Shown here one piece after another: positions 1 through 64,000 of a stretch of DNA of 64,000 nucleotides (its first letter is position 1; each line of letters begins with the position of its first letter). The translations under genes and the position numbers were made by a program. Source of the stretch: Candidatus Enterococcus myersii (GTDB taxonomy: Bacteria > Bacillota > Bacilli > Lactobacillales > Enterococcaceae); contig NZ_JAFLVT010000017.1 of assembly GCF_017316025.1 (NCBI RefSeq), positions 1 through 64,000 on the forward strand, given 5' to 3'. Below the pieces are notes generated by a model. That model was not told the origin of the DNA and did no database searches. It saw nothing but the letters and a program-made list of their open reading frames with translations.

Positions 1-16
1 AGTCCTACTGCCGGAG
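1..16 (+). tRNA. 3' end of a tRNA, probably tRNA-Asn (truncated by window edge)
   Basis: The first 16 bases read as the end of a T-loop, the 3' half of a T-stem (CCTAC), an acceptor 3' strand (TGCCGGA) and a discriminator G. The implied 5' acceptor strand TCCGGCA and the G discriminator fit Firmicutes tRNA-Asn. The anticodon lies outside the window, so the identity is inferred. No CCA is encoded. A terminator follows within 10 bases. Confidence 0.55.
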
Positions 17-22
17 TTTTTG

Positions 23-49
23 AGACAGCGTAGTTGCTGTCTTTTTTTT
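23..49 (+). terminator. Rho-independent terminator after the tRNA
   Basis: The inverted repeat AGACAGC / GCTGTCT has a six-base loop and is followed directly by an eight-T run. It closes the tRNA transcription unit. Confidence 0.85.
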
Positions 50-141
50 ATACATAGATTTAATACACCTGTAATTTATAGGAAACGTGTTAGAATAAAC
101 AACATAGATAAATTAAAAACTTATAAACGGAGGGGAAAACT

Positions 142-651
142 GTGCAAATTACTGAATTATCCATTGAGACATTGTTAAGAGCAAAGGAACGGTTTGAAGA
201 TACATTAGAACAAATGAATGTAGCTGAGGCTAATAAAATGCCAGCGCCATTAATTAAATCTGTGACTTGGTTAACTTGGCATACTGCTCGAGAATTAGAT
301 TTTCAGATTTCGGATTTAAATAATTCACAAGCTTTATGGTTTAAAAAGGGTTTTGGCGAGCAGTTTAATCTTTCACTACCTGATGATACAGAGGATTGGC
401 ATCATACGCCGCAAGAAGCTGCAAAAGTTGTTGTAAAGGATAAGGCGTTATTACTGAATTATCTTGCTGCAAGTGTTGATTTTACAGTCGCTTATTTACA
501 ATCAATTAATGAAGAAAGTCTGCAAGATATCGTAGATACAAATTGGAATCCGCCAGTAACCCGACAAGTTCGAATTGTCTCTGCAATAGATGATGCAATA
601 ATGCACTCTGGACAGGCAGTTTACACTAGAAGATTAGTGATTGGAAAATAA
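142..651 (+). CDS. DinB/YfiT-like putative metal-dependent protein
   Basis: A 169-residue protein read from a GTG start with the RBS CGGAGGGG about eight bases upstream; no better ATG lies nearby. It has the size and all-helical character of the DinB/DUF664 four-helix-bundle family. His47 in a WHTARELD context and His155 in an MHSGQ context near the C-terminus match the spaced histidines that bind a divalent metal in this family. Family members include thiol-dependent transferases and many proteins of unknown role, so no substrate is assigned. It is monocistronic, between two terminators. Confidence 0.7.
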   Translation: MQITELSIETLLRAKERFEDTLEQMNVAEANKMPAPLIKSVTWLTWHTARELDFQISDLNNSQALWFKKGFGEQFNLSLPDDTEDWHHTPQEAAKVVVKDKALLLNYLAASVDFTVAYLQSINEESLQDIVDTNWNPPVTRQVRIVSAIDDAIMHSGQAVYTRRLVIGK

Positions 652-665
652 AAAAATTAGAAATT

Positions 666-695
666 ACAGGGAGAATTTTTTAGCCCTGTTTTTTC
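666..695 (+). terminator. Rho-independent terminator
   Basis: The stem ACAGGG / CCCTGT is followed by a T-run, just after the DinB-like gene. Confidence 0.75.
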
Positions 696-764
696 TTTGG
701 TACGCTAACTTTTTCAATGGCTTATTTGGTAGAATAGACAACAAGTTAAAAAAGGAGTCATAAA

Positions 765-1505
765 ATGAAAAATATTAAATTGACGATTGAGTATGATGGA
801 AGACGTTATCTGGGTTGGCAGCGGCTTGGAAGCTCGGATAAAACAATTCAAGGGAAAATCGAAAGTGTTTTATTCCAAATGACTGGAGAAAAAATTGAAA
901 TTATTGGTTCTGGTCGAACAGATGCAGGGACACATGCCAGAGGGCAAGTAGCAAATTTTAAAACTGAATCTGAATTGTCGCCACTTGAGATGCTTAATTT
1001 TTTGAACCGTTATTTACCTAACGATATTGTTATTAAAGATGTAACGGAAATGAGTGAACGATTTCATGCTCGTTACAATGCCAGTGGTAAACAGTATAGT
1101 TACTATGTTTGGAACGATGTAATTCCGACGGCTTTTTACCGGCATCATAGTTTTTATGTACCCCAAGAGCTAAATTTAGAAAAAATGGAGAAAGCTGCTG
1201 AAAAGTTGCTCGGAACCCATGACTTTATTGGATTTTCTGCTTTAAAAAAGACAAAGAAATCGACGGTTCGCAAGATTGAAGAGATTCGAATTGAAAAAAA
1301 TGGTGCCATGTTGCACTTTACATTTATAGGTAACGGTTTTTTGCATAAGATGATACGAATTTTAACGGGTACTTTGTTGGAAATTGGTATGGGTAAATTA
1401 GATATTAATATTATTGATGAGGTTTTGGCAAATAAAATTCGCCAAGATGCAGGAGAAACAGTTCCAGCCGCAGGGCTATTTTTAGATGAAGTTTTTTATG
1501 AATGA
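765..1505 (+). CDS. truA: tRNA pseudouridine(38-40) synthase TruA
   Basis: This 246-residue protein has the normal TruA length. The signature GRTDAGTHA places the catalytic aspartate at Asp53. The N-terminal IEYDGRRYLGWQ and the C-terminal FLHKMIRILTGTL motifs are also typical. It isomerises uridines in the anticodon arm of cytosolic tRNAs. The start ATG follows an AAAAGGAG site. In many lactobacilli and enterococci truA sits behind the energy-coupling-factor genes of the ribosomal cluster. Here it stands with an unknown gene, so it may be a second copy; that cannot be decided from this window. Confidence 0.93.
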   Translation: MKNIKLTIEYDGRRYLGWQRLGSSDKTIQGKIESVLFQMTGEKIEIIGSGRTDAGTHARGQVANFKTESELSPLEMLNFLNRYLPNDIVIKDVTEMSERFHARYNASGKQYSYYVWNDVIPTAFYRHHSFYVPQELNLEKMEKAAEKLLGTHDFIGFSALKKTKKSTVRKIEEIRIEKNGAMLHFTFIGNGFLHKMIRILTGTLLEIGMGKLDINIIDEVLANKIRQDAGETVPAAGLFLDEVFYE

Positions 1506-1520
1506 TAAGAGGGATAAAAA

Positions 1521-2168
1521 ATGCAATTAGATATTGCGGATTTTGAGGTTTTAGCTAGAGATAATTATACATTCAAACACTTAAAGGTAACATATTCAGT
1601 TGCCGAGCTTGAAGAGATCAAGTACGAATATAAAAAACATTGGCAAAAATGGAAAGAACTGAATTTAACAGTTGCTACTAATTTGCCCAAAGACTTTGGT
1701 ATTACAAAGCCCAAAATAGAAAGCTGGACCAATGGTTGGAATTTACGTAACCACTTTTGGTGTGCCTATCGTAGTGAATCACGTCAAAGAGAAAACGCCT
1801 GTCTAGCGGTACTATTAAATAAAAAGCAGTATCAGATTTATCTCATGTTTCAACATTACAAAAGTTCTGAACGGTCCGGAAGTGTTGCGGCCTATAACGA
1901 TTTATTACAAGAAATTGCTATCTGGAGTCAAAAGATCGATATTACAGACTATTATATTTGGCCTCAAGTAGAACATGAACTAGATGATCATCTGGCTTTG
2001 AAAGATTACTTGGCTAGTGAAAAGTTACAAACAGAATTTCAAGCAAAGCTAGCAGGAAAAACTTTTCAAATCGGGAAACTTTTAATGAAAGCAAAATACC
2101 CTCAAATTGAAGATAAGACCGTAGCAACTTTAAAAGAATTAATGCCGTTATATCAAGCATTAGGTTAA
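1521..2168 (+). CDS. Conserved protein of unknown function, co-transcribed with truA
   Basis: A 215-residue soluble protein rich in Lys, Tyr and Trp, starting 15 bases after truA with the RBS GAGGGA. It has no signal peptide or membrane segment. The N-terminal third is charged and helical (KYEYKKHWQKWKEL). The middle has aromatic clusters (ESWTNGWNLRNHFWCAYR) suggestive of a ligand or nucleic-acid surface. I recognise no catalytic motif. Tight spacing to truA suggests one operon, but this does not define a function. Confidence 0.75.
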   Translation: MQLDIADFEVLARDNYTFKHLKVTYSVAELEEIKYEYKKHWQKWKELNLTVATNLPKDFGITKPKIESWTNGWNLRNHFWCAYRSESRQRENACLAVLLNKKQYQIYLMFQHYKSSERSGSVAAYNDLLQEIAIWSQKIDITDYYIWPQVEHELDDHLALKDYLASEKLQTEFQAKLAGKTFQIGKLLMKAKYPQIEDKTVATLKELMPLYQALG

Positions 2169-2183
2169 TAAAAAACGAAAATA

Positions 2184-2219
2184 CAGCAGGTGGCATTGGA
2201 AGATGCTGCCGCTTTTTTT
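2184..2219 (+). terminator. Probable terminator after the truA operon
   Basis: The short stem CAGCA / TGCTG, with additional GC pairing around it, is followed by a seven-T run. The stem is imperfect, hence moderate confidence. Confidence 0.5.
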
Positions 2220-2353
2220 ATGAAAAAAATTTTGTCGTATAAAAGTAATGATTCAAGTAAAGTGTAAGCTTTAATCTTGCCAAAAAAATTTGAATCAAGT
2301 ATATTTTAGCAGTTAGTTTAGCACTTTAATTTTAAATAAAAGGAAGTAAGAAA

Positions 2354-2989
2354 ATGACAGCATTCATAAATAATGACTTTCAGGATATTGTTTTAAACCG
2401 CAAATCGATTCGACGGTATGATGAAAATGTAAAAATCAGTCGAGAAGAAATGTTGACTATGTTAGATGAAGCAAATCGTGCACCTTCTTCAGTTAATTTG
2501 CAGCCTTGGCGCTACGTTGTTGTGGATACAAATGAAGGAAAAGAACAGCTACGCCCTTTTATTCGCTTTAATCAATTGCAAAATGATACTTCTGCTGCAA
2601 TGATCTTAATTTTTGGTGACCGTAAAAATTATGAATACGGTAAAGAAATATATGGGGCAGCATTAAATGCGGGGCTGATGCCGCAAGAAGTTCATGATCG
2701 CCAATTAGCTACCATCATTCCTCATTATCAAAATCTATCTTTGAATGAAATGGATAATGTCATTTTGCGAGATGCTAGTCTTGCAGCAATGCAATTAATG
2801 CTAGTGGCGCGAGCCCATGGCTATGATACCAATGCAATTGGTGGTTTTGAAGCAGAAAACTTAGCGGAAACTTTTGATTTAGAAAAAGAGCGCTATTTAC
2901 CAGTGTTAATTCTCTCTATTGGTAAAGCGGCAGAGTCAGGTTACCAGTCAGTTAGACTCTCTGCTGATAAATTGACAACTTTCAAATAA
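2354..2989 (+). CDS. Nitroreductase-family FMN oxidoreductase
   Basis: This 211-residue protein starts with the family hallmark RKSIRRYD (residues 16-23), whose arginines contact the FMN phosphate. It continues with APSSVNLQPWR, another FMN-binding segment. The C-terminal GGFEAE and LILSIGKA match the rest of the nitroreductase fold. Such enzymes are cytosolic dimers that use NAD(P)H to reduce nitroaromatics, quinones or flavins; the natural substrate is unknown. The gene is monocistronic with RBS AAAGGAAG and a strong terminator. Confidence 0.88.
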   Translation: MTAFINNDFQDIVLNRKSIRRYDENVKISREEMLTMLDEANRAPSSVNLQPWRYVVVDTNEGKEQLRPFIRFNQLQNDTSAAMILIFGDRKNYEYGKEIYGAALNAGLMPQEVHDRQLATIIPHYQNLSLNEMDNVILRDASLAAMQLMLVARAHGYDTNAIGGFEAENLAETFDLEKERYLPVLILSIGKAAESGYQSVRLSADKLTTFK

Positions 2990-3000
2990 GCCACAAAATA

Positions 3001-3049
3001 AAAGACCTAAACCAAAAGTTTGTATTGTTTTTGGTTTAGGTCTTTTTTT
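3001..3049 (+). terminator. Strong rho-independent terminator
   Basis: A 17-base stem AAAGACCTAAACCAAAA pairs with TTTTGGTTTAGGTCTTT and ends in a T-run, directly after the nitroreductase gene. Confidence 0.9.
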
Positions 3050-3146
3050 CATAAGCAGATTTTTCTAGCTTAAAATGAAGCAGCCTAAAGAAATAACTGA
3101 CAAAATTGCTTTATCTAAATGGTGCGGTAAAATAGCTTAGCTTGGC

Positions 3147-3174
3147 TTGGATTCGTTTACTTCCGTGGTATAAT
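3147..3174 (+). promoter_or_regulatory. Sigma-A-type promoter of the LevR-type regulator gene
   Basis: TTGGAT and a perfect TATAAT are spaced by 16 bases, about 65 bases before the regulator start codon. Confidence 0.55.
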
Positions 3175-3239
3175 GATTTCAAAGTAAAACTTAAACAATT
3201 GATTCTGTTTTTAATCAGATAAAAATAAGGGTGAAAAGA

Positions 3240-5783
3240 ATGGCCACAAAAGCAAGATATGAAGTGCTTAATTCGATTAAGCACTTAGAAGATGATGGTA
3301 AAAAGGATCTGACAACGCAACAGATTGCCGATGAAAATGGGTTAACCAGAGGTGTAGTTAGCCATTATTTATCCCAACTGTTAAAAGAAGAATTGGTAGA
3401 AAAATTTGGGACAAAGCCGGTGTATTGGCGTCTTAAAAAAATTAAAGATCCATTTCGCGCATTTATTGGTGGCGAAGGTTCGTTAAAAAAAGTGATTGAT
3501 GCCTGTAAAGCGGCTGTCAAATATCCACCAAATGGTTTTCCTTTGATTATAACCGGTGAATCTGGGGTTGGTAAAAGCTATTTAGCGCATTTGATTTATG
3601 AATATGCTAAGGCAAAAAGTGTAATTTCTTCTGAAGCGCAACTTATTTCTTTGAATTGTGCTGACTATGCCAATAATCCAGAATTACTTTCTTCAGTCTT
3701 GTTTGGTTTTAAAAAAGGCGCTTTTACCGGAGCGACAGAAGATACGGCAGGACTTGTGGCAGCAGCTGACGGGGGATTTTTGTTTTTAGATGAAATTCAT
3801 CGCCTACCTAAAGAAAATCAAGAAAAATTATTTACTTTATTAGATAAAGGAACCTATAGTCCACTTGGTAGTAAAGAAGTACGACAAGTAAAGGTTCGTT
3901 TTCTTTTTGCAACGACAGAATCATTGGACGATATGTTACTGTTAACTTTTAGAAGACGAGTGCCAATGACCGTTACAATCCCCAATTTTATTGCAAGGCC
4001 CTCAGAAGAACGAATGGCATTAATCCAACATGCATTTATTACAGAAGCTAAAAAAATGAATAGAAAAATTAGCGTGAATAATAGTTTGATTATGGAATTA
4101 CTAAAAACGCCTCAGGCTGGGAATTTGGGTTCGTTGAACAATCAAATCAAACTTCTTTGCGCCAAAGCCTATGCAAAACAAGCTGGGAATGACTTAATTA
4201 TTGGAGACAAAAAACCAGCGGTAACTTTTTTACCCACCGATAAAATCACCAATCAAAACAGCGTGGCAAAAGAAATTGTCACCGCAATTTTGGCAGAATT
4301 ACCCGAAAGCGAAAGTTTTCTTGATGGCCAATTTATTGTTGCAAAACATTTAAAAAAAGCACCGGGTGATAATGTTAGTTTACAAGTGACAAGCTATAGA
4401 CAAGTGCTAAATGATACTTTAATCTCCTTATTATGGGAAAAATATGGAGTCAAAGAGCTGATACCAAAAGAGATTTTAAATTCTTGCGCTTTCTTTTTAG
4501 CTAATGTGCCACCGGTGCCACTTAGAGAGCAAAAAGCTTGGCTACAGAAGATAAAAGAACAATATCCGCGGGCTTTTTATTTATTTCAACAGCTATTTTC
4601 ACCTTTAAAAAACAATGCAAGCAACGAGCAAATCGCACTTGTTAGTGGTATGGCGCTTTTTCTATTAGACTATGCTGCGATAGAAAAAATTGAAGAGGTT
4701 AAAACCTTGTGCATATTAATCTCCCACGGAAAAAGTACAGCTTCAAGTATTCAAGGGGTGGTAAATGGCTTAGTGGGAAATTTTATTTTTGCAGCTTTTG
4801 ATATGCCCTTAGATAGCAGTATGCCTGAAATTAGCCAGAAAGTGCAGCAGTATATTGCGAAGTTAAATCAAAGAAAATTACCAGTTATTTTGCTTTTTGA
4901 TATGGGTTCTTTAAGTCAAATGTATAAACAAATTAAACAGTACTTGGATTCTGATTTATTAGTGATTAACAATTTATCAACACCCCTTGTTTTAGATGTA
5001 GCGCTACAAGTTCAACAACAAAAAAGTTTTAGAGAAATTGCTGAGCGGGCCAATACGTATCACGAAATGATTCATATTCAGTATTACGAAGGAATCTCTC
5101 AAAATAAAAATATCATCGTTTCGTGTATGTCAGGTGTCGGATTAAGTGAAGAAATTAAGCAGATCATGTTGGATCGTTTGCAAATGGAAAAAGAAATCAT
5201 TACCATGGACTATCGAGATTTAAAAAATTCACTTGCTTCCCATGATATGGGGTATTTTGAAAAGACAGATTTTATTATCACCACCACAGATTTACCATAT
5301 GATTATCAAATTCCAATTTTAAATATTTACGATATTATGGAGGCCAGTGGAACTAAACGCTTAAAAGAATTGTTATTAGCAACAGGTGAAAAGGAAAAAA
5401 CAATTGCCAATTTAATTGAAGGGTTATTGGAGTTTTTCACTATTGAAGGAATTAGTAGTCGACTGCAATTTTTAAATCCGAAGGTTGTTTTAGGTGAAGT
5501 ACAAGGCGTTGTAGCAAAGTATCAAGATTTCTTCACCATTGTCTTTGATGCAAAAGTGAAGTTGAATTTATACATGCACATTGCTTTAATGATTGAGCGG
5601 ATGATGATTTCTTCACGGGAAGAGTCCGTCAGTGTCCAAGCAGAAGAACAACTGGATAAAACCAAACAAGAGTTTTTCTCGATTTCAAAAAATATTTTCC
5701 ATCCGCTGGAAATGAAGTACAATATTGTCATTGATGATTATGAGCTCTCCTTAATGTATGAACTATTAAAATATTATATCTAA
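3240..5783 (+). CDS. LevR-family sigma-54-dependent activator with PTS regulatory domains
   Basis: The protein has 847 residues from ATG 3240. An upstream GTG at 3231 lies on top of the AAGG Shine-Dalgarno and is unlikely. Domains in order are a winged helix (about 1-70) and an AAA+ ATPase with Walker A GESGVGKS (106-113), the sigma-54 loop GAFTGA (160-165) and Walker B ending in Asp184-Glu185. These are followed by a PRD-like segment and an EIIA(Man)-like domain with candidate phospho-His496 (SHG). Next comes an EIIB(Gat)-like domain with Cys629 (CMSGVG), and a C-terminal PRD with His780. Such regulators open -24/-12 promoters and are tuned by PTS phosphorylation. The sigma-54 promoter at 6968-6984, before the PTS operon, is the obvious target. 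The phosphatase between them is on the other strand. Confidence 0.92.
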   Translation: MATKARYEVLNSIKHLEDDGKKDLTTQQIADENGLTRGVVSHYLSQLLKEELVEKFGTKPVYWRLKKIKDPFRAFIGGEGSLKKVIDACKAAVKYPPNGFPLIITGESGVGKSYLAHLIYEYAKAKSVISSEAQLISLNCADYANNPELLSSVLFGFKKGAFTGATEDTAGLVAAADGGFLFLDEIHRLPKENQEKLFTLLDKGTYSPLGSKEVRQVKVRFLFATTESLDDMLLLTFRRRVPMTVTIPNFIARPSEERMALIQHAFITEAKKMNRKISVNNSLIMELLKTPQAGNLGSLNNQIKLLCAKAYAKQAGNDLIIGDKKPAVTFLPTDKITNQNSVAKEIVTAILAELPESESFLDGQFIVAKHLKKAPGDNVSLQVTSYRQVLNDTLISLLWEKYGVKELIPKEILNSCAFFLANVPPVPLREQKAWLQKIKEQYPRAFYLFQQLFSPLKNNASNEQIALVSGMALFLLDYAAIEKIEEVKTLCILISHGKSTASSIQGVVNGLVGNFIFAAFDMPLDSSMPEISQKVQQYIAKLNQRKLPVILLFDMGSLSQMYKQIKQYLDSDLLVINNLSTPLVLDVALQVQQQKSFREIAERANTYHEMIHIQYYEGISQNKNIIVSCMSGVGLSEEIKQIMLDRLQMEKEIITMDYRDLKNSLASHDMGYFEKTDFIITTTDLPYDYQIPILNIYDIMEASGTKRLKELLLATGEKEKTIANLIEGLLEFFTIEGISSRLQFLNPKVVLGEVQGVVAKYQDFFTIVFDAKVKLNLYMHIALMIERMMISSREESVSVQAEEQLDKTKQEFFSISKNIFHPLEMKYNIVIDDYELSLMYELLKYYI

Positions 5784-5787
5784 CTTG

Positions 5788-5849
5788 AAAAAAACGTCTT
5801 AAATAAAGGGCTGCAAATTGAGTTTTGCAGGCTAATTTAAGACGTTTTT
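5788..5849. terminator. Bidirectional terminator between convergent genes
   Basis: AAAAACGTCTTAAAT and ATTTAAGACGTTTTT form a long stem with A and T runs on both flanks. A smaller TGCAAA/TTTGCA hairpin lies inside. It serves the regulator on the plus strand and the PHP gene on the minus strand. Confidence 0.85.
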
Positions 5850-5876
5850 CGCGTAATTAAAGAAATTTTTGTTTAG

Positions 5877-6662
5877 TTAGCTTTCAGGAATCGGCACCAA
5901 TTTGATTTCCTTATTTTGAAATAGCGCAAGTTCAGTGACACCGAATTTTTTTAGCATTGCTCCCATTTGACTAAATTGGTTACGAAAATCTGACGCAATA
6001 TGGGCATCAGAACCTAAAGTGAAAAGCTTACCACCTAGATTTTGATACAAGGGGACTGCATATTCATATAGTTGAGCATTTTGGTATTTGGCAAAACTTT
6101 TTGCGTTTAATTCTAAGCCCCAGTTTTTTGCGATTATATTTTTAAAGATTCGCGTTAATTGCTCTTCATAACGAGTTGCAACTTCATGGGAAGTCACGTC
6201 TAAACGTCGTAAGCCGTATTCAAAGTGAGTTAGGATGTGACCAGCTTTAAAATCTTCGGTTACGCGTTCCATTTGCTGAAAGTATTCATCCATAATGGTG
6301 TATTTATCTTTGGTTAAAACGATATCGTCCATATAGTCGAATTGTCCGTTTTGATGGATACTTACCAATTGTAAATCATAGGGATACGTAGCGAGGTAAT
6401 CGTAAATTTTACTTTCTTGACCAGGAACCACACCAATTTCAATCCCTTTTAGAAAAGTTGTAGGCTGGCTTATAAATTTTTGCTGTTGCCTTAAAAGTTC
6501 TTCGTAATCTGGAATATCATCTTGAAATGCATGAGCTGGATTTTTTAAATCAAAATGATCGGTGGCCACAAAAGTTGCGGGCTGTTGAACAAGATAATTT
6601 TCAAACCGTTCTTCAGAATCAAAAGACAAAAAAGTATGAAGATGTTGATCGTAATAATTCAT
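5877..6662 (-). CDS. PHP-domain phosphoesterase, histidinol-phosphatase (HisK) type
   Basis: This 261-residue cytosolic protein opens with DQHLHTFLSFDS, the HxH metal-binding motif of PHP domains. It continues with ATDHFD, a KGIEIG segment and a C-terminal GSDAHIASD motif, all of which supply metal ligands. Length and motif order match HisK-type histidinol-phosphate phosphatases. No other histidine biosynthesis gene lies nearby, so a role in phosphosugar or general phosphate-ester hydrolysis is equally possible. The start ATG is preceded by AGGAGG. Confidence 0.8.
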   Translation of the reverse strand: MNYYDQHLHTFLSFDSEERFENYLVQQPATFVATDHFDLKNPAHAFQDDIPDYEELLRQQQKFISQPTTFLKGIEIGVVPGQESKIYDYLATYPYDLQLVSIHQNGQFDYMDDIVLTKDKYTIMDEYFQQMERVTEDFKAGHILTHFEYGLRRLDVTSHEVATRYEEQLTRIFKNIIAKNWGLELNAKSFAKYQNAQLYEYAVPLYQNLGGKLFTLGSDAHIASDFRNQFSQMGAMLKKFGVTELALFQNKEIKLVPIPES

Positions 6663-6892
6663 GGCAGGCCTCCTATTGGCTACTATATCCGCTTTTTTAA
6701 TTAAGATAGCATAACTTTATTAAAAAAACGCCAAGTTAGTCGAAATTTTTAGTAAAAGGATTGCAGCAAGAAGTTTTGAAAGTAAAAAGCTAAGTTACGT
6801 GGGAAACAGCGCTTAAAGCTGGGAATCAAAAAAGTCCTTTTATTTTAGTGTATGGGCCTGGTAAACATTGCTAAAATTCAAATTAATCAAAA

Positions 6893-6928
6893 AAGAAGTG
6901 CTTATTTTATTTTAAGCACTTCTTTTTT
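6893..6928 (+). terminator. Orphan terminator-like hairpin upstream of the sigma-54 promoter
   Basis: AAGAAGTGCTT pairs perfectly with AAGCACTTCTT across a ten-base A/T loop, followed by a T-run. No plus-strand gene precedes it: 6663-6892 holds no convincing ORF. It may insulate the sigma-54 promoter from read-through, or end a short untranslated transcript. Confidence 0.6.
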
Positions 6929-6967
6929 ATGCCCATTAAAAGCTTGATTTAAGCCGTTTTTTTGGAG

Positions 6968-6984
6968 TTGGCACACAACTTGCT
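6968..6984 (+). promoter_or_regulatory. Sigma-54 (-24/-12) promoter of the PTS operon
   Basis: The sequence reads TTGGCAC-N5-TTGCT, with the GG (6970-6971) and GC (6982-6983) elements ten bases apart as sigma-54 requires. It lies 38 bases before the EIIA start codon. It matches the consensus fully and agrees with the GAFTGA-containing activator encoded upstream. I could not identify the activator's upstream binding repeats. Confidence 0.92.
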
Positions 6985-7021
6985 AGTAGTAAAGTGTCAA
7001 ATGAAGAGAGGAGCAAAGTAA

Positions 7022-7435
7022 ATGAAAAAAGTAGTAATTGCCACTCATGGCAATTTAGCCCAAGGAATTCAATCCACATTGGAATTATTTGTTGGTAAGA
7101 AACAAGATATTACCTATATTTCGGCTTATACACAAGGACAAGCGGATTTAGACACTCAGATTGATAATTTTTTTGCCCGTGTTACCCCAGCAGATGAAGT
7201 TATTGTTTTTACGGATATTTATGGAGGGAGCGTTAATCAAAAATTTGCAACTAAAACAACAGAAGAAAATATTTTTGTTGTTGCTGGTTTTAACGTGCCA
7301 CTTTTATTAGAAGTAATTTTAGCAACAGAAGCGATTAGTGATGAATTTATTCAAGAAATGATTACCAAAGCACAAGCAGGGATGCAACAAGTCAAACTTG
7401 CCAAAAATACGACTGAAAATGATTTTTTTGCTTAA
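7022..7435 (+). CDS. PTS mannose-family EIIA component
   Basis: A 137-residue cytosolic EIIA of the mannose class. It begins MKKVVIATHGNLAQG, with His9 as the residue phosphorylated by HPr; VFTDIYGGSVN is also typical. It passes phosphate to the separate EIIB encoded 30 bases downstream. The RBS GAGAGGAG is good. The C-terminus ends in an acidic tail with a DFF motif that recurs at the end of EIIC. It is the first gene of a five-gene operon under the sigma-54 promoter. Confidence 0.93.
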   Translation: MKKVVIATHGNLAQGIQSTLELFVGKKQDITYISAYTQGQADLDTQIDNFFARVTPADEVIVFTDIYGGSVNQKFATKTTEENIFVVAGFNVPLLLEVILATEAISDEFIQEMITKAQAGMQQVKLAKNTTENDFFA

Positions 7436-7465
7436 AAAGTGTTAAAGAAAAAGGAGAGAAATAAA

Positions 7466-7945
7466 ATGATTAAAACTTTACGAGTAGACGAACGCTTAAT
7501 CCACGGCCAAATTGCAATGGTATGGTCCCGTGAGTTAAATATTGATGGGATTGTCGTTGCCAATGATGAAACAGCTGGCAATGAAACACAGCAAATGGCT
7601 TTAAAAATGGCGGTACCAAGTGGGATCAAAGTAATTATAAAAACACTTCAAGGTGCAATTGATCTACTGCAAGATCCACGGGCAGAAAAAATGAAGTTGT
7701 TGGTTTTGGTTAAAACCGTTAATGACGCTGTTATACTTGCAGATAAACTGCCTAATATCGCCTATGTGAATATCGGCAACGTCGGAAAAGCTGTAATCGG
7801 TGAGAAGAAGACTTTGACACAATTTGTTATGTTAACACCAGCAGAACTTACAAGCTTAGCTACTTTAGTTGAACTGTATCCAGAAACTGCACTACAAAAT
7901 TTACCATCTGATAAAAAAGAGTTGGCCAAAGACTTTATCAAGTAA
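7466..7945 (+). CDS. PTS mannose/fructose/sorbose-family EIIB component
   Basis: The protein has 159 residues from the ATG preceded by AAGGAGAG. A longer reading frame from GTG 7439 would include the RBS itself and is rejected. The motif RVDERLIHGQ carries the phosphorylated His13. It takes phosphate from EIIA and transfers it to the sugar during passage through EIIC/EIID. KMAVPSGIKV and the KTVNDAV segment are family-typical. It is part of the sigma-54-controlled operon. Confidence 0.93.
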   Translation: MIKTLRVDERLIHGQIAMVWSRELNIDGIVVANDETAGNETQQMALKMAVPSGIKVIIKTLQGAIDLLQDPRAEKMKLLVLVKTVNDAVILADKLPNIAYVNIGNVGKAVIGEKKTLTQFVMLTPAELTSLATLVELYPETALQNLPSDKKELAKDFIK

Positions 7946-7981
7946 TTGTTGAATCCACGTAAATAAAAGGAGCGAAAAATT

Positions 7982-8803
7982 ATGTTATATGAAGCAATTG
8001 TAGTGGCATTAGTCGTCTTTTTAACAGTCGGCGGCCAGGAATTATTAGGTTTTACTATGTTGGGGCGTCCTATTGTCATTGGACCTTTAGTAGGGTTATT
8101 GCTTGGTGATATTCAAACAGGTTTATTGATCGGAGCCTCTTTAGAAACTATTTTTATGGGAGTCGTTAATATTGGGGGCGCAAGTTCAGCCGAACCTGGT
8201 CTTGCAACGGCTTTAGCTGCAGCATTTGCCATCAATTTGGGTGGTGGCGTGGAAGTTGCATTGCCAATCGCGATTCCATTAGGGATCATCGGATTACAAG
8301 TAAAGACGTTATTATATGTAGCAGTGGTAGGGCCTTTTGCTAGTCGCTTTGACAAAATGGCTGAAGAAGCTAATGAAAGAGGAATTATCCGCTTGCATTT
8401 TGGACTATGGGCATTGCAATGGGCGATCTATTCATTAATTCCATTTTTTGCCATCTTATTTGGCTCAAAAGCTACGCAAAATGTCTTGGAAATGATTCCG
8501 GATGTGATTATTAATGGTTTATCTGTCGCTGGTAATTTACTACCTGCAGTCGGAATGGCGATGTTAATGAAAATTTTATGGGACAATAATGTTTCCGCAT
8601 TTTACTTCTTAGGCTTTTTGATTGTCGCATATTTCAAGATTCCATTGATTGCAGTAGCAGTTTTAGGGGTAATTATTGCCGTAACGATTGGACAACGGGA
8701 TTTCCAATTGAAGAAAATGGAACAGCAAATCCAACAAAAACCTACGCTAGCAGCGACAAATGAAACAACAGAAGAGATTGAAAATGATGATTTCTTTAGT
8801 TAG
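7982..8803 (+). CDS. PTS mannose-family EIIC component (membrane)
   Basis: A 273-residue polytopic membrane protein with multiple hydrophobic helices. The conserved segments GGQELLGFTMLGRP and IGASLETIFMGVVNIGG mark a mannose-class EIIC. With EIID it forms the sugar channel. An acidic tail ending IENDDFFS follows the last helix. Sugar specificity cannot be read from sequence; the downstream alpha-glucosidase gene suggests an alpha-glucoside or isomaltose-like disaccharide. The RBS is AAAAGGAGCG. Confidence 0.92.
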   Translation: MLYEAIVVALVVFLTVGGQELLGFTMLGRPIVIGPLVGLLLGDIQTGLLIGASLETIFMGVVNIGGASSAEPGLATALAAAFAINLGGGVEVALPIAIPLGIIGLQVKTLLYVAVVGPFASRFDKMAEEANERGIIRLHFGLWALQWAIYSLIPFFAILFGSKATQNVLEMIPDVIINGLSVAGNLLPAVGMAMLMKILWDNNVSAFYFLGFLIVAYFKIPLIAVAVLGVIIAVTIGQRDFQLKKMEQQIQQKPTLAATNETTEEIENDDFFS

Positions 8804-8842
8804 GAAAGATTAGTTAATCGTAAAAAATGAGGAGGAAAAACG

Positions 8843-9670
8843 ATGTCTCGATTTAATCAAAATGTTTCACCAGAAGAAAAGAAATTATTACGCCAAATGT
8901 ACTGGCGCTCATTCACCTTGTATTCTGCTGTTACGCCAGCAAAACAAGGAGCTTCAGGCTTTGAATATGCGATGTTACCTTTTATCAATCGCTTTTATAA
9001 AAAACAAGAAGATAAAAAAGCTGCAATGGTACGTCAAATGTCTTATTTTAATACAAATGTGGCCATGGTACCTTTTATCATGGGGCTAAGTGCTTCAATG
9101 GAAAAAGAAAATAGTGAAAAGACAGATTTTAATCAAGATTCCATCAATGCGATTAAAACATCTTTAATGGGCCCATTAGCTGGTATTGGCGACTCGGTTT
9201 TCTGGGGCGTTTTGCGAGTAATTGCGGCAGGTGTTGCAGTCGGATTAGCGCAATCAGGTAATGTCTTGGCTCCGATTATCTTTTTACTTTTGTTTAATTT
9301 GCCCGTTCAACTTATTCGTTGGTATGGGGGGCAATTGGGTTACACACTAGGATCGGCTTACATTTCAGATTTATACGAAAATGGTCTGATTAATATTTTA
9401 ACAAAAGCTGCAACCATTGTTGGATTAACAATGGTAGGTGCAATGACGAGCCAAATGGTAAAACTTGATTTGAAATGGAAAATGGTAATGGGTGGCAAAA
9501 CGATTTTAAAATCCCAAGAAATGCTCGATCAAATTTTTATTGGTTTACTACCTTTAGCAGTTACCTTATTTTGTTTTTATCTATTAAAGAAGAAAAATGT
9601 TTCGATTAATGTTCTAATTTTTGGCATCATTATTGCAGCCATTGCTTTGTCATTACTTGGAATTGTATAA
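8843..9670 (+). CDS. PTS mannose-family EIID component (membrane)
   Basis: A 275-residue EIID. The N-terminal soluble part contains KLLRQMYWRSFTL and FEYAMLPFINRFY. The conserved SLMGPLAGIGDSVFWG motif follows, and then several C-terminal hydrophobic helices. It completes the EIIC/EIID translocator. RBS GAGGAGG precedes it, and 17 bases separate it from the GH13 gene, so the operon is continuous. Confidence 0.93.
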   Translation: MSRFNQNVSPEEKKLLRQMYWRSFTLYSAVTPAKQGASGFEYAMLPFINRFYKKQEDKKAAMVRQMSYFNTNVAMVPFIMGLSASMEKENSEKTDFNQDSINAIKTSLMGPLAGIGDSVFWGVLRVIAAGVAVGLAQSGNVLAPIIFLLLFNLPVQLIRWYGGQLGYTLGSAYISDLYENGLINILTKAATIVGLTMVGAMTSQMVKLDLKWKMVMGGKTILKSQEMLDQIFIGLLPLAVTLFCFYLLKKKNVSINVLIFGIIIAAIALSLLGIV

Positions 9671-9687
9671 AAGAAAGGGGAAAGAGC

Positions 9688-11343
9688 ATGCGTAGTGATT
9701 GGTGGAAAGAAGCCGTCATTTATCAAATTTATCCCAAAAGTTTTTACGACAGTAATGATGATGGCATTGGTGATTTAAAAGGAATCATCGAAAAATTACC
9801 CTATTTAGTCGATTTAGGTGTCGATGCGTTGTGGTTAAGTCCGGTGTATTTATCCCCGCAAATTGATAATGGCTACGATATTGCTGATTATCGAAAAATT
9901 GATCCGATTTTCGGAGACAATGAAGACTTGTATGCCTTAATTGCAGCAGCCCATGACAAAGGGCTAAAGATTATTATGGACTTTGTTGCCAATCATACTT
10001 CGGATCAACATTTATGGTTTCAAGAAAGTCGCAAGTCAAAAGACAATTTCTTTTCCGATTTTTATATCTGGCAAGATGCTAAGCCCGATGGTTCGCCCCC
10101 TAATAATTGGGGCTCAAGTTTTGGTGGCTCGGCATGGACTTTTGATGAGCGTAGAAAGCAGTATTATTTACATTATTATGCGAAAGAACAACCGGATTTA
10201 AATTGGGAAAATCCTTTTGTCAGAGAATACATCTACGATATGATGCGCTTTTGGAAAGCCAAAGGGGTAGATGGATGGCGGATGGATGTGATTACTTCCA
10301 TTTCAAAAGATTGGCAATTTCCCGATAACCCCCGGAGCAATACAACAGAAAATCAACAAAATGGTCCCCGCATGCACGAGTTTATTCATGAATTGAACCA
10401 AGCGGTCTTAGCACCTTTTGATATGATGAGTGTGGGCGAATCTCCAGCAGCTAAAGCACATGATGCCTACACATTAGTTGATCCTAAGCGAGAAGAATTG
10501 GATATGATTTTTACTTTTGAACATATGCATATCGATCGTAAAAAAGGAGATGTCAATGGTCGATGGGTTTTAAAAAAACGAGATTTAGTTGCATTGAAAG
10601 AAATTTTAAGCAACTGGCAGCATGAATTAAAAGACAAAGGGTGGAATGCGCTTTACTTTGAAAATCATGATCGCGCCAGAGTAATCTCACGTTGGGGTAA
10701 TGATACAAATCACCGCTACGAATGTGCAACGGCCTTTGCGACAGTCTTACATGGCTTACAAGGGACACCTTTTATTTATCAAGGAGAAGAGATTGGCATG
10801 ACGAATGCTGATTTTGAAATTACAGATTATGAAGATATTGAGCTATTAGGAAATTATGATTACTATGTAAAACAGCAGCAAACTATTTCCCATGAGGATT
10901 TCCTACAAGCAGCTCACAAAGTTAGTCGTGATAATGCACGAACACCAATGCAGTGGACAGCGGAAAAAAATGCTGGCTTTACTAAAGGTGTGCCTTGGTT
11001 TAAGTTGAATCCTGCTTATTCTAAAATCAATGTAGCCAATGATTTAAAAAGTGATCATTCTATTTATCGTTATTATCAAAAATTGATTGCATTGCGGCAC
11101 AATGAAACGATTTTAAAAGAAGGAACCTACGAATTATTATTGCCAACAGATGAACAGATCTTTGCCTATTTGCGCAAAGATAACCAAAAACAATGGCGGA
11201 TTGTGGCGAATTTAAGTGAAAATACAATCGAAAATCCATTTGCAGCCAGTGATCAAAAAGCACAAGTGATTCTTAGCAATCAAAAAAATCAGCTGGTTTC
11301 AGACTATTTACAGCCTTATGAAGCGTATATTGTTGAAGCTTAA
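9688..11343 (+). CDS. GH13 alpha-glucosidase (oligo-1,6-glucosidase type) of the PTS operon
   Basis: A 551-residue cytosolic GH13 (subfamily 31-like) enzyme. The catalytic triad is readable: nucleophile Asp200 in WRMDVI, acid/base Glu251 in SVGES, and transition-state Asp328 in ENHDRAR. Val follows the nucleophile, which in this family is associated with alpha-1,6 or broad specificity; Ala or Thr there goes with maltase activity. As last gene of a PTS operon it probably cleaves the imported, possibly 6-phosphorylated, alpha-glucoside. A phospho-alpha-glucosidase or trehalose-6-phosphate hydrolase role is an alternative. A large hairpin terminator follows. Confidence 0.88.
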   Translation: MRSDWWKEAVIYQIYPKSFYDSNDDGIGDLKGIIEKLPYLVDLGVDALWLSPVYLSPQIDNGYDIADYRKIDPIFGDNEDLYALIAAAHDKGLKIIMDFVANHTSDQHLWFQESRKSKDNFFSDFYIWQDAKPDGSPPNNWGSSFGGSAWTFDERRKQYYLHYYAKEQPDLNWENPFVREYIYDMMRFWKAKGVDGWRMDVITSISKDWQFPDNPRSNTTENQQNGPRMHEFIHELNQAVLAPFDMMSVGESPAAKAHDAYTLVDPKREELDMIFTFEHMHIDRKKGDVNGRWVLKKRDLVALKEILSNWQHELKDKGWNALYFENHDRARVISRWGNDTNHRYECATAFATVLHGLQGTPFIYQGEEIGMTNADFEITDYEDIELLGNYDYYVKQQQTISHEDFLQAAHKVSRDNARTPMQWTAEKNAGFTKGVPWFKLNPAYSKINVANDLKSDHSIYRYYQKLIALRHNETILKEGTYELLLPTDEQIFAYLRKDNQKQWRIVANLSENTIENPFAASDQKAQVILSNQKNQLVSDYLQPYEAYIVEA

Positions 11344-11349
11344 ATAAAT

Positions 11350-11440
11350 AACTTCTCAAATTATGATGGATAAATTTCTTCCTTACTAACCGATTTTAGA
11401 AAGTAAGAAATTTTTCAGTCACTGTTTGAGAAGTTTTTTT
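11350..11440 (+). terminator. Composite terminator of the PTS/GH13 operon
   Basis: The outer stem AACTTCTCAAA / TTTGAGAAGTT is followed by a T-run. Inside it a second stem is formed by AAATTTCTT and AAGAAATTT, so the structure is a nested hairpin. Apart from this and the promoter at 11577, the 11344-11669 gap is A/T-rich and holds no ORF. Confidence 0.8.
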
Positions 11441-11576
11441 GTCAGGAAAATGAAGTTAAAGACTACATTTTAATGTTTGTCGTAAAAAGGAATAGCTAGA
11501 AACATTGCATCTTTCAATAATGTATCTAATATGTAATATTTGTCAAAAAAATTATATAAAATATTATATATCGACT

Positions 11577-11605
11577 TTGACTTTACCAATATGGCGGCGT
11601 AGTAT
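11577..11605 (+). promoter_or_regulatory. Sigma-A-type promoter of the regulator/ApbE operon
   Basis: TTGACT and TAGTAT are spaced by 17 bases and lie about 65 bases upstream of the regulator start codon. An A/T-rich palindromic stretch directly upstream (11550-11570) might be an operator, but no consensus is known to me. Confidence 0.5.
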
Positions 11606-11669
11606 GCAGATGTAAAGCGGTATCATTAATAATGTGAAAATAAGCACAATTTAAAAAAGGAGGGAGTTA

Positions 11670-12521
11670 ATGCAGATTGAAAAATTTATTGCGGCACGAA
11701 AAAAAGCTGGCTTCTCACAAATCGAATTGGCGCAAGGCATATGTACACAAGCAACTTTAAGTCGTTTTGAAAACAATGGCCAAGTGCCAAGTTTGAAAAT
11801 TCTCATAAAGCTCTGTGAACGGCTAGACTTTCCAATTGGAGCGTTATTTCCCAAAATCGGTGTGAAACATACAACGCTTGTTGCCACCTTTGATGAAATC
11901 GAATTTTTATTGATTACAATGGAATATCAAAAGGCACAAAATTTGCTAGCCAATATTTTAACAAGTGAGCTGGATACTCCTGAGTTGAAGATGCGCTACC
12001 ATTATTTGTCAGGTTTTCTTTTGTACTATCAAAAAGCAGCAGCCGTCGAGGTTTTATTTGCTTTTAATCAGTTGCTATTGGAAGAAGATACGCTCTATCA
12101 GCTATTGGCTTATACGGGCATGGGACTAGTTTACAGTGAGGCTGGTGAAAAAGTAAAAGGGGAAGTCTATTTTGATAAAGTGTTGCGTAAGATTTATGAC
12201 TATCCAGTTAAATCCATAGAAGAAACCTGGCGCGTGTTGCATATTTTATACCAGTGTGGTGTTTTTTACAGTGAAATTGCAGAGTATCAAGTTAGCAATA
12301 CGTTATTGGAATATGCGCTTTCCATTTGTTCAGATAATCACGTCACCTTCTATTTGGCAAGAGTGGCTACACAGTTAGCCTGCAATGCCATGAAACTTAA
12401 AATGCCCCAAGGCGAGATTTTAGAACGGCTTGCAGACGCTAATGCGTATGCCAAAATTAATCGCAACGAAATTGCACAAAAAACGATTGCCCAGCTAACA
12501 CAAGCAGTCAAAAAAAGTTAA
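11670..12521 (+). CDS. Rgg/PlcR-like XRE-family transcriptional regulator
   Basis: A 283-residue protein with an N-terminal XRE helix-turn-helix (residues about 5-60: KKAGFSQIELA, CTQATLSRFENN). A long all-helical C-terminal part of TPR character follows. This layout is that of Rgg/MutR and PlcR-type regulators, some of which respond to small peptides. No peptide gene is visible next to it. It precedes apbE by about 30 bases on the same strand, so it is probably the regulator of the flavinylation operon. The RBS AGGAGGGAG is very strong. Confidence 0.8.
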   Translation: MQIEKFIAARKKAGFSQIELAQGICTQATLSRFENNGQVPSLKILIKLCERLDFPIGALFPKIGVKHTTLVATFDEIEFLLITMEYQKAQNLLANILTSELDTPELKMRYHYLSGFLLYYQKAAAVEVLFAFNQLLLEEDTLYQLLAYTGMGLVYSEAGEKVKGEVYFDKVLRKIYDYPVKSIEETWRVLHILYQCGVFYSEIAEYQVSNTLLEYALSICSDNHVTFYLARVATQLACNAMKLKMPQGEILERLADANAYAKINRNEIAQKTIAQLTQAVKKS

Positions 12522-12550
12522 GTTGGTCAAAAAATGAAGAGGTGAATACT

Positions 12551-13465
12551 TTGGCAACAAGACAGCTTTATATGATGGGTACAGTCATTGATCTTCTTGT
12601 TGATCACCAAGAAGCAGAAAAAATTTTGGATGAGTTGGAAAAACGATTAAAGCTTTATGAAAAGCGGTTTAGCGCCAATGATCCTACTTCTGAACTAATG
12701 GTCCTAAATCACAATGCCGGCATAAAAAAAGTTGTCCTTCAGCCAGAATTATATGAATTAATCAAGTTAGGAAAAGAAAATAGTCTTACAAGTGAGCAGC
12801 TAAATATTGCCATTGGCCCTTTAATTCAAACGTGGCGCATCGGTTTTAGTGATGCTAAAGTACCTTCAGATGAAGTGATTAAAGGCTTATTAGCTAAAAC
12901 TAACCCCCATAATATTCAATTAGATGATCAAAATCAGACTGCTTTTTTAACAGAAAAAGGCATGCTGTTAGATCTAGGGGCATTAGCTAAAGGTTTTATT
13001 GCTGATTTATTGGTGGCTTATTTAAAAGAAGAAAATGTCACAGGCGCATTAATTAATTTAGGTGGCAACGTGGTCGTTTTTGGCACAGCAAGACAACATG
13101 AAGATGGACTATGGCGCATTGGTGTGCAAGACCCTAGCAAAGATAGGAATCAAACGCGTCTGATTTTAAAGGTAACCAATCAATCCGTAGTTACTTCGGG
13201 AATTTATGAGCGTAGTCTAATCAAGGAAAATAAAAGATATCACCATATTATTGATCCAAAGACTGGCTATCCTGTCAAAACGGAGGTTCTTAGTTTAACC
13301 ATTGTATCAAAAAAATCAGTAGACGGTGAGATTTGGACTACCCACTTATTTGGACTACCAACTGCTGAAATCATACGTACTTTAAACCGTACTTCAGGTA
13401 TTGAAGGAATTATCATCACAACAGATGAGGTCATCTTATCTGATGGAATTAGAGATTTAATGTAG
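12551..13465 (+). CDS. apbE: Cytosolic FAD:protein FMN transferase (ApbE family)
   Basis: About 305 residues. TTG 12551, spaced seven bases from GAAGAGGTG, is a better start than the in-frame GTG 12542, which touches the RBS. ApbE signatures are MMGTVIDL near the N-terminus, LAKGFIAD, INLGGNVVVFG, VTSGIYER and HIIDPKTGYPV; the last holds metal and FAD-binding residues. ApbE links FMN from FAD by a phosphoester to Ser/Thr in a short target motif. There is no signal peptide or lipobox, so it should act in the cytosol, unlike exported FmnB/Ftp enzymes. The likely target is encoded two genes downstream. Confidence 0.9.
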   Translation: MATRQLYMMGTVIDLLVDHQEAEKILDELEKRLKLYEKRFSANDPTSELMVLNHNAGIKKVVLQPELYELIKLGKENSLTSEQLNIAIGPLIQTWRIGFSDAKVPSDEVIKGLLAKTNPHNIQLDDQNQTAFLTEKGMLLDLGALAKGFIADLLVAYLKEENVTGALINLGGNVVVFGTARQHEDGLWRIGVQDPSKDRNQTRLILKVTNQSVVTSGIYERSLIKENKRYHHIIDPKTGYPVKTEVLSLTIVSKKSVDGEIWTTHLFGLPTAEIIRTLNRTSGIEGIIITTDEVILSDGIRDLM

Positions 13466-13481
13466 AGAAAGGATTTTTCAA

Positions 13482-14090
13482 ATGTATAAATTTATCGGAC
13501 TTGTGGGTACCAATTCAAAGGAATCAACAAATCGTGCATTGTTGGCCTACATGCAAAAAAAATTTGCGGCTGAAGCAGAAATTGAATTAGTAGAAATTAA
13601 TAATCTTCCTCTTTTTAATAAACCGGCAGACAAAAAAATACCAGAAAGTGTGCAGGCTATTGCTGAAAAGATCAACAAAAGCGATGGCGTAATCATTAGC
13701 ACACCTGAATATGATCATGCAGTACCAGCAGCGTTAATGAATGCTTTAAGCTGGTTATCTTACGGTATTTATCCTTTTGTTGATAAGCCTGTTATGATTA
13801 CGGGTGCTTCTTATGGGACGTTAGGTTCTTCTAGAGCGCAAGCCCATTTACGTCAAATTTTGGATGCACCAGAATTAAAAGCGCGAATTATGCCTAGTTC
13901 AGAATTTTTATTGAGCCATTCTTTAGCGGCTTTTGATGAAGCGGGCAATCTAAATGATGAAAAACAACAAGAAAAACTCGCAGGCCTATTTCAGGATTTC
14001 ACTGTTTTTGTCACGATTACCAAACAATTGCAAAACAGTCACGCAGTAAATCAACAAGCAGCTGAAAATTTTTCTTGGGATAACATCTAA
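13482..14090 (+). CDS. NADPH-dependent FMN reductase-family flavoprotein
   Basis: A 202-residue flavodoxin-fold protein of the NADPH_FMN_red family. [13 protein letters not shown] is the phosphate-binding loop. [19 protein letters not shown] and [20 protein letters not shown] are the other family motifs. It would reduce a flavin, quinone or similar acceptor with NAD(P)H in the cytosol. It is a paralogue of the N-terminal domain of the next gene but has no PAS domain or flavinylation tag. It starts 16 bases after apbE with RBS GAAAGGA, so it is co-transcribed. Confidence 0.88.
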
Positions 14091-14140
14091 AGCAGGGTTA
14101 TTTTAGTTTAACTATTTACAAGCATAAAGGAGTCTTTGCT

Positions 14141-15400
14141 ATGAAAATCGTCGGTATTGTCGGATCAAATGCAGATCTTTCTTATAACCGTCTTTTGTTA
14201 AAATTTATTGGTAAAAAATTTGGTCATTTATTTGACTTTGAGTTGTTGGAAATCACCGATGTTCCCTTATTTAATCAAAGCCAGGATGCAACAAATAGTC
14301 CAGCTATTCAAAAATTAAATCACAAAATTAAAATGGCAGATGGTGTAATTATCGCAACTCCAGAACACAACCATACTATTCCGGCTGCTTTAAAAAGTGT
14401 GCTTGAATGGTTATCTTTTAAAATTCATCCCCTTGAAAATAAACCGGTTATGATCGTGGGAGCTTCTTATTATGACCAAGGTTCTTCCCGGGCACAACTC
14501 CATTTACGTCAAATATTAGATGCGCCTGGTGTTAATGCGATTGTTATGCCAGGAAATGAATTCTTATTGGGAAAAGTAAAAAATGCTTTTGATGAAAATG
14601 ATAATTTGAAAGATCAAGGAACAATTGATTTTCTTGGGAGCACATTGGAAAAATTTATTCAATTTGTCAATGTCACGGCTTTATTAAATCCTAAGCCCAA
14701 AGCAGAACCAGAAGATTTATATGCAACTGGTAAAATTGACACAACAATTGAAGGTGCCGATATGTGGGCAGATGACTGGTTGGAACAAGCGACAGCAATC
14801 GTTGAACCTGCAGTAGGTCGTGATTATGTTAAATTAGACCGGGGACTTTTAACCGTGGATCAATTGAATTATTTCTTAGATTCGATGCCGATGGAATTAA
14901 CCTATGCCGATAGCAACAATCAATTTTTATATTATAACCAAACAAAGCCCGCTAATGAGATGTTAGCGCCGCGCGTGCCAGGCCAAGTGGGAAATCCATT
15001 GGCAAAATGTCATCCAGAAAAAGCTTATCAGAATGTCGAATGGGTAATTCAACAATTGCGCTCAGGTGCCACCGATGTCGTTCGCGTACACGTTCCAAAA
15101 CAAATGCCTGAAAAATATATTGTTCATAATTATCAAGCTATGCATGATAAACAAGGCAATTATATGGGAATTAATGAATATATTTTAGACTTTAAGCCAA
15201 TTGTCGAATGGTACTTGCAACAAACGGGGCAAAAATTAGTTGGCGATGTCGACGGCGTAACTAGTGCTTCTAAAAAAAAAGAAACACCTGCAGTTGACGG
15301 CGTCTCCAGTGCTTCTAAAAAAGACGCAGCGTCTGCAGTAAGTGCTGTAACACCAACACCTGCAGTTGATGGTATCTCTAGCGCTTCTAAAAAGGATTAG
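14141..15400 (+). CDS. FMN reductase-PAS fusion with three C-terminal flavinylation-like tags
   Basis: A 419-residue three-part protein. Residues 1-190 are an NADPH_FMN_red flavodoxin fold ([32 protein letters not shown]). Residues about 230-350 resemble the PAS_10 domain of DUF438 proteins, with [12 protein letters not shown] and a conserved KCHPEKA. The tail carries DGVTSAS (371-377), DGVSSAS (386-392) and DGISSAS (410-416), each followed by Lys-Lys and separated by Ala/Pro linkers. These resemble the D-G-x-S/T-G/S-A-S/T sequence modified by ApbE. I infer a cytosolic redox protein with up to three covalent FMN groups that move electrons from NAD(P)H to an unknown acceptor. It is last in the operon. 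Confidence 0.88.
15284..15397 (+). repeat. Direct 42-bp repeat encoding the second and third flavinylation tags
   Basis: 15284-15325 and 15356-15397 are 42-base units beginning ACACCTGCAGTTGA and ending with the Ser-Lys-Lys-Asp codons. They differ at only a few, mostly silent, positions. A diverged first unit lies at 15239-15280. This suggests recent tandem duplication of the tag-encoding segment. Confidence 0.85.
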
Positions 15401-15418
15401 TAAAAACAAACGATACTA

Positions 15419-15466
15419 AAAAACACTAAAGACTAGATTCGCAATCTGGTTTTTAGTGTTTTTTTG
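15419..15466 (+). terminator. Terminator of the flavinylation operon
   Basis: ACACTAAA pairs with TTTAGTGT, with an inner AGATT/AATCT stem, and is followed by a seven-T run. Confidence 0.88.
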
Positions 15467-15608
15467 TAGGTTAAAACAAATGATTTTTTTCAAGGTTACC
15501 ATTATTACAGTAGTTTTTTTATATATTGTGATAAAATTAATTTATTGAAATGTTAGCGGTTAATTTTGGTTATGGTTATTGGCTTCAAAAGATATAAGGG
15601 GGGATTGA

Positions 15609-16712
15609 ATGTTGAAAAAGTGGTTGACACATTATCGAAAATTTAATCAACAACAAAAGAAGTTATTATGGTTTTGGTTATTGGGGCTATCAATAGTTTT
15701 TATTGGCTATATTGGCTATACGACGTTTTATTTATATAGCGATAAACAGTCAGAAAACAAATACTGGACCCAGTATTTACATGAAAAAGAACAATTAACA
15801 ACATCGCAGCAAAAACAAGCAAAAGATGCGATTTCAGTCAGTACGGGTGTCTATGTTGAGAACATTAATGAAATTAGTATTCGTAATTCCAATTTCAATG
15901 TCACATTTCAGGTCTGGTTTAAATGGGATGATCACCATGATTTGAATATGTTGGACCATTACGAAATATATAATGGCCAAATTAAGTCACAAGAAATTTT
16001 AAAAGAAAGTCGCGTTGGAAAAACGAATTATCAATTGGCACGTGTAAATGCTGTCGTCACGAAAACTTTTTGGACGACGCGATTTCCCTTAGGCTCTTAT
16101 CAAATTCGCTTTTATTTAGAACCTAAAAGTCCAATTGAAAATATCGTATTACAGGCGGATCGTAAAAATTCATCGATTAATGAGAATATTAATATTTCTG
16201 GGTTTTCGGTCAAACGTTTTGACACCAATCTTTTTGTGCAAGAGTATCAAAATAATAAAGCTGACCCAGAGGCAAATGGAAATTACACAGTCACTGAATT
16301 TTTAACGGCAATTGAATTAAACCGTGAAAATATTGGGTTATATATCAAATGTTTTATTGCTCTGGTGGGGACTTTAGGTTGGGTCTTAATTGTTTTATTC
16401 ATTTGTACGTACCATAATGTAGATCCATTGGGGATGATTCCAAGTGCATTATTTGGTACTGTAAGTAATATTTTAGTTGGAGCAAATTTGGTTCCCGATG
16501 CACTACACACGGGCTTATTGGAATTTGTTAATATTTTTGGCATCATTGTTATTTTGTTTTCGTCCTTTGCTGTCATCACCATTAATCGACAGCGTTCTTA
16601 CTATCACGATGATGATTTTGCTGCTTTTTTTGGCCGCCATATTTTTTGGATGGTCGCCATATTTACGGTGGCGGGAAATATCTTGTTACCAATGGCAGCT
16701 TATAATTTTTAA
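15609..16712 (+). CDS. Prokaryotic pentameric ligand-gated ion channel-like membrane protein
   Basis: A 367-residue protein. Residues 19-43 form an N-terminal hydrophobic segment, then comes a beta-rich extracellular domain (about 75-235) and four C-terminal helices (about 242-266, 273-292, 302-325, 343-363). By eye it follows the bacterial channel GLIC. VSTGVYVENI...WFKWDD corresponds to the VNTGIYL...LSWKD region, with conserved Trp106-Asp107. RFPLGSYQIRFYL matches RYPFDSQTLHIYL, and ENIVLQAD matches RNIVLAVD. In M2, SNILVGANL matches FNILVETNL. The N-terminal signal-anchor is an extra feature. Ligand and ion are unknown. It is monocistronic with RBS AAGGGGGG. An unrelated membrane sensor remains possible. 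Confidence 0.72.
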   Translation: MLKKWLTHYRKFNQQQKKLLWFWLLGLSIVFIGYIGYTTFYLYSDKQSENKYWTQYLHEKEQLTTSQQKQAKDAISVSTGVYVENINEISIRNSNFNVTFQVWFKWDDHHDLNMLDHYEIYNGQIKSQEILKESRVGKTNYQLARVNAVVTKTFWTTRFPLGSYQIRFYLEPKSPIENIVLQADRKNSSINENINISGFSVKRFDTNLFVQEYQNNKADPEANGNYTVTEFLTAIELNRENIGLYIKCFIALVGTLGWVLIVLFICTYHNVDPLGMIPSALFGTVSNILVGANLVPDALHTGLLEFVNIFGIIVILFSSFAVITINRQRSYYHDDDFAAFFGRHIFWMVAIFTVAGNILLPMAAYNF

Positions 16713-16723
16713 GCAAAAAATGT

Positions 16724-16766
16724 AAAAGTGCGCCAAAAACAGTGGATGTTTTTGGCGCACTTTTTT
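16724..16766 (+). terminator. Strong rho-independent terminator
   Basis: The 17-base perfect stem AAAAGTGCGCCAAAAAC / GTTTTTGGCGCACTTTT has a seven-base loop and a T-run. It ends the channel-like gene. Confidence 0.93.
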
Positions 16767-16851
16767 AGGCGATAATGAAAGTATAGATTTTTCATAAGGA
16801 AAAACAGCGATCGATTGTTTTAGCTTTTTATAGAAAAATAGCGTTGCTAGA

Positions 16852-17163
16852 TTAATAGTCGCCCCGACTAAGTTTCATTTTGTCTATTTTGTGACTATTT
16901 AAAAACCAGTACTGATGATAATCTCCAACAAGGGCGGTAAAGGGAACACCGACAATACCTTGTTGTGTTAATTTTTCTTCTAAATAAACTTTTAGAATCC
17001 AAGGATCTTCAAGTGCCGATTGCTCTAAGTGCAATATCCGTTCAATTTTTGCAGGAGAGACGTTAAAATCTTCAGCAATTAAGGTAGGACTTAAAGAAGC
17101 ACGACGCATATTTTCTTGTAGTTGTGCAATCGTATCAATTGTTTGTTGGGTAGTTAATGACAT
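16852..17163 (-). CDS. DUF2316 family protein
   Basis: 103 residues from ATG 17163, which follows AAGGAG with correct spacing; the GTG at 17172 abuts the RBS and is rejected. It reads as a DUF2316 protein. A small helix-turn-helix-like part (DFNVSPAKIERILHL) is followed by the conserved LEDPWILKVYLEEKL, VPFTALVGDYHQYWFLN and a basic tail. The function is unknown. It is divergent from a MarR regulator and shares the palindromic operator region 17211-17296, so the MarR protein probably controls it. Confidence 0.8.
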   Translation of the reverse strand: MSLTTQQTIDTIAQLQENMRRASLSPTLIAEDFNVSPAKIERILHLEQSALEDPWILKVYLEEKLTQQGIVGVPFTALVGDYHQYWFLNSHKIDKMKLSRGDY

Positions 17164-17210
17164 GCTATTCACTCCTTATGCAAATGGATCATTTCAATTT
17201 TTTTAAATAA

Positions 17211-17230
17211 AAAGTTGTAATTACAACTTT
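17211..17230. promoter_or_regulatory. Perfect palindromic operator, DUF2316/MarR intergenic region
   Basis: AAAGTTGTAATTACAACTTT is a perfect 20-base palindrome 48 bases before the DUF2316 start. Its symmetry and TTGTAA/TTACAA half-sites are typical of a MarR-dimer operator. Confidence 0.75.
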
Positions 17231-17272
17231 TACAACGGCTAATATACGCTTTCCTTCTATAGTTGTCAATGG

Positions 17273-17296
17273 AAAAGTTGTAAATTTAACTATTTT
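17273..17296. promoter_or_regulatory. Second MarR-type operator half-matching the first
   Basis: AAAAGTTGTAAATTTAACTATTTT repeats the AAAGTTGTAA half-site and is an imperfect palindrome. It overlaps the probable -10 region of the MarR gene, whose -35 candidate is TTGTCA at 17263. This arrangement predicts autorepression. Confidence 0.6.
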
Positions 17297-17325
17297 CCAT
17301 TAGACTGACTGCAGGGAGTGATAAT

Positions 17326-17757
17326 ATGTTAAAATCAGATTCCATTTCAGAAAAAATCTATCAAATTAGCAACTTACAACAAAACTTTGTCGCACAGTCA
17401 TTAAAATACCTTGAGCTTAATCCAATCCAAGCACGAAGTTTAAATTATATTGCGCAGCATCCCGGTACGATTCAAAAAAATTTGGCTGGATATTTGGAAA
17501 AACCCAATGCTACAGTAACGAATATTTTGAAAAGTTTAGAAAAAGCTGATTTTATCAAACGAAAAATTCCAGTTGAAAATGAACGCCAAAAGCAATTATT
17601 CTTAACTGCTGCTGGTGAAAGAGTAATTGGCGAAGTAGAGCAGATTTTTGCCCAGTTAAATGCTTTAGTAGAATTAGAATTGACAGCCAAAGAAATTGAT
17701 TCACTAAATCAAGTGTTACCTAAAGTTGCGAGCGTATTCAGTAAGGAAAAATCTTAA
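17326..17757 (+). CDS. MarR-family transcriptional regulator
   Basis: A 143-residue winged-helix protein with dimerisation helices at both ends. The DNA-binding part reads PIQARSLNYIAQHPGTIQKNLAGYL and NATVTNILKSLEKADFIKRK. The wing contains ENERQKQLFLTAAGE, the basic/aromatic pattern of MarR proteins. It lies divergent to the DUF2316 gene with two operator-like palindromes between them. It probably senses a small ligand and represses both genes. A terminator follows directly. Confidence 0.9.
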   Translation: MLKSDSISEKIYQISNLQQNFVAQSLKYLELNPIQARSLNYIAQHPGTIQKNLAGYLEKPNATVTNILKSLEKADFIKRKIPVENERQKQLFLTAAGERVIGEVEQIFAQLNALVELELTAKEIDSLNQVLPKVASVFSKEKS

Positions 17758-17774
17758 GCTAGTAAATGATAAAT

Positions 17775-17822
17775 AAAAATAGAGCTATTTCCAACGTAAC
17801 TAAGGAAATAGCTCTATTTTTT
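17775..17822. terminator. Bidirectional terminator
   Basis: AAAATAGAGCTATTTCC pairs with GGAAATAGCTCTATTTT and is flanked by A and T runs. It ends the MarR gene, and on the minus strand the ABC exporter gene. Confidence 0.9.
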
Positions 17823-17884
17823 GAACCACCAAAAAGTAGGTTGCTTTAAAAGCTGTGCTACTGTTTTCTGTCTCGTTTATTGTT

Positions 17885-19675
17885 TTAAGCAGCCGCTTCA
17901 GTATTTTTAAATTGTGTTTGATAAAGCTTAGCATATAAGCCATCTTTTGACATAAGTTTATTGTGTTCACCTTGTTCAATGATTTGCCCATGTTCCATAA
18001 CCGCAATCTGATCGGCATTAGCAATAGTGGAAAGACGGTGGGCAATCACAATACTTGTCCGATTTTGCATAAGGTTATCCATCGCTTTTTGTACATAATA
18101 TTCAGAAATAGCATCTAAAGCAGAAGTTGCTTCGTCCAAAATTAAAATTTGAGGATTTTTTAGAATGATGCGAGCAATTGCAATCCGTTGCTTTTCCCCA
18201 CCAGAAAGCTTAATGCCGCGATTACCAACGACAGTATCATAACCATTTGGCAACGTCATAATGAAGTCGTGAATATAAGCCGCTTTAGTAGCTGCAATTA
18301 CTTCTGCTTTGCTTGCATTTTCATTGGCATAAAGTAAGTTATCGTAAATTGAGCCGTTAAAAAGAAAGGTCTCTTGACTGACTACACCGATATTTTGTCT
18401 TAGACTGGTGAAAGTTACGTCTTTAATATTTTGATTATCAATGGTAACAGTCCCACTTGTCGGATCGTAAAGACGTGTGAGCAGGTGAGTTAAAGTTGAT
18501 TTTCCCGCACCAGAAGGACCAACTAAAGCTAAAGTTTCACCAGGAAGAATTTGTAAGTTAATATTGTTTAAAACTTCATTTTCTTCATAACGAAAATCGA
18601 CAGCGGTAAATAATACTTCACCACGACTAATGGTCAGATCTTTTGCTTGCGGGGTATTTTGGATTGTTGGCGTAATGTCCATATACTCAAAAATTCGTTC
18701 AAATAAGGCAAAAGAACGCATTAAATCAACTTGGATATTGGAAAGCTGGGTAACCGGATTATAAAGTCTACCTAAAAGTGAAGCAAAGGTGATAATGCCG
18801 CCAATAGTTAATTTTCCTTTGGTCAGTAAAAAACCACCAACTAAATAAATCAACATCGGCCCAATCGCCATTAAGACAGACATCGCCATGCGAAACCAAC
18901 GCCCAGCTAAAGATTCTCTAATTTGTAAAGCAGTAACTTCTTGGTTGATTTCATCAAAGGTACTAAAAGCTTCATCTTCTTTTGTAAAAAGCTTCATTAG
19001 CGTACTGCCACTAGTGCTTAAGGTTTCTTGGGTATGTTGATTTAGTTTGCTTAAGGCACTTTGACTAGCAGCAGCAATTTGCCATCTTCTTTTGCCGACT
19101 TTACGAGTTGGCAAGATGAATAATGGAACGGTGACAAGCGCAACAACTGCTAAAATTGGATTCATAGAAAATAACGCAAAAAGAGTCGTTGCTAAAATGA
19201 AAATACTGCTTAGTGCATTGATAAAAGTCGTTTGAAACACTTGTTGAATGCCGTCGACATCACTGGTTAAGCGTGTCAAGATTTCCCCTTCTTTTACCGT
19301 GGTAAAAAAACTTTGAGGTAAAAAGGAAAGGTGACGGTATAAATTGTTTTTCATCGTCAGCGTAATATTTTTGGCAATCCAAGTACTTAAATAACCTTGG
19401 GCAACTTGTAAAAGGTTCAATAAAATCGTAGCCGAAATTGAAAGGCCCACGAGAATGCCTAATTGCGGTAAATTGTGTTTTGGCAAAGCTACGTCGACTA
19501 TTTTTTGTAGTAAAAGTGATGGCACAAGTCCCAGCGTGGAAGTAGCAAAAATTAAAAGAATTACCAGGATAAGTTTTAAGGTATGTGGTTTGAAATAATT
19601 GAGGATTCGACGGATGAAACTAAGTGTCAATTCAGGTTTTTTTGTTTGGTCAAAGTCAAAGCGCATTCGAGCCAT
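17885..19675 (-). CDS. ABC-type exporter, fused permease/ATPase (LmrA/MdlB-like)
   Basis: A 596-residue half-transporter. Six membrane helices occupy about residues 1-320. The C-terminal nucleotide-binding domain has Walker A GPSGAGKST, the signature LSGGEKQR, Walker B ILILDEATSALD and an H-loop IVIAHRL. It should work as a homodimer exporting lipids, peptides or hydrophobic drugs. RBS GGAGGGG precedes the ATG. It is divergent from a MarR gene, and a perfect TTAGGTACCTAA palindrome lies just after its own -10 box, so repression by that MarR protein is likely. Confidence 0.93.
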   Translation of the reverse strand: MARMRFDFDQTKKPELTLSFIRRILNYFKPHTLKLILVILLIFATSTLGLVPSLLLQKIVDVALPKHNLPQLGILVGLSISATILLNLLQVAQGYLSTWIAKNITLTMKNNLYRHLSFLPQSFFTTVKEGEILTRLTSDVDGIQQVFQTTFINALSSIFILATTLFALFSMNPILAVVALVTVPLFILPTRKVGKRRWQIAAASQSALSKLNQHTQETLSTSGSTLMKLFTKEDEAFSTFDEINQEVTALQIRESLAGRWFRMAMSVLMAIGPMLIYLVGGFLLTKGKLTIGGIITFASLLGRLYNPVTQLSNIQVDLMRSFALFERIFEYMDITPTIQNTPQAKDLTISRGEVLFTAVDFRYEENEVLNNINLQILPGETLALVGPSGAGKSTLTHLLTRLYDPTSGTVTIDNQNIKDVTFTSLRQNIGVVSQETFLFNGSIYDNLLYANENASKAEVIAATKAAYIHDFIMTLPNGYDTVVGNRGIKLSGGEKQRIAIARIILKNPQILILDEATSALDAISEYYVQKAMDNLMQNRTSIVIAHRLSTIANADQIAVMEHGQIIEQGEHNKLMSKDGLYAKLYQTQFKNTEAAA

Positions 19676-19694
19676 TAAATCCCCTCCGTTTATT

Positions 19695-19787
19695 AGTTAG
19701 GTACCTAATTATTATACTACCTTTTTTGAAATTTGTAAATAGATAGGCACCTAACTATTTGACGGAAGAAAAATCATTGCGTAAAAT
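19695..19787. promoter_or_regulatory. Divergent promoter-operator region of the exporter and MarR genes
   Basis: Minus strand: TTTACA (19739-19734) and TATAAT (19716-19711) are 17 bases apart, with the perfect palindrome TTAGGTACCTAA (19697-19708) just downstream of the -10 box. Plus strand: TTGACG (19759-19764) and TAAAAT (19782-19787) are 17 bases apart. A second, imperfect copy with core TAGGCACCTA (about 19739-19758) abuts the -35. Two similar operators, one per promoter, predict common repression. Confidence 0.75.
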
Positions 19788-19811
19788 TAGAACAATAAAG
19801 GATGTGTTTTG

Positions 19812-20234
19812 ATGAAAGAAGAAGTTTTATTTGAAGAATTTCAGCGTTTGAATCGTTTGATGCGACGACGCCTAAAACATAAAACAAAGAAAGAGGAATT
19901 TTCCTTTGGTCAGAACCGATTATTACGGATTTTGGCTAGACATGAAGGGCATTCGCAAAAAGAATTAGCTGAAATGATGCATATCAGACCCGCGTCATTA
20001 AGTGAACTATTGAAAAAATTGAGCCAAAAAGGATATTTAATTAAAAAGCAAAATGAAGCGGATCGCCGCATAACCAATTATTTTCTAACTGCAGAGGGTA
20101 AAAGCTACATTTCATCAATTCAAGATGAACAAAAGCATTTGGGACAAGATTTATTTGCGACGTTATCTAGTGTAGAAAAAGAGCAACTGCATCACATCTT
20201 AAATAAATTGACCACGCGCTTGGAGGCAGAATAA
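19812..20234 (+). CDS. MarR-family transcriptional regulator
   Basis: About 140 residues; TTG 19809 directly before the ATG is an equally possible start. Its winged helix is visible in QNRLLRILARHEGHSQKELAEMMHIRPASLSELLKKLSQKGYL. ADRRITNYFLTAEGKSY forms the wing. It probably binds the TTAGGTACCTAA-type sites that flank its own and the exporter promoters. Its stop codon is followed immediately by the ATG of the TMEM175-like gene, so the two are translationally coupled. Confidence 0.9.
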   Translation: MKEEVLFEEFQRLNRLMRRRLKHKTKKEEFSFGQNRLLRILARHEGHSQKELAEMMHIRPASLSELLKKLSQKGYLIKKQNEADRRITNYFLTAEGKSYISSIQDEQKHLGQDLFATLSSVEKEQLHHILNKLTTRLEAE

Positions 20235-21191
20235 ATGAGCAATCTAAAAGAACGGGTACTTGTTTTTAGCGATGCTATTATCGCAATTATTTTGACGATC
20301 ATGGTGTTGGAAATTCCAATTAAGTATGCCAGTAGCGGTGATATTGTCTGGCAAACGTTATTATCTGCTGTGGGCATTTATTTTATTAGTTTTTGTTTTG
20401 TAGCGAATTTATGGTTTCAAACGGCGTATGCTTTTAATCGAATTGAACAAGTTAAAAACAAGAGCTTGGTGGTTTATCTGCTCTTGCTATTTTTCTTGTC
20501 TTTGGTCCCAGCAGCGACGCGGATTTTAATTGAAGATACAACACAGCAGACAGTTTTGATTTACGGTATTCTAACTTTAATTGTGACAGTATTGATGCGC
20601 CGCTTGGTTACGGCATTGACGAAGCAGTCAATAACGGAAATAAATTTACAAAAACGCCGCGTAGATGAATTAAATCGCCAAGATATGCTGAGTTTTATTG
20701 CCCGCCTAATTATTTTAGTAATTGGCTTATTTCAGGTCCATGTTGCCTTAGTTATCTATTTGGCATTGCCAATTTTAGCCTTTTTACAAAATATGATTGA
20801 TCGCGAGGAAGATCGTTTTGTTGATACATTAGACCAAACAGAACAAGCTGATTATTTTGCTGATCGTAATCAAATTTGGGGCAGTTCAATGAAACGGTAT
20901 TCGAAATTATTACGCGACTCTTTAAAAGATCCCAATGAAAAAGATGGTCAACAATGGGAAGATATTATGAAAGAGTGGCTGGGAAAAGTGGATCAAGAAA
21001 TTGCGATGCGACAAAAAGCTATGAAAACCGCTTCTACTCATGAACAAGAACACTTGCAACAAGAGATTAACCGACTACAAATGCAAAAATCGCGACTGCA
21101 AGAGCGCGAAAATCACTTGGAACAACGCCCGTTCAACCGCAATCACCCGAAATTTCAGCCAAGTAGCAAAAAAACACTGTCTAAAAAATAG
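20235..21191 (+). CDS. TMEM175/DUF1211-type potassium channel-like protein
   Basis: A 318-residue protein. Its first helix contains RVLVFSDAIIAIILTIMVLEI, the RxxxFSD-x-I signature of the TMEM175 (DUF1211) family. Bacterial members of this family form K+-permeable tetramers. About six hydrophobic helices reach to residue 190. A long charged tail with Gln/Glu/Arg-rich coiled-coil character (about 215-318) follows, longer than usual. It starts directly after the MarR stop codon, so it is probably under the same control. A link between membrane potential and the neighbouring exporter is speculation. Confidence 0.85.
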   Translation: MSNLKERVLVFSDAIIAIILTIMVLEIPIKYASSGDIVWQTLLSAVGIYFISFCFVANLWFQTAYAFNRIEQVKNKSLVVYLLLLFFLSLVPAATRILIEDTTQQTVLIYGILTLIVTVLMRRLVTALTKQSITEINLQKRRVDELNRQDMLSFIARLIILVIGLFQVHVALVIYLALPILAFLQNMIDREEDRFVDTLDQTEQADYFADRNQIWGSSMKRYSKLLRDSLKDPNEKDGQQWEDIMKEWLGKVDQEIAMRQKAMKTASTHEQEHLQQEINRLQMQKSRLQERENHLEQRPFNRNHPKFQPSSKKTLSKK

Positions 21192-21259
21192 CGCATAAAT
21201 GTAAGACAAAATAATTGAAAAGAAAAAAGTTTGGCGTTATCCTTTTTATGTTGCATAAA

Positions 21260-21332
21260 TGGGATATAGCCAAACTGGTAAGGCACTTGACTCTGAATCA
21301 AGCAATTGCAGGTTCGAACCCTGCTATCCCAA
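21260..21332 (+). tRNA. tRNA-Gln (anticodon CUG)
   Basis: The full cloverleaf can be drawn. The acceptor is TGGGATA/TATCCCA, and the D-arm is GCC/GGC. The anticodon arm CTTGA-CTCTGAA-TCAAG gives anticodon CTG, read as CAG (Gln). The T-arm is GCAGG-TTCGAAC-CCTGC and the discriminator is A. No CCA is encoded. It stands alone between the TMEM175-like gene and a bidirectional terminator. Confidence 0.93.
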
Positions 21333-21385
21333 TAAAAAAGCTATAACAAATTGTTCAACGACTTATGAAAATACCGTTTATTTAT

Positions 21386-21423
21386 AAAAAGTGCTGTGGC
21401 AACTAGTTGCTACAGCACTTTTT
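21386..21423. terminator. Bidirectional terminator, tRNA-Gln / Mga-like gene
   Basis: AAAAAGTGCTGT...ACAGCACTTTTT, with an inner GCAAC/GTTGC stem, makes a near-perfect hairpin flanked by A and T runs. It overlaps the stop codon of the minus-strand gene. Confidence 0.9.
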
Positions 21424-22957
21424 ATGTTAATGACAAACTAGATTGCTTCTTCAGAGTAGTAGGGGCAAAAGAAAAAGGATTTTGCGCTTTTTTTTGTAGC
21501 GCATCAAGCAGGTGTTGGAATAATTCTCCTTGATATGCGTGATGCTGTAAAGCTAAGAGATAAATCTCTTTATCAGCAGTAAAGTGATCTTTGGTCACCC
21601 CGATATAAAAATCATAGTTTGTATTTTCTTGATAGATTTCATAGCTGACAAATTTGATTTGATTAAGAAAATTTGTCAAACTGGTCATCATATAGTAATT
21701 CGGTAAAGGTTGAATACCGACAAAAAGCTCGATTTGATAGTGCTTTTTTTCCACGTAAGGGTAAACAGATTCTGCTAAAAAATAAGGTAAGTCTTTGACT
21801 TGCTGGGCTGACAGTAATGTTTTTTCTAAATAATATTCATACTCACATAAAAAGAGCTGACAGAAGGTTACCAATTCTTGATAGTTGTCTTTTTGTGTGA
21901 CTACAGTTGGTAACATAGTTTGTAAGCGGGTAGCCGCAAGCAATGCTGGTGATTCCAATAAATAAAAAATTAGAAAGATATTGCATTGTAAGACTGTTGC
22001 TTCACTTTTAGTCAAGGGTTGATAAAAATAGTCTTTTTGTAGTTTCACGATGAAATCTTGGCTGATAGTTGCCGTGGGAATTCCTCTTGCCAAAAAATCA
22101 GTAAATTGTTGGGTAACTTTTTTTATCCGCCAATCATTTTCAGATAAATAGTGGTTGGTGAATAGTTTGAAATATAATGAACAAGCTGCATTTTCAATTT
22201 CTGCTGCATCACAGCTGAAATTGGCGAAATAATCTTCTAAAATCTTGGCTTTAGCTAAAAATAATGGTGGTGGACAGCTAGGTTTTGGTAGTGGGTGGTG
22301 ATTTTTAAGGCGTAGGCGCGCGATTAATAAACAAGATAAGCCGACCCATTCATTTAATAAGCTAGCACCCTGATGTGCTAACTTATCCAATACACGTAAT
22401 TCTTCTTCAAGGGAAATGTCTGCTGCAAATAAGTCTGCACCAAAAGCGCCAACCCCCAATAGCTTGAAAAACACAGCCTGGACGTTTTCTTCATCGCTAC
22501 TAGTAATGGTCATTTGGCCGGCGTTTAGCCAAACATCATATTTTTTTAAGTAAAGAGATAGTGGACGAATTCTCCTTAATAAAGTTGACTGACTAATAAA
22601 ATGTTCTTGGCAAAATTGCGGCAAGGTTTTTTCAGGAGTTAGTAAGATGGCTTTTAAAATCTGATACCCCAACGACTTTTGAACTAAAAAGCGGAGATAT
22701 GCCGTTTCTTTACTATTATCTTTTTTCCAAATGACAATCCCTTTTTCAGGAACAAGGGATCCCCAGCCTAAAGCAAGAAAATCTTCTTCCAGTTCTAAAA
22801 CTAGTTGCGCTGCTTTTTTATAGTTCATATTTAATTCAATACTTAGTTGATTAATGGAAAAGTGAGGGCCTCGCTGATTATTTATATGGTGTAATAAATC
22901 TCTTTTTTCGCTACTAATTTTATCTAAAACTATTGAAAATAGTTCATTTATGACCAT
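21422..22957 (-). CDS. Mga-like helix-turn-helix transcriptional regulator
   Basis: A 511-residue protein of Mga/AtxA layout. An N-terminal HTH pair (FSINQLSIELNMNYKKAAQLV and LPQFCQEHFISQSTLLRRIRPL) is followed by a long helical middle region with PRD-like character. The C-terminal part (VGIQPLPNYYMM...) resembles the EIIB-like domain of Mga proteins. Mga-type regulators commonly activate cell-surface adhesin genes. This gene is divergent from an LPxTG adhesin, so that is its likely target. RBS AAGGAG precedes the ATG. Confidence 0.8.
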   Translation of the reverse strand: MVINELFSIVLDKISSEKRDLLHHINNQRGPHFSINQLSIELNMNYKKAAQLVLELEEDFLALGWGSLVPEKGIVIWKKDNSKETAYLRFLVQKSLGYQILKAILLTPEKTLPQFCQEHFISQSTLLRRIRPLSLYLKKYDVWLNAGQMTITSSDEENVQAVFFKLLGVGAFGADLFAADISLEEELRVLDKLAHQGASLLNEWVGLSCLLIARLRLKNHHPLPKPSCPPPLFLAKAKILEDYFANFSCDAAEIENAACSLYFKLFTNHYLSENDWRIKKVTQQFTDFLARGIPTATISQDFIVKLQKDYFYQPLTKSEATVLQCNIFLIFYLLESPALLAATRLQTMLPTVVTQKDNYQELVTFCQLFLCEYEYYLEKTLLSAQQVKDLPYFLAESVYPYVEKKHYQIELFVGIQPLPNYYMMTSLTNFLNQIKFVSYEIYQENTNYDFYIGVTKDHFTADKEIYLLALQHHAYQGELFQHLLDALQKKAQNPFSFAPTTLKKQSSLSLT

Positions 22958-23210
22958 ATTTTATTCTCCTTGTGGCAATGGATCTGCTAATTTTCTTTAG
23001 TTTAACAAATGTAAAGAGAAAAAATGTCTAATCTTTTTTACGGATGATTAAAAAATAACCAAAAATGAGTATATTTATCGTGAGATTGCCTTTGGCTGGA
23101 AGCGACGCACACTTTAGGATTTCAATCTTCTACGCAAGCTATTTTTTGTTAGTCAATTGGAATAGTTGCAAACAGGATGGCTGTTCTTCTTAATAAAATA
23201 GAAAACGAAT

Positions 23211-23249
23211 CACAAAAAAAGACATCTGGCTAATATGTCTTTTTTTGTG
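23211..23249 (+). terminator. Orphan terminator-like hairpin in the Mga/adhesin intergenic region
   Basis: CACAAAAAAAGACAT pairs with ATGTCTTTTTTTGTG across a nine-base loop. No gene on either strand ends here. The rest of 22958-23613 is A/T-rich, with a promoter at 23480 and a 5' UTR hairpin at 23537. Confidence 0.6.
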
Positions 23250-23479
23250 TTACAGTTCATTTTTTTCATAACAGAGCTAAAAAACTTATTTTAGCAAAAA
23301 GGGCGAAAAATTAAGGTTTGTCAATTTTGACAAAAAGTACAGAAAAAATTGATATTTTATTGTTATTTAAAAGTTGAGATAACATTTGCTTTTTAGTTTT
23401 TGTTGCTGCTATAGCTTTTTGCCTAAAATAAATAAAAAAGTGCAGTAATTTTCAGTTATAAAATTAGAAAATGGTTAAT

Positions 23480-23507
23480 TTGACGTTAAAAATAGATTTG
23501 TTATGAT
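23480..23507 (+). promoter_or_regulatory. Sigma-A-type promoter of the adhesin gene
   Basis: TTGACG and TATGAT are spaced by 16 bases, 107 bases upstream of the adhesin start codon. The leader is therefore about 95 bases. Confidence 0.6.
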
Positions 23508-23536
23508 GTGGACGTAGAGCAATAATTTTGTCTAGA

Positions 23537-23574
23537 AAAGCTTCAGCCTGTGGTTGGTTATCGATTGAAGCTTT
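23537..23574 (+). promoter_or_regulatory. Hairpin in the 5' leader of the adhesin mRNA
   Basis: AAAGCTTCA and TGAAGCTTT pair perfectly around a 20-base loop between the promoter and the RBS. There is no T-run, so it is not a terminator. It may stabilise the mRNA or bind a regulator. Confidence 0.5.
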
Positions 23575-23613
23575 ATAAAAAATTATCCAAATTTTAGAAG
23601 GGATAGGTGTGAA

Positions 23614-26600
23614 ATGAAGAAAAAAGGAATCGCGCTTGCAGTACTTCTAACAGTAATCGCCCCTTTTATTATCCAATTATGTACAGGATTTGCCCAAACT
23701 GCCGCTGCTATTACACTGCCGCTTGCAAATAAAGAATACCTCATTATGGAAAATGAGATAGTAAAAGTTCAGGCTAAAGCACAAAGCGAAGATCAGAGGA
23801 TTATCTGGCAGATTCACTACGAAAAAACTACTGATGAAGTGACACCGTATAAATTAAAATTCAATTTTGTAAATGGAGAAGCTGCACCAGCTAGTAATTG
23901 GCAAAATGAGAGGCAGTGGCTTCAAGAAACCAGTTTTACAGCCAAAAATGAAGGAACTTTGTTTGTAACGACACCAAAAACACAAACACGATTAAGGCTT
24001 TATATCCAAGCAGATCGACAAGATTGTCTTGAAACAGCTACTTTACAGAATGCTTTAAAAAAAAATGCCCTCACAGTTGATACAGAAAAATACCCCACAG
24101 TAAGAATTGTTCCCGATGTTTTCACTGGCAAAGACGCTGAGGAAAAAATTTTGACAATGAGTCAAACACAAACAAATTCTCTTAATAAATCAGACCAAAA
24201 TAAACAATCCGTAATAAACGATTCAAAAGAAGAGAATAAAATAAACTCAGTTAAAACCAATGAAACACGCCCAACAGATCAACTGGCAAAAAGAACTACA
24301 CGTGCTGCTGTAACGGCAAAAGACTTAATCATCTCTCCTGATGTGTTGGCAAATGTCACCGTAAAATCTGCGGCAAAAGAAAATGGGGATGGTATCTGGA
24401 CAGCTGGGGTAAAAACAGTCTCTAAACCTAATGGTACCCAACAGACTGGTGAAAAAAATGATTACAGTTATTATCAAGATGCAATAAAAACGAATAATCG
24501 TTATGCACAATTTTCTAAAGGCTCAGGTTCTAGTGTAATTGCCTATCCAATTGAGGCCGTTAAAAAACAAATTAAAAAAAATGGCACAGGCAGTATTTTG
24601 CAATACACCGACACTAAAAATAAAAAGGTCGATGAAGTTATTGAGCTAAATTTTAGTGAAGTCGGTTTTTATCTCGATAGTAACAGTGACTTAAAGCCAG
24701 TAGGAGCTAAAGTTACAATTTCCAATATTCAAATTGGGGCAGGGCCAGATTGGTTGAAATGGGATAATAACGATTCGCTCTATCCCTGGCTGGAGTTTTC
24801 TAACAATCTTTTTTCTGGTGTTTTATACAGTTTTGTCCAAGGCTTTGATATTGATTTTGAGTTCTTTGTAAAAGGCGATACTGCAAAACTTGTTAATTTT
24901 GAAAAAAATGATAATTCTGTCTTTACTTTTGCTTCTTTAAACGGCTATGGAAAAGGAAATCTCCACCCTTCAAAAGATGCGGAAAATATCGCAATACACG
25001 AGTTTGCCGGACTAAGGAATAAAAAAGCCGGGCAACTTGTGGCAGATTCATTATTAAGCCAAAATGAAGGCGGAAAATATTATGCTACTGCAGATACAGG
25101 TGGAAAGTTTGATGACCATTTAGGAGCGGCAAACTTTAATTTAGCTGCCGTTTCTTTTGCCTTAACTGGAACAAAACAAAGCTTTACTATGGGCTCTACC
25201 CAAGGCCGGGCTTGGAATACTTTTGCAAGTAGTCAAGTAAAAAAAGTGCAACAAAAAGCACCCACCAAAACGGTTCAACCGATAAAGCAATATAAAAAAG
25301 GCGATGCTTGGAATGAACCAACTGGCGCAAGCTCAGGATTTGAGCAACGTTATTGGAATGACTTAGATAGTTACGATGTAAAAAATATATTACCGTGGGA
25401 TTTACCTAAAAACTATCGTCAAATACAACACAATGCAGAAACTGGAGCATTAGCAGCTGGGGTACCGCCAAAAACGGCACGTTTTGTGGAGCCAAATAGC
25501 GAACATTATTATTTCATTAATCAAGAAACAATTAATCTGTATACGGAGTCAATTTTGATGCCAGAAAGTTATGTTATTACAGATACCCTACCAATAGGGG
25601 TCACAATTAAAGGTGCACTACAAGATGTGCTGACACTTTATAATTTAGATGGGCAAATACTTGAACTATCTGAAGAGGAGATAGCATATAATGCCAAAAA
25701 TAGAGAATTAACAGTAACTATCTCGAAAGAAAATACCATGAACATTCATAAAAAGGCAGCTGAAAATGCCTTTAAAGGTCGGGACTTCAGCTTACGGGTC
25801 AAAGCAAGTGTCGTTGACAAATCAGATGAAACAAGCAGCGCTGTGATGACCAATAGCGCAAAAGTAAAGTTTGTTTATGCGGCAGAAAGCGATATGGAAG
25901 AAAAGCTCACCAATAAAGTACAAACGCGCTTAAAAGAGGCCACGGTCAATGTAACGTTGACAAAAATAGCCGAAGGAAATGTGGCACTTGATGGCGCGGA
26001 ATTTGGCTTATTTACAGATAAGACAGTTAGCACTGCTAAATATATAACCAAAGCAACGGATAAAACTGGAAAATTACAATTTGAAAACGTGATACCGGGT
26101 CAATATTGGCTAAAGGAAACCAAAACGCCCACCGGTTTTCAAACAATGGAACCGCGTCAAGTGACCATTACAACTACCGGGGAAATGACAGCAACAGGAA
26201 TAAGCAATAATCAAATCACAAATAAGTTAAAACCAATTCAAATTTTCTTAGAAAAAATTGACAGCAACGCACAGGCACTTTCAGGTGCAGTATTTAAATT
26301 GGTAAATCAGGCTACAAAACAGGAGTACCCTTTTGTAGCCACAAAAGAAGCGGGTAAATATGTGTTAGAAAATTGTCCTACTGGAAGTTATAAACTAATT
26401 GAAGAACAAGCTCCAGCAGGCTACGAAAAAATTAGCGACGCGATTGGAACACTAAAAATTACTGACACCGGAGAAATTACCTACTCTTTAAAAGGGGCAA
26501 CAGTTGATAAAACTAAGGATACAATCAAGGTGAATTTACCAAAAGTCCAAAATCATTTAAAAAAATTCGATTTAACCCTGGTAAAAAAAGATGCCGCTAC

Positions 26601-27045
26601 GGAAAAAACGTTAACCGGCGTAGTCTTTACACTATTTGATGAAACAGGGACACAAGAAATTAGTACAAAGTCGACAGATGCGCATGGGAAGCTGACCTTT
26701 ACCGGCTTATTAACAGCAGGTAAAACCTATCACTTACGAGAAGTTGCCCCGTTAGCTGGTTATCTTCCTTTAAACTATGATTTTATAATCAAAGTGGCAA
26801 ATAATGGTGAAATATCTGTTACTTATAACAATAAGGATTGGGACTACACCTCTGATAACAGCGCAACAGGGGATACAAATAATTTTATCGCGCTAATAAT
26901 CAAAAACCAAGCCCGAGGGTCACTACCTAACACCGGAGGAAATGGGCATCACCCATTCCAGTTACTAGGACTAGGCGCTATTTTTGTTGCGGGCATTTTA
27001 GGTTGTTGTTACCAACTAAAAATAAGGCAAAAAGATGCATCTTAA
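23614..27045 (+). CDS. LPxTG-anchored surface adhesin with Cna-B/SpaA-type repeats
   Basis: A 1143-residue surface protein. It has a signal peptide (MKKKGIALAVLLTVIAPF..., about 1-33) and a large N-terminal region. A linker rich in Asn, Lys and Ser lies near 185-235. An isopeptide-type beta-domain (about 620-770) and three Cna-B/SpaA-like domains (about 777-870, 874-975, 985-1075) follow. Each ends in an E-box-like motif: KETKTPTGF, EEQAPAGY and REVAPLAGY. LPNTG at 1104-1108, a hydrophobic helix and a charged tail direct sortase anchoring. I saw no VWA domain. It is probably an adhesin or minor pilin, under its own promoter opposite an Mga-like regulator. No sortase gene lies in the window. 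Confidence 0.9.
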   Translation: MKKKGIALAVLLTVIAPFIIQLCTGFAQTAAAITLPLANKEYLIMENEIVKVQAKAQSEDQRIIWQIHYEKTTDEVTPYKLKFNFVNGEAAPASNWQNERQWLQETSFTAKNEGTLFVTTPKTQTRLRLYIQADRQDCLETATLQNALKKNALTVDTEKYPTVRIVPDVFTGKDAEEKILTMSQTQTNSLNKSDQNKQSVINDSKEENKINSVKTNETRPTDQLAKRTTRAAVTAKDLIISPDVLANVTVKSAAKENGDGIWTAGVKTVSKPNGTQQTGEKNDYSYYQDAIKTNNRYAQFSKGSGSSVIAYPIEAVKKQIKKNGTGSILQYTDTKNKKVDEVIELNFSEVGFYLDSNSDLKPVGAKVTISNIQIGAGPDWLKWDNNDSLYPWLEFSNNLFSGVLYSFVQGFDIDFEFFVKGDTAKLVNFEKNDNSVFTFASLNGYGKGNLHPSKDAENIAIHEFAGLRNKKAGQLVADSLLSQNEGGKYYATADTGGKFDDHLGAANFNLAAVSFALTGTKQSFTMGSTQGRAWNTFASSQVKKVQQKAPTKTVQPIKQYKKGDAWNEPTGASSGFEQRYWNDLDSYDVKNILPWDLPKNYRQIQHNAETGALAAGVPPKTARFVEPNSEHYYFINQETINLYTESILMPESYVITDTLPIGVTIKGALQDVLTLYNLDGQILELSEEEIAYNAKNRELTVTISKENTMNIHKKAAENAFKGRDFSLRVKASVVDKSDETSSAVMTNSAKVKFVYAAESDMEEKLTNKVQTRLKEATVNVTLTKIAEGNVALDGAEFGLFTDKTVSTAKYITKATDKTGKLQFENVIPGQYWLKETKTPTGFQTMEPRQVTITTTGEMTATGISNNQITNKLKPIQIFLEKIDSNAQALSGAVFKLVNQATKQEYPFVATKEAGKYVLENCPTGSYKLIEEQAPAGYEKISDAIGTLKITDTGEITYSLKGATVDKTKDTIKVNLPKVQNHLKKFDLTLVKKDAATEKTLTGVVFTLFDETGTQEISTKSTDAHGKLTFTGLLTAGKTYHLREVAPLAGYLPLNYDFIIKVANNGEISVTYNNKDWDYTSDNSATGDTNNFIALIIKNQARGSLPNTGGNGHHPFQLLGLGAIFVAGILGCCYQLKIRQKDAS

Positions 27046-27317
27046 TGGAAAGACGATTATTTTTTTCTAGCAGCCCTTTTCCTTTCGTTTCTGGTAAAGT
27101 GCCCCAAGATCCTAAATGGCTTACCAGAAAAAAGAGCCGCAAATACAAAACTACCAAGAAACTGCTGAAATACCAGCAGCTCCCCATTCCATCGATAGGC
27201 CAGATTAAGTGTTAGAAACGCTGATTCCAACTGGATGAGTCTGAACCTGTAAAATGCATTAGCAAAAACAAACGAAGGCGATTTAATTCGTGACTGCAAA
27301 AATTAGGAGGAATAAAG
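27046..27317 (+). other. Gene-free stretch with decayed coding character after the adhesin
   Basis: No ORF with a credible RBS is present, although several short frames look protein-like. It lies between the adhesin and a pilin relic and may be degraded pilus-locus DNA. I see no clear terminator for the adhesin gene. Confidence 0.35.
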
Positions 27318-27491
27318 ATGAGAAAAAATTCAAAGATTTTATGTATTTTAACGATGTTTTTCGTGTTATTACCGTTATTTTGGATATTTGGTGAAAAAGA
27401 TGCAGCAGCGGCCATTGAAACGCAAACAGTCAAGCTGCACAAAAGACAGTTTGAAAATTATCCCAATGAAAAAACGTCCAATTTAAAGTGA
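27318..27491 (+). pseudogene. Truncated pilin-type surface protein gene (signal peptide plus first residues)
   Basis: An ATG with the strong RBS TTAGGAGG opens a 57-codon frame. A signal peptide is followed by AIETQTVKLHKRQFENYPNEK and a stop. Ala-rich cleavage followed by a TQTVxLHKR segment is the typical N-terminus of enterococcal and streptococcal major pilins, which are normally several hundred residues long. The next 200 bases show no continuing frame, no Cna-B domain and no LPxTG. It is read as a pilin gene remnant downstream of the adhesin. A short secreted peptide is a less likely alternative. Confidence 0.6.
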
Positions 27492-27700
27492 AGGTCAAAA
27501 AAAGTGGCCAAAGTTTTTAGTTACAAAAAATTGTTCCAAATCTTAACCAATTGCAAGTGCAGTTACCCTATGAAAATAAATCTTCAATAGGAAAATTCGC
27601 AACGAAAATAAATGACGAAATAAAAGACGAATTATTTCGGTTTTTTCTTAATTGGTGTTAGATTTTAAAAGTAGTTTTTAGATGAAGGGAAGTCCTTAAA

Positions 27701-28075
27701 GTGTTAAATGAAAAATTACTTGAAGTTTTAAATCATGAAGGTGCCGTTACTATTATTACCTCCAGCCAACAAGCACCAGGCTTTCATGCAGTGAACACGT
27801 GGAACAGTTATATCCATGTAATTGATGATAAATTATATATTCCAGCCGCAGGTATGCATTCAACTGAAGCAGATGTAAAAAAGAATAATCAAGTGCTTGT
27901 CACACTAGGTAGTAAGGAAGTTGAAGGAACAGTCGGGGCTGGCGCGGGTTTTCATATTCTTGGTCGTGCAAGTTTTATTACAGAAGGTCCCATTTATGAT
28001 CAAATGAAAGCCGACTTGCCATTTTTATCCCGAGTATTAGAAATTACAGTTGAAAAAGTCACGCAAAAAATTTAA
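27701..28075 (+). CDS. Pyridoxamine 5'-phosphate oxidase-family (FMN-binding split barrel) protein
   Basis: A 124-residue protein from GTG with AAGGGA upstream. It shows the split-barrel pattern: EGAVTIITSSQQAPGFHAVNTW, DDKLYIPAAGMHSTEADVKKNNQVLVTLGS and GFHILGRASFITEGP. Small single-domain relatives bind FMN or F420-like cofactors and are often annotated as PNPOx-like. It is short compared with true PdxH, and no pyridoxal pathway gene is nearby. A flavin-dependent reductase or storage role is possible. The gene is monocistronic, ending at a hairpin terminator. Confidence 0.78.
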   Translation: MLNEKLLEVLNHEGAVTIITSSQQAPGFHAVNTWNSYIHVIDDKLYIPAAGMHSTEADVKKNNQVLVTLGSKEVEGTVGAGAGFHILGRASFITEGPIYDQMKADLPFLSRVLEITVEKVTQKI

Positions 28076-28105
28076 AGATTTTAGCATTTCTATATCACTA
28101 GATAG

Positions 28106-28150
28106 CGCTTGTAGTACTAATGAATTCTATTAGCACTACAAGCGTTTTTT
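28106..28150 (+). terminator. Rho-independent terminator
   Basis: CGCTTGTAGTACTAAT pairs with ATTAGCACTACAAGCG (one mismatch) and is followed by six Ts. The remaining 28151-28383 holds no ORF. Confidence 0.88.
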
Positions 28151-28383
28151 AGCTGTTACACGTATATTTTTTTTACAAGGGAAAACGGTAATTTGACTGC
28201 TTTTGCGTTACCCGAACTTTTCAAACTCTCTGCTAAGAAATAAGCAAGCAGCTACGAAAATGAAAAGCCCTTTTAATAAATTTTGGTCTTATGTAGCAAG
28301 GTTGAAGGATTTTCTTATTGTTGCAGATTGTTTTGCGTCGCTTTTGCATTTTCTTTGGGCTACAATAAAATGGAGGTGAGATA

Positions 28384-29232
28384 ATGATTTTACAAACAAT
28401 TTTATTATTATTCGGCGGTGCATTAGGTGGTATTTTAGGCGCTGTCTTGGGCATTGGTGGTGGCATTATTTTGACGCCATTTTTGACTTTAGTCATTGGT
28501 CTGGATATCAAATATGCTATTGCAGCTAGCATTATTAGTGTGATTGCGACAAGTTCTGGGGCGACGATTGCCTATTTGAAAGACGATATGCTCAATTTGC
28601 GAATTGCAATGTTTTTGGAAATTGCAACAACGATTGGAGCGATTGTCGGGGCAATTTTAGCAAGTATAGTGGCACCCCAATTTCTTTTTGTTTTGTTTGG
28701 TGGTTTTTTATTATTTTCAGCAGTAAATATGATTCAAAAATTAGTAAATAAAAAGACAGAAAAGATTGCGGTAACTTCTGATCCATTGGCTGAAAAATTG
28801 AAACTCAATGGCTCTTACTTTGAAAAAACGACCCAGCAGAAAGTCGACTATCAAGTTGAAAAAGTACCAGCGGGGTTTGCCATGATGTTAGCAGCTGGTT
28901 TGGCTTCTGGTTTACTTGGTATTGGTAGTGGCGTTTTTAAAGTAACCGCAATGGATACGATTATGAAGATGCCTTTAAAACCCTCCAGTGCTACGAGTAA
29001 TTTGATGATGGGAGTAACTGCGGCGGCATCGGCAATGGTCTATTTTTTCAACGGCACGATTATTCCAGAGGTTGCAGCACCACTTTCATTAGGGGTTCTA
29101 GCTGGAGCACTGCTAGGTTCTCGCATTATGCAGCACTTGCAACCAAAATGGATTCGTTTCATCTTTATTCCCGTCTTGGTTTTAATGGGACTACAAATGG
29201 TCTTACGCGGATTTGGGGTGAATATTGGATGA
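28384..29232 (+). CDS. TauE/SafE-family anion permease
   Basis: A 282-residue polytopic membrane protein with about eight helices in two halves. Both halves carry the family repeat: GGALGGILGAVLGIGGGIILTPF near the N-terminus and AGLASGLLGIGSGVFKVTAMD in the second half. TauE/SafE proteins move sulfite, sulfoacetate or related organic anions. The gene overlaps the DUF1634 gene by four bases (ATGA), so they are translationally coupled. RBS GGAGGTGA is strong. Confidence 0.9.
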   Translation: MILQTILLLFGGALGGILGAVLGIGGGIILTPFLTLVIGLDIKYAIAASIISVIATSSGATIAYLKDDMLNLRIAMFLEIATTIGAIVGAILASIVAPQFLFVLFGGFLLFSAVNMIQKLVNKKTEKIAVTSDPLAEKLKLNGSYFEKTTQQKVDYQVEKVPAGFAMMLAAGLASGLLGIGSGVFKVTAMDTIMKMPLKPSSATSNLMMGVTAAASAMVYFFNGTIIPEVAAPLSLGVLAGALLGSRIMQHLQPKWIRFIFIPVLVLMGLQMVLRGFGVNIG

Positions 29233-29606
29233 GGACAAGTAATGAGCAAAAAGAAATTCAAGCAGTCGAGTTTGCAATTGGGAAAATTTTACGCATTGGG
29301 GTAATTGTTTCGGCTGCGATCATCTTTTTTGGTTTAGTTTTACTTTTAACAAAAGGTGGGACTGGCTATAAATTAAACGAAACACCCAATACGTTGACCT
29401 TAATTTTGACTGGATTATGGGCCTTAAAACCCGGGGCCTATATTATGGCTGGAATTTTTTGTCTAATCTTAACACCAGTCCTCCGGGTAGTGGTTTCAAT
29501 CTATGCTTTTTTGAAAGAAAAGGACTATTTATATGTCACCATTACCATAATAGTTTTAATTATCTTATTGATTGGTATTTTTACGGGCTTTGTCGAAAGA
29601 AAATAG
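29229..29606 (+). CDS. DUF1634 membrane protein, TauE/SafE partner
   Basis: A 125-residue protein with three hydrophobic helices. The start ATG overlaps the permease stop; longer in-frame starts inside the permease gene are unlikely. The motif ILRIGVIVSAAIIFFGLVL and a C-terminal LKEKDYLYVTITIIVLIILLIG fit DUF1634, which is frequently found directly after TauE/SafE genes. It probably acts as an accessory subunit. A hairpin terminator follows. Confidence 0.82.
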   Translation: MRTSNEQKEIQAVEFAIGKILRIGVIVSAAIIFFGLVLLLTKGGTGYKLNETPNTLTLILTGLWALKPGAYIMAGIFCLILTPVLRVVVSIYAFLKEKDYLYVTITIIVLIILLIGIFTGFVERK

Positions 29607-29616
29607 TAAAAAATTT

Positions 29617-29695
29617 GGACCGCATAAATGACACAGTAAAATAGCATTGGCTACTAGGCTAGTGGTGTCAGTTTATGGGTCCATTTTTATTTTCA
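29617..29695 (+). terminator. Terminator of the TauE/DUF1634 operon
   Basis: GGACC-CATAAA pairs with TTTATG-GTCC, with an inner GACAC/GTGTC stem, before an ATTTTTATTTT run. Confidence 0.65.
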
Positions 29696-29774
29696 TAATA
29701 AAATTTATTTACTCCGTGTTTCAATTGAAATTTTGGTCTTGTAGTAGGTAACAACATGAGGATGCAAAGTTTTT

Positions 29775-30095
29775 TTAATGCCCACTAGTGACTTTGATCC
29801 CAATAATTCCCACCAGCAATAACGCTACGAATAACCAAGTTAAAGGTGCTAATTTATCATGGAAAAAAACCACACCGACGATGATGGAGCCAACAGCGCC
29901 AATTCCTGTCCAAACTGGATAAGAAAGACTCATTGGCAACACCTTAATAGCTTTTGATAAAAATAAAAAACTGGCGATCATCCCTAAAATTGTATAAATC
30001 GAATAGTCCAGCTTGGCAAAACCTTCACTCGCTTTCATCATCGTTGACCAAAAGACTTCTAAAATACCTGCTAACCCTAAATAAATCCACGCCAT
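29775..30095 (-). CDS. Small multidrug resistance family transporter, SugE/Gdx-like
   Basis: 106 residues from the ATG behind AGGAGG; an upstream in-frame start at 30125 lacks an RBS. Four helices span nearly the whole length, with the essential membrane glutamate Glu13 (LAGILEVFWST). The segment SYPVWTGIGAVGSIIVGV resembles the Gdx (SugE) subgroup, which exports guanidinium, more than the QacE drug-export subgroup. SMR proteins act as antiparallel dimers coupled to protons. I saw no guanidine riboswitch upstream. Confidence 0.85.
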   Translation of the reverse strand: MAWIYLGLAGILEVFWSTMMKASEGFAKLDYSIYTILGMIASFLFLSKAIKVLPMSLSYPVWTGIGAVGSIIVGVVFFHDKLAPLTWLFVALLLVGIIGIKVTSGH

Positions 30096-30244
30096 TTTAA
30101 TGCGCCTCCTAAATATTTTTAGCAAATGGTGTCCTACTTTTTGTAAAAGGATACCTTAAACTAGGGACAATGAATTTTTGAAAAATAGTGTCAGTTTCAA
30201 AAATGTTGCCTCAATATAAAGGTCCTCTGATCAGCAAGACAAAA

Positions 30245-30298
30245 TAAAAAAAGAGGGCACCATTCCTACAAAGACCTAACGGAATGGTTTCCTCTTTA
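30245..30298 (-). terminator. Terminator of the fetAB-proC operon
   Basis: Read on the minus strand, AGAGG-aa-ACCATTCC pairs with GGAATGGT-gc-CCTCT before a run of seven Ts. A small GCTGC/GCAGC hairpin precedes it. Its ACC/GGT core looks superficially like a T-box terminator but lacks a T-box. Confidence 0.8.
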
Positions 30299-30409
30299 AG
30301 CTGCCCGGTAGCAGCGAATAATTGATTTGCTTGATTGAAATTTTAGCACAAGGGGGCAAAAAGTCAATTGGTGTCACTCAAATGAGCAAATTCTTACTGA
30401 TTTCTGACA

Positions 30410-31192
30410 CTATTCTGACATTGTTGCATCAATTGCGGCAATTAAAGCATGACGAAAGTTGTTTGCTTCTAAAGCAGCTACCCCGCGAATTGTGGAACCA
30501 CCTGGTGACGTAACGCCATCTTTTAGTGCTGCAGGGTGAATTTTACTTTCTATGGCTAACTTCGCTGTTCCTTGCAACATTTGTTCCACTAATTCATAAG
30601 CTAACTCGCGTTTTAAGCCATGAAGCACCCCAGCATCGCCTAAACTTTCAATGAACATCGCAACAAAAGCTGGCGTGCAGCCAGCAATAGAACCCACAAT
30701 TTCTAAGTCAGTTTCTGGTACCTCATAGACAGAACCGAGTGGGGCTAAACTTTTTAGAATAAATTCCTTCGCTTCTTGTTTGATATTTTTTGTAAAACTT
30801 ATTCCCAAAACACCTGCGCCAACTTGAACAGGGGTGTTCGGAATGCAGTGAGCAAAAGGATAATCTGTTCCAAGCACTGCTTTCATGTCACTTAAAGTTA
30901 CGCCACCAGCTACGGAAACAATTGGAATATTCTTGGCTAATACAGTTTGGGGCAACGATTTTAAAATGGGTAGGACACTGCTATTATTGGTCGCAATGAT
31001 CAGTAAATCCATGGCAGTTAAATCAGATAAATCAGTTAACAGCGTGAAACCCAATTCCTTTTGTAAATTTTCTGCGGTTTGGCTGTGACCTGCTTTAACG
31101 TAAATATCTAAAGCGGCTACCTTGTCATCATGAAGCATCCCTTTAATTAGCGCACTCCCAATTTGACCCGCACCAAAAAACGCAATTTTCAT
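30410..31192 (-). CDS. proC: Pyrroline-5-carboxylate reductase
   Basis: A 260-residue enzyme with the Rossmann motif FGAGQIGSALIKG at the N-terminus and IVSVAGGVTLSDMK. The C-terminal DGVTSPGGSTIRGVAALE is diagnostic of ProC. It reduces 1-pyrroline-5-carboxylate to L-proline with NAD(P)H in the cytosol. RBS GGAGGAAT precedes the ATG. It follows the fetAB transporter genes on the same strand with only 31 bases between and appears co-transcribed, although no metabolic link is obvious. Confidence 0.93.
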   Translation of the reverse strand: MKIAFFGAGQIGSALIKGMLHDDKVAALDIYVKAGHSQTAENLQKELGFTLLTDLSDLTAMDLLIIATNNSSVLPILKSLPQTVLAKNIPIVSVAGGVTLSDMKAVLGTDYPFAHCIPNTPVQVGAGVLGISFTKNIKQEAKEFILKSLAPLGSVYEVPETDLEIVGSIAGCTPAFVAMFIESLGDAGVLHGLKRELAYELVEQMLQGTAKLAIESKIHPAALKDGVTSPGGSTIRGVAALEANNFRHALIAAIDATMSE

Positions 31193-31223
31193 CTAAATTC
31201 CTCCTCATAATCAATTAAAAATT

Positions 31224-31982
31224 TTAGCGAAGTTGTAAATCATGGTTGAAATAATTTTTATACGCTTTGTAACCGGCGATAATTGCACCAAGGCTTGTAG
31301 TTGAAAGTAACATAAAAGTTACCATGATTTGATATTTGATCGCATGTACAGGATCAACGCCGGCAAAAATCAGACCCGACATCATGCCCGGCAAGCTTAC
31401 TAACCCCACCGTTTTGGCAGAGTCAATAGTCGGCTGCATCGCTGTTTTAATACTTTCTTGCAAAATCGGTAAAGCGGCTAGTTTTACCGGAGCGCCAAGC
31501 GCAAGTTTTTCTAAAACCTGCTGTCTTTGGTCATGGAACTTAGCGTACAAATTGCGATAACATAAGCCAATCGCAATCATAGCGTTACTAGCTATCATAC
31601 CGCTAATTGGAATAATTTGCGAAGGAATGAATTTGATTGCCCCTGTTGCAATTAAAACGCCCATAGTAAGATAAGTGCTAATAAAAATTGCCACAAGGGA
31701 ATCAAGAAAATGTTTATGAATGCTGGGGTTACGTTTATGGGCATTCCAAGCAGCATTTAAAACAATGAAAAAACTCATGCAGGTTGTTAACCAGAAATTA
31801 TTGACTTGAAATAAATATTTTAAAAGATAACCGACAATAAATAATTGAATAACAGCCCGTAATATACTGTAAAAAATATCGCGACTTAAGCCCAATTGCT
31901 CCTTATAGCTAATGGCAACTGCAACTAAGACCAAAAAAAAGGCTAAAACTAATGACTGATTATTAACGGCTAATTGATTCAT
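31224..31982 (-). CDS. fetB: FetB-type metal-export ABC permease (UPF0014)
   Basis: A 252-residue permease with about seven helices. Typical UPF0014 segments are AVAISYKEQLGLSRDIFYSILRAVIQLFIVGYLL, AMQPTIDSAKTVGLVSLPGMMSGLIFAG and a basic C-terminus. In E. coli FetAB exports iron and supports peroxide resistance. Its start overlaps the end of the ATPase gene by 20 bases, so the two are translationally coupled. Confidence 0.88.
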   Translation of the reverse strand: MNQLAVNNQSLVLAFFLVLVAVAISYKEQLGLSRDIFYSILRAVIQLFIVGYLLKYLFQVNNFWLTTCMSFFIVLNAAWNAHKRNPSIHKHFLDSLVAIFISTYLTMGVLIATGAIKFIPSQIIPISGMIASNAMIAIGLCYRNLYAKFHDQRQQVLEKLALGAPVKLAALPILQESIKTAMQPTIDSAKTVGLVSLPGMMSGLIFAGVDPVHAIKYQIMVTFMLLSTTSLGAIIAGYKAYKNYFNHDLQLR

Positions 31983-32616
31983 TGGTGATTTTCCCCTTTT
32001 CTAACCACAATATTTTGCTGGCACTGTGAATTTCTGCTGGATCGTGGGTCACTTGGATGATGGTGATGTTTTCTTTTTGAAGTGTTGCAATCAAATTGTG
32101 GACAATCCTTTTACTTTTTTCATCTAAGCCGACCGTTACCTCATCCAATAATAAAACTTTAGGTAAAAACATAATATTACGAATTAAGGCGACCCGTTGT
32201 TTTTCACCACCGGAAAGTTCAGTGATTTTTTTGGCGAGGTAGTTCTGAGGTAAGGCGACAAGCTGTAACAATTCTTCGGCTCGTTGATGATTGAAATCTT
32301 GATTACGAACAGTGGCAGGAAAAGATAAGTTATCGTAAACTGTTTTTCCAAAAAGACTTGGCTGTTGAAAGCAGTAGGAAACTTGTTGCCGATAAGTAGC
32401 TATCTCATAATCAGACTGCTTGTTATCCTCAAAATAAATCGTGCCAGCAGTTGGTGTGAGTAACGTCGCAATTAATTTGAGCAGTGTGCTTTTACCACCA
32501 CCGGAAGGCCCAGTTAAAGTTAAAAATTCTCCTTGTGATAAAGTGAAACTGATTTGATCGATAATCTTTTGATTTTCAACGGTGTATTCCACCTCAGATA
32601 GACGTAATAATGACAT
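31963..32616 (-). CDS. fetA: FetA-type ABC transporter ATP-binding protein
   Basis: 217 residues from the ATG behind AAGGAG; the eight extra codons upstream contain the RBS and are rejected. Walker A is GPSGGGKST, the signature is ELSGGEKQRVALIRN and Walker B is VLLLDEVTVGLD. It should energise the FetB permease encoded directly downstream. Both genes together form a two-component transporter without a binding protein, as expected for an exporter. Confidence 0.88.
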   Translation of the reverse strand: MSLLRLSEVEYTVENQKIIDQISFTLSQGEFLTLTGPSGGGKSTLLKLIATLLTPTAGTIYFEDNKQSDYEIATYRQQVSYCFQQPSLFGKTVYDNLSFPATVRNQDFNHQRAEELLQLVALPQNYLAKKITELSGGEKQRVALIRNIMFLPKVLLLDEVTVGLDEKSKRIVHNLIATLQKENITIIQVTHDPAEIHSASKILWLEKGKITNESISR

Positions 32617-32879
32617 AAAATTCTCCTTAGTTTTAATCATTCAACTATTTATTTTAAATGAGTTAGTTGTTAAATTCTATTGACAGGACTTAAATGAAAA
32701 AGGCTATCAATCATGTAGAAGTGGGCAAAAAATTACAATAAAAATGTTTTAAGCAGCCATGAATTCCTGCAAGCCCTCTTTTTAGAACAGATGCTTTACA
32801 AAGTGAAGTTGTCAGCAGACTTTTGGTGTAAGTTCGTTATAATAAAATTGGCAAGTTGTTTTAAAGGAGAGGGTAATCA

Positions 32880-33674
32880 ATGGTAGCAATTAAAGTCGTA
32901 ATGAGTGATGTAGATGGCACAATTTTGAATTTTCACCACCAAATTAGTAATAATTTAAAAAATGAAGTCAAGAAATTAACAGCCAAAGGCATTCCTTTTG
33001 TTTTAGCTTCAGCTCGTTCACCAGAAGGAATGAAACAAATTAGTCGTGAGTTAGCACTGGAAAATGTGCCACTTGTGGCTTTTAACGGAGCTTTGATTTT
33101 AAAAGAGGCTACGACTATTTTTACCAAGCCCCTTGAAAAATATGAGGTTATGCGGATCCTCACGTTATTAGCGGCTCATTTTCCTAACATCGGAATTAAT
33201 CTTTATAGTGAAAACAACTGGTACGTCAATAAAGTCGATGAGCACATCAAAGGTGAAAGCAAAATTACGCAATTAACACCAAAAGTTGCAGATTTAGCTT
33301 CTTTAGCGGCAACTGTGCCGGTCCATAAATTGCTTTTAATCGCAAGTGAAGCTGAGATTAGTGCAGCCTATGAATTTTTAACACCTCAAGTAACCACTAG
33401 TGCACTTTATTTATCAAAAGAAAATTATTTAGAAATAACGCATCGCGCGGTTTCAAAAGCTGAAGCACTACGAAAGATTGCAGCTTATTATCAAATAACT
33501 TGCAGAGAAATTATGGCCTTTGGAGACAATTACAATGATCTACCTATGCTAAAAGCAGCTGGTATTGGCATTGCGATGGCAAATGCGCCCCTTGCAGTAA
33601 AAAAAGCCGCAGACAAAGTAACCAAAACAAATGACGAAGATGGTGTGGCTTCTGTTTTAGCAAAACTACAATGA
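32880..33674 (+). CDS. Cof-type HAD-superfamily phosphatase
   Basis: A 264-residue member of the Cof/HAD-IIB class. Motif I is MSDVDGTILNF, with the nucleophile Asp and acid/base Asp two residues later. Motif II is VLASARS. The C-terminal GDNYNDLPMLKAAGIGIAMANA contains the Mg-binding aspartates. Such enzymes dephosphorylate sugar phosphates, flavin precursors or pyridoxal phosphate in the cytosol. The substrate is not predictable. It is monocistronic, with RBS AAAGGAGAGG. Confidence 0.9.
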   Translation: MVAIKVVMSDVDGTILNFHHQISNNLKNEVKKLTAKGIPFVLASARSPEGMKQISRELALENVPLVAFNGALILKEATTIFTKPLEKYEVMRILTLLAAHFPNIGINLYSENNWYVNKVDEHIKGESKITQLTPKVADLASLAATVPVHKLLLIASEAEISAAYEFLTPQVTTSALYLSKENYLEITHRAVSKAEALRKIAAYYQITCREIMAFGDNYNDLPMLKAAGIGIAMANAPLAVKKAADKVTKTNDEDGVASVLAKLQ

Positions 33675-33925
33675 CGATAACAAAAAAAGAAAAGAGGGAC
33701 TAATTTTTGTCCCTAAAAAATTGCGGTTTTTTTTATCGCCGATTAAAATTTTGAAAAATTGTCCTACATGCTTATTTTAATAGCTTGTTTTATTTAAAAA
33801 TCGGGAAGTATTAAACTTGCGATTGTTACCGTAATGTAAAAATTATTTGAATAATCAGTGAATTTTATTTACAAGCGTTATTTTACATGGTATAACCTTC
33901 CAAAAGAGAGTTTGAGGTGGTTCCC

Positions 33926-34105
33926 ATGAAAAAAGAAGAAGTGTGTATCAATGCGATTTATGAAGCAGATGTGATTGGTTATGAGGAACGAAAAACAGTC
34001 AAAGTTATTAGTATTTTAGAGCGAACTGTAACGGTCGAAGTTTTAGATTGCGGGCTGGTGGCCTTAGCAAAAATTGCCACGATGGAAGCTGCACTGACTG
34101 CTTAA
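33926..34105 (+). CDS. Small conserved-looking protein of unknown function
   Basis: A 59-codon ORF from ATG 33926 with GAGGTGG five to six bases upstream; an in-frame GTG at 33917 is inside the RBS. The acidic N-terminus (KKEEV) is followed by alternating hydrophobic and charged residues (VKVISILERTVTVEVLDCGLVALAKI) that suggest a small beta-barrel of KOW/DUF2187 style. I do not recognise it with certainty. It has about 240 bases of non-coding DNA on each side. Confidence 0.5.
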   Translation: MKKEEVCINAIYEADVIGYEERKTVKVISILERTVTVEVLDCGLVALAKIATMEAALTA

Positions 34106-34279
34106 GTAAAAGTTTTATTTAAAGAATAAGGTGAAATTTGCTTGTTTTGATCTCTTTGGTTGTCTTAATTTTTACGTCATAAAGACAAAACTAGACTTTC
34201 AATTTTATAAACTTTCATCTGGAGTGTAGCGGAAAATAATTAAAAAAGGGCTTATGTAGTTGTAGTCCAGCAGAAATAA

Positions 34280-34344
34280 AAAAATACTCAAAAGTTTGAT
34301 TTCTCACGGTGATTAAGGTTAGATTCATTCTTTTGAGTATTTTT
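34280..34344. terminator. Bidirectional terminator
   Basis: AAAAATACTCAAAAG pairs with CTTTTGAGTATTTTT around a 35-base loop, between convergent genes. The bases before it (34106-34279) hold nothing recognisable. Confidence 0.75.
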
Positions 34345-34359
34345 ATTTACAGCAAAAAA

Positions 34360-35019
34360 TTATTTTTTTCTTGGCAAGACGGTGATGCGGTAATTATCGA
34401 AGTAGCTCGCATCGCCTCTACATTGGGTAAAAGCAAAGATACCCATAATAAGTGCACCAATGGTGTTGGTTAATAAATCGCCCATGGTATCCATTAAAGC
34501 CGCGCGGCCAACAAGATCAACACCACTAGCCCGGTAACGTTGTAAATTCATATCGCCAATGGTGTCACAAAGAAATTCCCAAAATTCCCAGAAAACACCG
34601 CAGACACCAGCAAAAGCAAAACCAAAAAGTAAAAACAACCAAGGGGAAACATCTTTACTTTGCGCCTTGTTTAACGCAATAGCAGCAATGCCATAGCCAA
34701 GGGCAGTTAAAACCATCGGGCTGATACTGTGGAGTAATTTGTCCCACCAACTGATATAGGCAATTAAGTGTAGACAAGTTCCTAAAAATACTGAAATTAA
34801 TAAAAAGAACCAGTAAAAGATAACAATCATAGCTGGAATTTCAATGCGGAGAAACTTACGGCATAATTGCGGTAAATAAATCAGAATAATCCCGGCAAGA
34901 CATTCTACAAAGACTACTGGGGAATCTGTTCGGGCTTTTGTCACCAGCTCAAAAAAGTTAAATGCTAAGACAAAAAGTCCAAAAGTCAGTAAACCCAGTT
35001 GGATTTTTTTAATATTCAT
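34360..35019 (-). CDS. YjdF-like (DUF2238) integral membrane protein
   Basis: A 219-residue protein with about six helices. Conserved polar motifs in the membrane part are WWDKLLHSISPMVLTALGYG, GVFWEFWEFLCD and ALMDTMGDLLTNTIGAL, which fit the DUF2238/YjdF family. The His, Glu and Asp residues inside helices suggest a metal or proton site, but no function is established. It is a single minus-strand gene with RBS GGAGG. Confidence 0.72.
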   Translation of the reverse strand: MNIKKIQLGLLTFGLFVLAFNFFELVTKARTDSPVVFVECLAGIILIYLPQLCRKFLRIEIPAMIVIFYWFFLLISVFLGTCLHLIAYISWWDKLLHSISPMVLTALGYGIAAIALNKAQSKDVSPWLFLLFGFAFAGVCGVFWEFWEFLCDTIGDMNLQRYRASGVDLVGRAALMDTMGDLLTNTIGALIMGIFAFTQCRGDASYFDNYRITVLPRKK

Positions 35020-35121
35020 AAACAGACCTCCAACAAAAGTGTCAACAGTAACTGTTGCAATAAGTGCTAAATTCAGTATACCAAAGATACTGTGATTACT
35101 GAATTAAGAGCCATTTTAAAG

Positions 35122-35928
35122 CTAGTTGAGCCAAGCTGTTAACTGATGGAAAACGTCAGTGACAGCTTCATTTTCTTCTTTTAAAAAGTCGTGGGGCAGG
35201 TAATAAACAGGAACAAATTTACTGTCAGCGCTTTTTTTTGCGAGGGTCTTACTGTATCTAAAGGGCACTTCATTGTCGTTTGCACTAGCCGTGCTGAAAA
35301 TCGGTGGCAGTTTGGTTAAATCAGCTTCCGTTAAGGTAAACAGTTTTTGATTTTCTTTTGTAATGCCATAGTACTGTGCTAACAAGTTGTGGGAAACACC
35401 ATATAAATAAAGTAAATAGCGTTTCATAAAAGGATCATCATAAACGGGTGTCGTTTGGTCAATATCTTCGATCATAGCTTCAGTAATGGTCTCACTACTT
35501 AGACTACGCGGTGTGTCAATAAAAGTTAAATCATAATAGCCATAAAAATTTATTAACTGCTGGGGCAAAGTGCGGTTTTCTTTTTGCAAAAAAGTTGTTA
35601 ATAGCAGCATTAAATAGCTCCCCGCAGAACGGCCACAAAAACTAAAAGGGGACTCTTTAATAATTGTTGTTTCTAATTCTTGCCAAGTTTGTTTTAATTG
35701 GGCAAAGATTTCAGCTAGGCTACTATTTGGTGCTAGTAAATAGTCAAAGCTAATAATCGTATAACCTCGTTGCAAAAAGACTTGGGCCAAATTTTCGGTC
35801 AAGTCGGCTTTACTGCCAAAAATTAGACCACCGCCGTGAAAATAAAGGATATAGCGAGGGGCCATTTTGGTTAAGGGCATAAAAATCGTGGCTTTACTGC
35901 CGCTAGTTAAGGTAACTTGTTTTTTCAA
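35122..35928 (-). CDS. Alpha/beta hydrolase (esterase-like)
   Basis: A 268-residue cytosolic hydrolase from a TTG start, eight bases after AAGGAG. YFHGGGLIFGSKADLTENL is the HGGG oxyanion-hole motif of the hormone-sensitive lipase class. GRSAG supplies the nucleophile serine, and the C-terminal LPHDF carries a probable catalytic histidine. It overlaps the end of the PucR-type regulator gene by 26 bases, so both are co-expressed. The substrate is unknown; an ester or lactone linked to the neighbouring catabolic cluster is possible. Confidence 0.85.
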   Translation of the reverse strand: MKKQVTLTSGSKATIFMPLTKMAPRYILYFHGGGLIFGSKADLTENLAQVFLQRGYTIISFDYLLAPNSSLAEIFAQLKQTWQELETTIIKESPFSFCGRSAGSYLMLLLTTFLQKENRTLPQQLINFYGYYDLTFIDTPRSLSSETITEAMIEDIDQTTPVYDDPFMKRYLLYLYGVSHNLLAQYYGITKENQKLFTLTEADLTKLPPIFSTASANDNEVPFRYSKTLAKKSADSKFVPVYYLPHDFLKEENEAVTDVFHQLTAWLN

Positions 35929-37498
35929 TTTTTTTTCTCCTTAATTTTAAGTGTAATAAGTAAGTGGCGATTTCAATATTCATCGTTTGCAAAGGATTGT
36001 TCAAGTCTAAAGCTAAAAGTTCTTGAATGCGATCGATACGGTAACGAATCGTTTTTGCATGTAAAAATAATACTTCTGAGGTTTGTTTGTAGTTGCGATT
36101 GGTTTTAAAAAAAGTAAACAGGGTATTGAATAATTCTGGTTGTCGCAGTTGTAAGTCAATGAGTTCAGGGGAAATTAAATCAGCGACTTCTGCGAGTTTT
36201 TCTTCTGAAATAAAATAGCGAAAAATTCCCAAATCTTGAATATCTACGACGTTTGCAATGAGATATTCTTGATTAAAACGCAGTATATCCAAGCAGTCAA
36301 TTAGAATTTCTTTGATTGTTGCCACTGGTTTAATAGGACTTGTAGCAATTACCAAATGACAATTTTGACGTAAGGAATCAACTAGTTGTCGGCGAATTTC
36401 TTCTTTTGATAGACGGCGCTGTTCATCTTTTAAATTATATAAAACTAGCGAATAGTTGTGATGTTCAAAAAATAAAGTATGGGTACGTAAACTGCGTAAT
36501 TTATTTCGTAGCATTCGTTTTTCTTCTGTTGGTAAATCTTTTGTGGCAAAGGCCACGCCTTGATAGTAAGGATAGTAGTCCATTTTAGCTTCTTTTAGCA
36601 GGCTTTTTACTTCATCTAAATTGTTAGGGGTATTTTGTAAAATGGCATCCGCTAAGTTATTTAAGCGGGTGTAACGGTCTTTTTTAATCAGAAAATCCAT
36701 TTGCAGTTTTTCTTGAATAACATCAATTAAGTTTTCGATGATCATCAAATCGGTTTCCTTTAGACCAACTTCACCTTCGTGAACTAAAAGAGTACATTCG
36801 CTACTAAAATTGTTGGCGATATTGGTTTCAAGAGCAAAATATTCTTTACTCTCACTATGGGAAAATAAAGTTAACAATTCATAGTGGTTTTTACTAAATT
36901 CTCCAATTGGCATTTTGACGCGTTTGGTGACCACTAACTCGTGAGGAAGCGTCCCAAAGCGCAACGTCAATTTTTGTTCTGGCAAGAGTAAAAGACAATC
37001 TTTTTGAATCATATGATAAAACTCCGTCATGATTTGTTCATAAGAAGAAAAGTTCCGGGTCAATCGGTTAAAACGTTGTCGGACTTCATAATATGTTTTT
37101 AAAACATGCGATTGATGATTCAAAATGGGCTGATAAATTGCCAAAACAATTTGTTCGTAGGTAACATCTTTTTTTACTTTAATTAAGGGAAGTTGATATT
37201 TTCCACAAAACGATAAAAGCCATTCCGGTACGCGGTTAATTAAGCGTTCGACTTTGACCACCATACCGCTGACGCCAATTCCCCGCATTTTTTGAAAAAA
37301 GTCTTCAATTTCAGCTAGTTCCATGTTTTCAAAGGCATAAAGGGAAGTTAAGATCAGCTGATTTTTTCGACTCCACTTCTCAATATCCAACGCTTCTAAA
37401 ATCATCACCGATTCAATTTCATTTTCTAAACCGATTTCTCCGGTTAACAACTGACTGTTTTGAAATATTTCTAACCGCAACAATTCATATATTCTCAT
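35903..37498 (-). CDS. PucR-family transcriptional regulator
   Basis: A 531-residue protein with an N-terminal PucR/PurC-regulator sensory domain (about 5-125: GENEIE-like LENEIESVMILEA, LTSLYAFENM, GVSGMVVKVERL). A GGDEF-like/CdaR middle follows. The C-terminal HTH_30 reads LFNTLFTFFKTNRNYKQTSEVLFLHAKTIRYRIDRIQELL. PucR-type activators commonly control purine and allantoin catabolism. It is divergent from the fdrA-like operon, which it probably regulates through the 189-bp intergenic region. Confidence 0.9.
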   Translation of the reverse strand: MRIYELLRLEIFQNSQLLTGEIGLENEIESVMILEALDIEKWSRKNQLILTSLYAFENMELAEIEDFFQKMRGIGVSGMVVKVERLINRVPEWLLSFCGKYQLPLIKVKKDVTYEQIVLAIYQPILNHQSHVLKTYYEVRQRFNRLTRNFSSYEQIMTEFYHMIQKDCLLLLPEQKLTLRFGTLPHELVVTKRVKMPIGEFSKNHYELLTLFSHSESKEYFALETNIANNFSSECTLLVHEGEVGLKETDLMIIENLIDVIQEKLQMDFLIKKDRYTRLNNLADAILQNTPNNLDEVKSLLKEAKMDYYPYYQGVAFATKDLPTEEKRMLRNKLRSLRTHTLFFEHHNYSLVLYNLKDEQRRLSKEEIRRQLVDSLRQNCHLVIATSPIKPVATIKEILIDCLDILRFNQEYLIANVVDIQDLGIFRYFISEEKLAEVADLISPELIDLQLRQPELFNTLFTFFKTNRNYKQTSEVLFLHAKTIRYRIDRIQELLALDLNNPLQTMNIEIATYLLHLKLRRKKIEKTSYLN

Positions 37499-37560
37499 TT
37501 CATTCTCCTTTTTTACGCTTTTGGATAAAAAATATGTAAAATTTTTGGAATATTATCAAG

Positions 37561-37574
37561 TGTAAACGCAATCA
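37561..37574. promoter_or_regulatory. Candidate CcpA-binding cre site upstream of the fdrA operon
   Basis: TGTAAACGCAATCA matches the cre consensus TGWAANCGNTNWCA with one mismatch. It lies between the divergent PucR and fdrA genes, so carbon-catabolite control of this nitrogen/carbon salvage locus is plausible. Confidence 0.4.
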
Positions 37575-37708
37575 ATAAAAAATACAATAAGAGTGTAAAG
37601 AAAATCAGGAATAAATAAACATCAGTTTTGACGTCAGCTGATTTAAATTGACTGGTTTTAATAAGTGAAATTTCTCAGGAGATTTTTTTGAAAACAAGGA
37701 GGAATAGT

Positions 37709-40700
37709 ATGTTACAAACGGTGATTTTGAAAAATAATTATCAAGACTCAATCAATCTCATGCTATTAACAAATAAAATTAATGATTTACCAAATGTCAG
37801 CATGAGCCAAATTATGATGGGGACAGATGCAAATAAAGATATTTTACAAAATACGAATCTGTTAACGTCACAAGCTCAAAGTGCTTCACCAAATGACTTA
37901 ATGATAGTCGTCGATAGTGAAGACGGAGAAATTATGGCAGAAGTGCTACCGGCTGTTCACGCTTTTTTAGATGACTTATCCACCAAAAGTGAAACGACTG
38001 AAAATAAAGCGGCCACTTCTTGGGAAGAAGCATTAACACAATTGCCAGATGCTAATATGGCGTTGTTTAGTATTCCTGGTGAATATGGCGCACCTGAGAT
38101 GGAAAAAGCGTTAAAAGAAGGTCTGCATGTCTTTTCATTTACTGACAATGTTTCTTTGGAAGACGAGGTGCGTTTGAAGAATTTGGCCCACGAAAAAGGC
38201 TTACTTATGATGGGGCCAGATTGTGGTACAGGGATTATATCTAGTATCCCGATTGCATTTACGAATGTTGTTTCGCCGGGGAATATCGGTGTTGTGGGTG
38301 CTTCTGGTACGGGTATCCAAGAAGTGACAACTATTATTGATCGGCTAGGAAATGGCGTCGTTCACGCTATTGGAACGGGCGGTCGCGATTTAAGTGATAA
38401 GGTTGGTGCAACTACGGTAAAAGATGCCATTGTGGCTTTAGAAAATCACGAACCGACTGATGTGATTTGCGTAATCTCTAAGCCACCTGCAAAAGAAGTG
38501 CGCAATGAAGTGGTGCAATTGTTACAAAGTGTCTCAAAACCAGTTGTCGCGATTTTTCTAGGAGAAAAACCGACCGCTCATGAAGGCAAAGTTTATTTAG
38601 CACATACATTAGAAGAGACCGCAAAAATTGCGATTGATTTAGCTAATGAAAAACCAATCCAAAAAAATTATTTTGAAGCGATGGCAAAACCAGCTGTACC
38701 TGTCTTGTCTACTGATAAAGTGGTGAAAGGTTTATACTCTGGCGGGACATTGGCAGCAGAAGCTGGCATGATGATTTCAGAAGCATTAGGTTTGGAGGGG
38801 CTAATAAAGCAAGCAGGCTATATTTTGAAATCCAATGGTTATGATGTGATTGACTTAGGTGATGATATATATACCCAAGGAAAGCCACATCCGATGATTG
38901 ATCCTGAAGTGCGAATTCAAAAAATCCATGAATATGGTGCGCAAAAAGAAACTGGCATTATTTTATTTGATGTTGTTTTGGGTTATGGTGCACACGAAGA
39001 TATGGCGGGCGCGTTGTTGCCAGCAATAAAAGAAGAATTAACAAAAGCGCAAAATGAAGGACGTACGCTTTATTTTGTTGCAACGGTTGTGGGTACGAGA
39101 AAAGATCCACAAAACTATGATGAAACAGTGAAACGCTTAGAAGAAGCGGGCATTTATGTCGCCGAAAGTAACGCGAAAGCTGTGCAATTGGCATTATTAT
39201 TAAAGGGCATCACAATTTCTGAAGCAGATAAAGAAGTCGTAGCTTATTCAGGTAAAAAAGTTGCGATTCCCCAGGCAAGTCAAGCCGTCATGGAGTTGTT
39301 AAGCACGAAGCCACGAATTATTAATGTGGGACTGCAAAGCTTCAACGATTCGATTACAGATTACGGGGGGAAATCGGTTCAATTTAATTGGCGTCCCCGT
39401 GCAAGTGGTAATAAAAAAATGATTAAAATTTTAAGTGCATTAGAAGACCATGCAGCAGAAATACAGGCTGAAAATGACAAAGTAATTGAAAAAATTAAGA
39501 ATTCACAACCATTTTTAGTTGATGTACGACCAGCCAAAGAAGTTATTCAAGAATTAAATGAAGCACAAAAAACCTTGTTACATGCCGGTCCACCGATTAC
39601 TTATGGGCAAATGACTGGACCGATGAAAGGATCATGTATTGGTGCGGCTTTATTTGAAGGCTGGGCCAAAGATGAAACACAGGCAAAACAAATGTTGGAA
39701 AATGGCGAAGTTCGTTTTATTCCATGCCATCATGTTCACGCAGTCGGGCCAATGGGGGGGATTACTTCTGGCAATATGCCGGTGGTTGTTATTGAAAATC
39801 GTTTAGATGGTACAAATGCATACTGTACGATGAATGAAGGTATCGGCAAAGTATTGCGGTTTGGTGCTTACTCACAAGAAGTGGTCGATCGCCTGCATTG
39901 GATGAAAGACATTTTGGGCCCAACAATTGCTAAAGCCTTAAAACAAACTCAAGAAGGCATTAATCTAAACGTTTTAATTGCACGTTCCATTACGATGGGA
40001 GATGAATTCCACCAACGAAATATTGCGGCTTCTGCTAATTTTCTAAAAGAGGTAGCACCACTAATCGTTAAACTACAAATGGACGAAAAAGAAAAATACG
40101 ACGTCATTAAATTCTTAGCTGATACGGATCAATTTTTCTTAAATATTATGATGGCGACAGGTAAAGCAATTGTAGATACTGCGCGTAAAGATACTAAAGG
40201 GACAATTGTCACGACCATGACACGTAATGGTGTTGATTTTGGTGTTCGCATTGCTCAAACCGGTGATGATTGGTACACAGCACCGGTTAATACACCAAAA
40301 GGATTATACTTCACCGGTTTTACAGAAGAAGATGGTAACCCCGATATCGGCGATAGTGCTATTACTGAAACGGTTGGGGTTGGAGCGATGGCAATGGTGG
40401 CCGCACCAGGAGTGACACGATTTGTTGGCGCTGGTGGTTTTCAAGATGCTTTGGATATTTCCAATGAAATGGAGCAAATTTGTCAAACGCATAATCCGAC
40501 TTGGACAATTCCAACTTGGGATTTTAAAGGTACTTGTTTGGGAATTGATATTCGCAAAGTTGTTGAAACGGGAATTACACCAATTATTAATACCGGTATC
40601 GCGCATAAAAAAGCCGGTGTTGGACAAGTCGGTGCCGGCACAGTTAGAGCACCTTTAGGCTGTTTTGAAAAAGCATTAGAGGCTTATGCTAAAGTGTGGG

Positions 40701-40717
40701 ATATTCATGTTGACTAA
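37709..40717 (+). CDS. Fused FdrA-DUF1116 protein (AllF-AllG-like)
   Basis: 1002 residues from ATG 37709 behind AAGGAGG; an in-frame TTG at 37688 precedes the RBS. The N-terminal half (about 1-520) is FdrA-like, with a CoA-binding/succinyl-CoA-synthetase-like fold: MMGPDCGTGII, GNIGVVGASGTGIQE, GTGGRDLSDKVG. The C-terminal half (about 535-1000) is DUF1116: HAGPPITYGQMTGPMKG, PCHHVHAVGPMGGITSG, GTVRAPLGCF. In E. coli these are separate genes, fdrA and ylbE, reported with ylbF to form oxamate carbamoyltransferase in allantoin degradation. Here they are one polypeptide, overlapped by the DUF2877 gene. No carbamate kinase gene is present in the window. Confidence 0.88.
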   Translation: MLQTVILKNNYQDSINLMLLTNKINDLPNVSMSQIMMGTDANKDILQNTNLLTSQAQSASPNDLMIVVDSEDGEIMAEVLPAVHAFLDDLSTKSETTENKAATSWEEALTQLPDANMALFSIPGEYGAPEMEKALKEGLHVFSFTDNVSLEDEVRLKNLAHEKGLLMMGPDCGTGIISSIPIAFTNVVSPGNIGVVGASGTGIQEVTTIIDRLGNGVVHAIGTGGRDLSDKVGATTVKDAIVALENHEPTDVICVISKPPAKEVRNEVVQLLQSVSKPVVAIFLGEKPTAHEGKVYLAHTLEETAKIAIDLANEKPIQKNYFEAMAKPAVPVLSTDKVVKGLYSGGTLAAEAGMMISEALGLEGLIKQAGYILKSNGYDVIDLGDDIYTQGKPHPMIDPEVRIQKIHEYGAQKETGIILFDVVLGYGAHEDMAGALLPAIKEELTKAQNEGRTLYFVATVVGTRKDPQNYDETVKRLEEAGIYVAESNAKAVQLALLLKGITISEADKEVVAYSGKKVAIPQASQAVMELLSTKPRIINVGLQSFNDSITDYGGKSVQFNWRPRASGNKKMIKILSALEDHAAEIQAENDKVIEKIKNSQPFLVDVRPAKEVIQELNEAQKTLLHAGPPITYGQMTGPMKGSCIGAALFEGWAKDETQAKQMLENGEVRFIPCHHVHAVGPMGGITSGNMPVVVIENRLDGTNAYCTMNEGIGKVLRFGAYSQEVVDRLHWMKDILGPTIAKALKQTQEGINLNVLIARSITMGDEFHQRNIAASANFLKEVAPLIVKLQMDEKEKYDVIKFLADTDQFFLNIMMATGKAIVDTARKDTKGTIVTTMTRNGVDFGVRIAQTGDDWYTAPVNTPKGLYFTGFTEEDGNPDIGDSAITETVGVGAMAMVAAPGVTRFVGAGGFQDALDISNEMEQICQTHNPTWTIPTWDFKGTCLGIDIRKVVETGITPIINTGIAHKKAGVGQVGAGTVRAPLGCFEKALEAYAKVWDIHVD

Positions 40718-41522
40718 AATTGTTATTAGTGATTACCTCTTGCCTTTGGAAAAATTTGGCGTAATTGGATCGGTGCACAGCGTTTTTGAGCATTCTTTTA
40801 ATCTCAAAGTTGGTGAAGCCTTAATTAATGTGGCCAATTATCATGAATATCTCTCTTGCTTTGGTTTGTTTGTTCCAACAGAAATGTTTGCAGCATTAAA
40901 ACCTTATGTCAAACAAGGAGATCCCGTTAAAATAAAAAATGACCGCATTGTTTTTTATAATCAAATGCAAGTTAAAACCTTACCTCTTATAGATTACACA
41001 AGTGTTTCTTTAAAAGTGTCTGCTACACATCTGGAAAAAGAGCCGCTGCAATTTTTGCAGCAGCTCTTAGTAGCAGCCGATTTGGAAGAAAAAATTGGTA
41101 TCCAAAAAGACGTAAATTTTATAGCTGTTAAAAATCAATTGTTGCAGCCAGAACAAGCAAATTGGGAGGCGGTAACTAAATTTCTAATTGGTCGTGGGCA
41201 AGGGTTAACCCCAAGTGGGGATGATATTTTAGTTGCTTATGCTTTTATTGCCCGTATTTTAGGAAAACCTTACGCCACAGATCTAGTAGCTAAATTGGCT
41301 AAACAAAAAGGACGCACGACAGATATTAGTTGGGCTTATATAAAAAGTTGTGAGACAGGTTACGTTAACTCGTTGATTTATCAATTGTATCAAGACTTAA
41401 AAAAACAGCGCAAAGAAAATTTAGCTCAAGATATTCAAAATATTATGTCAATTGGACACACATCGGGAAAAGATATGTGTTATGGCATTTATCTTGGGAT
41501 AACTGCAGTTTTAAATACTTAA
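40707..41522 (+). CDS. DUF2877 protein (AllH-like)
   Basis: 271 residues from ATG 40707, which overlaps the end of the fused FdrA gene by 11 bases; longer in-frame starts lie deeper in that gene and lack an RBS. The motifs GRGQGLTPSGDDILVAYAF and IGHTSGKDMCYGIYLG identify DUF2877, the family of E. coli YlbF. It should be the third component of the oxamate carbamoyltransferase-like assembly. The translational overlap supports complex formation. Confidence 0.85.
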   Translation: MLTKIVISDYLLPLEKFGVIGSVHSVFEHSFNLKVGEALINVANYHEYLSCFGLFVPTEMFAALKPYVKQGDPVKIKNDRIVFYNQMQVKTLPLIDYTSVSLKVSATHLEKEPLQFLQQLLVAADLEEKIGIQKDVNFIAVKNQLLQPEQANWEAVTKFLIGRGQGLTPSGDDILVAYAFIARILGKPYATDLVAKLAKQKGRTTDISWAYIKSCETGYVNSLIYQLYQDLKKQRKENLAQDIQNIMSIGHTSGKDMCYGIYLGITAVLNT

Positions 41523-41546
41523 ATTTTTGAAAAAAGGAGCAAGACT

Positions 41547-42785
41547 ATGGAATCTTCCAAACAAGCAGTAAAAGTGAGCAATAATTATTGGATTAAAGTT
41601 GTCGCCTTGTTTTTTGTTGGCTGGATTTTAATGTATGCCACCCGAACGATTTTCAATCCAATTATGGGAATTATTGGTGAAAATTTTGGTTTAAGTAATA
41701 CCCAATTAGGGTTAGCCAATTCTATTTTCTTTTTGACCTATGCGATTGCACAAGTACCATTTGGGGTTATTGGCGATAAAATTGGTCGTAAATTAGTGAT
41801 TACGATTGGTTTTCTAATTATGGGTGTCATGACGTATTTTAGTGGTCTAGCAACAACCTTTGTCATGTTTTTAATTATTCGGGCAATGGCCGGTATTGGT
41901 CAAGGTGCGTATTATGGTCCACAATATGCTCTATCAACAGAATCTATTCCTAAAAGTAAACTAACATTAGGGACGGCTATTATTAACAGTGGGATGGCCT
42001 TTGGGACTTCAGGTGGCTACTTACTTTCCAGTAAATTGGTGTTGGAAAATGGGGAACATTGGAGTAAACCTTTCTTCATTATGGCGGTACCGACGATTAT
42101 TGTTGCCATTTTATTTTACACATTATTAAAAGAAAAGGTTATTCGCCCAGAAGATGAAGCAAAAAAAGTGGCAGTAAATCCTACTGAAAATAAAGTTTCT
42201 TTTAAATCAATTATTTCCAACAAAAACTTACTGGCTGCATTCATTTTATGTTTCACTAGCATTTATGCCAATTTTGTTATTATTACTTGGTTGCCATCTT
42301 TTCTAATTGCTGAACGCGGTTTTGCTGGCACGAGCGTAGGTTTTATTTCTTCATTAGTACCGTGGGCGTCAATTCCTGGAGCGTTGATTTTTGCACGTAT
42401 TGCCGATAAATCTGGCAGTACCAAAAAATTAGTGTATTTACTAGTGCCATTAGCCATTCTATCAGTCTTTTCAATTGCGTTTGTAACCAATCGTACACTA
42501 CTAATTGCGGTGTTAATTTTATACGGTTTGACTGGGAAACTGGCTCTTGATCCAATCGTTGTAGCTTACGTGACAAAAAACGCACCAAAAGGTTCCTTGT
42601 CGACTACTTTAAGTGCGTATAACTTTATTGGAATGTCTGGGTCCATTTTAGCACCTTATATTACCGGCTTTTTAGCAGACACCGTTGGTTCTATGAAAAT
42701 CGGTTTTTATCTTGCTTGTGTTTTACAAGTGATTGGTTTACTCGTTTTTGCGGTTTTAGCAAAAGATACAAAGGAAGAAGCATAG
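41547..42785 (+). CDS. Major facilitator superfamily transporter
   Basis: A 412-residue carrier with 12 predicted helices. The MFS loop motif is FGVIGDKIGRKLVITIGF between helices 2 and 3, and ARIADKSGSTKKLVYLL is its second-half counterpart. It resembles organic-anion (ACS-like) MFS members. Position in the fdrA operon, 24 bases after the DUF2877 gene with RBS AAAAGGAG, suggests uptake of an intermediate such as allantoate, oxamate or a ureido acid. This substrate is inferred from context only. Confidence 0.87.
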   Translation: MESSKQAVKVSNNYWIKVVALFFVGWILMYATRTIFNPIMGIIGENFGLSNTQLGLANSIFFLTYAIAQVPFGVIGDKIGRKLVITIGFLIMGVMTYFSGLATTFVMFLIIRAMAGIGQGAYYGPQYALSTESIPKSKLTLGTAIINSGMAFGTSGGYLLSSKLVLENGEHWSKPFFIMAVPTIIVAILFYTLLKEKVIRPEDEAKKVAVNPTENKVSFKSIISNKNLLAAFILCFTSIYANFVIITWLPSFLIAERGFAGTSVGFISSLVPWASIPGALIFARIADKSGSTKKLVYLLVPLAILSVFSIAFVTNRTLLIAVLILYGLTGKLALDPIVVAYVTKNAPKGSLSTTLSAYNFIGMSGSILAPYITGFLADTVGSMKIGFYLACVLQVIGLLVFAVLAKDTKEEA

Positions 42786-42790
42786 TTTTT

Positions 42791-42860
42791 AATAGCTGTG
42801 GTCGGAGCTAAAATAAGACGATTTTGATTTATAAAAACAATTTCAACTACCACAGCTATT
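42791..42860 (+). terminator. Long-loop hairpin between the MFS and symporter genes
   Basis: AATAGCTGTGGT pairs perfectly with ACCACAGCTATT around a 46-base loop, followed by ATTTTAAT. The T-run is weak, so it is probably a partial terminator or processing site within the operon. Confidence 0.5.
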
Positions 42861-42945
42861 ATTTTAATCGCAGCGCTATCGTCTTATGATTGCGGGGAAA
42901 AACTAAAGATGGCGGGCGATCATTACAGTTATAGAGGTGAGGAAA

Positions 42946-44169
42946 ATGACAAAAAAATTCTCCATGATCACCCAAATATTGATTGCTGTCGTTTTAGGTT
43001 TGGCATTTGGTTTGTTTATACCAGAATGGGCCCACTACTTAAAAATTATTGGCGATATCTTCTTAAAGTTGATGCAGATGGCAATACCAGTTTTGGTTTT
43101 AGGTCAAATTATTCAAGCAGTTGGCAGCATTAAGCCAAAAGAGTTAACGAGTTTAGGTATTCGCACGGTTGTAGTTTTTGGTGTATCATCACTATTGGCA
43201 GCTAGCTGGGGTATTTTCATTGCAGTTTTGTTTAACCCCGGCTATGGTGTGGATATGACCGCCTCTTTAGGTCAAGGGATTAAAGAGCAGGAAATTTCTT
43301 TAAGCCAAACAATCAGTGACTTTTTCTCGAAAAATATTTTTGCTTCGTTGGCAGAAGGTTCTATTATTCAAATTATCGTATTTGCTTTATTTTTTGGCTT
43401 AGCTCTCAGTAAATTTATGCAAAAAAAACCAACATCATCCTTATTCCAGATTATTGTAGATTTTAATGAAGTCATTATTAACATTATTTATTATGTGATG
43501 ATTTTTGCTCCAATCGGGATTTTTTCCCTAATTGCTTCTACTATTAGTGAGTTGGGGATTAAGATTATATTGCCGCTAATGAAGTATTTGTTAGTCTATG
43601 GTTTAAGTACATTCCTGTTTTTAGGTTTATGGATAATCGTAATCGCCCTTTATGGCAAGTTAAATCCATGGCGGCTGGTTTTGAATATGAAAAATATGTC
43701 GGTGATGGCGCTTGCGACGACGTCTTCAGCGATTACACTACCAATTGCGATGGATGAATCCCGGCATAAATTAGGGTTAAGCAATCGTATTACCAATTTA
43801 GTTTTACCTTTGGGGATGTCATTAAACAGTAATGGTTCGGCAATGCACATGGCGATTACGGTTATGACAATTGCCCAAATGTATCAAATGGATTTTTCGA
43901 TTGAGAAAATGTTTTATCTGGCGATAACAGCAACGTTTGTTTCCTTAGCAAATGCTGTGGTACCAGGAGCAGGCCTTGTTTCGCTGGCGATTATTGTACC
44001 TCAAATGGGTCTACCTATTGAAAGTATTGCAATATTTGCTGGGGTAGAATGGTTTGTGGGAATGCTTCGGACGATTTTAAATGTAAATTCAGATGTTTAT
44101 TCAGCGATTGTAGTAGCAAAGTCTGTCAATGAAATTGACTATGGCATTTTCAATCAAACAAAAAGTTAG
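42946..44169 (+). CDS. DctA/GltP-type cation:dicarboxylate symporter
   Basis: 407 residues from ATG 42946 behind AGAGGTGAGG; the GTG at 42937 lies in the RBS. It shows the glutamate/dicarboxylate symporter core: helical-hairpin segment ALATTSSAITLPIAMDE, then NLVLPLGMSLNSNGSAMHMAIT and a C-terminal VVPGAGLVSLAII. The family moves dicarboxylates or amino acids with Na+ or H+. It is last in the cluster, separated from the MFS gene by 160 bases with a hairpin, so its expression may be uncoupled. Confidence 0.88.
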   Translation: MTKKFSMITQILIAVVLGLAFGLFIPEWAHYLKIIGDIFLKLMQMAIPVLVLGQIIQAVGSIKPKELTSLGIRTVVVFGVSSLLAASWGIFIAVLFNPGYGVDMTASLGQGIKEQEISLSQTISDFFSKNIFASLAEGSIIQIIVFALFFGLALSKFMQKKPTSSLFQIIVDFNEVIINIIYYVMIFAPIGIFSLIASTISELGIKIILPLMKYLLVYGLSTFLFLGLWIIVIALYGKLNPWRLVLNMKNMSVMALATTSSAITLPIAMDESRHKLGLSNRITNLVLPLGMSLNSNGSAMHMAITVMTIAQMYQMDFSIEKMFYLAITATFVSLANAVVPGAGLVSLAIIVPQMGLPIESIAIFAGVEWFVGMLRTILNVNSDVYSAIVVAKSVNEIDYGIFNQTKS

Positions 44170-44174
44170 TCTAG

Positions 44175-44211
44175 GAGGTGGGAGAAAATTTTTGTCCCAC
44201 CTCTTTTTTTT
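44175..44211 (+). terminator. Rho-independent terminator
   Basis: GAGGTGGGA pairs with TCCCACCTC and is followed by eight Ts, directly after the symporter gene. 44212-44439 has no other feature apart from the RBS of the next gene. Confidence 0.93.
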
Positions 44212-44439
44212 GAATAAACGGCGTTTAAGGTATAACTTTGTTAGCAATAGTCGACTGAGGAGCTGGAATCATATCTACTTGATCTTGAAGCTGAACACTT
44301 CTATCAAGCCTTTTTTTATTATGAGGACAAATAGGTTGTATTTACCTTTTTACGCCACTGGTTTTTTAATGTTCTTGTGATACTATAGAAAAATATGTAA
44401 AGAAGCTTTTTTTACTATTTTTTGAAGGGAAGAAAAGAA

Positions 44440-45261
44440 ATGTCTGTTTTCTTTTATACGGATCGTGGCAACAAACAAAATGAAGACTTTGTCTACGGCA
44501 ATGATACATTTGGTTTTATTTTAGATGGTGCCAGTGGACTAGGAGATAATTATTTACCTGGTATGAGTGATGCACAGGTTTTTAGCCATTTTATCGGCGG
44601 TCAACTGATAACACTTTTGGCGAATGAAAAAATGGCAACAAGTCGTGCTTTGATGCAGGCTGTTACCAGCTTTGCACAAAATTACCGCAAAGAATTAGGA
44701 AAGTTAACCCCTGATTTGTGGCCGAGTGCCACATTTAGTTGTTATCGTAAAATTGGCACGGAAATGGAGTTTAGTTGGTTGGGAGATTCACCAATCACTG
44801 CATTTTTAAACCAACAAATGCGTACTTTCTATGATCGGACCGTTCCGCAAAATGATCAACGAATTGTTTCAACTTTTCATCAACTATTAAAAAAAGGCGA
44901 AACAATTGAGGCTGCAAAAGCGGCAGTGACAAAAGATTTGGTAAAAAATCGACAAACAAAAAATACACCAAACGGATATGCGATTTTAGACCCGTCCCCA
45001 ATTGGCATTGCGCGCTTATCACAAAAAAGTGTACCAGCTGACCAATTGGAAAAAATAGTCATTACCAGTGATGGCTTTTATCGGTTAGTGGATACCTTTA
45101 ATGAATGTACACCGCATCAGTTAGGTCACTTTCAAGATTATGGAACTTTGGTAGCCGCATGTGATCACCTTCGTAAGTTAGAAGGTGAAGATGCAAAATT
45201 GCTAACCTATCCGCGTTTTAAACAAAGTGACGATGCCAGTGTTCTTGTTTGGCAAAAATAA
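44440..45261 (+). CDS. PP2C-like protein phosphatase
   Basis: 273 residues from ATG 44440 with GAAGGGA upstream. The order of motifs follows the PP2C fold: NKQNEDF near the start, FILDGASGLGD with a metal-binding Asp, ATFSCYRKIGTEMEFSWLGDSP, ITSDGFYRLVD and a C-terminal QSDDASVLVW. It is an atypical PP2C-like phosphatase without a transmembrane or FHA domain. The target is unknown, and no partner kinase is nearby. The gene stands alone and ends in a terminator. Confidence 0.82.
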   Translation: MSVFFYTDRGNKQNEDFVYGNDTFGFILDGASGLGDNYLPGMSDAQVFSHFIGGQLITLLANEKMATSRALMQAVTSFAQNYRKELGKLTPDLWPSATFSCYRKIGTEMEFSWLGDSPITAFLNQQMRTFYDRTVPQNDQRIVSTFHQLLKKGETIEAAKAAVTKDLVKNRQTKNTPNGYAILDPSPIGIARLSQKSVPADQLEKIVITSDGFYRLVDTFNECTPHQLGHFQDYGTLVAACDHLRKLEGEDAKLLTYPRFKQSDDASVLVWQK

Positions 45262-45312
45262 AAAGATGGACCACATCTCAGCTTCATGGCTGTAAACGTG
45301 GTCTATCTTTTT
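45261..45312. terminator. Bidirectional terminator
   Basis: AAAAGATGGACCAC pairs with GTGGTCTATCTTTT (one mismatch), with A and T runs on both flanks, between convergent genes. Confidence 0.85.
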
Positions 45313-45343
45313 ATTTTCATGAGATTATTTGCTTGGATTTTCA

Positions 45344-45676
45344 CTAGGCATTGTTGACAATCTTTTGAATTTGATCGTCTAAGCTGCGAATAACATGGGC
45401 AGCATTGTTTTTAAAGTCTTCACTAAAGCTGTTACCTGCTGGCGTGACAGTACCGACTTCTTTGTTCATAATATCGTAGATAACCAGACTTTCATCTTCT
45501 TTTTGCCAGTTCACTTTCCAATAAGGTCCTTCAAGTGCACCGTTTAAAATATCTTGTGCATTGTCTAAAACGGCTTGCAAAATAATTTTTTCTTCAGTCG
45601 TTGCGATACCTCGATTTTTGTCGTCGGCTAATTTTTCAGTTACTTCAATCATGTTAGTGGGAACAAGTAGTGACAT
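45344..45676 (-). CDS. Small conserved-looking protein of unknown function
   Basis: A 110-residue acidic soluble protein with RBS AAAGGAGGA. The N-terminal half is helical (EEKIILQAVLDNAQDILNGALEG). The centre has an aromatic beta-like stretch (PYWKVNWQKEDESLVIYDIM), and the C-terminus is helical again (NAAHVIRSLDDQIQKIV). I recognise no domain. It is monocistronic, facing the PP2C-like gene. Confidence 0.65.
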   Translation of the reverse strand: MSLLVPTNMIEVTEKLADDKNRGIATTEEKIILQAVLDNAQDILNGALEGPYWKVNWQKEDESLVIYDIMNKEVGTVTPAGNSFSEDFKNNAAHVIRSLDDQIQKIVNNA

Positions 45677-45839
45677 GGTAATTCCTCCTTTTTTTCTATT
45701 ATAACTTTTATTTGAAAATGGGGGTAAAGATTACCTTTTCATCATTTTCAAGGTTTTTGTTTCACAAAAATGAAGAGAAGGTCTACACTTTAATTAGTGA
45801 ATAAGTAAAAGTCAATTAATTAGTGAAAGGATGAAAAAA

Positions 45840-47240
45840 ATGAACAATCACAGTGCATGTACGACGATTTTGGTAGGAAAAAAGGCTTCAATTGATGGTT
45901 CTACTATGATTGCCCGCAACGAAGATGGAGAAGCGCCATTAAATCCTAAGAATTTTATTGTAGTAAAACCAGAAGAACAAGTGCAAAATTACAAAGCTGT
46001 TATTAGTGGTGTTGAAATAAAATTACCTGACAATCCCTTGCGTTATACTGCTACGCCGGATGTTTCACCTAAAATCGGTATTTGGGGAGAATCTGGTATT
46101 AATAGCGCGAATGTTGCCATGTCAGCAACTGAAACAATTACAAGCAACTCTCGGATTTTAGGAGTTGATCCTTATGTGACAGGCGGTATTGGGGAAGAAG
46201 ATATGCTGACTATCGTCTTGCCATATATTAAAAGTGCCCAAGCAGGCGTTAAACGCTTAGGCGCATTGTTAGAAGAATTCGGCACGTATGAACCAAATGG
46301 TATTGCCTTTTCTGATCAGGATGAAATTTGGTGGTTTGAAACAATCGGTGGACATCACTGGGCTGCTGTTAAAATTCCAGATGATGCTTATGTGGTGGCA
46401 CCTAATCGGATGAATATTACTGACTTTGATTTTGATTCACCCGATACATTGTGTTCGAAAGATTTAAAAGAATTGATTCACAACTATCATTTAAATCCTG
46501 ATTATACTGGCTATAATTTACGGCACATCTTTGGTAGTGCAACGGTAAAAGATAACCAATACAACAATCCGCGGGCTTGGTATGTGCAACGCTTCTTCAC
46601 GCCAGAGATAGAACAATCACCCTTTGATCAAAATCTGCCATTTATTTGTAAAGCCAATCGTTTAATAAGTGTGGAAGATATCAAATGGGCGTTAAGTTCT
46701 CATTATGAAGAAACAGTCTATGATTGTTATGGCGACGGTACGAAAGCACAAAAAAGCCAGTTGCGTCCCATCGGCATTAACCGCAATCAAGAAGTACACA
46801 TTTTGCAATTGCGTAATGACGTACCAAAAGAAATTGCAGGTATTCATTGGTTGGCTTTTGGTCCGAATACCTTTAACACTGTTGTGCCATTTTATGCAAA
46901 TGTAGAAGATACACCAGCTTTTTATAAAGAAGTAAAAGAAGATTTTAGTTTGGATAATATGTATTGGTTAAGTGGCGTGATCGCCGTTTTAGGGGATACA
47001 AATTATAATTTATATTCAGATGTACGAGATGATTATGTACAAGATAGTGTTGCCGCTTTTCGTCATATCCAACACAAGGCAGATCAAAATGCAGTCAACA
47101 AAGCAGATAGCTCAAATTATTTAGCTTCAGTGAATGAAGAGTATGCCAAAGTAGCCAAAGAGTTGACAACAAAACTGCTTGGGCAAATGGTAATGCTTGG
47201 TGCACCACAAATGAAGTTGCGTTTTAACTTAGGGGATTAA
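45840..47240 (+). CDS. pepD: C69-family dipeptidase (PepD type)
   Basis: 466 residues from ATG 45840, eight bases after GAAAGGA; the earlier ATG 45831 overlaps that site. The N-terminal ACTTILVGKKAS carries the nucleophile Cys7, followed by the family-typical DGSTMIARNEDG. GIWGESGINSANVAMSATET and a central IWWFETIGGHHWAAVKIPDD further support C69. It is a cytosolic dipeptidase of broad specificity, common in lactic acid bacteria. It is monocistronic. Confidence 0.92.
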   Translation: MNNHSACTTILVGKKASIDGSTMIARNEDGEAPLNPKNFIVVKPEEQVQNYKAVISGVEIKLPDNPLRYTATPDVSPKIGIWGESGINSANVAMSATETITSNSRILGVDPYVTGGIGEEDMLTIVLPYIKSAQAGVKRLGALLEEFGTYEPNGIAFSDQDEIWWFETIGGHHWAAVKIPDDAYVVAPNRMNITDFDFDSPDTLCSKDLKELIHNYHLNPDYTGYNLRHIFGSATVKDNQYNNPRAWYVQRFFTPEIEQSPFDQNLPFICKANRLISVEDIKWALSSHYEETVYDCYGDGTKAQKSQLRPIGINRNQEVHILQLRNDVPKEIAGIHWLAFGPNTFNTVVPFYANVEDTPAFYKEVKEDFSLDNMYWLSGVIAVLGDTNYNLYSDVRDDYVQDSVAAFRHIQHKADQNAVNKADSSNYLASVNEEYAKVAKELTTKLLGQMVMLGAPQMKLRFNLGD

Positions 47241-47269
47241 TGGGAATACGTTGTAAAAGCCAATTAAGC

Positions 47270-47309
47270 AAAAAGGAGCTGGGACCACTTATAGTCCCAG
47301 CTCCTTTTT
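47270..47309 (+). terminator. Rho-independent terminator of the dipeptidase gene
   Basis: AAAAGGAGCTGGGAC pairs with GTCCCAGCTCCTTTT around a short loop, then a T-run. Confidence 0.93.
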
Positions 47310-47312
47310 ACA

Positions 47313-47363
47313 ATAAAAATTGATCTCAAAGCAGCTTATCGCAAAAGAAGTTGCTTTGAGATT
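47313..47363 (-). terminator. Terminator-like hairpin of the YxeA-type gene
   Basis: On the minus strand ATCTCAAAGCA and TGCTTTGAGAT form the stem, followed by CAATTTTTATT. It lies 147 bases downstream of the gene it probably ends. Confidence 0.6.
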
Positions 47364-47509
47364 AATCACTTTGTTAAAGGCTATAAAATTTGAAAGTCAT
47401 GTCACTATTTTATTTCCTTACGCAATTTGTGCAAGGGTTCCTAAATTTTTTTATGAATAGAACTTGTGGCGTTATGCTAAATTTGGGAATCATAGGAGGT
47501 TATAGCGAT

Positions 47510-47869
47510 TTAATTTAAATGCGTTAATGCTTTTTTGGGTACCGCTTTTTCAGCGACTTCTTCCCACTGAGTCACGCCTTCTTTTTTGGTATTGTACGTA
47601 ACTTTTAAGTATGCATTTTTCCGCAAAGGGCGTTCTTTGTTGGCACGAAAGGTTAATTCTTTACTTTTGCCATTTTCATCGTAACCGGTTAATTGATATT
47701 CGTAGTCTAAATATTCTTGGCCGCTGTCATCTTTTAAGGTCACTTGTTTACCATCTGTTGTCACTTGAACATAATAGGTATCGCCACCCATCTCTGTTGT
47801 TTCAATAAATTTAAATAATCCAAAGGCCGCGACGATAACAACCACTAAGCCGATTAATAGTTTTTTCAT
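47510..47869 (-). CDS. YxeA-family secreted or membrane-anchored protein
   Basis: 119 residues from ATG 47869 with GGTGG upstream. The N-terminus MKKLLIGLVVVIVAAFGLFKF is a signal peptide or anchor. The rest is a small beta-rich domain with YYVQVTTDG, DYEYQLTGYDENGKSKELTF, LRKNAYLKVTYNTK and a VTQWEEV motif typical of YxeA (DUF1093). It should sit outside the membrane. The function is unknown; Bacillus relatives appear in stress or envelope contexts. Confidence 0.82.
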   Translation of the reverse strand: MKKLLIGLVVVIVAAFGLFKFIETTEMGGDTYYVQVTTDGKQVTLKDDSGQEYLDYEYQLTGYDENGKSKELTFRANKERPLRKNAYLKVTYNTKKEGVTQWEEVAEKAVPKKALTHLN

Positions 47870-47881
47870 GTATTCCACCAT

Positions 47882-48335
47882 CCTGTTTACTTTATAACAC
47901 TATCTTAAACGGATTTTAAAAAAGGTACCATAGCTTTTTATTGCGAAAGACTTACATTTTTGCAATAAGCCGATTTTCATAAGTAAAAAAATAGCCTTCT
48001 AAAAGGCTAAGGTGATCTGTTACAAGAAAATGCGTCATGCCATTTTCTTATGTAATACGGCTAAAGGAGCTAAAAAAATAGCTTGGCGGAAACTATGGGG
48101 AATAGTTTTCCGCCTATTGGGAAATTAAGGTTATTGGGGAATATCCTTGTTTCTACTACTCATTTTAAACTGTTTTGACTAAATTGCATTATAATTATTC
48201 TAAATAGGAAAATCAAGAGGTTCTACAATGTTATTTTCTTCATTATAAAAGGCGACAATATCCTCTTTTTTAGGTAATTTTCGTTTTACTTCATTTTTTT
48301 TTGAATTAGAGAATTTTTTGATAAGAAAAAATTTG
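47882..48335 (-). other. Gene-free stretch with two hairpins and a possible coding relic
   Basis: A strong stem GGCGGAAACTA / TAGTTTTCCGCC lies at 48085-48114 without a T-run. On the minus strand TAGCCTT/AAGGCTA (48009-47992) is followed by seven Ts and reads as a terminator with no gene. A minus-strand frame ending at 48200 (KRKLPKKEDIVAFYN...) looks protein-like but lacks a start. The stretch may be a degraded gene or a small RNA region. Confidence 0.4.
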
Positions 48336-48393
48336 AAAAAATAGATAAAAACGCCTGCTGTACAATTGTTTTGAAAATAATTGTACAGCAGGC
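48336..48393 (-). terminator. Terminator of the malEFG operon
   Basis: On the minus strand GCCTGCTGTACAATT pairs perfectly with AATTGTACAGCAGGC, followed by GTTTTTATC and a second T-run. It lies 22 bases after malG. Confidence 0.93.
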
Positions 48394-48414
48394 ATTTTGC
48401 TTGGATTTTTTTGA

Positions 48415-49287
48415 TTAACCTTTTACAGAACCAGAAGTAATCCCTTCTACATAATATTTTTGCATGAAGATAAATAAAATCGTAATTGGAATTGCAATCA
48501 GTACACAACCGGCTGTAAAAGACATAAATAAAGAGTTTGCAGTTGTTTTGTTCATCATTGAGAATAAGCCGATCGCAACGGTGTAGTTTTTAACATCGTC
48601 GCCCATGATGATCTTGGCAAAGATAAAGTCCATCCACGGAGCCATAAAGGCCATTAAAGCAGTGTAGACAATAATTGGCTTGGAAAGGGGAAGCGTAATT
48701 TTAGTAAAAATTTGCCATTTGTTGGCACCATCAATCATGGCAGATTCATCCAAGGCCATTGGAATGGTATCAAAGAATCCCTTCGCAATATAAAAACCTA
48801 AGGCAGCACCTGAAGAGTAGATCAAAATTAAAGCGAGCAAACTTTGAGTTAAATCCATTGCTTTTAAAATATAGTAGACCGCAATCATACTCATAAAGCC
48901 AGGAAACATATTTAAAACTAAGGCCACTTTTAAAAATGGTTTCCGTAGTTTAAAACGCAATCGCGATAAGGCATAAGCCATGGCAATTGTAATGAAGGTT
49001 GAAAGCAGACAGCTAATAACTGCAACAAAAAGTGTGTTTAAAAACCAACGGACAAAAGGATAGTTGCCTGAAGCATCACTTAAAAGGGTAGCATAATTTC
49101 CCATTGTAAATTCTTTGGGGATGATATAAGGAACAAATGCGCCCCCTTCTGAACGAAAGCTCGTAAGAACAATCCAGAAAATAGGAAAGAGCCAAAAGAC
49201 TGCCATAATCGTTAAAATGGCGTAGATTAACGTGCGGGTTGCTCTTTGTTTTTTATGATAACTTTTGCTTTTTGATTGTACCGCCAT
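48415..49287 (-). CDS. malG: Maltodextrin ABC transporter permease MalG/MdxG
   Basis: A 290-residue permease with six helices. The EAA loop reads DESAMIDGANKWQIFTKITLPLSKPI, the site that contacts the ATPase. The N-terminal FPIFWIVLTSFRSEG and the final EGITSGSVKG are typical of MalG. It pairs with MalF encoded three bases upstream. No MalK-type ATPase gene is in the cluster, so a shared ATPase such as MsmX/MsmK elsewhere is expected. Confidence 0.93.
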   Translation of the reverse strand: MAVQSKSKSYHKKQRATRTLIYAILTIMAVFWLFPIFWIVLTSFRSEGGAFVPYIIPKEFTMGNYATLLSDASGNYPFVRWFLNTLFVAVISCLLSTFITIAMAYALSRLRFKLRKPFLKVALVLNMFPGFMSMIAVYYILKAMDLTQSLLALILIYSSGAALGFYIAKGFFDTIPMALDESAMIDGANKWQIFTKITLPLSKPIIVYTALMAFMAPWMDFIFAKIIMGDDVKNYTVAIGLFSMMNKTTANSLFMSFTAGCVLIAIPITILFIFMQKYYVEGITSGSVKG

Positions 49288-49290
49288 TTT

Positions 49291-50640
49291 TTACGCCTCC
49301 TTAAATGAATTTGTACGCGTGTAGGCCATTAAACTAAAGACTGCTGATAAGATGAAGATCAAAATACCGATAACAGAGGCTAAATTATAGTCCATCGTAT
49401 TGACAGTCAAGTTATAAAGCCAAGTAACTAAAAGGTCAGTGGAACCAGCGCCGTAAAAGTCAGAGTTGGTTGGACCACCTTGCGTTAATAGATAGATAAC
49501 GTTGAAGTTATTGATATTGCCGATAAATTGTTGGATTAAAGCTGGTGTCATGACAAATAGGATTTGTGGGAAAGTGATGTTACGGAAAATTTGGAATTTA
49601 TTCGCCCCATCAATTTCAGCAGCTTCAATTTGATCAGTTGGCAAGTTTTGGATAATCCCAGTTGAAATTAACATCGTGACTGGAATCCCGATCCACATAT
49701 TGACAACAATAACGGTAATTTTTGCTAAAATTGGATCTGTTAAAAAAGGAATCGAGCTAGAAATCCAACCTAAATTTTGTAAGATGGCATTAATTGGTCC
49801 CGCATCATTTAGTAAATTACGCATGACAAGTAAAGAGACAAATTGCGGCACAGCCATTGTAATAACAAAAAGTGTTCGCCACATTTTTTTGTATTTAATG
49901 CCTTTTGCGTTAATTAATAAGGCTAAGATAATACCAAAAAAGAAATTGGTTACAGTTGCAAAGATGGCCCAAATTAAGGTCCAGCCTAAGACGGGGAAGA
50001 AGGTTCCGGCCATATCACCGCTAATGACATTACCAAAATTTTGTAATCCAACCCAAGTAAATAAGCTTTTTGGTGGTAAGTGATTATGATCGTAGTTCGT
50101 AAAGGCGATGGAAATCATGTATAAAAGCGGTAAAACGGTAAAGAACAAGACACCGATTAATGGGACAGACATTAACGTAACATGGAAACGTTCGTTTAAT
50201 AAGCTGCGTAAGTCTTGAGTAGTTGAAGGAATTTTATCGCCAGATAGTTTTAATTCAAAAAGGTGACGTGCACTTTTTAAGTTGATAACATATAAAATAA
50301 TTAATAAAACACAGACTAAAATAGCCGCAATCCCAAATAGTAAAATCAACATGGAATTATCGCCTTTTTGTAAAAGTTCAATTCCTAAATCTTCGTTATA
50401 AACCAAACCTTGTTTTTTTGTGCCTAAGGTTTGAAGCATCGCTAAGGCGTGAGCACCATTGGTTACAAGCCAATAAATAAAGCCAATTTCACTGGCTAAA
50501 AACAAAAGACCTTTTGGAATTTGTTTGTTTGCCAGGTTAGCAGCACCCATAATGAAAAAAGATAATTTAGTGGGCAAATCACCTTTTTTAAAAAGCTCTC
50601 TAAAGGTGATGTGGGTTTCATAGTTTTTCTTTTTGAACAT
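49291..50640 (-). CDS. malF: Maltodextrin ABC transporter permease MalF/MdxF
   Basis: 449 residues from ATG 50640 behind AGGTGAAG; a longer frame to 50751 has no RBS. The N-terminal extension contains extra helices (KLSFFIMGAANLANKQIPKGLLFL), as in Gram-positive MalF/MalC proteins. The EAA motif is AAEIDGANKFQIFRNITFPQI, and the canonical permease core precedes it. It forms the channel with MalG. A terminator-like hairpin separates it from malE, which may lower its expression relative to the binding protein. Confidence 0.92.
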   Translation of the reverse strand: MFKKKNYETHITFRELFKKGDLPTKLSFFIMGAANLANKQIPKGLLFLASEIGFIYWLVTNGAHALAMLQTLGTKKQGLVYNEDLGIELLQKGDNSMLILLFGIAAILVCVLLIILYVINLKSARHLFELKLSGDKIPSTTQDLRSLLNERFHVTLMSVPLIGVLFFTVLPLLYMISIAFTNYDHNHLPPKSLFTWVGLQNFGNVISGDMAGTFFPVLGWTLIWAIFATVTNFFFGIILALLINAKGIKYKKMWRTLFVITMAVPQFVSLLVMRNLLNDAGPINAILQNLGWISSSIPFLTDPILAKITVIVVNMWIGIPVTMLISTGIIQNLPTDQIEAAEIDGANKFQIFRNITFPQILFVMTPALIQQFIGNINNFNVIYLLTQGGPTNSDFYGAGSTDLLVTWLYNLTVNTMDYNLASVIGILIFILSAVFSLMAYTRTNSFKEA

Positions 50641-50762
50641 GTGGTCTTCACCTAACTTTCGTTTTTCCTGCTTGTATTTAAAAGAGGAATTTTGAACAAG
50701 GAGAATTGAACAAAACTCCCAGTTGTGTTTGAAAGCTAGCTGCATTGCCAAGCTTTCTTAAC

Positions 50763-50812
50763 TAAAAAGGCCGAGCGAAAAAATCTGCAGGGATTTTTTG
50801 ATCGGCCTTAAA
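50763..50812 (-). terminator. Internal terminator/attenuator between malE and malF
   Basis: On the minus strand AAGGCCGATC and a downstream GCTCGGCCTT (one bulge) form the outer stem. An inner AAAAAATC/GATTTTTT stem lies between. A TTTTTAG run follows. It probably stops most transcripts after malE. Confidence 0.75.
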
Positions 50813-50841
50813 TTTTACACTTGCGTCAAACTAATAACGAT

Positions 50842-52098
50842 TTATTCTGCTGACTTAGATGTATCAGCAACAAATTTATCCAATTTTGCTTGGTAGTCAC
50901 TAGCGGCGATTTTGCCTTTGTAAGTGTCGTTAATCAAAGCGTCCATTGGTGGCCAGAATGAAACCATTTCTGGTAATTTGGGCATTACAACAGAATGTTC
51001 TGGGTCAGCCATTTCCATAACTGCTTTTGCGACAGCATCTTCTTTAACTTTGCTATCTTCTTGTAATTCTTTGTTAGCAGGAATTACACCGTTTACTTCG
51101 AATTCTTTTTGTTGTGTTTCTTTACCACTTAGGTAGTTTGCTAATGCCATGGCTGCTAGTGGTGCTTTTGTTTGTTGGTTAACACCGTAAACTTTAACAC
51201 CTAAAAAAGCTTTCATTTGTTTTGGACCATTGCCAAAATCAATGGTAGGGTAAGCTGCAACAGCCATGTTATCACCCAATGCTTTTTTCACATCATTTTT
51301 AGACCATGGACCAGAAAGGAAAGCATCTGTTTTACCAGATTGTAAGTTTGATAAGGCAGATGCGTTGGCTTGAACGACACCGGCATTATCTTTTTGTTTG
51401 GCGATCCAGTCAAGAACTTGTACACCTTGTTCATCATTGAAGTTTGTTCCTTTTAAGTCTTCACCATTTTCACCATATAAAACATTGCCGTTACTCATGA
51501 ATAATGGACCAAAGATGTAGTTAGCACCTGCTTCAGCAAAGTTTGTCCCGATTTTACCTTTTTGGGTTAACGTTGCCCAAGTTTTTACATCATCTGCAGA
51601 TAATTTTGCTTTGTTATAGTAAAGAACTTGTGATTCAACACCATAAGGGTAGCCGTAAATTTTATCTTTCCAAGTAACACCGTTAACAGCTGCTTCGGTA
51701 TTATTTTCTTTAATTTCTTCTGCTTGTTTTTTACCAACGGGATACAAAAGACCAGCTTCTGCCATTTGACCAATTTGATCGTGGGGCATCATGAAAACAT
51801 CAGCAGCTTTTTCTGGGTCTTTTGAAACATCTGCTTTAGCGTCAGCAGATTGACCGGCTTTAATGGTTACTTTTACATCGGGATATTCTTTTTGGAAATC
51901 AGCAACAGCTTCTTTAATAGCTGGAATATGTTCAGTATCAATCCATACTTTTAAATCACCTTTTACTTCTTCAGATTTTGCGGATGAGTTATCTGCGCTG
52001 TCATCTTTTGAATCACTTGAACCACAAGCTGCTAATGTCATAGCAGATAAACTTAAAACTACGCCACCCATCAATAACTTTTTCCAATTTGATTTCAT
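50842..52098 (-). CDS. malE: Maltodextrin-binding lipoprotein MalE/MdxE
   Basis: 418 residues from ATG 52098 behind GGAGGAAC. The signal sequence MKSNWKKLLMGGVVLSLSA ends in the lipobox TLAAC, giving lipidated Cys25. The mature protein has the solute-binding fold: GDLKVWIDTEHIPAIKEAV, a FMMPHDQIGQMAEAGLL segment typical of maltodextrin binders, and YPYGVESQVLYYN. It captures maltodextrins at the membrane surface and hands them to MalFG. Its promoter carries a LacI-type operator between -35 and -10. Confidence 0.94.
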   Translation of the reverse strand: MKSNWKKLLMGGVVLSLSAMTLAACGSSDSKDDSADNSSAKSEEVKGDLKVWIDTEHIPAIKEAVADFQKEYPDVKVTIKAGQSADAKADVSKDPEKAADVFMMPHDQIGQMAEAGLLYPVGKKQAEEIKENNTEAAVNGVTWKDKIYGYPYGVESQVLYYNKAKLSADDVKTWATLTQKGKIGTNFAEAGANYIFGPLFMSNGNVLYGENGEDLKGTNFNDEQGVQVLDWIAKQKDNAGVVQANASALSNLQSGKTDAFLSGPWSKNDVKKALGDNMAVAAYPTIDFGNGPKQMKAFLGVKVYGVNQQTKAPLAAMALANYLSGKETQQKEFEVNGVIPANKELQEDSKVKEDAVAKAVMEMADPEHSVVMPKLPEMVSFWPPMDALINDTYKGKIAASDYQAKLDKFVADTSKSAE

Positions 52099-52146
52099 TT
52101 CTTGTTCCTCCCAAAAATTATTTAAATGATTTCGCTTACAAAATGT

Positions 52147-52175
52147 ATTATGCAACCGATTGCGGAAATAGTCAA
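52147..52175 (-). promoter_or_regulatory. malE promoter with a MalR/CcpA-type operator in the spacer
   Basis: On the minus strand TTGACT and CATAAT are 17 bases apart. The spacer contains CGCAATCGGTTGCA (52164-52151), a palindrome centred on CG as bound by LacI-family repressors such as MalR. The operator sits between -35 and -10, which predicts direct repression. Confidence 0.85.
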
Positions 52176-52348
52176 GCAATTTATTTGAAATATTTTTTTC
52201 ACTTTTTTAAAACACGTGATACAAATTGAAAGTTCCATAAAAGTTTTACGTATATAACGAAAACAATTAACGATATAGACTAATTTTGCGAACGAAAATA
52301 AGAATCGGTCATTTTAGTAACACTTGCAAAGAAGCAAAAAAATATAAA

Positions 52349-52362
52349 TGCAATCGTTTGCG
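52349..52362. promoter_or_regulatory. Second LacI-family operator, divergent GH13 side
   Basis: TGCAATCGTTTGCG is nearly identical to the operator in the malE promoter. It lies ten bases upstream of the -35 box of the plus-strand GH13 operon. It could serve MalR or CcpA. The remaining bases of 52180-52463 show no other element. Confidence 0.75.
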
Positions 52363-52371
52363 GTAATTTCA

Positions 52372-52400
52372 TTGAAATTCAAATTTTAATATGTCATAAT
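52372..52400 (+). promoter_or_regulatory. Sigma-A-type promoter of the GH13 operon
   Basis: TTGAAA and CATAAT are 17 bases apart, 66 bases before the first GH13 start codon and directly downstream of the operator at 52349. Confidence 0.6.
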
Positions 52401-52466
52401 GAAGCCGAAATGAACTTTTTCTCATGAAAAATATCGTGAGTAATCAAAAAAGAAGGGTGCGATTTG

Positions 52467-57495
<5,029 letters not shown>

Positions 57496-57510
57496 TAATT
57501 TATAATCTAG

Positions 57511-57549
57511 CAAAAAAGCGAGCCGACCTTAGTGGGGCTCGCTTTTTTG
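57511..57549 (+). terminator. Terminator of the GH13 operon
   Basis: AAAAAAGCGAGCC pairs with GGCTCGCTTTTTT around an 11-base loop. Confidence 0.93.
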
Positions 57550-57609
57550 CGAATACTAGAACATTTGCTACACTTAACTTACCAAATTCAGTGGAAGAGG
57601 GAAAAGAGA

Positions 57610-58326
57610 GTGAAAGAAAAATGGGGAAGAAAAGATTTATTTGGTTTAATTGTTTTGCCTTTGGAGTTATTAATCGGCAATAATCTGATACGGCTGCCTT
57701 TTTTTAAGGAGAATCCCTTTTATTTTTTAATAGGGGGAATCAGCGTTAATATCTTAGCCTTTGTTGTGTTGCTCATGTTATATAAATCCACTCTAAAAAA
57801 ACAATGGCAGCAATATCGCCAGCATTTGTGGCGTAACTTGTCATTGGCGTTGGTTTTGGTTGTTGTCAGTCATTTATTGATTCAATTTATCAGAGGGGCG
57901 TTGCCAGAAAATCTGATCAAAATTCCAACGGATACTGCTGATAGCGGTGTTTTGCAAACTGATTTTAAAGAAAATAGGCAGCTTGTCGCCTTGTTTTTGG
58001 CTGCATTGCCTTCGTTTATTGCACCATTTTCTGAAGAGTTGGTTTTTCGCTATTTATTAGTTGGAAAAGCACCTAATCATTTTATTCGTGGCATTATGCT
58101 GTTTATTCAAGCTATTTTATTTGGTTTAATTCATTACGCAAATTTTAACGGTAATCTCTATGCCACCATTCCTTATATGACGGTAGGTTTTTTCTTTGGT
58201 CTAATTTATTTGGTCTATCGCAATATTTGGGGTTCACTAATGGTTCATTGGATTTTTAATACGGTTAATCAAATGATTCCAACCTTGTTTATCATCGTTT
58301 TAACTTTATTAGGTATAGCCAACTAA
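57610..58326 (+). CDS. CPBP-family intramembrane protease (Abi/Rce1-like)
   Basis: 238 residues from GTG 57610, seven bases after GAGGGA; the longer frame begins inside the terminator. About seven helices. The catalytic motifs are SEELVFRYLL (EExxxR), FGLIHYANFN (first His) and GSLMVHWIFNTVNQ (second His/Asn). CPBP proteins are putative glutamate-type intramembrane proteases. In lactic acid bacteria some act in bacteriocin self-immunity. A small cationic ORF with a strong RBS follows 28 bases downstream. Confidence 0.87.
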   Translation: MKEKWGRKDLFGLIVLPLELLIGNNLIRLPFFKENPFYFLIGGISVNILAFVVLLMLYKSTLKKQWQQYRQHLWRNLSLALVLVVVSHLLIQFIRGALPENLIKIPTDTADSGVLQTDFKENRQLVALFLAALPSFIAPFSEELVFRYLLVGKAPNHFIRGIMLFIQAILFGLIHYANFNGNLYATIPYMTVGFFFGLIYLVYRNIWGSLMVHWIFNTVNQMIPTLFIIVLTLLGIAN

Positions 58327-58354
58327 AACATAAAAATAATTGGAGGTAAGGTCT

Positions 58355-58522
58355 ATGTTTCTGGCACTTATCTCTAATTATTTTACGTTCTTAAAAAAGT
58401 TGTTTTATTTAAATGAAGACCGTTACTTACATAGGGCCATATGGAGAAAAATTGCGAGTATTTGTAGAATATTTTGTTTTAAAAGCGCTATTGTTTTTGC
58501 TAAATTGCTAGTTTCTTTATAA
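58355..58522 (+). CDS. Small cationic hydrophobic ORF downstream of the CPBP gene
   Basis: A 55-codon frame from ATG 58355 with the unusually strong RBS TGGAGGTAAGG five bases upstream. The peptide has a hydrophobic N-terminus (MFLALISNYFTF) and then mixes Arg/Lys with aromatic and aliphatic residues (HRAIWRKIASICRIF, FAKLLVSL), giving amphipathic-helix character. It has no double-glycine leader. It may be a membrane peptide, or a chance frame; I do not recognise it. Confidence 0.4.
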   Translation: MFLALISNYFTFLKKLFYLNEDRYLHRAIWRKIASICRIFCFKSAIVFAKLLVSL

Positions 58523-58564
58523 TAAAGAAGAGACTTCAATTAATTAGAAAAAGGGATGAGAAAA

Positions 58565-59500
58565 ATGGAAAAAGAAACAAATCAAGGGATGATGGCCGTA
58601 ATTGCTGCTTTAGTTGCCAATATATTAGTGGCGATTAGTAAATTTGTCGGCTACTTGTTAAGCGGGAGTGCCGCAATGTTAAACGAGAGTATTCATAGTG
58701 TCGTCGATTGTAGCAATCAAGCGCTATTGCTAATCGGGGATAAGTGGGCGGCACGTCCGGTCAGCCAGTTGCATCAGTTTGGTGAGGGGCGAGCAAAGTA
58801 TTTTTTTAGTACCATTGTAGCGATGATGCTTTTCTTTGGTGGTGGTGCTTTAGGTGTGATGGAAGCAATGGAAAAGCTTTTTCATCCGGCTCACGAAGTT
58901 GGTAACCAATGGCTTGTGATTATCATTTTAATTTTTGGGATGGCAGTAGAAGGGAGTTCACTACGCATTGCCTTTAAAGAAATTAAGGAATTGAATGAAG
59001 AGAAGTTACCGTTATTTCGCTTTTTAAGAGAAAGCCGTCACAGCGAAATTTTAATTATTTTTACCGAAGATTTTTGTGCAGTGATTGGTTTAGTAATAGC
59101 TTTAATGGGAACTATTTTAACCATGGTAACCGGCAATGCACTATTTGATGCTTTAAGCGGGTTATTAATCGGTCTATTGTTAATGTTCGCTGCAATTTTT
59201 CTAGCACGGGAATTTTATAGTCTAATTATTGGCGAAAGCGTTACTGCTAGTGATTTGAAAAAGATTAAAGCAGCCTTTTCGCGCACAGAAGTAAAACGTC
59301 TGATTGATATTAAGACTGTGCACTTGGGGCCAACAGAAATTATGATTGCCGCAAAAATTGACATCGTTGATGAAGCAGAAGCCCATAGTTATAGGGGTGT
59401 AAATGAGATCGAGCGCCAAATTCGTCAAAGTCTGCCAGATAAAAAAGCCTATATTTATATCGAAACAGACGAATACGATCCCAACTACGTTAGAAAATAA
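58565..59500 (+). CDS. Cation diffusion facilitator family transporter
   Basis: 311 residues from ATG 58565; ATG 58556 touches the AAGGGA RBS. About six helices. SAAMLNESIHSVVDCSNQALLLIG carries the metal-site His/Asp residues of helix 2. FTEDFCAVIGLVIAL is the helix 5 counterpart, with a Glu-Asp at the conserved position. A cytosolic C-terminal domain (VKRLIDIKTVHLGPTEIMIAAKIDI) follows. It exports divalent cations such as Zn2+ or Mn2+ in exchange for protons. Specificity is not predictable. It is monocistronic. Confidence 0.9.
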   Translation: MEKETNQGMMAVIAALVANILVAISKFVGYLLSGSAAMLNESIHSVVDCSNQALLLIGDKWAARPVSQLHQFGEGRAKYFFSTIVAMMLFFGGGALGVMEAMEKLFHPAHEVGNQWLVIIILIFGMAVEGSSLRIAFKEIKELNEEKLPLFRFLRESRHSEILIIFTEDFCAVIGLVIALMGTILTMVTGNALFDALSGLLIGLLLMFAAIFLAREFYSLIIGESVTASDLKKIKAAFSRTEVKRLIDIKTVHLGPTEIMIAAKIDIVDEAEAHSYRGVNEIERQIRQSLPDKKAYIYIETDEYDPNYVRK

Positions 59501-59598
59501 AAAGAGGCTAAATGAGAATTTTGGCTAAAACTAGCATAAACGCGTCTTGTTTGCTACAATGAAAAAGAATTTTATAACAAGAAAGAAGGATTTAGACA

Positions 59599-60159
59599 AT
59601 GATTGCAGCAAGCGACTTACGGGCAGGGATGACATTTGTCCAAGACGGTAAATTGATCAAAGTTTTAGATGCGAGTCATCATAAACCAGGTAAAGGAAAC
59701 ACGGTAATGCGAATGAAACTTCGCGACGTTCGAACTGGTGCGACGTATGACACAACTTTACGTCCTGATGAAAAATTTGAAAAAGCACACATCGATACAA
59801 AACCTGTGCAATATTTATATACAATGGATGATACAGCCTTCTTCATGGATTTGGAAACATATGAACAATATGAAATTCCAGTTGAAACAATTGCAGAAGA
59901 AATGAAATACTTGTTGGAAAATATGGAAGTTAAAATTCAATTCTTCGGTTCTGAAGTAATTGGGGTGCAATTACCAACAACTGTTGTCTTAGTTGTTACA
60001 GAAACACAACCTTCAATTAAAGGTGCAACTGTAACTGGCTCTGGTAAACCGGCAACAATGGAAACAGGCTTAGTTGTTAACGTACCAGATTTTATTGAAG
60101 CCGGTGAAAGCTTAGAAATTAACACGGCTGAAGGTACGTATATCAAACGTGCAAAATAA
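59599..60159 (+). CDS. efp: Elongation factor P
   Basis: A 186-residue protein of standard EF-P length with three beta-barrel domains. The tip loop HHKPGKGNT places the modifiable Lys32 where Bacillus EF-P carries 5-aminopentanol. [21 protein letters not shown] and the C-terminal [12 protein letters not shown] are conserved. EF-P rescues ribosomes stalled at polyproline. RBS AAGAAAGGA is good, and the gene is monocistronic with its own terminator. Confidence 0.97.
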
Positions 60160-60167
60160 TTGAAATG

Positions 60168-60204
60168 AAAACCAAGAGGTGCAACTTTTACTCTTGGTTT
60201 TTTT
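60168..60204 (+). terminator. Terminator of efp
   Basis: AAAACCAAGAG pairs with CTCTTGGTTTT and ends in a seven-T run. Confidence 0.92.
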
Positions 60205-60252
60205 GTGCTACTTTTTTAATAGCAAAACTTTTTTTGAAGAGGGGGCATTTGA

Positions 60253-60636
60253 GTGGATTACATAATTGTAGCTTTCTTTGCGTTTTTTGGTGGCAATGCA
60301 CGCTATTTATTGGGTTTAAGTTTACCCGTAGTCAATGGCTTTCCACTAGGAACCTTGGTGGCCAATTTATTGGGCTGTTTTTTGTTTAGCTGGTTAGTAA
60401 AACACATTATGGCCGATCAAGATGTCAACGGCCGGTTAATTCTAGGCGTGGGTACTGGCTTTTTTGGCGCCTTTACAACATTTTCTTCCTTTGCTTTAGA
60501 TACGGTAAAACTTTTTGAAACAAACGTTTTATTGGCGGGACTTTATTTAACTGTATCCATTTTTGGTGGAATTTTAATGGCCTATCTAGGAGAAAAAGTA
60601 TGGCGCCCAAAGCCTCATAAGGAGGACTTAAAATGA
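60253..60636 (+). CDS. crcB: Fluoride ion channel CrcB/Fluc, subunit 1
   Basis: A 127-residue protein from GTG with GAGGGGG upstream. It has four helices. GTLVANLLGCFLFSW contains the conserved Asn. GTGFFGAFTTFSSFALDT is the TTFS(T/S)F phenylalanine-box region. It exports toxic fluoride passively. Its stop overlaps the next crcB start (ATGA). Paired crcB genes are typical of heterodimeric or dual-copy systems in Firmicutes. No fluoride riboswitch could be recognised in the short leader. Confidence 0.93.
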   Translation: MDYIIVAFFAFFGGNARYLLGLSLPVVNGFPLGTLVANLLGCFLFSWLVKHIMADQDVNGRLILGVGTGFFGAFTTFSSFALDTVKLFETNVLLAGLYLTVSIFGGILMAYLGEKVWRPKPHKEDLK

Positions 60637-60986
60637 ATATGCTACTGGTTGGTTTGGGAGCTGCGTTAGGTGCTATGGCACGCTTTTTTATTAATCGTTT
60701 TTTTGAAAAGCGACCACATCCGTATCCGTGGGCGACCCAAATTATTAATTTAACAGGTGCTTTTATCTTAGGAGTATTTTCTGGCTTGCATTTAAGTGAT
60801 GCCGCATATTTGTTTTTGGGAACTGGTATGATGGGCGGGTACACGACTTTTTCTACCTTTAATTTTGAATTATTAACTTTGTGGCAGGCAAAACCTAAAC
60901 TTTTTTATCGCTATTTTGCTATTTCTTATGGTGGCGGCTTATTTTTAAGCTTTCTGGGGGTTTTCGTAGGAAGTTTGGGACAATAA
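60633..60986 (+). CDS. crcB: Fluoride ion channel CrcB/Fluc, subunit 2
   Basis: A 117-residue paralogue with RBS AAGGAGG. It has four helices. TQIINLTGAFILGVFSG supplies the conserved Asn and GTGMMGGYTTFSTFNFEL the phenylalanine box. It probably assembles antiparallel with the first CrcB, or as its own dimer. A bidirectional terminator starts at its stop codon. Confidence 0.93.
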   Translation: MNMLLVGLGAALGAMARFFINRFFEKRPHPYPWATQIINLTGAFILGVFSGLHLSDAAYLFLGTGMMGGYTTFSTFNFELLTLWQAKPKLFYRYFAISYGGGLFLSFLGVFVGSLGQ

Positions 60987-61051
60987 AATACCCAAAGGAT
61001 ATTTAGGTAAAAGACGGTATTTTGTCTTTGCTAAAGTCCTTTGGGTATTTT
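60986..61051. terminator. Bidirectional terminator
   Basis: AAAATACCCAAAGGA pairs perfectly with TCCTTTGGGTATTTT, with an inner AAAGAC/GTCTTT stem, between the convergent crcB and serine-hydrolase genes. Confidence 0.92.
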
Positions 61052-63175
61052 CTATTTCATGATTTGATAGACATCTTTTGAAATACGCGAGATAATCTCA
61101 TAGCCGGTACCTTGTGTCATTACACTAATAACATAAGGTTCTTTTGTATAGACAATGCCACAATCGTGAGCATAGCCGCCGAGATCACCAATTTTATGAG
61201 CCACCCGCACTGGCAAATATTTTGGCAAACGCTGACTATCATAGGTTGTATGGGAAAGATAAGTCAGCACCTTGCCTCCTTCAAAATACATAGCTTTTAA
61301 AAGACGCGTATTTTCTTTGGCATTAATCACACTAAAACGCGTCCATTTGCGGCCGATGATACTACTAATTTCGTTTTTCATTTTTTGACTATATTTATCA
61401 GCTCCATAATAGCCTAAGAAATTAGCACCTTGATTATCTGAATACTTACAAGTCCAGTTCATAATTGTATCTAAAGAATAATAGTTACCAAAACGTTTGG
61501 ATTGTAAAATGCCAGCTCCGCCCCGCATATAAGATAAAGACATTTTATTGATCGCATCGGTGTAACGATATTTTTTATAGGGATTTAACTTTTTGGCATT
61601 GATTTGCTTTTGCGTATAATACAAAGCCGGTAATTTGCCGGTGCTGGCCGCATGAAAATTTTTATTTCCATTTATTTGGGCCACGCTACCGTCGGTTAAA
61701 CTCATCACATAAATGCCTAAATTTTTATTTTTATATTTACGATTGAGTAATTGTTGCACTTGTTTTAATTTTTGGGCTTTGGAAGTTGCTTGTTTTGTGG
61801 CACCAGCATTAATGTATCCTTGCCATTTGCCAGATTGAGTATAAAGACTTAAATAGCGGGCTCCATTTGCGTGCTCGTAGTAGCCTTTAGCAACATACAG
61901 ACTGCCCATTAGCTTTTGACTTGTATTTTTCTTTTGCCATTTAAAATTTTGCCATAATGGTTGATTTTTGTTGGTTAAAACAACGCTCTTCCCCCACTTT
62001 TGATAAATGCCTTGAGGACCGGCTGCTACTTTTGTGGCGGCACTATTTAAATAGCCAATCCAGTTGCCTTTTTGATTATAAAGTGTGTAATAAGTTGCGC
62101 CATTAACATGGCGATAAAGACCGCGAGCCAAAAATGTTTTGCCGTAAAGATTTCTAGTTTTATTGCGATATTTCCAGTTGAAATTTTGATGAATTTGATA
62201 ATTTTTATTGGTAATGGTAACGTATTTGCCTAATTTTTGGTAAACTCCTTGTCCACCGGGGGCAGTTGTTGTTGCTTTGACATTGGTAAATCCGACTCGT
62301 ACTTCCTTGCCGCCTTTAAGTTGGTAAAGGCTGTAATAATCATTGCCGTCAAAATGGTGGTATAACTCTTTTACTAAAAAGGACTGCTGATAATATTTTT
62401 TAGTCGTTTGTGTGGTGCTCTGAATCCAAGATTGCAAAAAAGGATAATTTGTAGCGGTTAAGGTTACATATTTTTGCTGTTTAATCGCAGTTCCTGCAAT
62501 TGAGGTGATATTGGTACTACTGGCTTTAATGAAGCCAACGAAATTTCCTTTATTTGAATATAAATCAAAATATTTCTCACCATCGGCATGAAGGTAAGTA
62601 TTGCGACTTTGCCAAGTTTTCAGTGTCAAAGGATTGGTTGACTGTCCATTTTGTAAGGTGTTATCTCCCCAATATGTTGTGGCATTTTTGAAGGTGAGAT
62701 ACTGAATTTTAGGTTGAGGCAATCCCAGTGGACTATCACTTAGGACACCGCTTGTAGCTAAGACATAAAATATGGTTTGACCTTGCAATTTGTAATAGAC
62801 TTTATCATCAAAAGTGGTGATTTTACTTAAAATTTGGAAAGTCTGCTGGAAATAATTTTTTGTTATTCCTGCTGGTGTTGCTGTGAAATCTGTCCAAAAG
62901 TTATCATTTGGCGTTGTAATGGTAAAGTATTTCTTTTCACTGGCTGTTGTATAAAACGCAGGGGCGGTGTTCTTTTTTTGCAGTTGTGCTTCATCTTTTC
63001 TGTCTGTTGTTGCGATAGGTTCATTATGTAACGAGGGACTTGTCTCTTTTGTGGTGCTAGTGATTGTTTCTGTTACTTCTTCTTGCATACTCGTGTTTGT
63101 TGTTGCTGCTAAAGTGCTGGACGAAAAAGAAATCACTAACGCCAAACCAACGAATATCAACCCGACCTTTTTCAT
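61052..63175 (-). CDS. Secreted GW-repeat protein with a class A beta-lactamase-fold serine hydrolase domain
   Basis: A 707-residue secreted protein. A signal peptide (about 1-24, ending STLAA) and a Thr/Glu-rich stretch (25-80) are followed by about five 75-85-residue GW/SH3-like repeats to residue 480 (NWIGYLN, KWQGYIN). GW modules bind teichoic acids. The C-terminal domain carries SxxK as STGK (511-514), SDN (579-581) and a KIG triad near 661, the active site of class A beta-lactamases and related penicillin-recognising hydrolases. The KTG-to-KIG change argues against ordinary beta-lactamase activity. A cell-wall-directed hydrolase is my inference. RBS is AAGGAGG. Confidence 0.85.
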   Translation of the reverse strand: MKKVGLIFVGLALVISFSSSTLAATTNTSMQEEVTETITSTTKETSPSLHNEPIATTDRKDEAQLQKKNTAPAFYTTASEKKYFTITTPNDNFWTDFTATPAGITKNYFQQTFQILSKITTFDDKVYYKLQGQTIFYVLATSGVLSDSPLGLPQPKIQYLTFKNATTYWGDNTLQNGQSTNPLTLKTWQSRNTYLHADGEKYFDLYSNKGNFVGFIKASSTNITSIAGTAIKQQKYVTLTATNYPFLQSWIQSTTQTTKKYYQQSFLVKELYHHFDGNDYYSLYQLKGGKEVRVGFTNVKATTTAPGGQGVYQKLGKYVTITNKNYQIHQNFNWKYRNKTRNLYGKTFLARGLYRHVNGATYYTLYNQKGNWIGYLNSAATKVAAGPQGIYQKWGKSVVLTNKNQPLWQNFKWQKKNTSQKLMGSLYVAKGYYEHANGARYLSLYTQSGKWQGYINAGATKQATSKAQKLKQVQQLLNRKYKNKNLGIYVMSLTDGSVAQINGNKNFHAASTGKLPALYYTQKQINAKKLNPYKKYRYTDAINKMSLSYMRGGAGILQSKRFGNYYSLDTIMNWTCKYSDNQGANFLGYYGADKYSQKMKNEISSIIGRKWTRFSVINAKENTRLLKAMYFEGGKVLTYLSHTTYDSQRLPKYLPVRVAHKIGDLGGYAHDCGIVYTKEPYVISVMTQGTGYEIISRISKDVYQIMK

Positions 63176-63222
63176 AGTTATCCTCCTTTTTTTGTTGCCG
63201 CTTTCATTTTTGATGGTACCAT

Positions 63223-63257
63223 AAAAGGGTCCTCCAGCAAAAAGAGAACCCTTTTTT
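63223..63257. terminator. Terminator-like hairpin
   Basis: AAAAGGGT pairs with ACCCTTTT around a 17-base loop, with A/T flanks, between the GIY-YIG gene and the serine-hydrolase gene (both minus strand). Confidence 0.55.
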
Positions 63258-63268
63258 AGAAGATTTAG

Positions 63269-63544
63269 TTAAAGTTGATTTTGCTTTTGATGGGCTTTTA
63301 AATAGGCTTCTTTTTGTAGTCGGCTTAACTTTTTAAAGGCAGCTTCAGCTTTAGTTGCACTACTGCGATCAAAAAAGACTTCTGCATGCACCATTTGTAG
63401 TGGTCGTCTTTTTTTTAGCCGAGTATATTTGGCACCAACGCCGTCATTATGTTCTTTTAAGCGGCGGGTCAAATCTGTCGTATAGCCGGCATAAAAAGTA
63501 TTATCTCGGCATAAGAGAACATAAAAATAATGATTATTGGCCAT
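63269..63544 (-). CDS. GIY-YIG nuclease-superfamily protein (UPF0213/YhbQ type)
   Basis: 91 residues from ATG 63544, behind [33 protein letters not shown] contains the GIY-YIG core (YVLL...YAGYT) with the catalytic Arg, and [19 protein letters not shown] completes the UPF0213 pattern. These small single-domain proteins may act on DNA; the substrate is unclear. Its start overlaps the end of the upstream methyltransferase gene by 11 bases, a common arrangement in Firmicutes. Confidence 0.88.
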
Positions 63545-64000
63545 AAAGCATCGCCTTAATAGCTGGGGTATATTCATTTGTTTTGGAATATACGGTTAGT
63601 GGTGGCAAAATTTTAAATCCGTCTTTTTTACCATTTTTTATTCCTTCAACTAAAACAATATTTGCATCTTTATTGGCTTTAGGGTAGACAAATTGAACGC
63701 GCTTTGGCGCGATGCGATAGGCCTGCATCAATTCTAAAATTTCTAAAAAACGATCAGGTCGATGGACTAAAGCCAAGCGTCCATTCATCTTTAGCATTTG
63801 GCTGGAGACGTCAATGACGTCTTCTAGTGTCGCGTGGATTTCATGGCGGGCAATGGCCAAATGGGGATTAGGATTTTTTTCATTTGTCGCTAGGTTTTTA
63901 AAATAAGGAGGATTGCACAAGACCAGTTCTACCGAATCTTTTTTTATAACCGATAAGCTATCTTTTAAATTTAGTTCATAGACTTTTAGCTGTTCTTCCA
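63534..64000 (-). CDS. tRNA1(Val) N6-adenine methyltransferase-like protein (partial, runs off the window)
   Basis: The frame stays open to the window edge, so the N-terminus with the SAM-binding GxGxG is missing. The visible part contains the amino-methyltransferase motif LCNPPYFK, expected for adenine-N6 transfer. [20 protein letters not shown] segment and a C-terminal [17 protein letters not shown] typical of YfiC/TrmN6 relatives follow. It is coupled to the GIY-YIG gene. A start inside the window at 63920 would remove part of the catalytic domain and is not credible. Confidence 0.85.

Follow-up and report, generated by a model that had tools for sequence, protein, structure and literature searches.

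A four-gene operon in the window, by which we mean the whole 64,000-nucleotide stretch of Candidatus Enterococcus myersii DNA that was analyzed, probably encodes a soluble NAD(P)H oxidoreductase of the cytosol that bears covalently bound flavins as carriers, in which electrons would be relayed through tethered FMNs. All four open reading frames were confirmed at the coordinates of the initial annotation (11670 to 15400; Table 1). They specify an HTH regulator, an ApbE, a stand-alone FMN_red protein (the partner) and a second FMN_red protein that carries a PAS_10 domain and three tags (the tagged protein). The gap between apbE and the partner gene is 16 nt and that between the partner gene and the tagged gene is 50 nt; three residues separate the third tag from the C-terminus. 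The hairpin downstream of the operon was absent from the output of a simple scan.

Table 1. Features of the apbE operon, in window coordinates.
Feature	Position	Strand	Basis
Candidate Rex- or CRP/FNR-like operator ATGTGAAAATAAGCACAA	11632..11649	+	3 mismatches to TTGTGAAN4TTCACAA
HTH_3 regulator, 283 aa	11670..12521	+	PF01381, 44 bits
ApbE, FAD:protein FMN transferase	12551..13465 (listed ORF: GTG 12542)	+	PF02424, 252.5 bits
Stand-alone FMN_red partner, 202 aa, no tags	13482..14090	+	PF03358, 118.5 bits
FMN_red-PAS_10-three-tag protein, 419 aa	14141..15400	+	PF03358, 124 bits; PF13596, 102 bits
FMN_red (flavodoxin-like) domain, aa 1-145 of the 419-aa protein	14141..14575	+	Pfam
PAS_10 domain, aa 242-351 of the 419-aa protein	14864..15193	+	Pfam; match to 2qkp and 3cax
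Tag 1, DGVTSAS, aa 371-377, predicted acceptor Ser377	15251..15271	+	Translation, motif count
Tag 2, DGVSSAS, aa 386-392, predicted acceptor Ser392	15296..15316	+	Translation, motif count
Tag 3, DGISSAS, aa 410-416, predicted acceptor Ser416	15368..15388	+	Translation, motif count
Strong hairpin and T run, likely operon terminator	15414..15468	+	-26.6 kcal/mol, z = -9.1

We collected 119 full-length homologues of the tagged protein (111, with the window among them, from a scan of the order and another 8 from a scan of Streptococcaceae; the set was not dereplicated) and counted strict tags, defined as D-x-x-[ST]-[GS]-A-[ST]. In six of the 119 the anchor pattern was absent, and there the final 75 residues were counted as the tail. 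The tails contained 298 strict tags, whereas 1000 within-tail shuffles gave a mean of 1.6 and a maximum of 7, and the 42,544 non-tail residues of these proteins contained none. At least one strict tag was present in 117 homologues and at least two in 113, mostly two to four per chain and up to seven; the other two carry degenerate tags only, such as H-A-V-S-G-A-S. Similar counts came from a second set of 79 full-length loci (Enterococcaceae, Carnobacteriaceae, Bacillaceae and others), with at least one tag in 78 and at least two in 73. The multiple tags that the initial annotation reported on the second FMN_red protein are conserved. That annotation had also named homologues routinely without tags and an adjacent apbE as evidence that would speak against its reading. 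The homologues do not fit that picture: besides the tags just described, we found apbE within 93 of the 119 loci, directly upstream in 87.

The linkage extends to whole genomes. In a scan of 295 genomes of the order (inferred to be Lactobacillales), at least 119 have the tagged system. ApbE is encoded in all 119 genomes listed with a full-length homologue versus 144 of the 176 others, a comparison uncorrected for relatedness; the match list reaches only E ~5e-68, and some of the 176 may therefore have a full-length homologue with a weaker match. The partner gene lies directly 5' of the tagged gene in 119/119 loci and is present in 79/79 of the second set. Besides the regulator, apbE and the partner, the gene clusters near the operon, which might have named an acceptor, each recur in 8 of 80 loci at most.

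It could be argued that the tagged tail is simply of low complexity and carries no flavin, and that the ApbE serves another protein, as 26 of the 119 loci have no apbE inside the fetched stretch. This is most improbable given the excess of tags over the shuffled expectation. It also sits poorly with a sample of 32 genomes of one genus (inferred to be Streptococcus), chosen for having the tagged protein and exactly one apbE. The substrate families searched there were FMN_bind and NqrB/RnfD: NqrB/RnfD was found above cut-off in 0/32, and 27/32 had no FMN_bind match and thus neither family. Finally, flavinylation of relatives has been published (PMC11334425).

The ApbE of the operon scored 252.5 bits against a PF02424 cut-off of 25.6, and its best solved relative is the FAD:protein FMN transferase 7esa (E 5.9e-59). 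The HHI-D-P-TG-P and DGxxxT regions, which we take to be the active site, are present and aligned in this match. TTG 12551 is the likelier start because GTG 12542 overlaps the likely ribosome-binding site; from either start the product has no signal peptide, as had been claimed for an ApbE adjoining a tagged FMN_red-PAS protein, an arrangement that translation and Pfam confirm. The proposed cytosolic placement was also supported, since a lipobox within the first 45 aa was found in 0/91 operon ApbEs examined while it is present in the same genome's other ApbE. Neither the ApbE nor the tagged protein had a match in PHROGs.

Both FMN_red chains resemble the YieF/ChrR and FerB quinone/chromate reductases (3svl, 3u7r) in fold and sequence. 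The closest solved structure to the partner is YieF (3svl), and the FMN_red domain of the tagged protein matches the folds of 1rtt, ArsH, FerB and ChrR (AF2 model and Foldseek). These reductases are known to bind FMN non-covalently only and, unlike the tagged protein, have neither tags nor PAS. In both chains, conserved sequence surrounds the flavin site, and these residues presumably bind FMN. For PAS_10, fold and sequence both match 2qkp and 3cax. The AF2 model of the 419-aa protein is weak (mean pLDDT 62.5, with low confidence in the tail, 366-419), and the AF2 and Foldseek output speaks of folds only, being silent on FMN, the partner and the PAS_10 ligand. PAS_10 is also found in DUF438-hemerythrin proteins; a literature search gave no ligand of PAS_10/DUF438 among the matches listed.

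Cytosolic ApbE activity has a precedent in Klebsiella, where such an enzyme serves a fumarate reductase, according to a review (PMC12052999). Cytosolic NADH:fumarate-type reductases share with the window a cytosolic ApbE, an FMN_red input module and, as predicted for the window protein, covalent FMN: a domain 63-65% identical to the window's heads FMN_red-FMN_bind-FAD_binding_2 proteins in the two loci checked with Pfam (L104 and L181). Those proteins are likely to form a chain from NADH through covalent FMN to an acceptor, which favors the relay reading of the window protein. They hold FMN in the FMN_bind domain, fused to an FAD_binding_2 reductase, whereas Pfam found neither domain in the 419-aa protein, and we rejected a fumarate-reductase-type function for it on that ground. 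Nor does the tagged protein match the class of secreted multi-FMN_bind proteins, as it begins straight in the flavodoxin fold.

A closer relative is the class described by Huang, Meheust, Barquera and Light in 2024, who reported FMN_red proteins with C-terminal ApbE tags beside apbE and, for two from Lactococcus, proof of flavinylation in gel and with alanine mutants (PMC11334425). We infer from these relatives that the 419-aa protein is flavinylated. Like that class, it has an FMN_red domain (PF03358), a C-terminal extension with flavinylation motifs, a gene co-localized with apbE and a place in the Firmicutes. The initial annotation knew of no description of its architecture. FMN_red with C-terminal tags had in fact been described; the statement survives for the PAS-containing form, in that the word PAS is absent from the main text of PMC11334425 and no description was found in the open-licence PMC literature among the matches listed. 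The published class has one or two motifs, whereas two to four are usual in the window family, in which PAS_10 also separates FMN_red from the tail and the second FMN_red gene is always present. To these additions come a form in which the PAS_10 fusion is repeated, the cytosolic placement and the candidate Rex/CRP-like operator. The difference in PAS goes by the text of the paper, and its L. lactis protein, WP_021723379.1, may be the short or the PAS form. WP_011915228.1, from L. lactis plasmid pGdh442 (403 aa, two tags), aligns through the PAS region.

In the reading we prefer, the dedicated cytosolic ApbE would move FMN from FAD onto the last Ser of each tag in the flexible tail. The tagged protein, through its N-terminal domain, and the partner, both FMN_red chains being of YieF/ChrR type, would form a hetero-oligomer that oxidizes NAD(P)H. 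Electrons would then hop from the FMN_red chains to the tethered FMNs, and these would move back and forth from the FMN_red site to an acceptor located on PAS_10 or close to it.

One alternative is that FMNs on the tags occupy the FMN_red sites, the protein's own and the untagged partner's, and only make a dissociable cofactor permanent for life at low flavin, with spare tags raising the filling. In the models of Huang et al. (PMC11334425) the tags sit close to the flavin site of FMN_red; with tags beside the site itself a relay is not needed, which counts against our preferred reading. The conservation of that site in both chains fits the alternative too, as do six Lactococcus-like split loci (L164-L169, genus inferred). 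There the tagged FMN_red gene has apbE adjacent, as in the window, a 162-aa gene of its own encodes PAS_10 in three (L164, L166 and L167; Pfam on two) and the 202-aa partner was not found; the tag counts are 2, 1, 4, 2, 1 and 0 by the pattern used (at least one in five of six), versus at least two in 113/119 homologues with the partner. We nevertheless consider docking unlikely because about 120 residues of PAS precede the tags, and chains with seven strict tags exceed the need of two sites. So does locus L109, where tags flank two PAS_10 domains (tag, PAS, three tags, PAS, two tags and one degenerate tag, CxC motif).

The relay reading has a more far-reaching form, which we put forward tentatively: the operon may specify a multi-flavin "swinging arm" enzyme that is entirely cytosolic, in which NADH-reduced FMN_red chains feed a disordered arm bearing several covalent FMNs and PAS_10 serves as docking site or as acceptor site. 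The unit of arm and PAS would be repeatable, as in L109, and for most streptococci in the sample (genus inferred) the enzyme would be the sole client of ApbE found. ApbE flavinylation has so far been discussed chiefly as extracytosolic; a conserved cytosolic system would give streptococcal and enterococcal apbE a client and a role in NADH balance. A natural multi-flavin tail could also find use as a covalent flavin carrier.

The regulator, initially annotated as "Rgg-like", gave only HTH matches (Pfam; NCBIfam below cut-off). Homologues occur in 43 of the 79 loci of the second set and 35 of the 119 of the main set. With a PAS domain and a regulator in one operon, it could be speculated that PAS_10 acts as a sensor, of a ligand or of redox state, and that a regulator reads the NADH level through the tagged flavins. 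This is very unlikely, as the regulator was not found in 36/79 and 84/119 loci, tags are conserved where it is absent and no output domain was found with Pfam.

Regulation may act through the candidate operator 38-21 nt upstream of the first gene, that of the HTH regulator. The consensus has four matches at up to 3 mismatches in the window alone versus 9.8 expected, no better than chance, and we keep the Rex-like site as a candidate because of the comparative tests. Such sites were found upstream of 39/100 dereplicated operons at up to 3 mismatches (mean 2.6 for 150 shuffled half-sites), and in 47/117 upstream regions versus 64/2677 control windows (not dereplicated). A control half-site that overlaps the Rex one, ATGTGAT, matched 22/100 promoters, so the operator may be of CRP/FNR type; from sequence, it is predicted to be Rex-like or CRP/FNR-like. 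The main text of two Rex regulon papers (S. agalactiae and S. mutans) makes no mention of FMN or flavin. Because a share of promoters carries the Rex/CRP-like operator, NADH disposal is the likely use of the operon. CRP/FNR sites resemble the Rex operator, and the copy on the L. lactis plasmid pGdh442 has a Crp/Fnr gene upstream of it.

The four genes of the operon are separated, as measured from the ORF ends, by gaps of 20, 16 and 50 nt, and at the 3' end the operon is closed by a strong hairpin (z = -9.1) that includes a run of T. As the initial annotation described, the operon ApbE has no signal peptide and is followed by two FMN_red proteins, the partner and the tagged protein, the second with three C-terminal tags. 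These tags (DGVTSAS, DGVSSAS and DGISSAS) all lie in the tail after PAS_10, aa 366-419, where the AF2 model has pLDDT < 50. No Pfam match at E <= 1e-5 was found for the 367-aa protein encoded directly 3' of the operon.

Features of the window and of related loci discussed in the text
Feature	Position	Strand	Basis
HTH_3 regulator, ApbE, 202-aa FMN_red (partner), 419-aa FMN_red-PAS_10 (tagged protein), in this order	11670-15400	+	ORFs, Pfam
367-aa protein, hydrophobic stretches	15609-16712		
Tail with Gly/His-rich linkers	L091:6080-6245		
808-aa frame, FMN_red partner and apbE nearby	L104:5001-7427		Pfam
713-aa repeat frame	L109:5001-7142		
Lipoprotein ApbE and 318-aa frame, genome of the window	G000:C27:19889-22107		
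Operon on E. faecium plasmid pUAMSEF1	L269:160-6959		
Crp/Fnr family regulator gene, L. lactis plasmid pGdh442	L268:2384-3055		

We scanned 295 genomes of the order for the tagged protein. A match at E <= 1e-20 was present in 158 of them, and at least 119 best matches were judged full-length among the matches listed (to about E 5e-68). A locus set was assembled from 111 of these, the window included (8 others were left out), and 8 loci from a Streptococcaceae scan; its size of 119 equals that of the full-length genome set by chance, the two sets being different. The check on homologues next to apbE that had been proposed at the outset was run on these loci: at least one strict tag (D-x-x-[ST]-[GS]-A-[ST]) was present in 117 of 119, at least two in 113, and apbE in 93. 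Strict tags totaled 298 (shuffled tails averaged 1.6), and the 42,544 residues outside the tails of the 119 homologues contained none. The two remaining loci have degenerate repeats instead. Linkers between tags vary widely; in the tails of a presumed Streptococcus genus they are often Gly/His-rich (e.g., GGHGDGGHGD), a composition that might allow metal binding. A second set, the best 80 of 395 named loci matched in genome_contigs, included 79 with a full-length frame (L232 was left out), with a strict tag in 78, apbE in 70, the partner in 79 and the regulator in 43. Among 398 genomes of the class, 35 matched at E <= 1e-60, and 28 of the 29 full-length proteins came from the window's order.

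The partner lies directly upstream of the tagged gene in all 119 loci. The apbE gene is directly upstream in 87, further upstream in 1, downstream in 3 and on the other strand in 2. For 23 of the 26 loci without apbE we scanned the genomes, and all 23 encode it elsewhere; the other three are family-scan loci. All 119 genomes listed with the full-length protein have apbE, compared to 144 of 176 others, a comparison uncorrected for kinship. A different gene order, partner-tagged-apbE, is seen in Oceanobacillus and a number of further Bacillaceae, whose tags include DAVSGAT and DTVSGAT.

Two other ApbE client families, FMN_bind and NqrB/RnfD, were sought in 32 genomes of the presumed Streptococcus genus (Streptococcaceae) chosen for having the tagged protein and exactly one apbE. 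FMN_bind had no match in 27 of the 32, and NqrB/RnfD was above the cut-off in none, with sub-threshold matches in 3. The genome of the window (2.97 Mb) encodes one further ApbE, which bears a lipoprotein signal. A 318-aa frame with two FMN_bind matches is located about 0.7 kb away, and the two probably belong to a locus for extracellular electron transfer. This genome would then have two flavinylation systems, an extracellular and an intracellular one.

In our judgement the tags are very probably flavinylated. The initial annotation was aware of no description of the architecture; the class of FMN_red proteins with C-terminal tags beside apbE was published by Huang et al. (2024; PMC11334425), who proved flavinylation of two Lactococcus proteins with alanine mutants. 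The present analysis extends this class by a fusion to PAS_10, the repeat form of the tag-PAS unit, a second FMN_red gene paired with the tagged one, an ApbE that is cytosolic, and the 27 of 32 single-apbE genomes in which no match to the other tested clients was found. The best reading is that tethered FMNs on the tail would relay electrons; quinones, ferric iron or similar acceptors are guesses from YieF/ChrR/FerB relatives. The main rival, close to Huang et al. and favored by their 2024 models, is that FMN on the tags is anchored in FMN_red sites; a relay is favored by how many tags there are and by the repetition of the tag-PAS unit. The repeat is seen in the 713-aa frame of locus L109, where FMN_red is followed by a tag, a first PAS_10, three tags, a second PAS_10, two strict tags and a degenerate one, then a Cys-rich stretch (HTCTCDSCGSG) and an end that we read as PAS-like.

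FMN_red is the N-terminal head of several architectures. By Pfam, L104 encodes a 288-aa FMN_red-FMN_bind protein and an 808-aa FMN_red-FMN_bind-FAD_binding_2 protein, the latter type found also in L181 (804 aa); these two were the ones checked among several matched frames of about 810 aa. Six Lactococcus-like loci encode FMN_red-tags proteins (2, 1, 4, 2, 1 and 0 tags), three with a separate PAS_10 gene; their genus is inferred from one protein (L171) near identical by eye to that of L. lactis pGdh442. PAS_10 of the tagged protein matches 2qkp (S. mutans SMU_1151c) and 3cax, and the domain also occurs in a DUF438-hemerythrin-PAS_10 protein (L035). It is among the Pfam domains (number 360) in a table of mouse forestomach versus hindgut Lactobacillus transcripts (PMC4241727).

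Sites resembling TTGTGAAN4TTCACAA, a consensus taken from PMC8376106, precede 39 of 100 dereplicated operons at <=3 mismatches and 13 at <=2. For 150 shuffled half-sites the means were 2.6 and 0.24 and the maxima 22 and 2, the 22 coming from ATGTGAT, which overlaps the Rex half-site. The operator may be Rex-type or CRP/FNR-type, whose sites are alike. In S. agalactiae tables (PMC6224512), the genes SaSA53_0930 to 0932, annotated as apbE and two FMN reductases and on that basis presumably the same operon, are marked CYT and shift together in the transcriptome (-2.09, -2.11, -2.12); SaSA53_0932 is given as 3.55 in the proteome.

Among 72,556 plasmid records, 110 match the tagged protein at E <= 1e-60. 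Enterococcus accounts for 95 of these, Lactococcus for 8, Lacticaseibacillus for 5, and Limosilactobacillus and Loigolactobacillus for one each. In pUAMSEF1 (NZ_CP076472.1), the one E. faecium plasmid examined, IS1216-family transposase genes flank the four-gene operon. On pGdh442, a gene for a Crp/Fnr family regulator lies upstream of the operon, which there has the order apbE-FMN_red-tagged.
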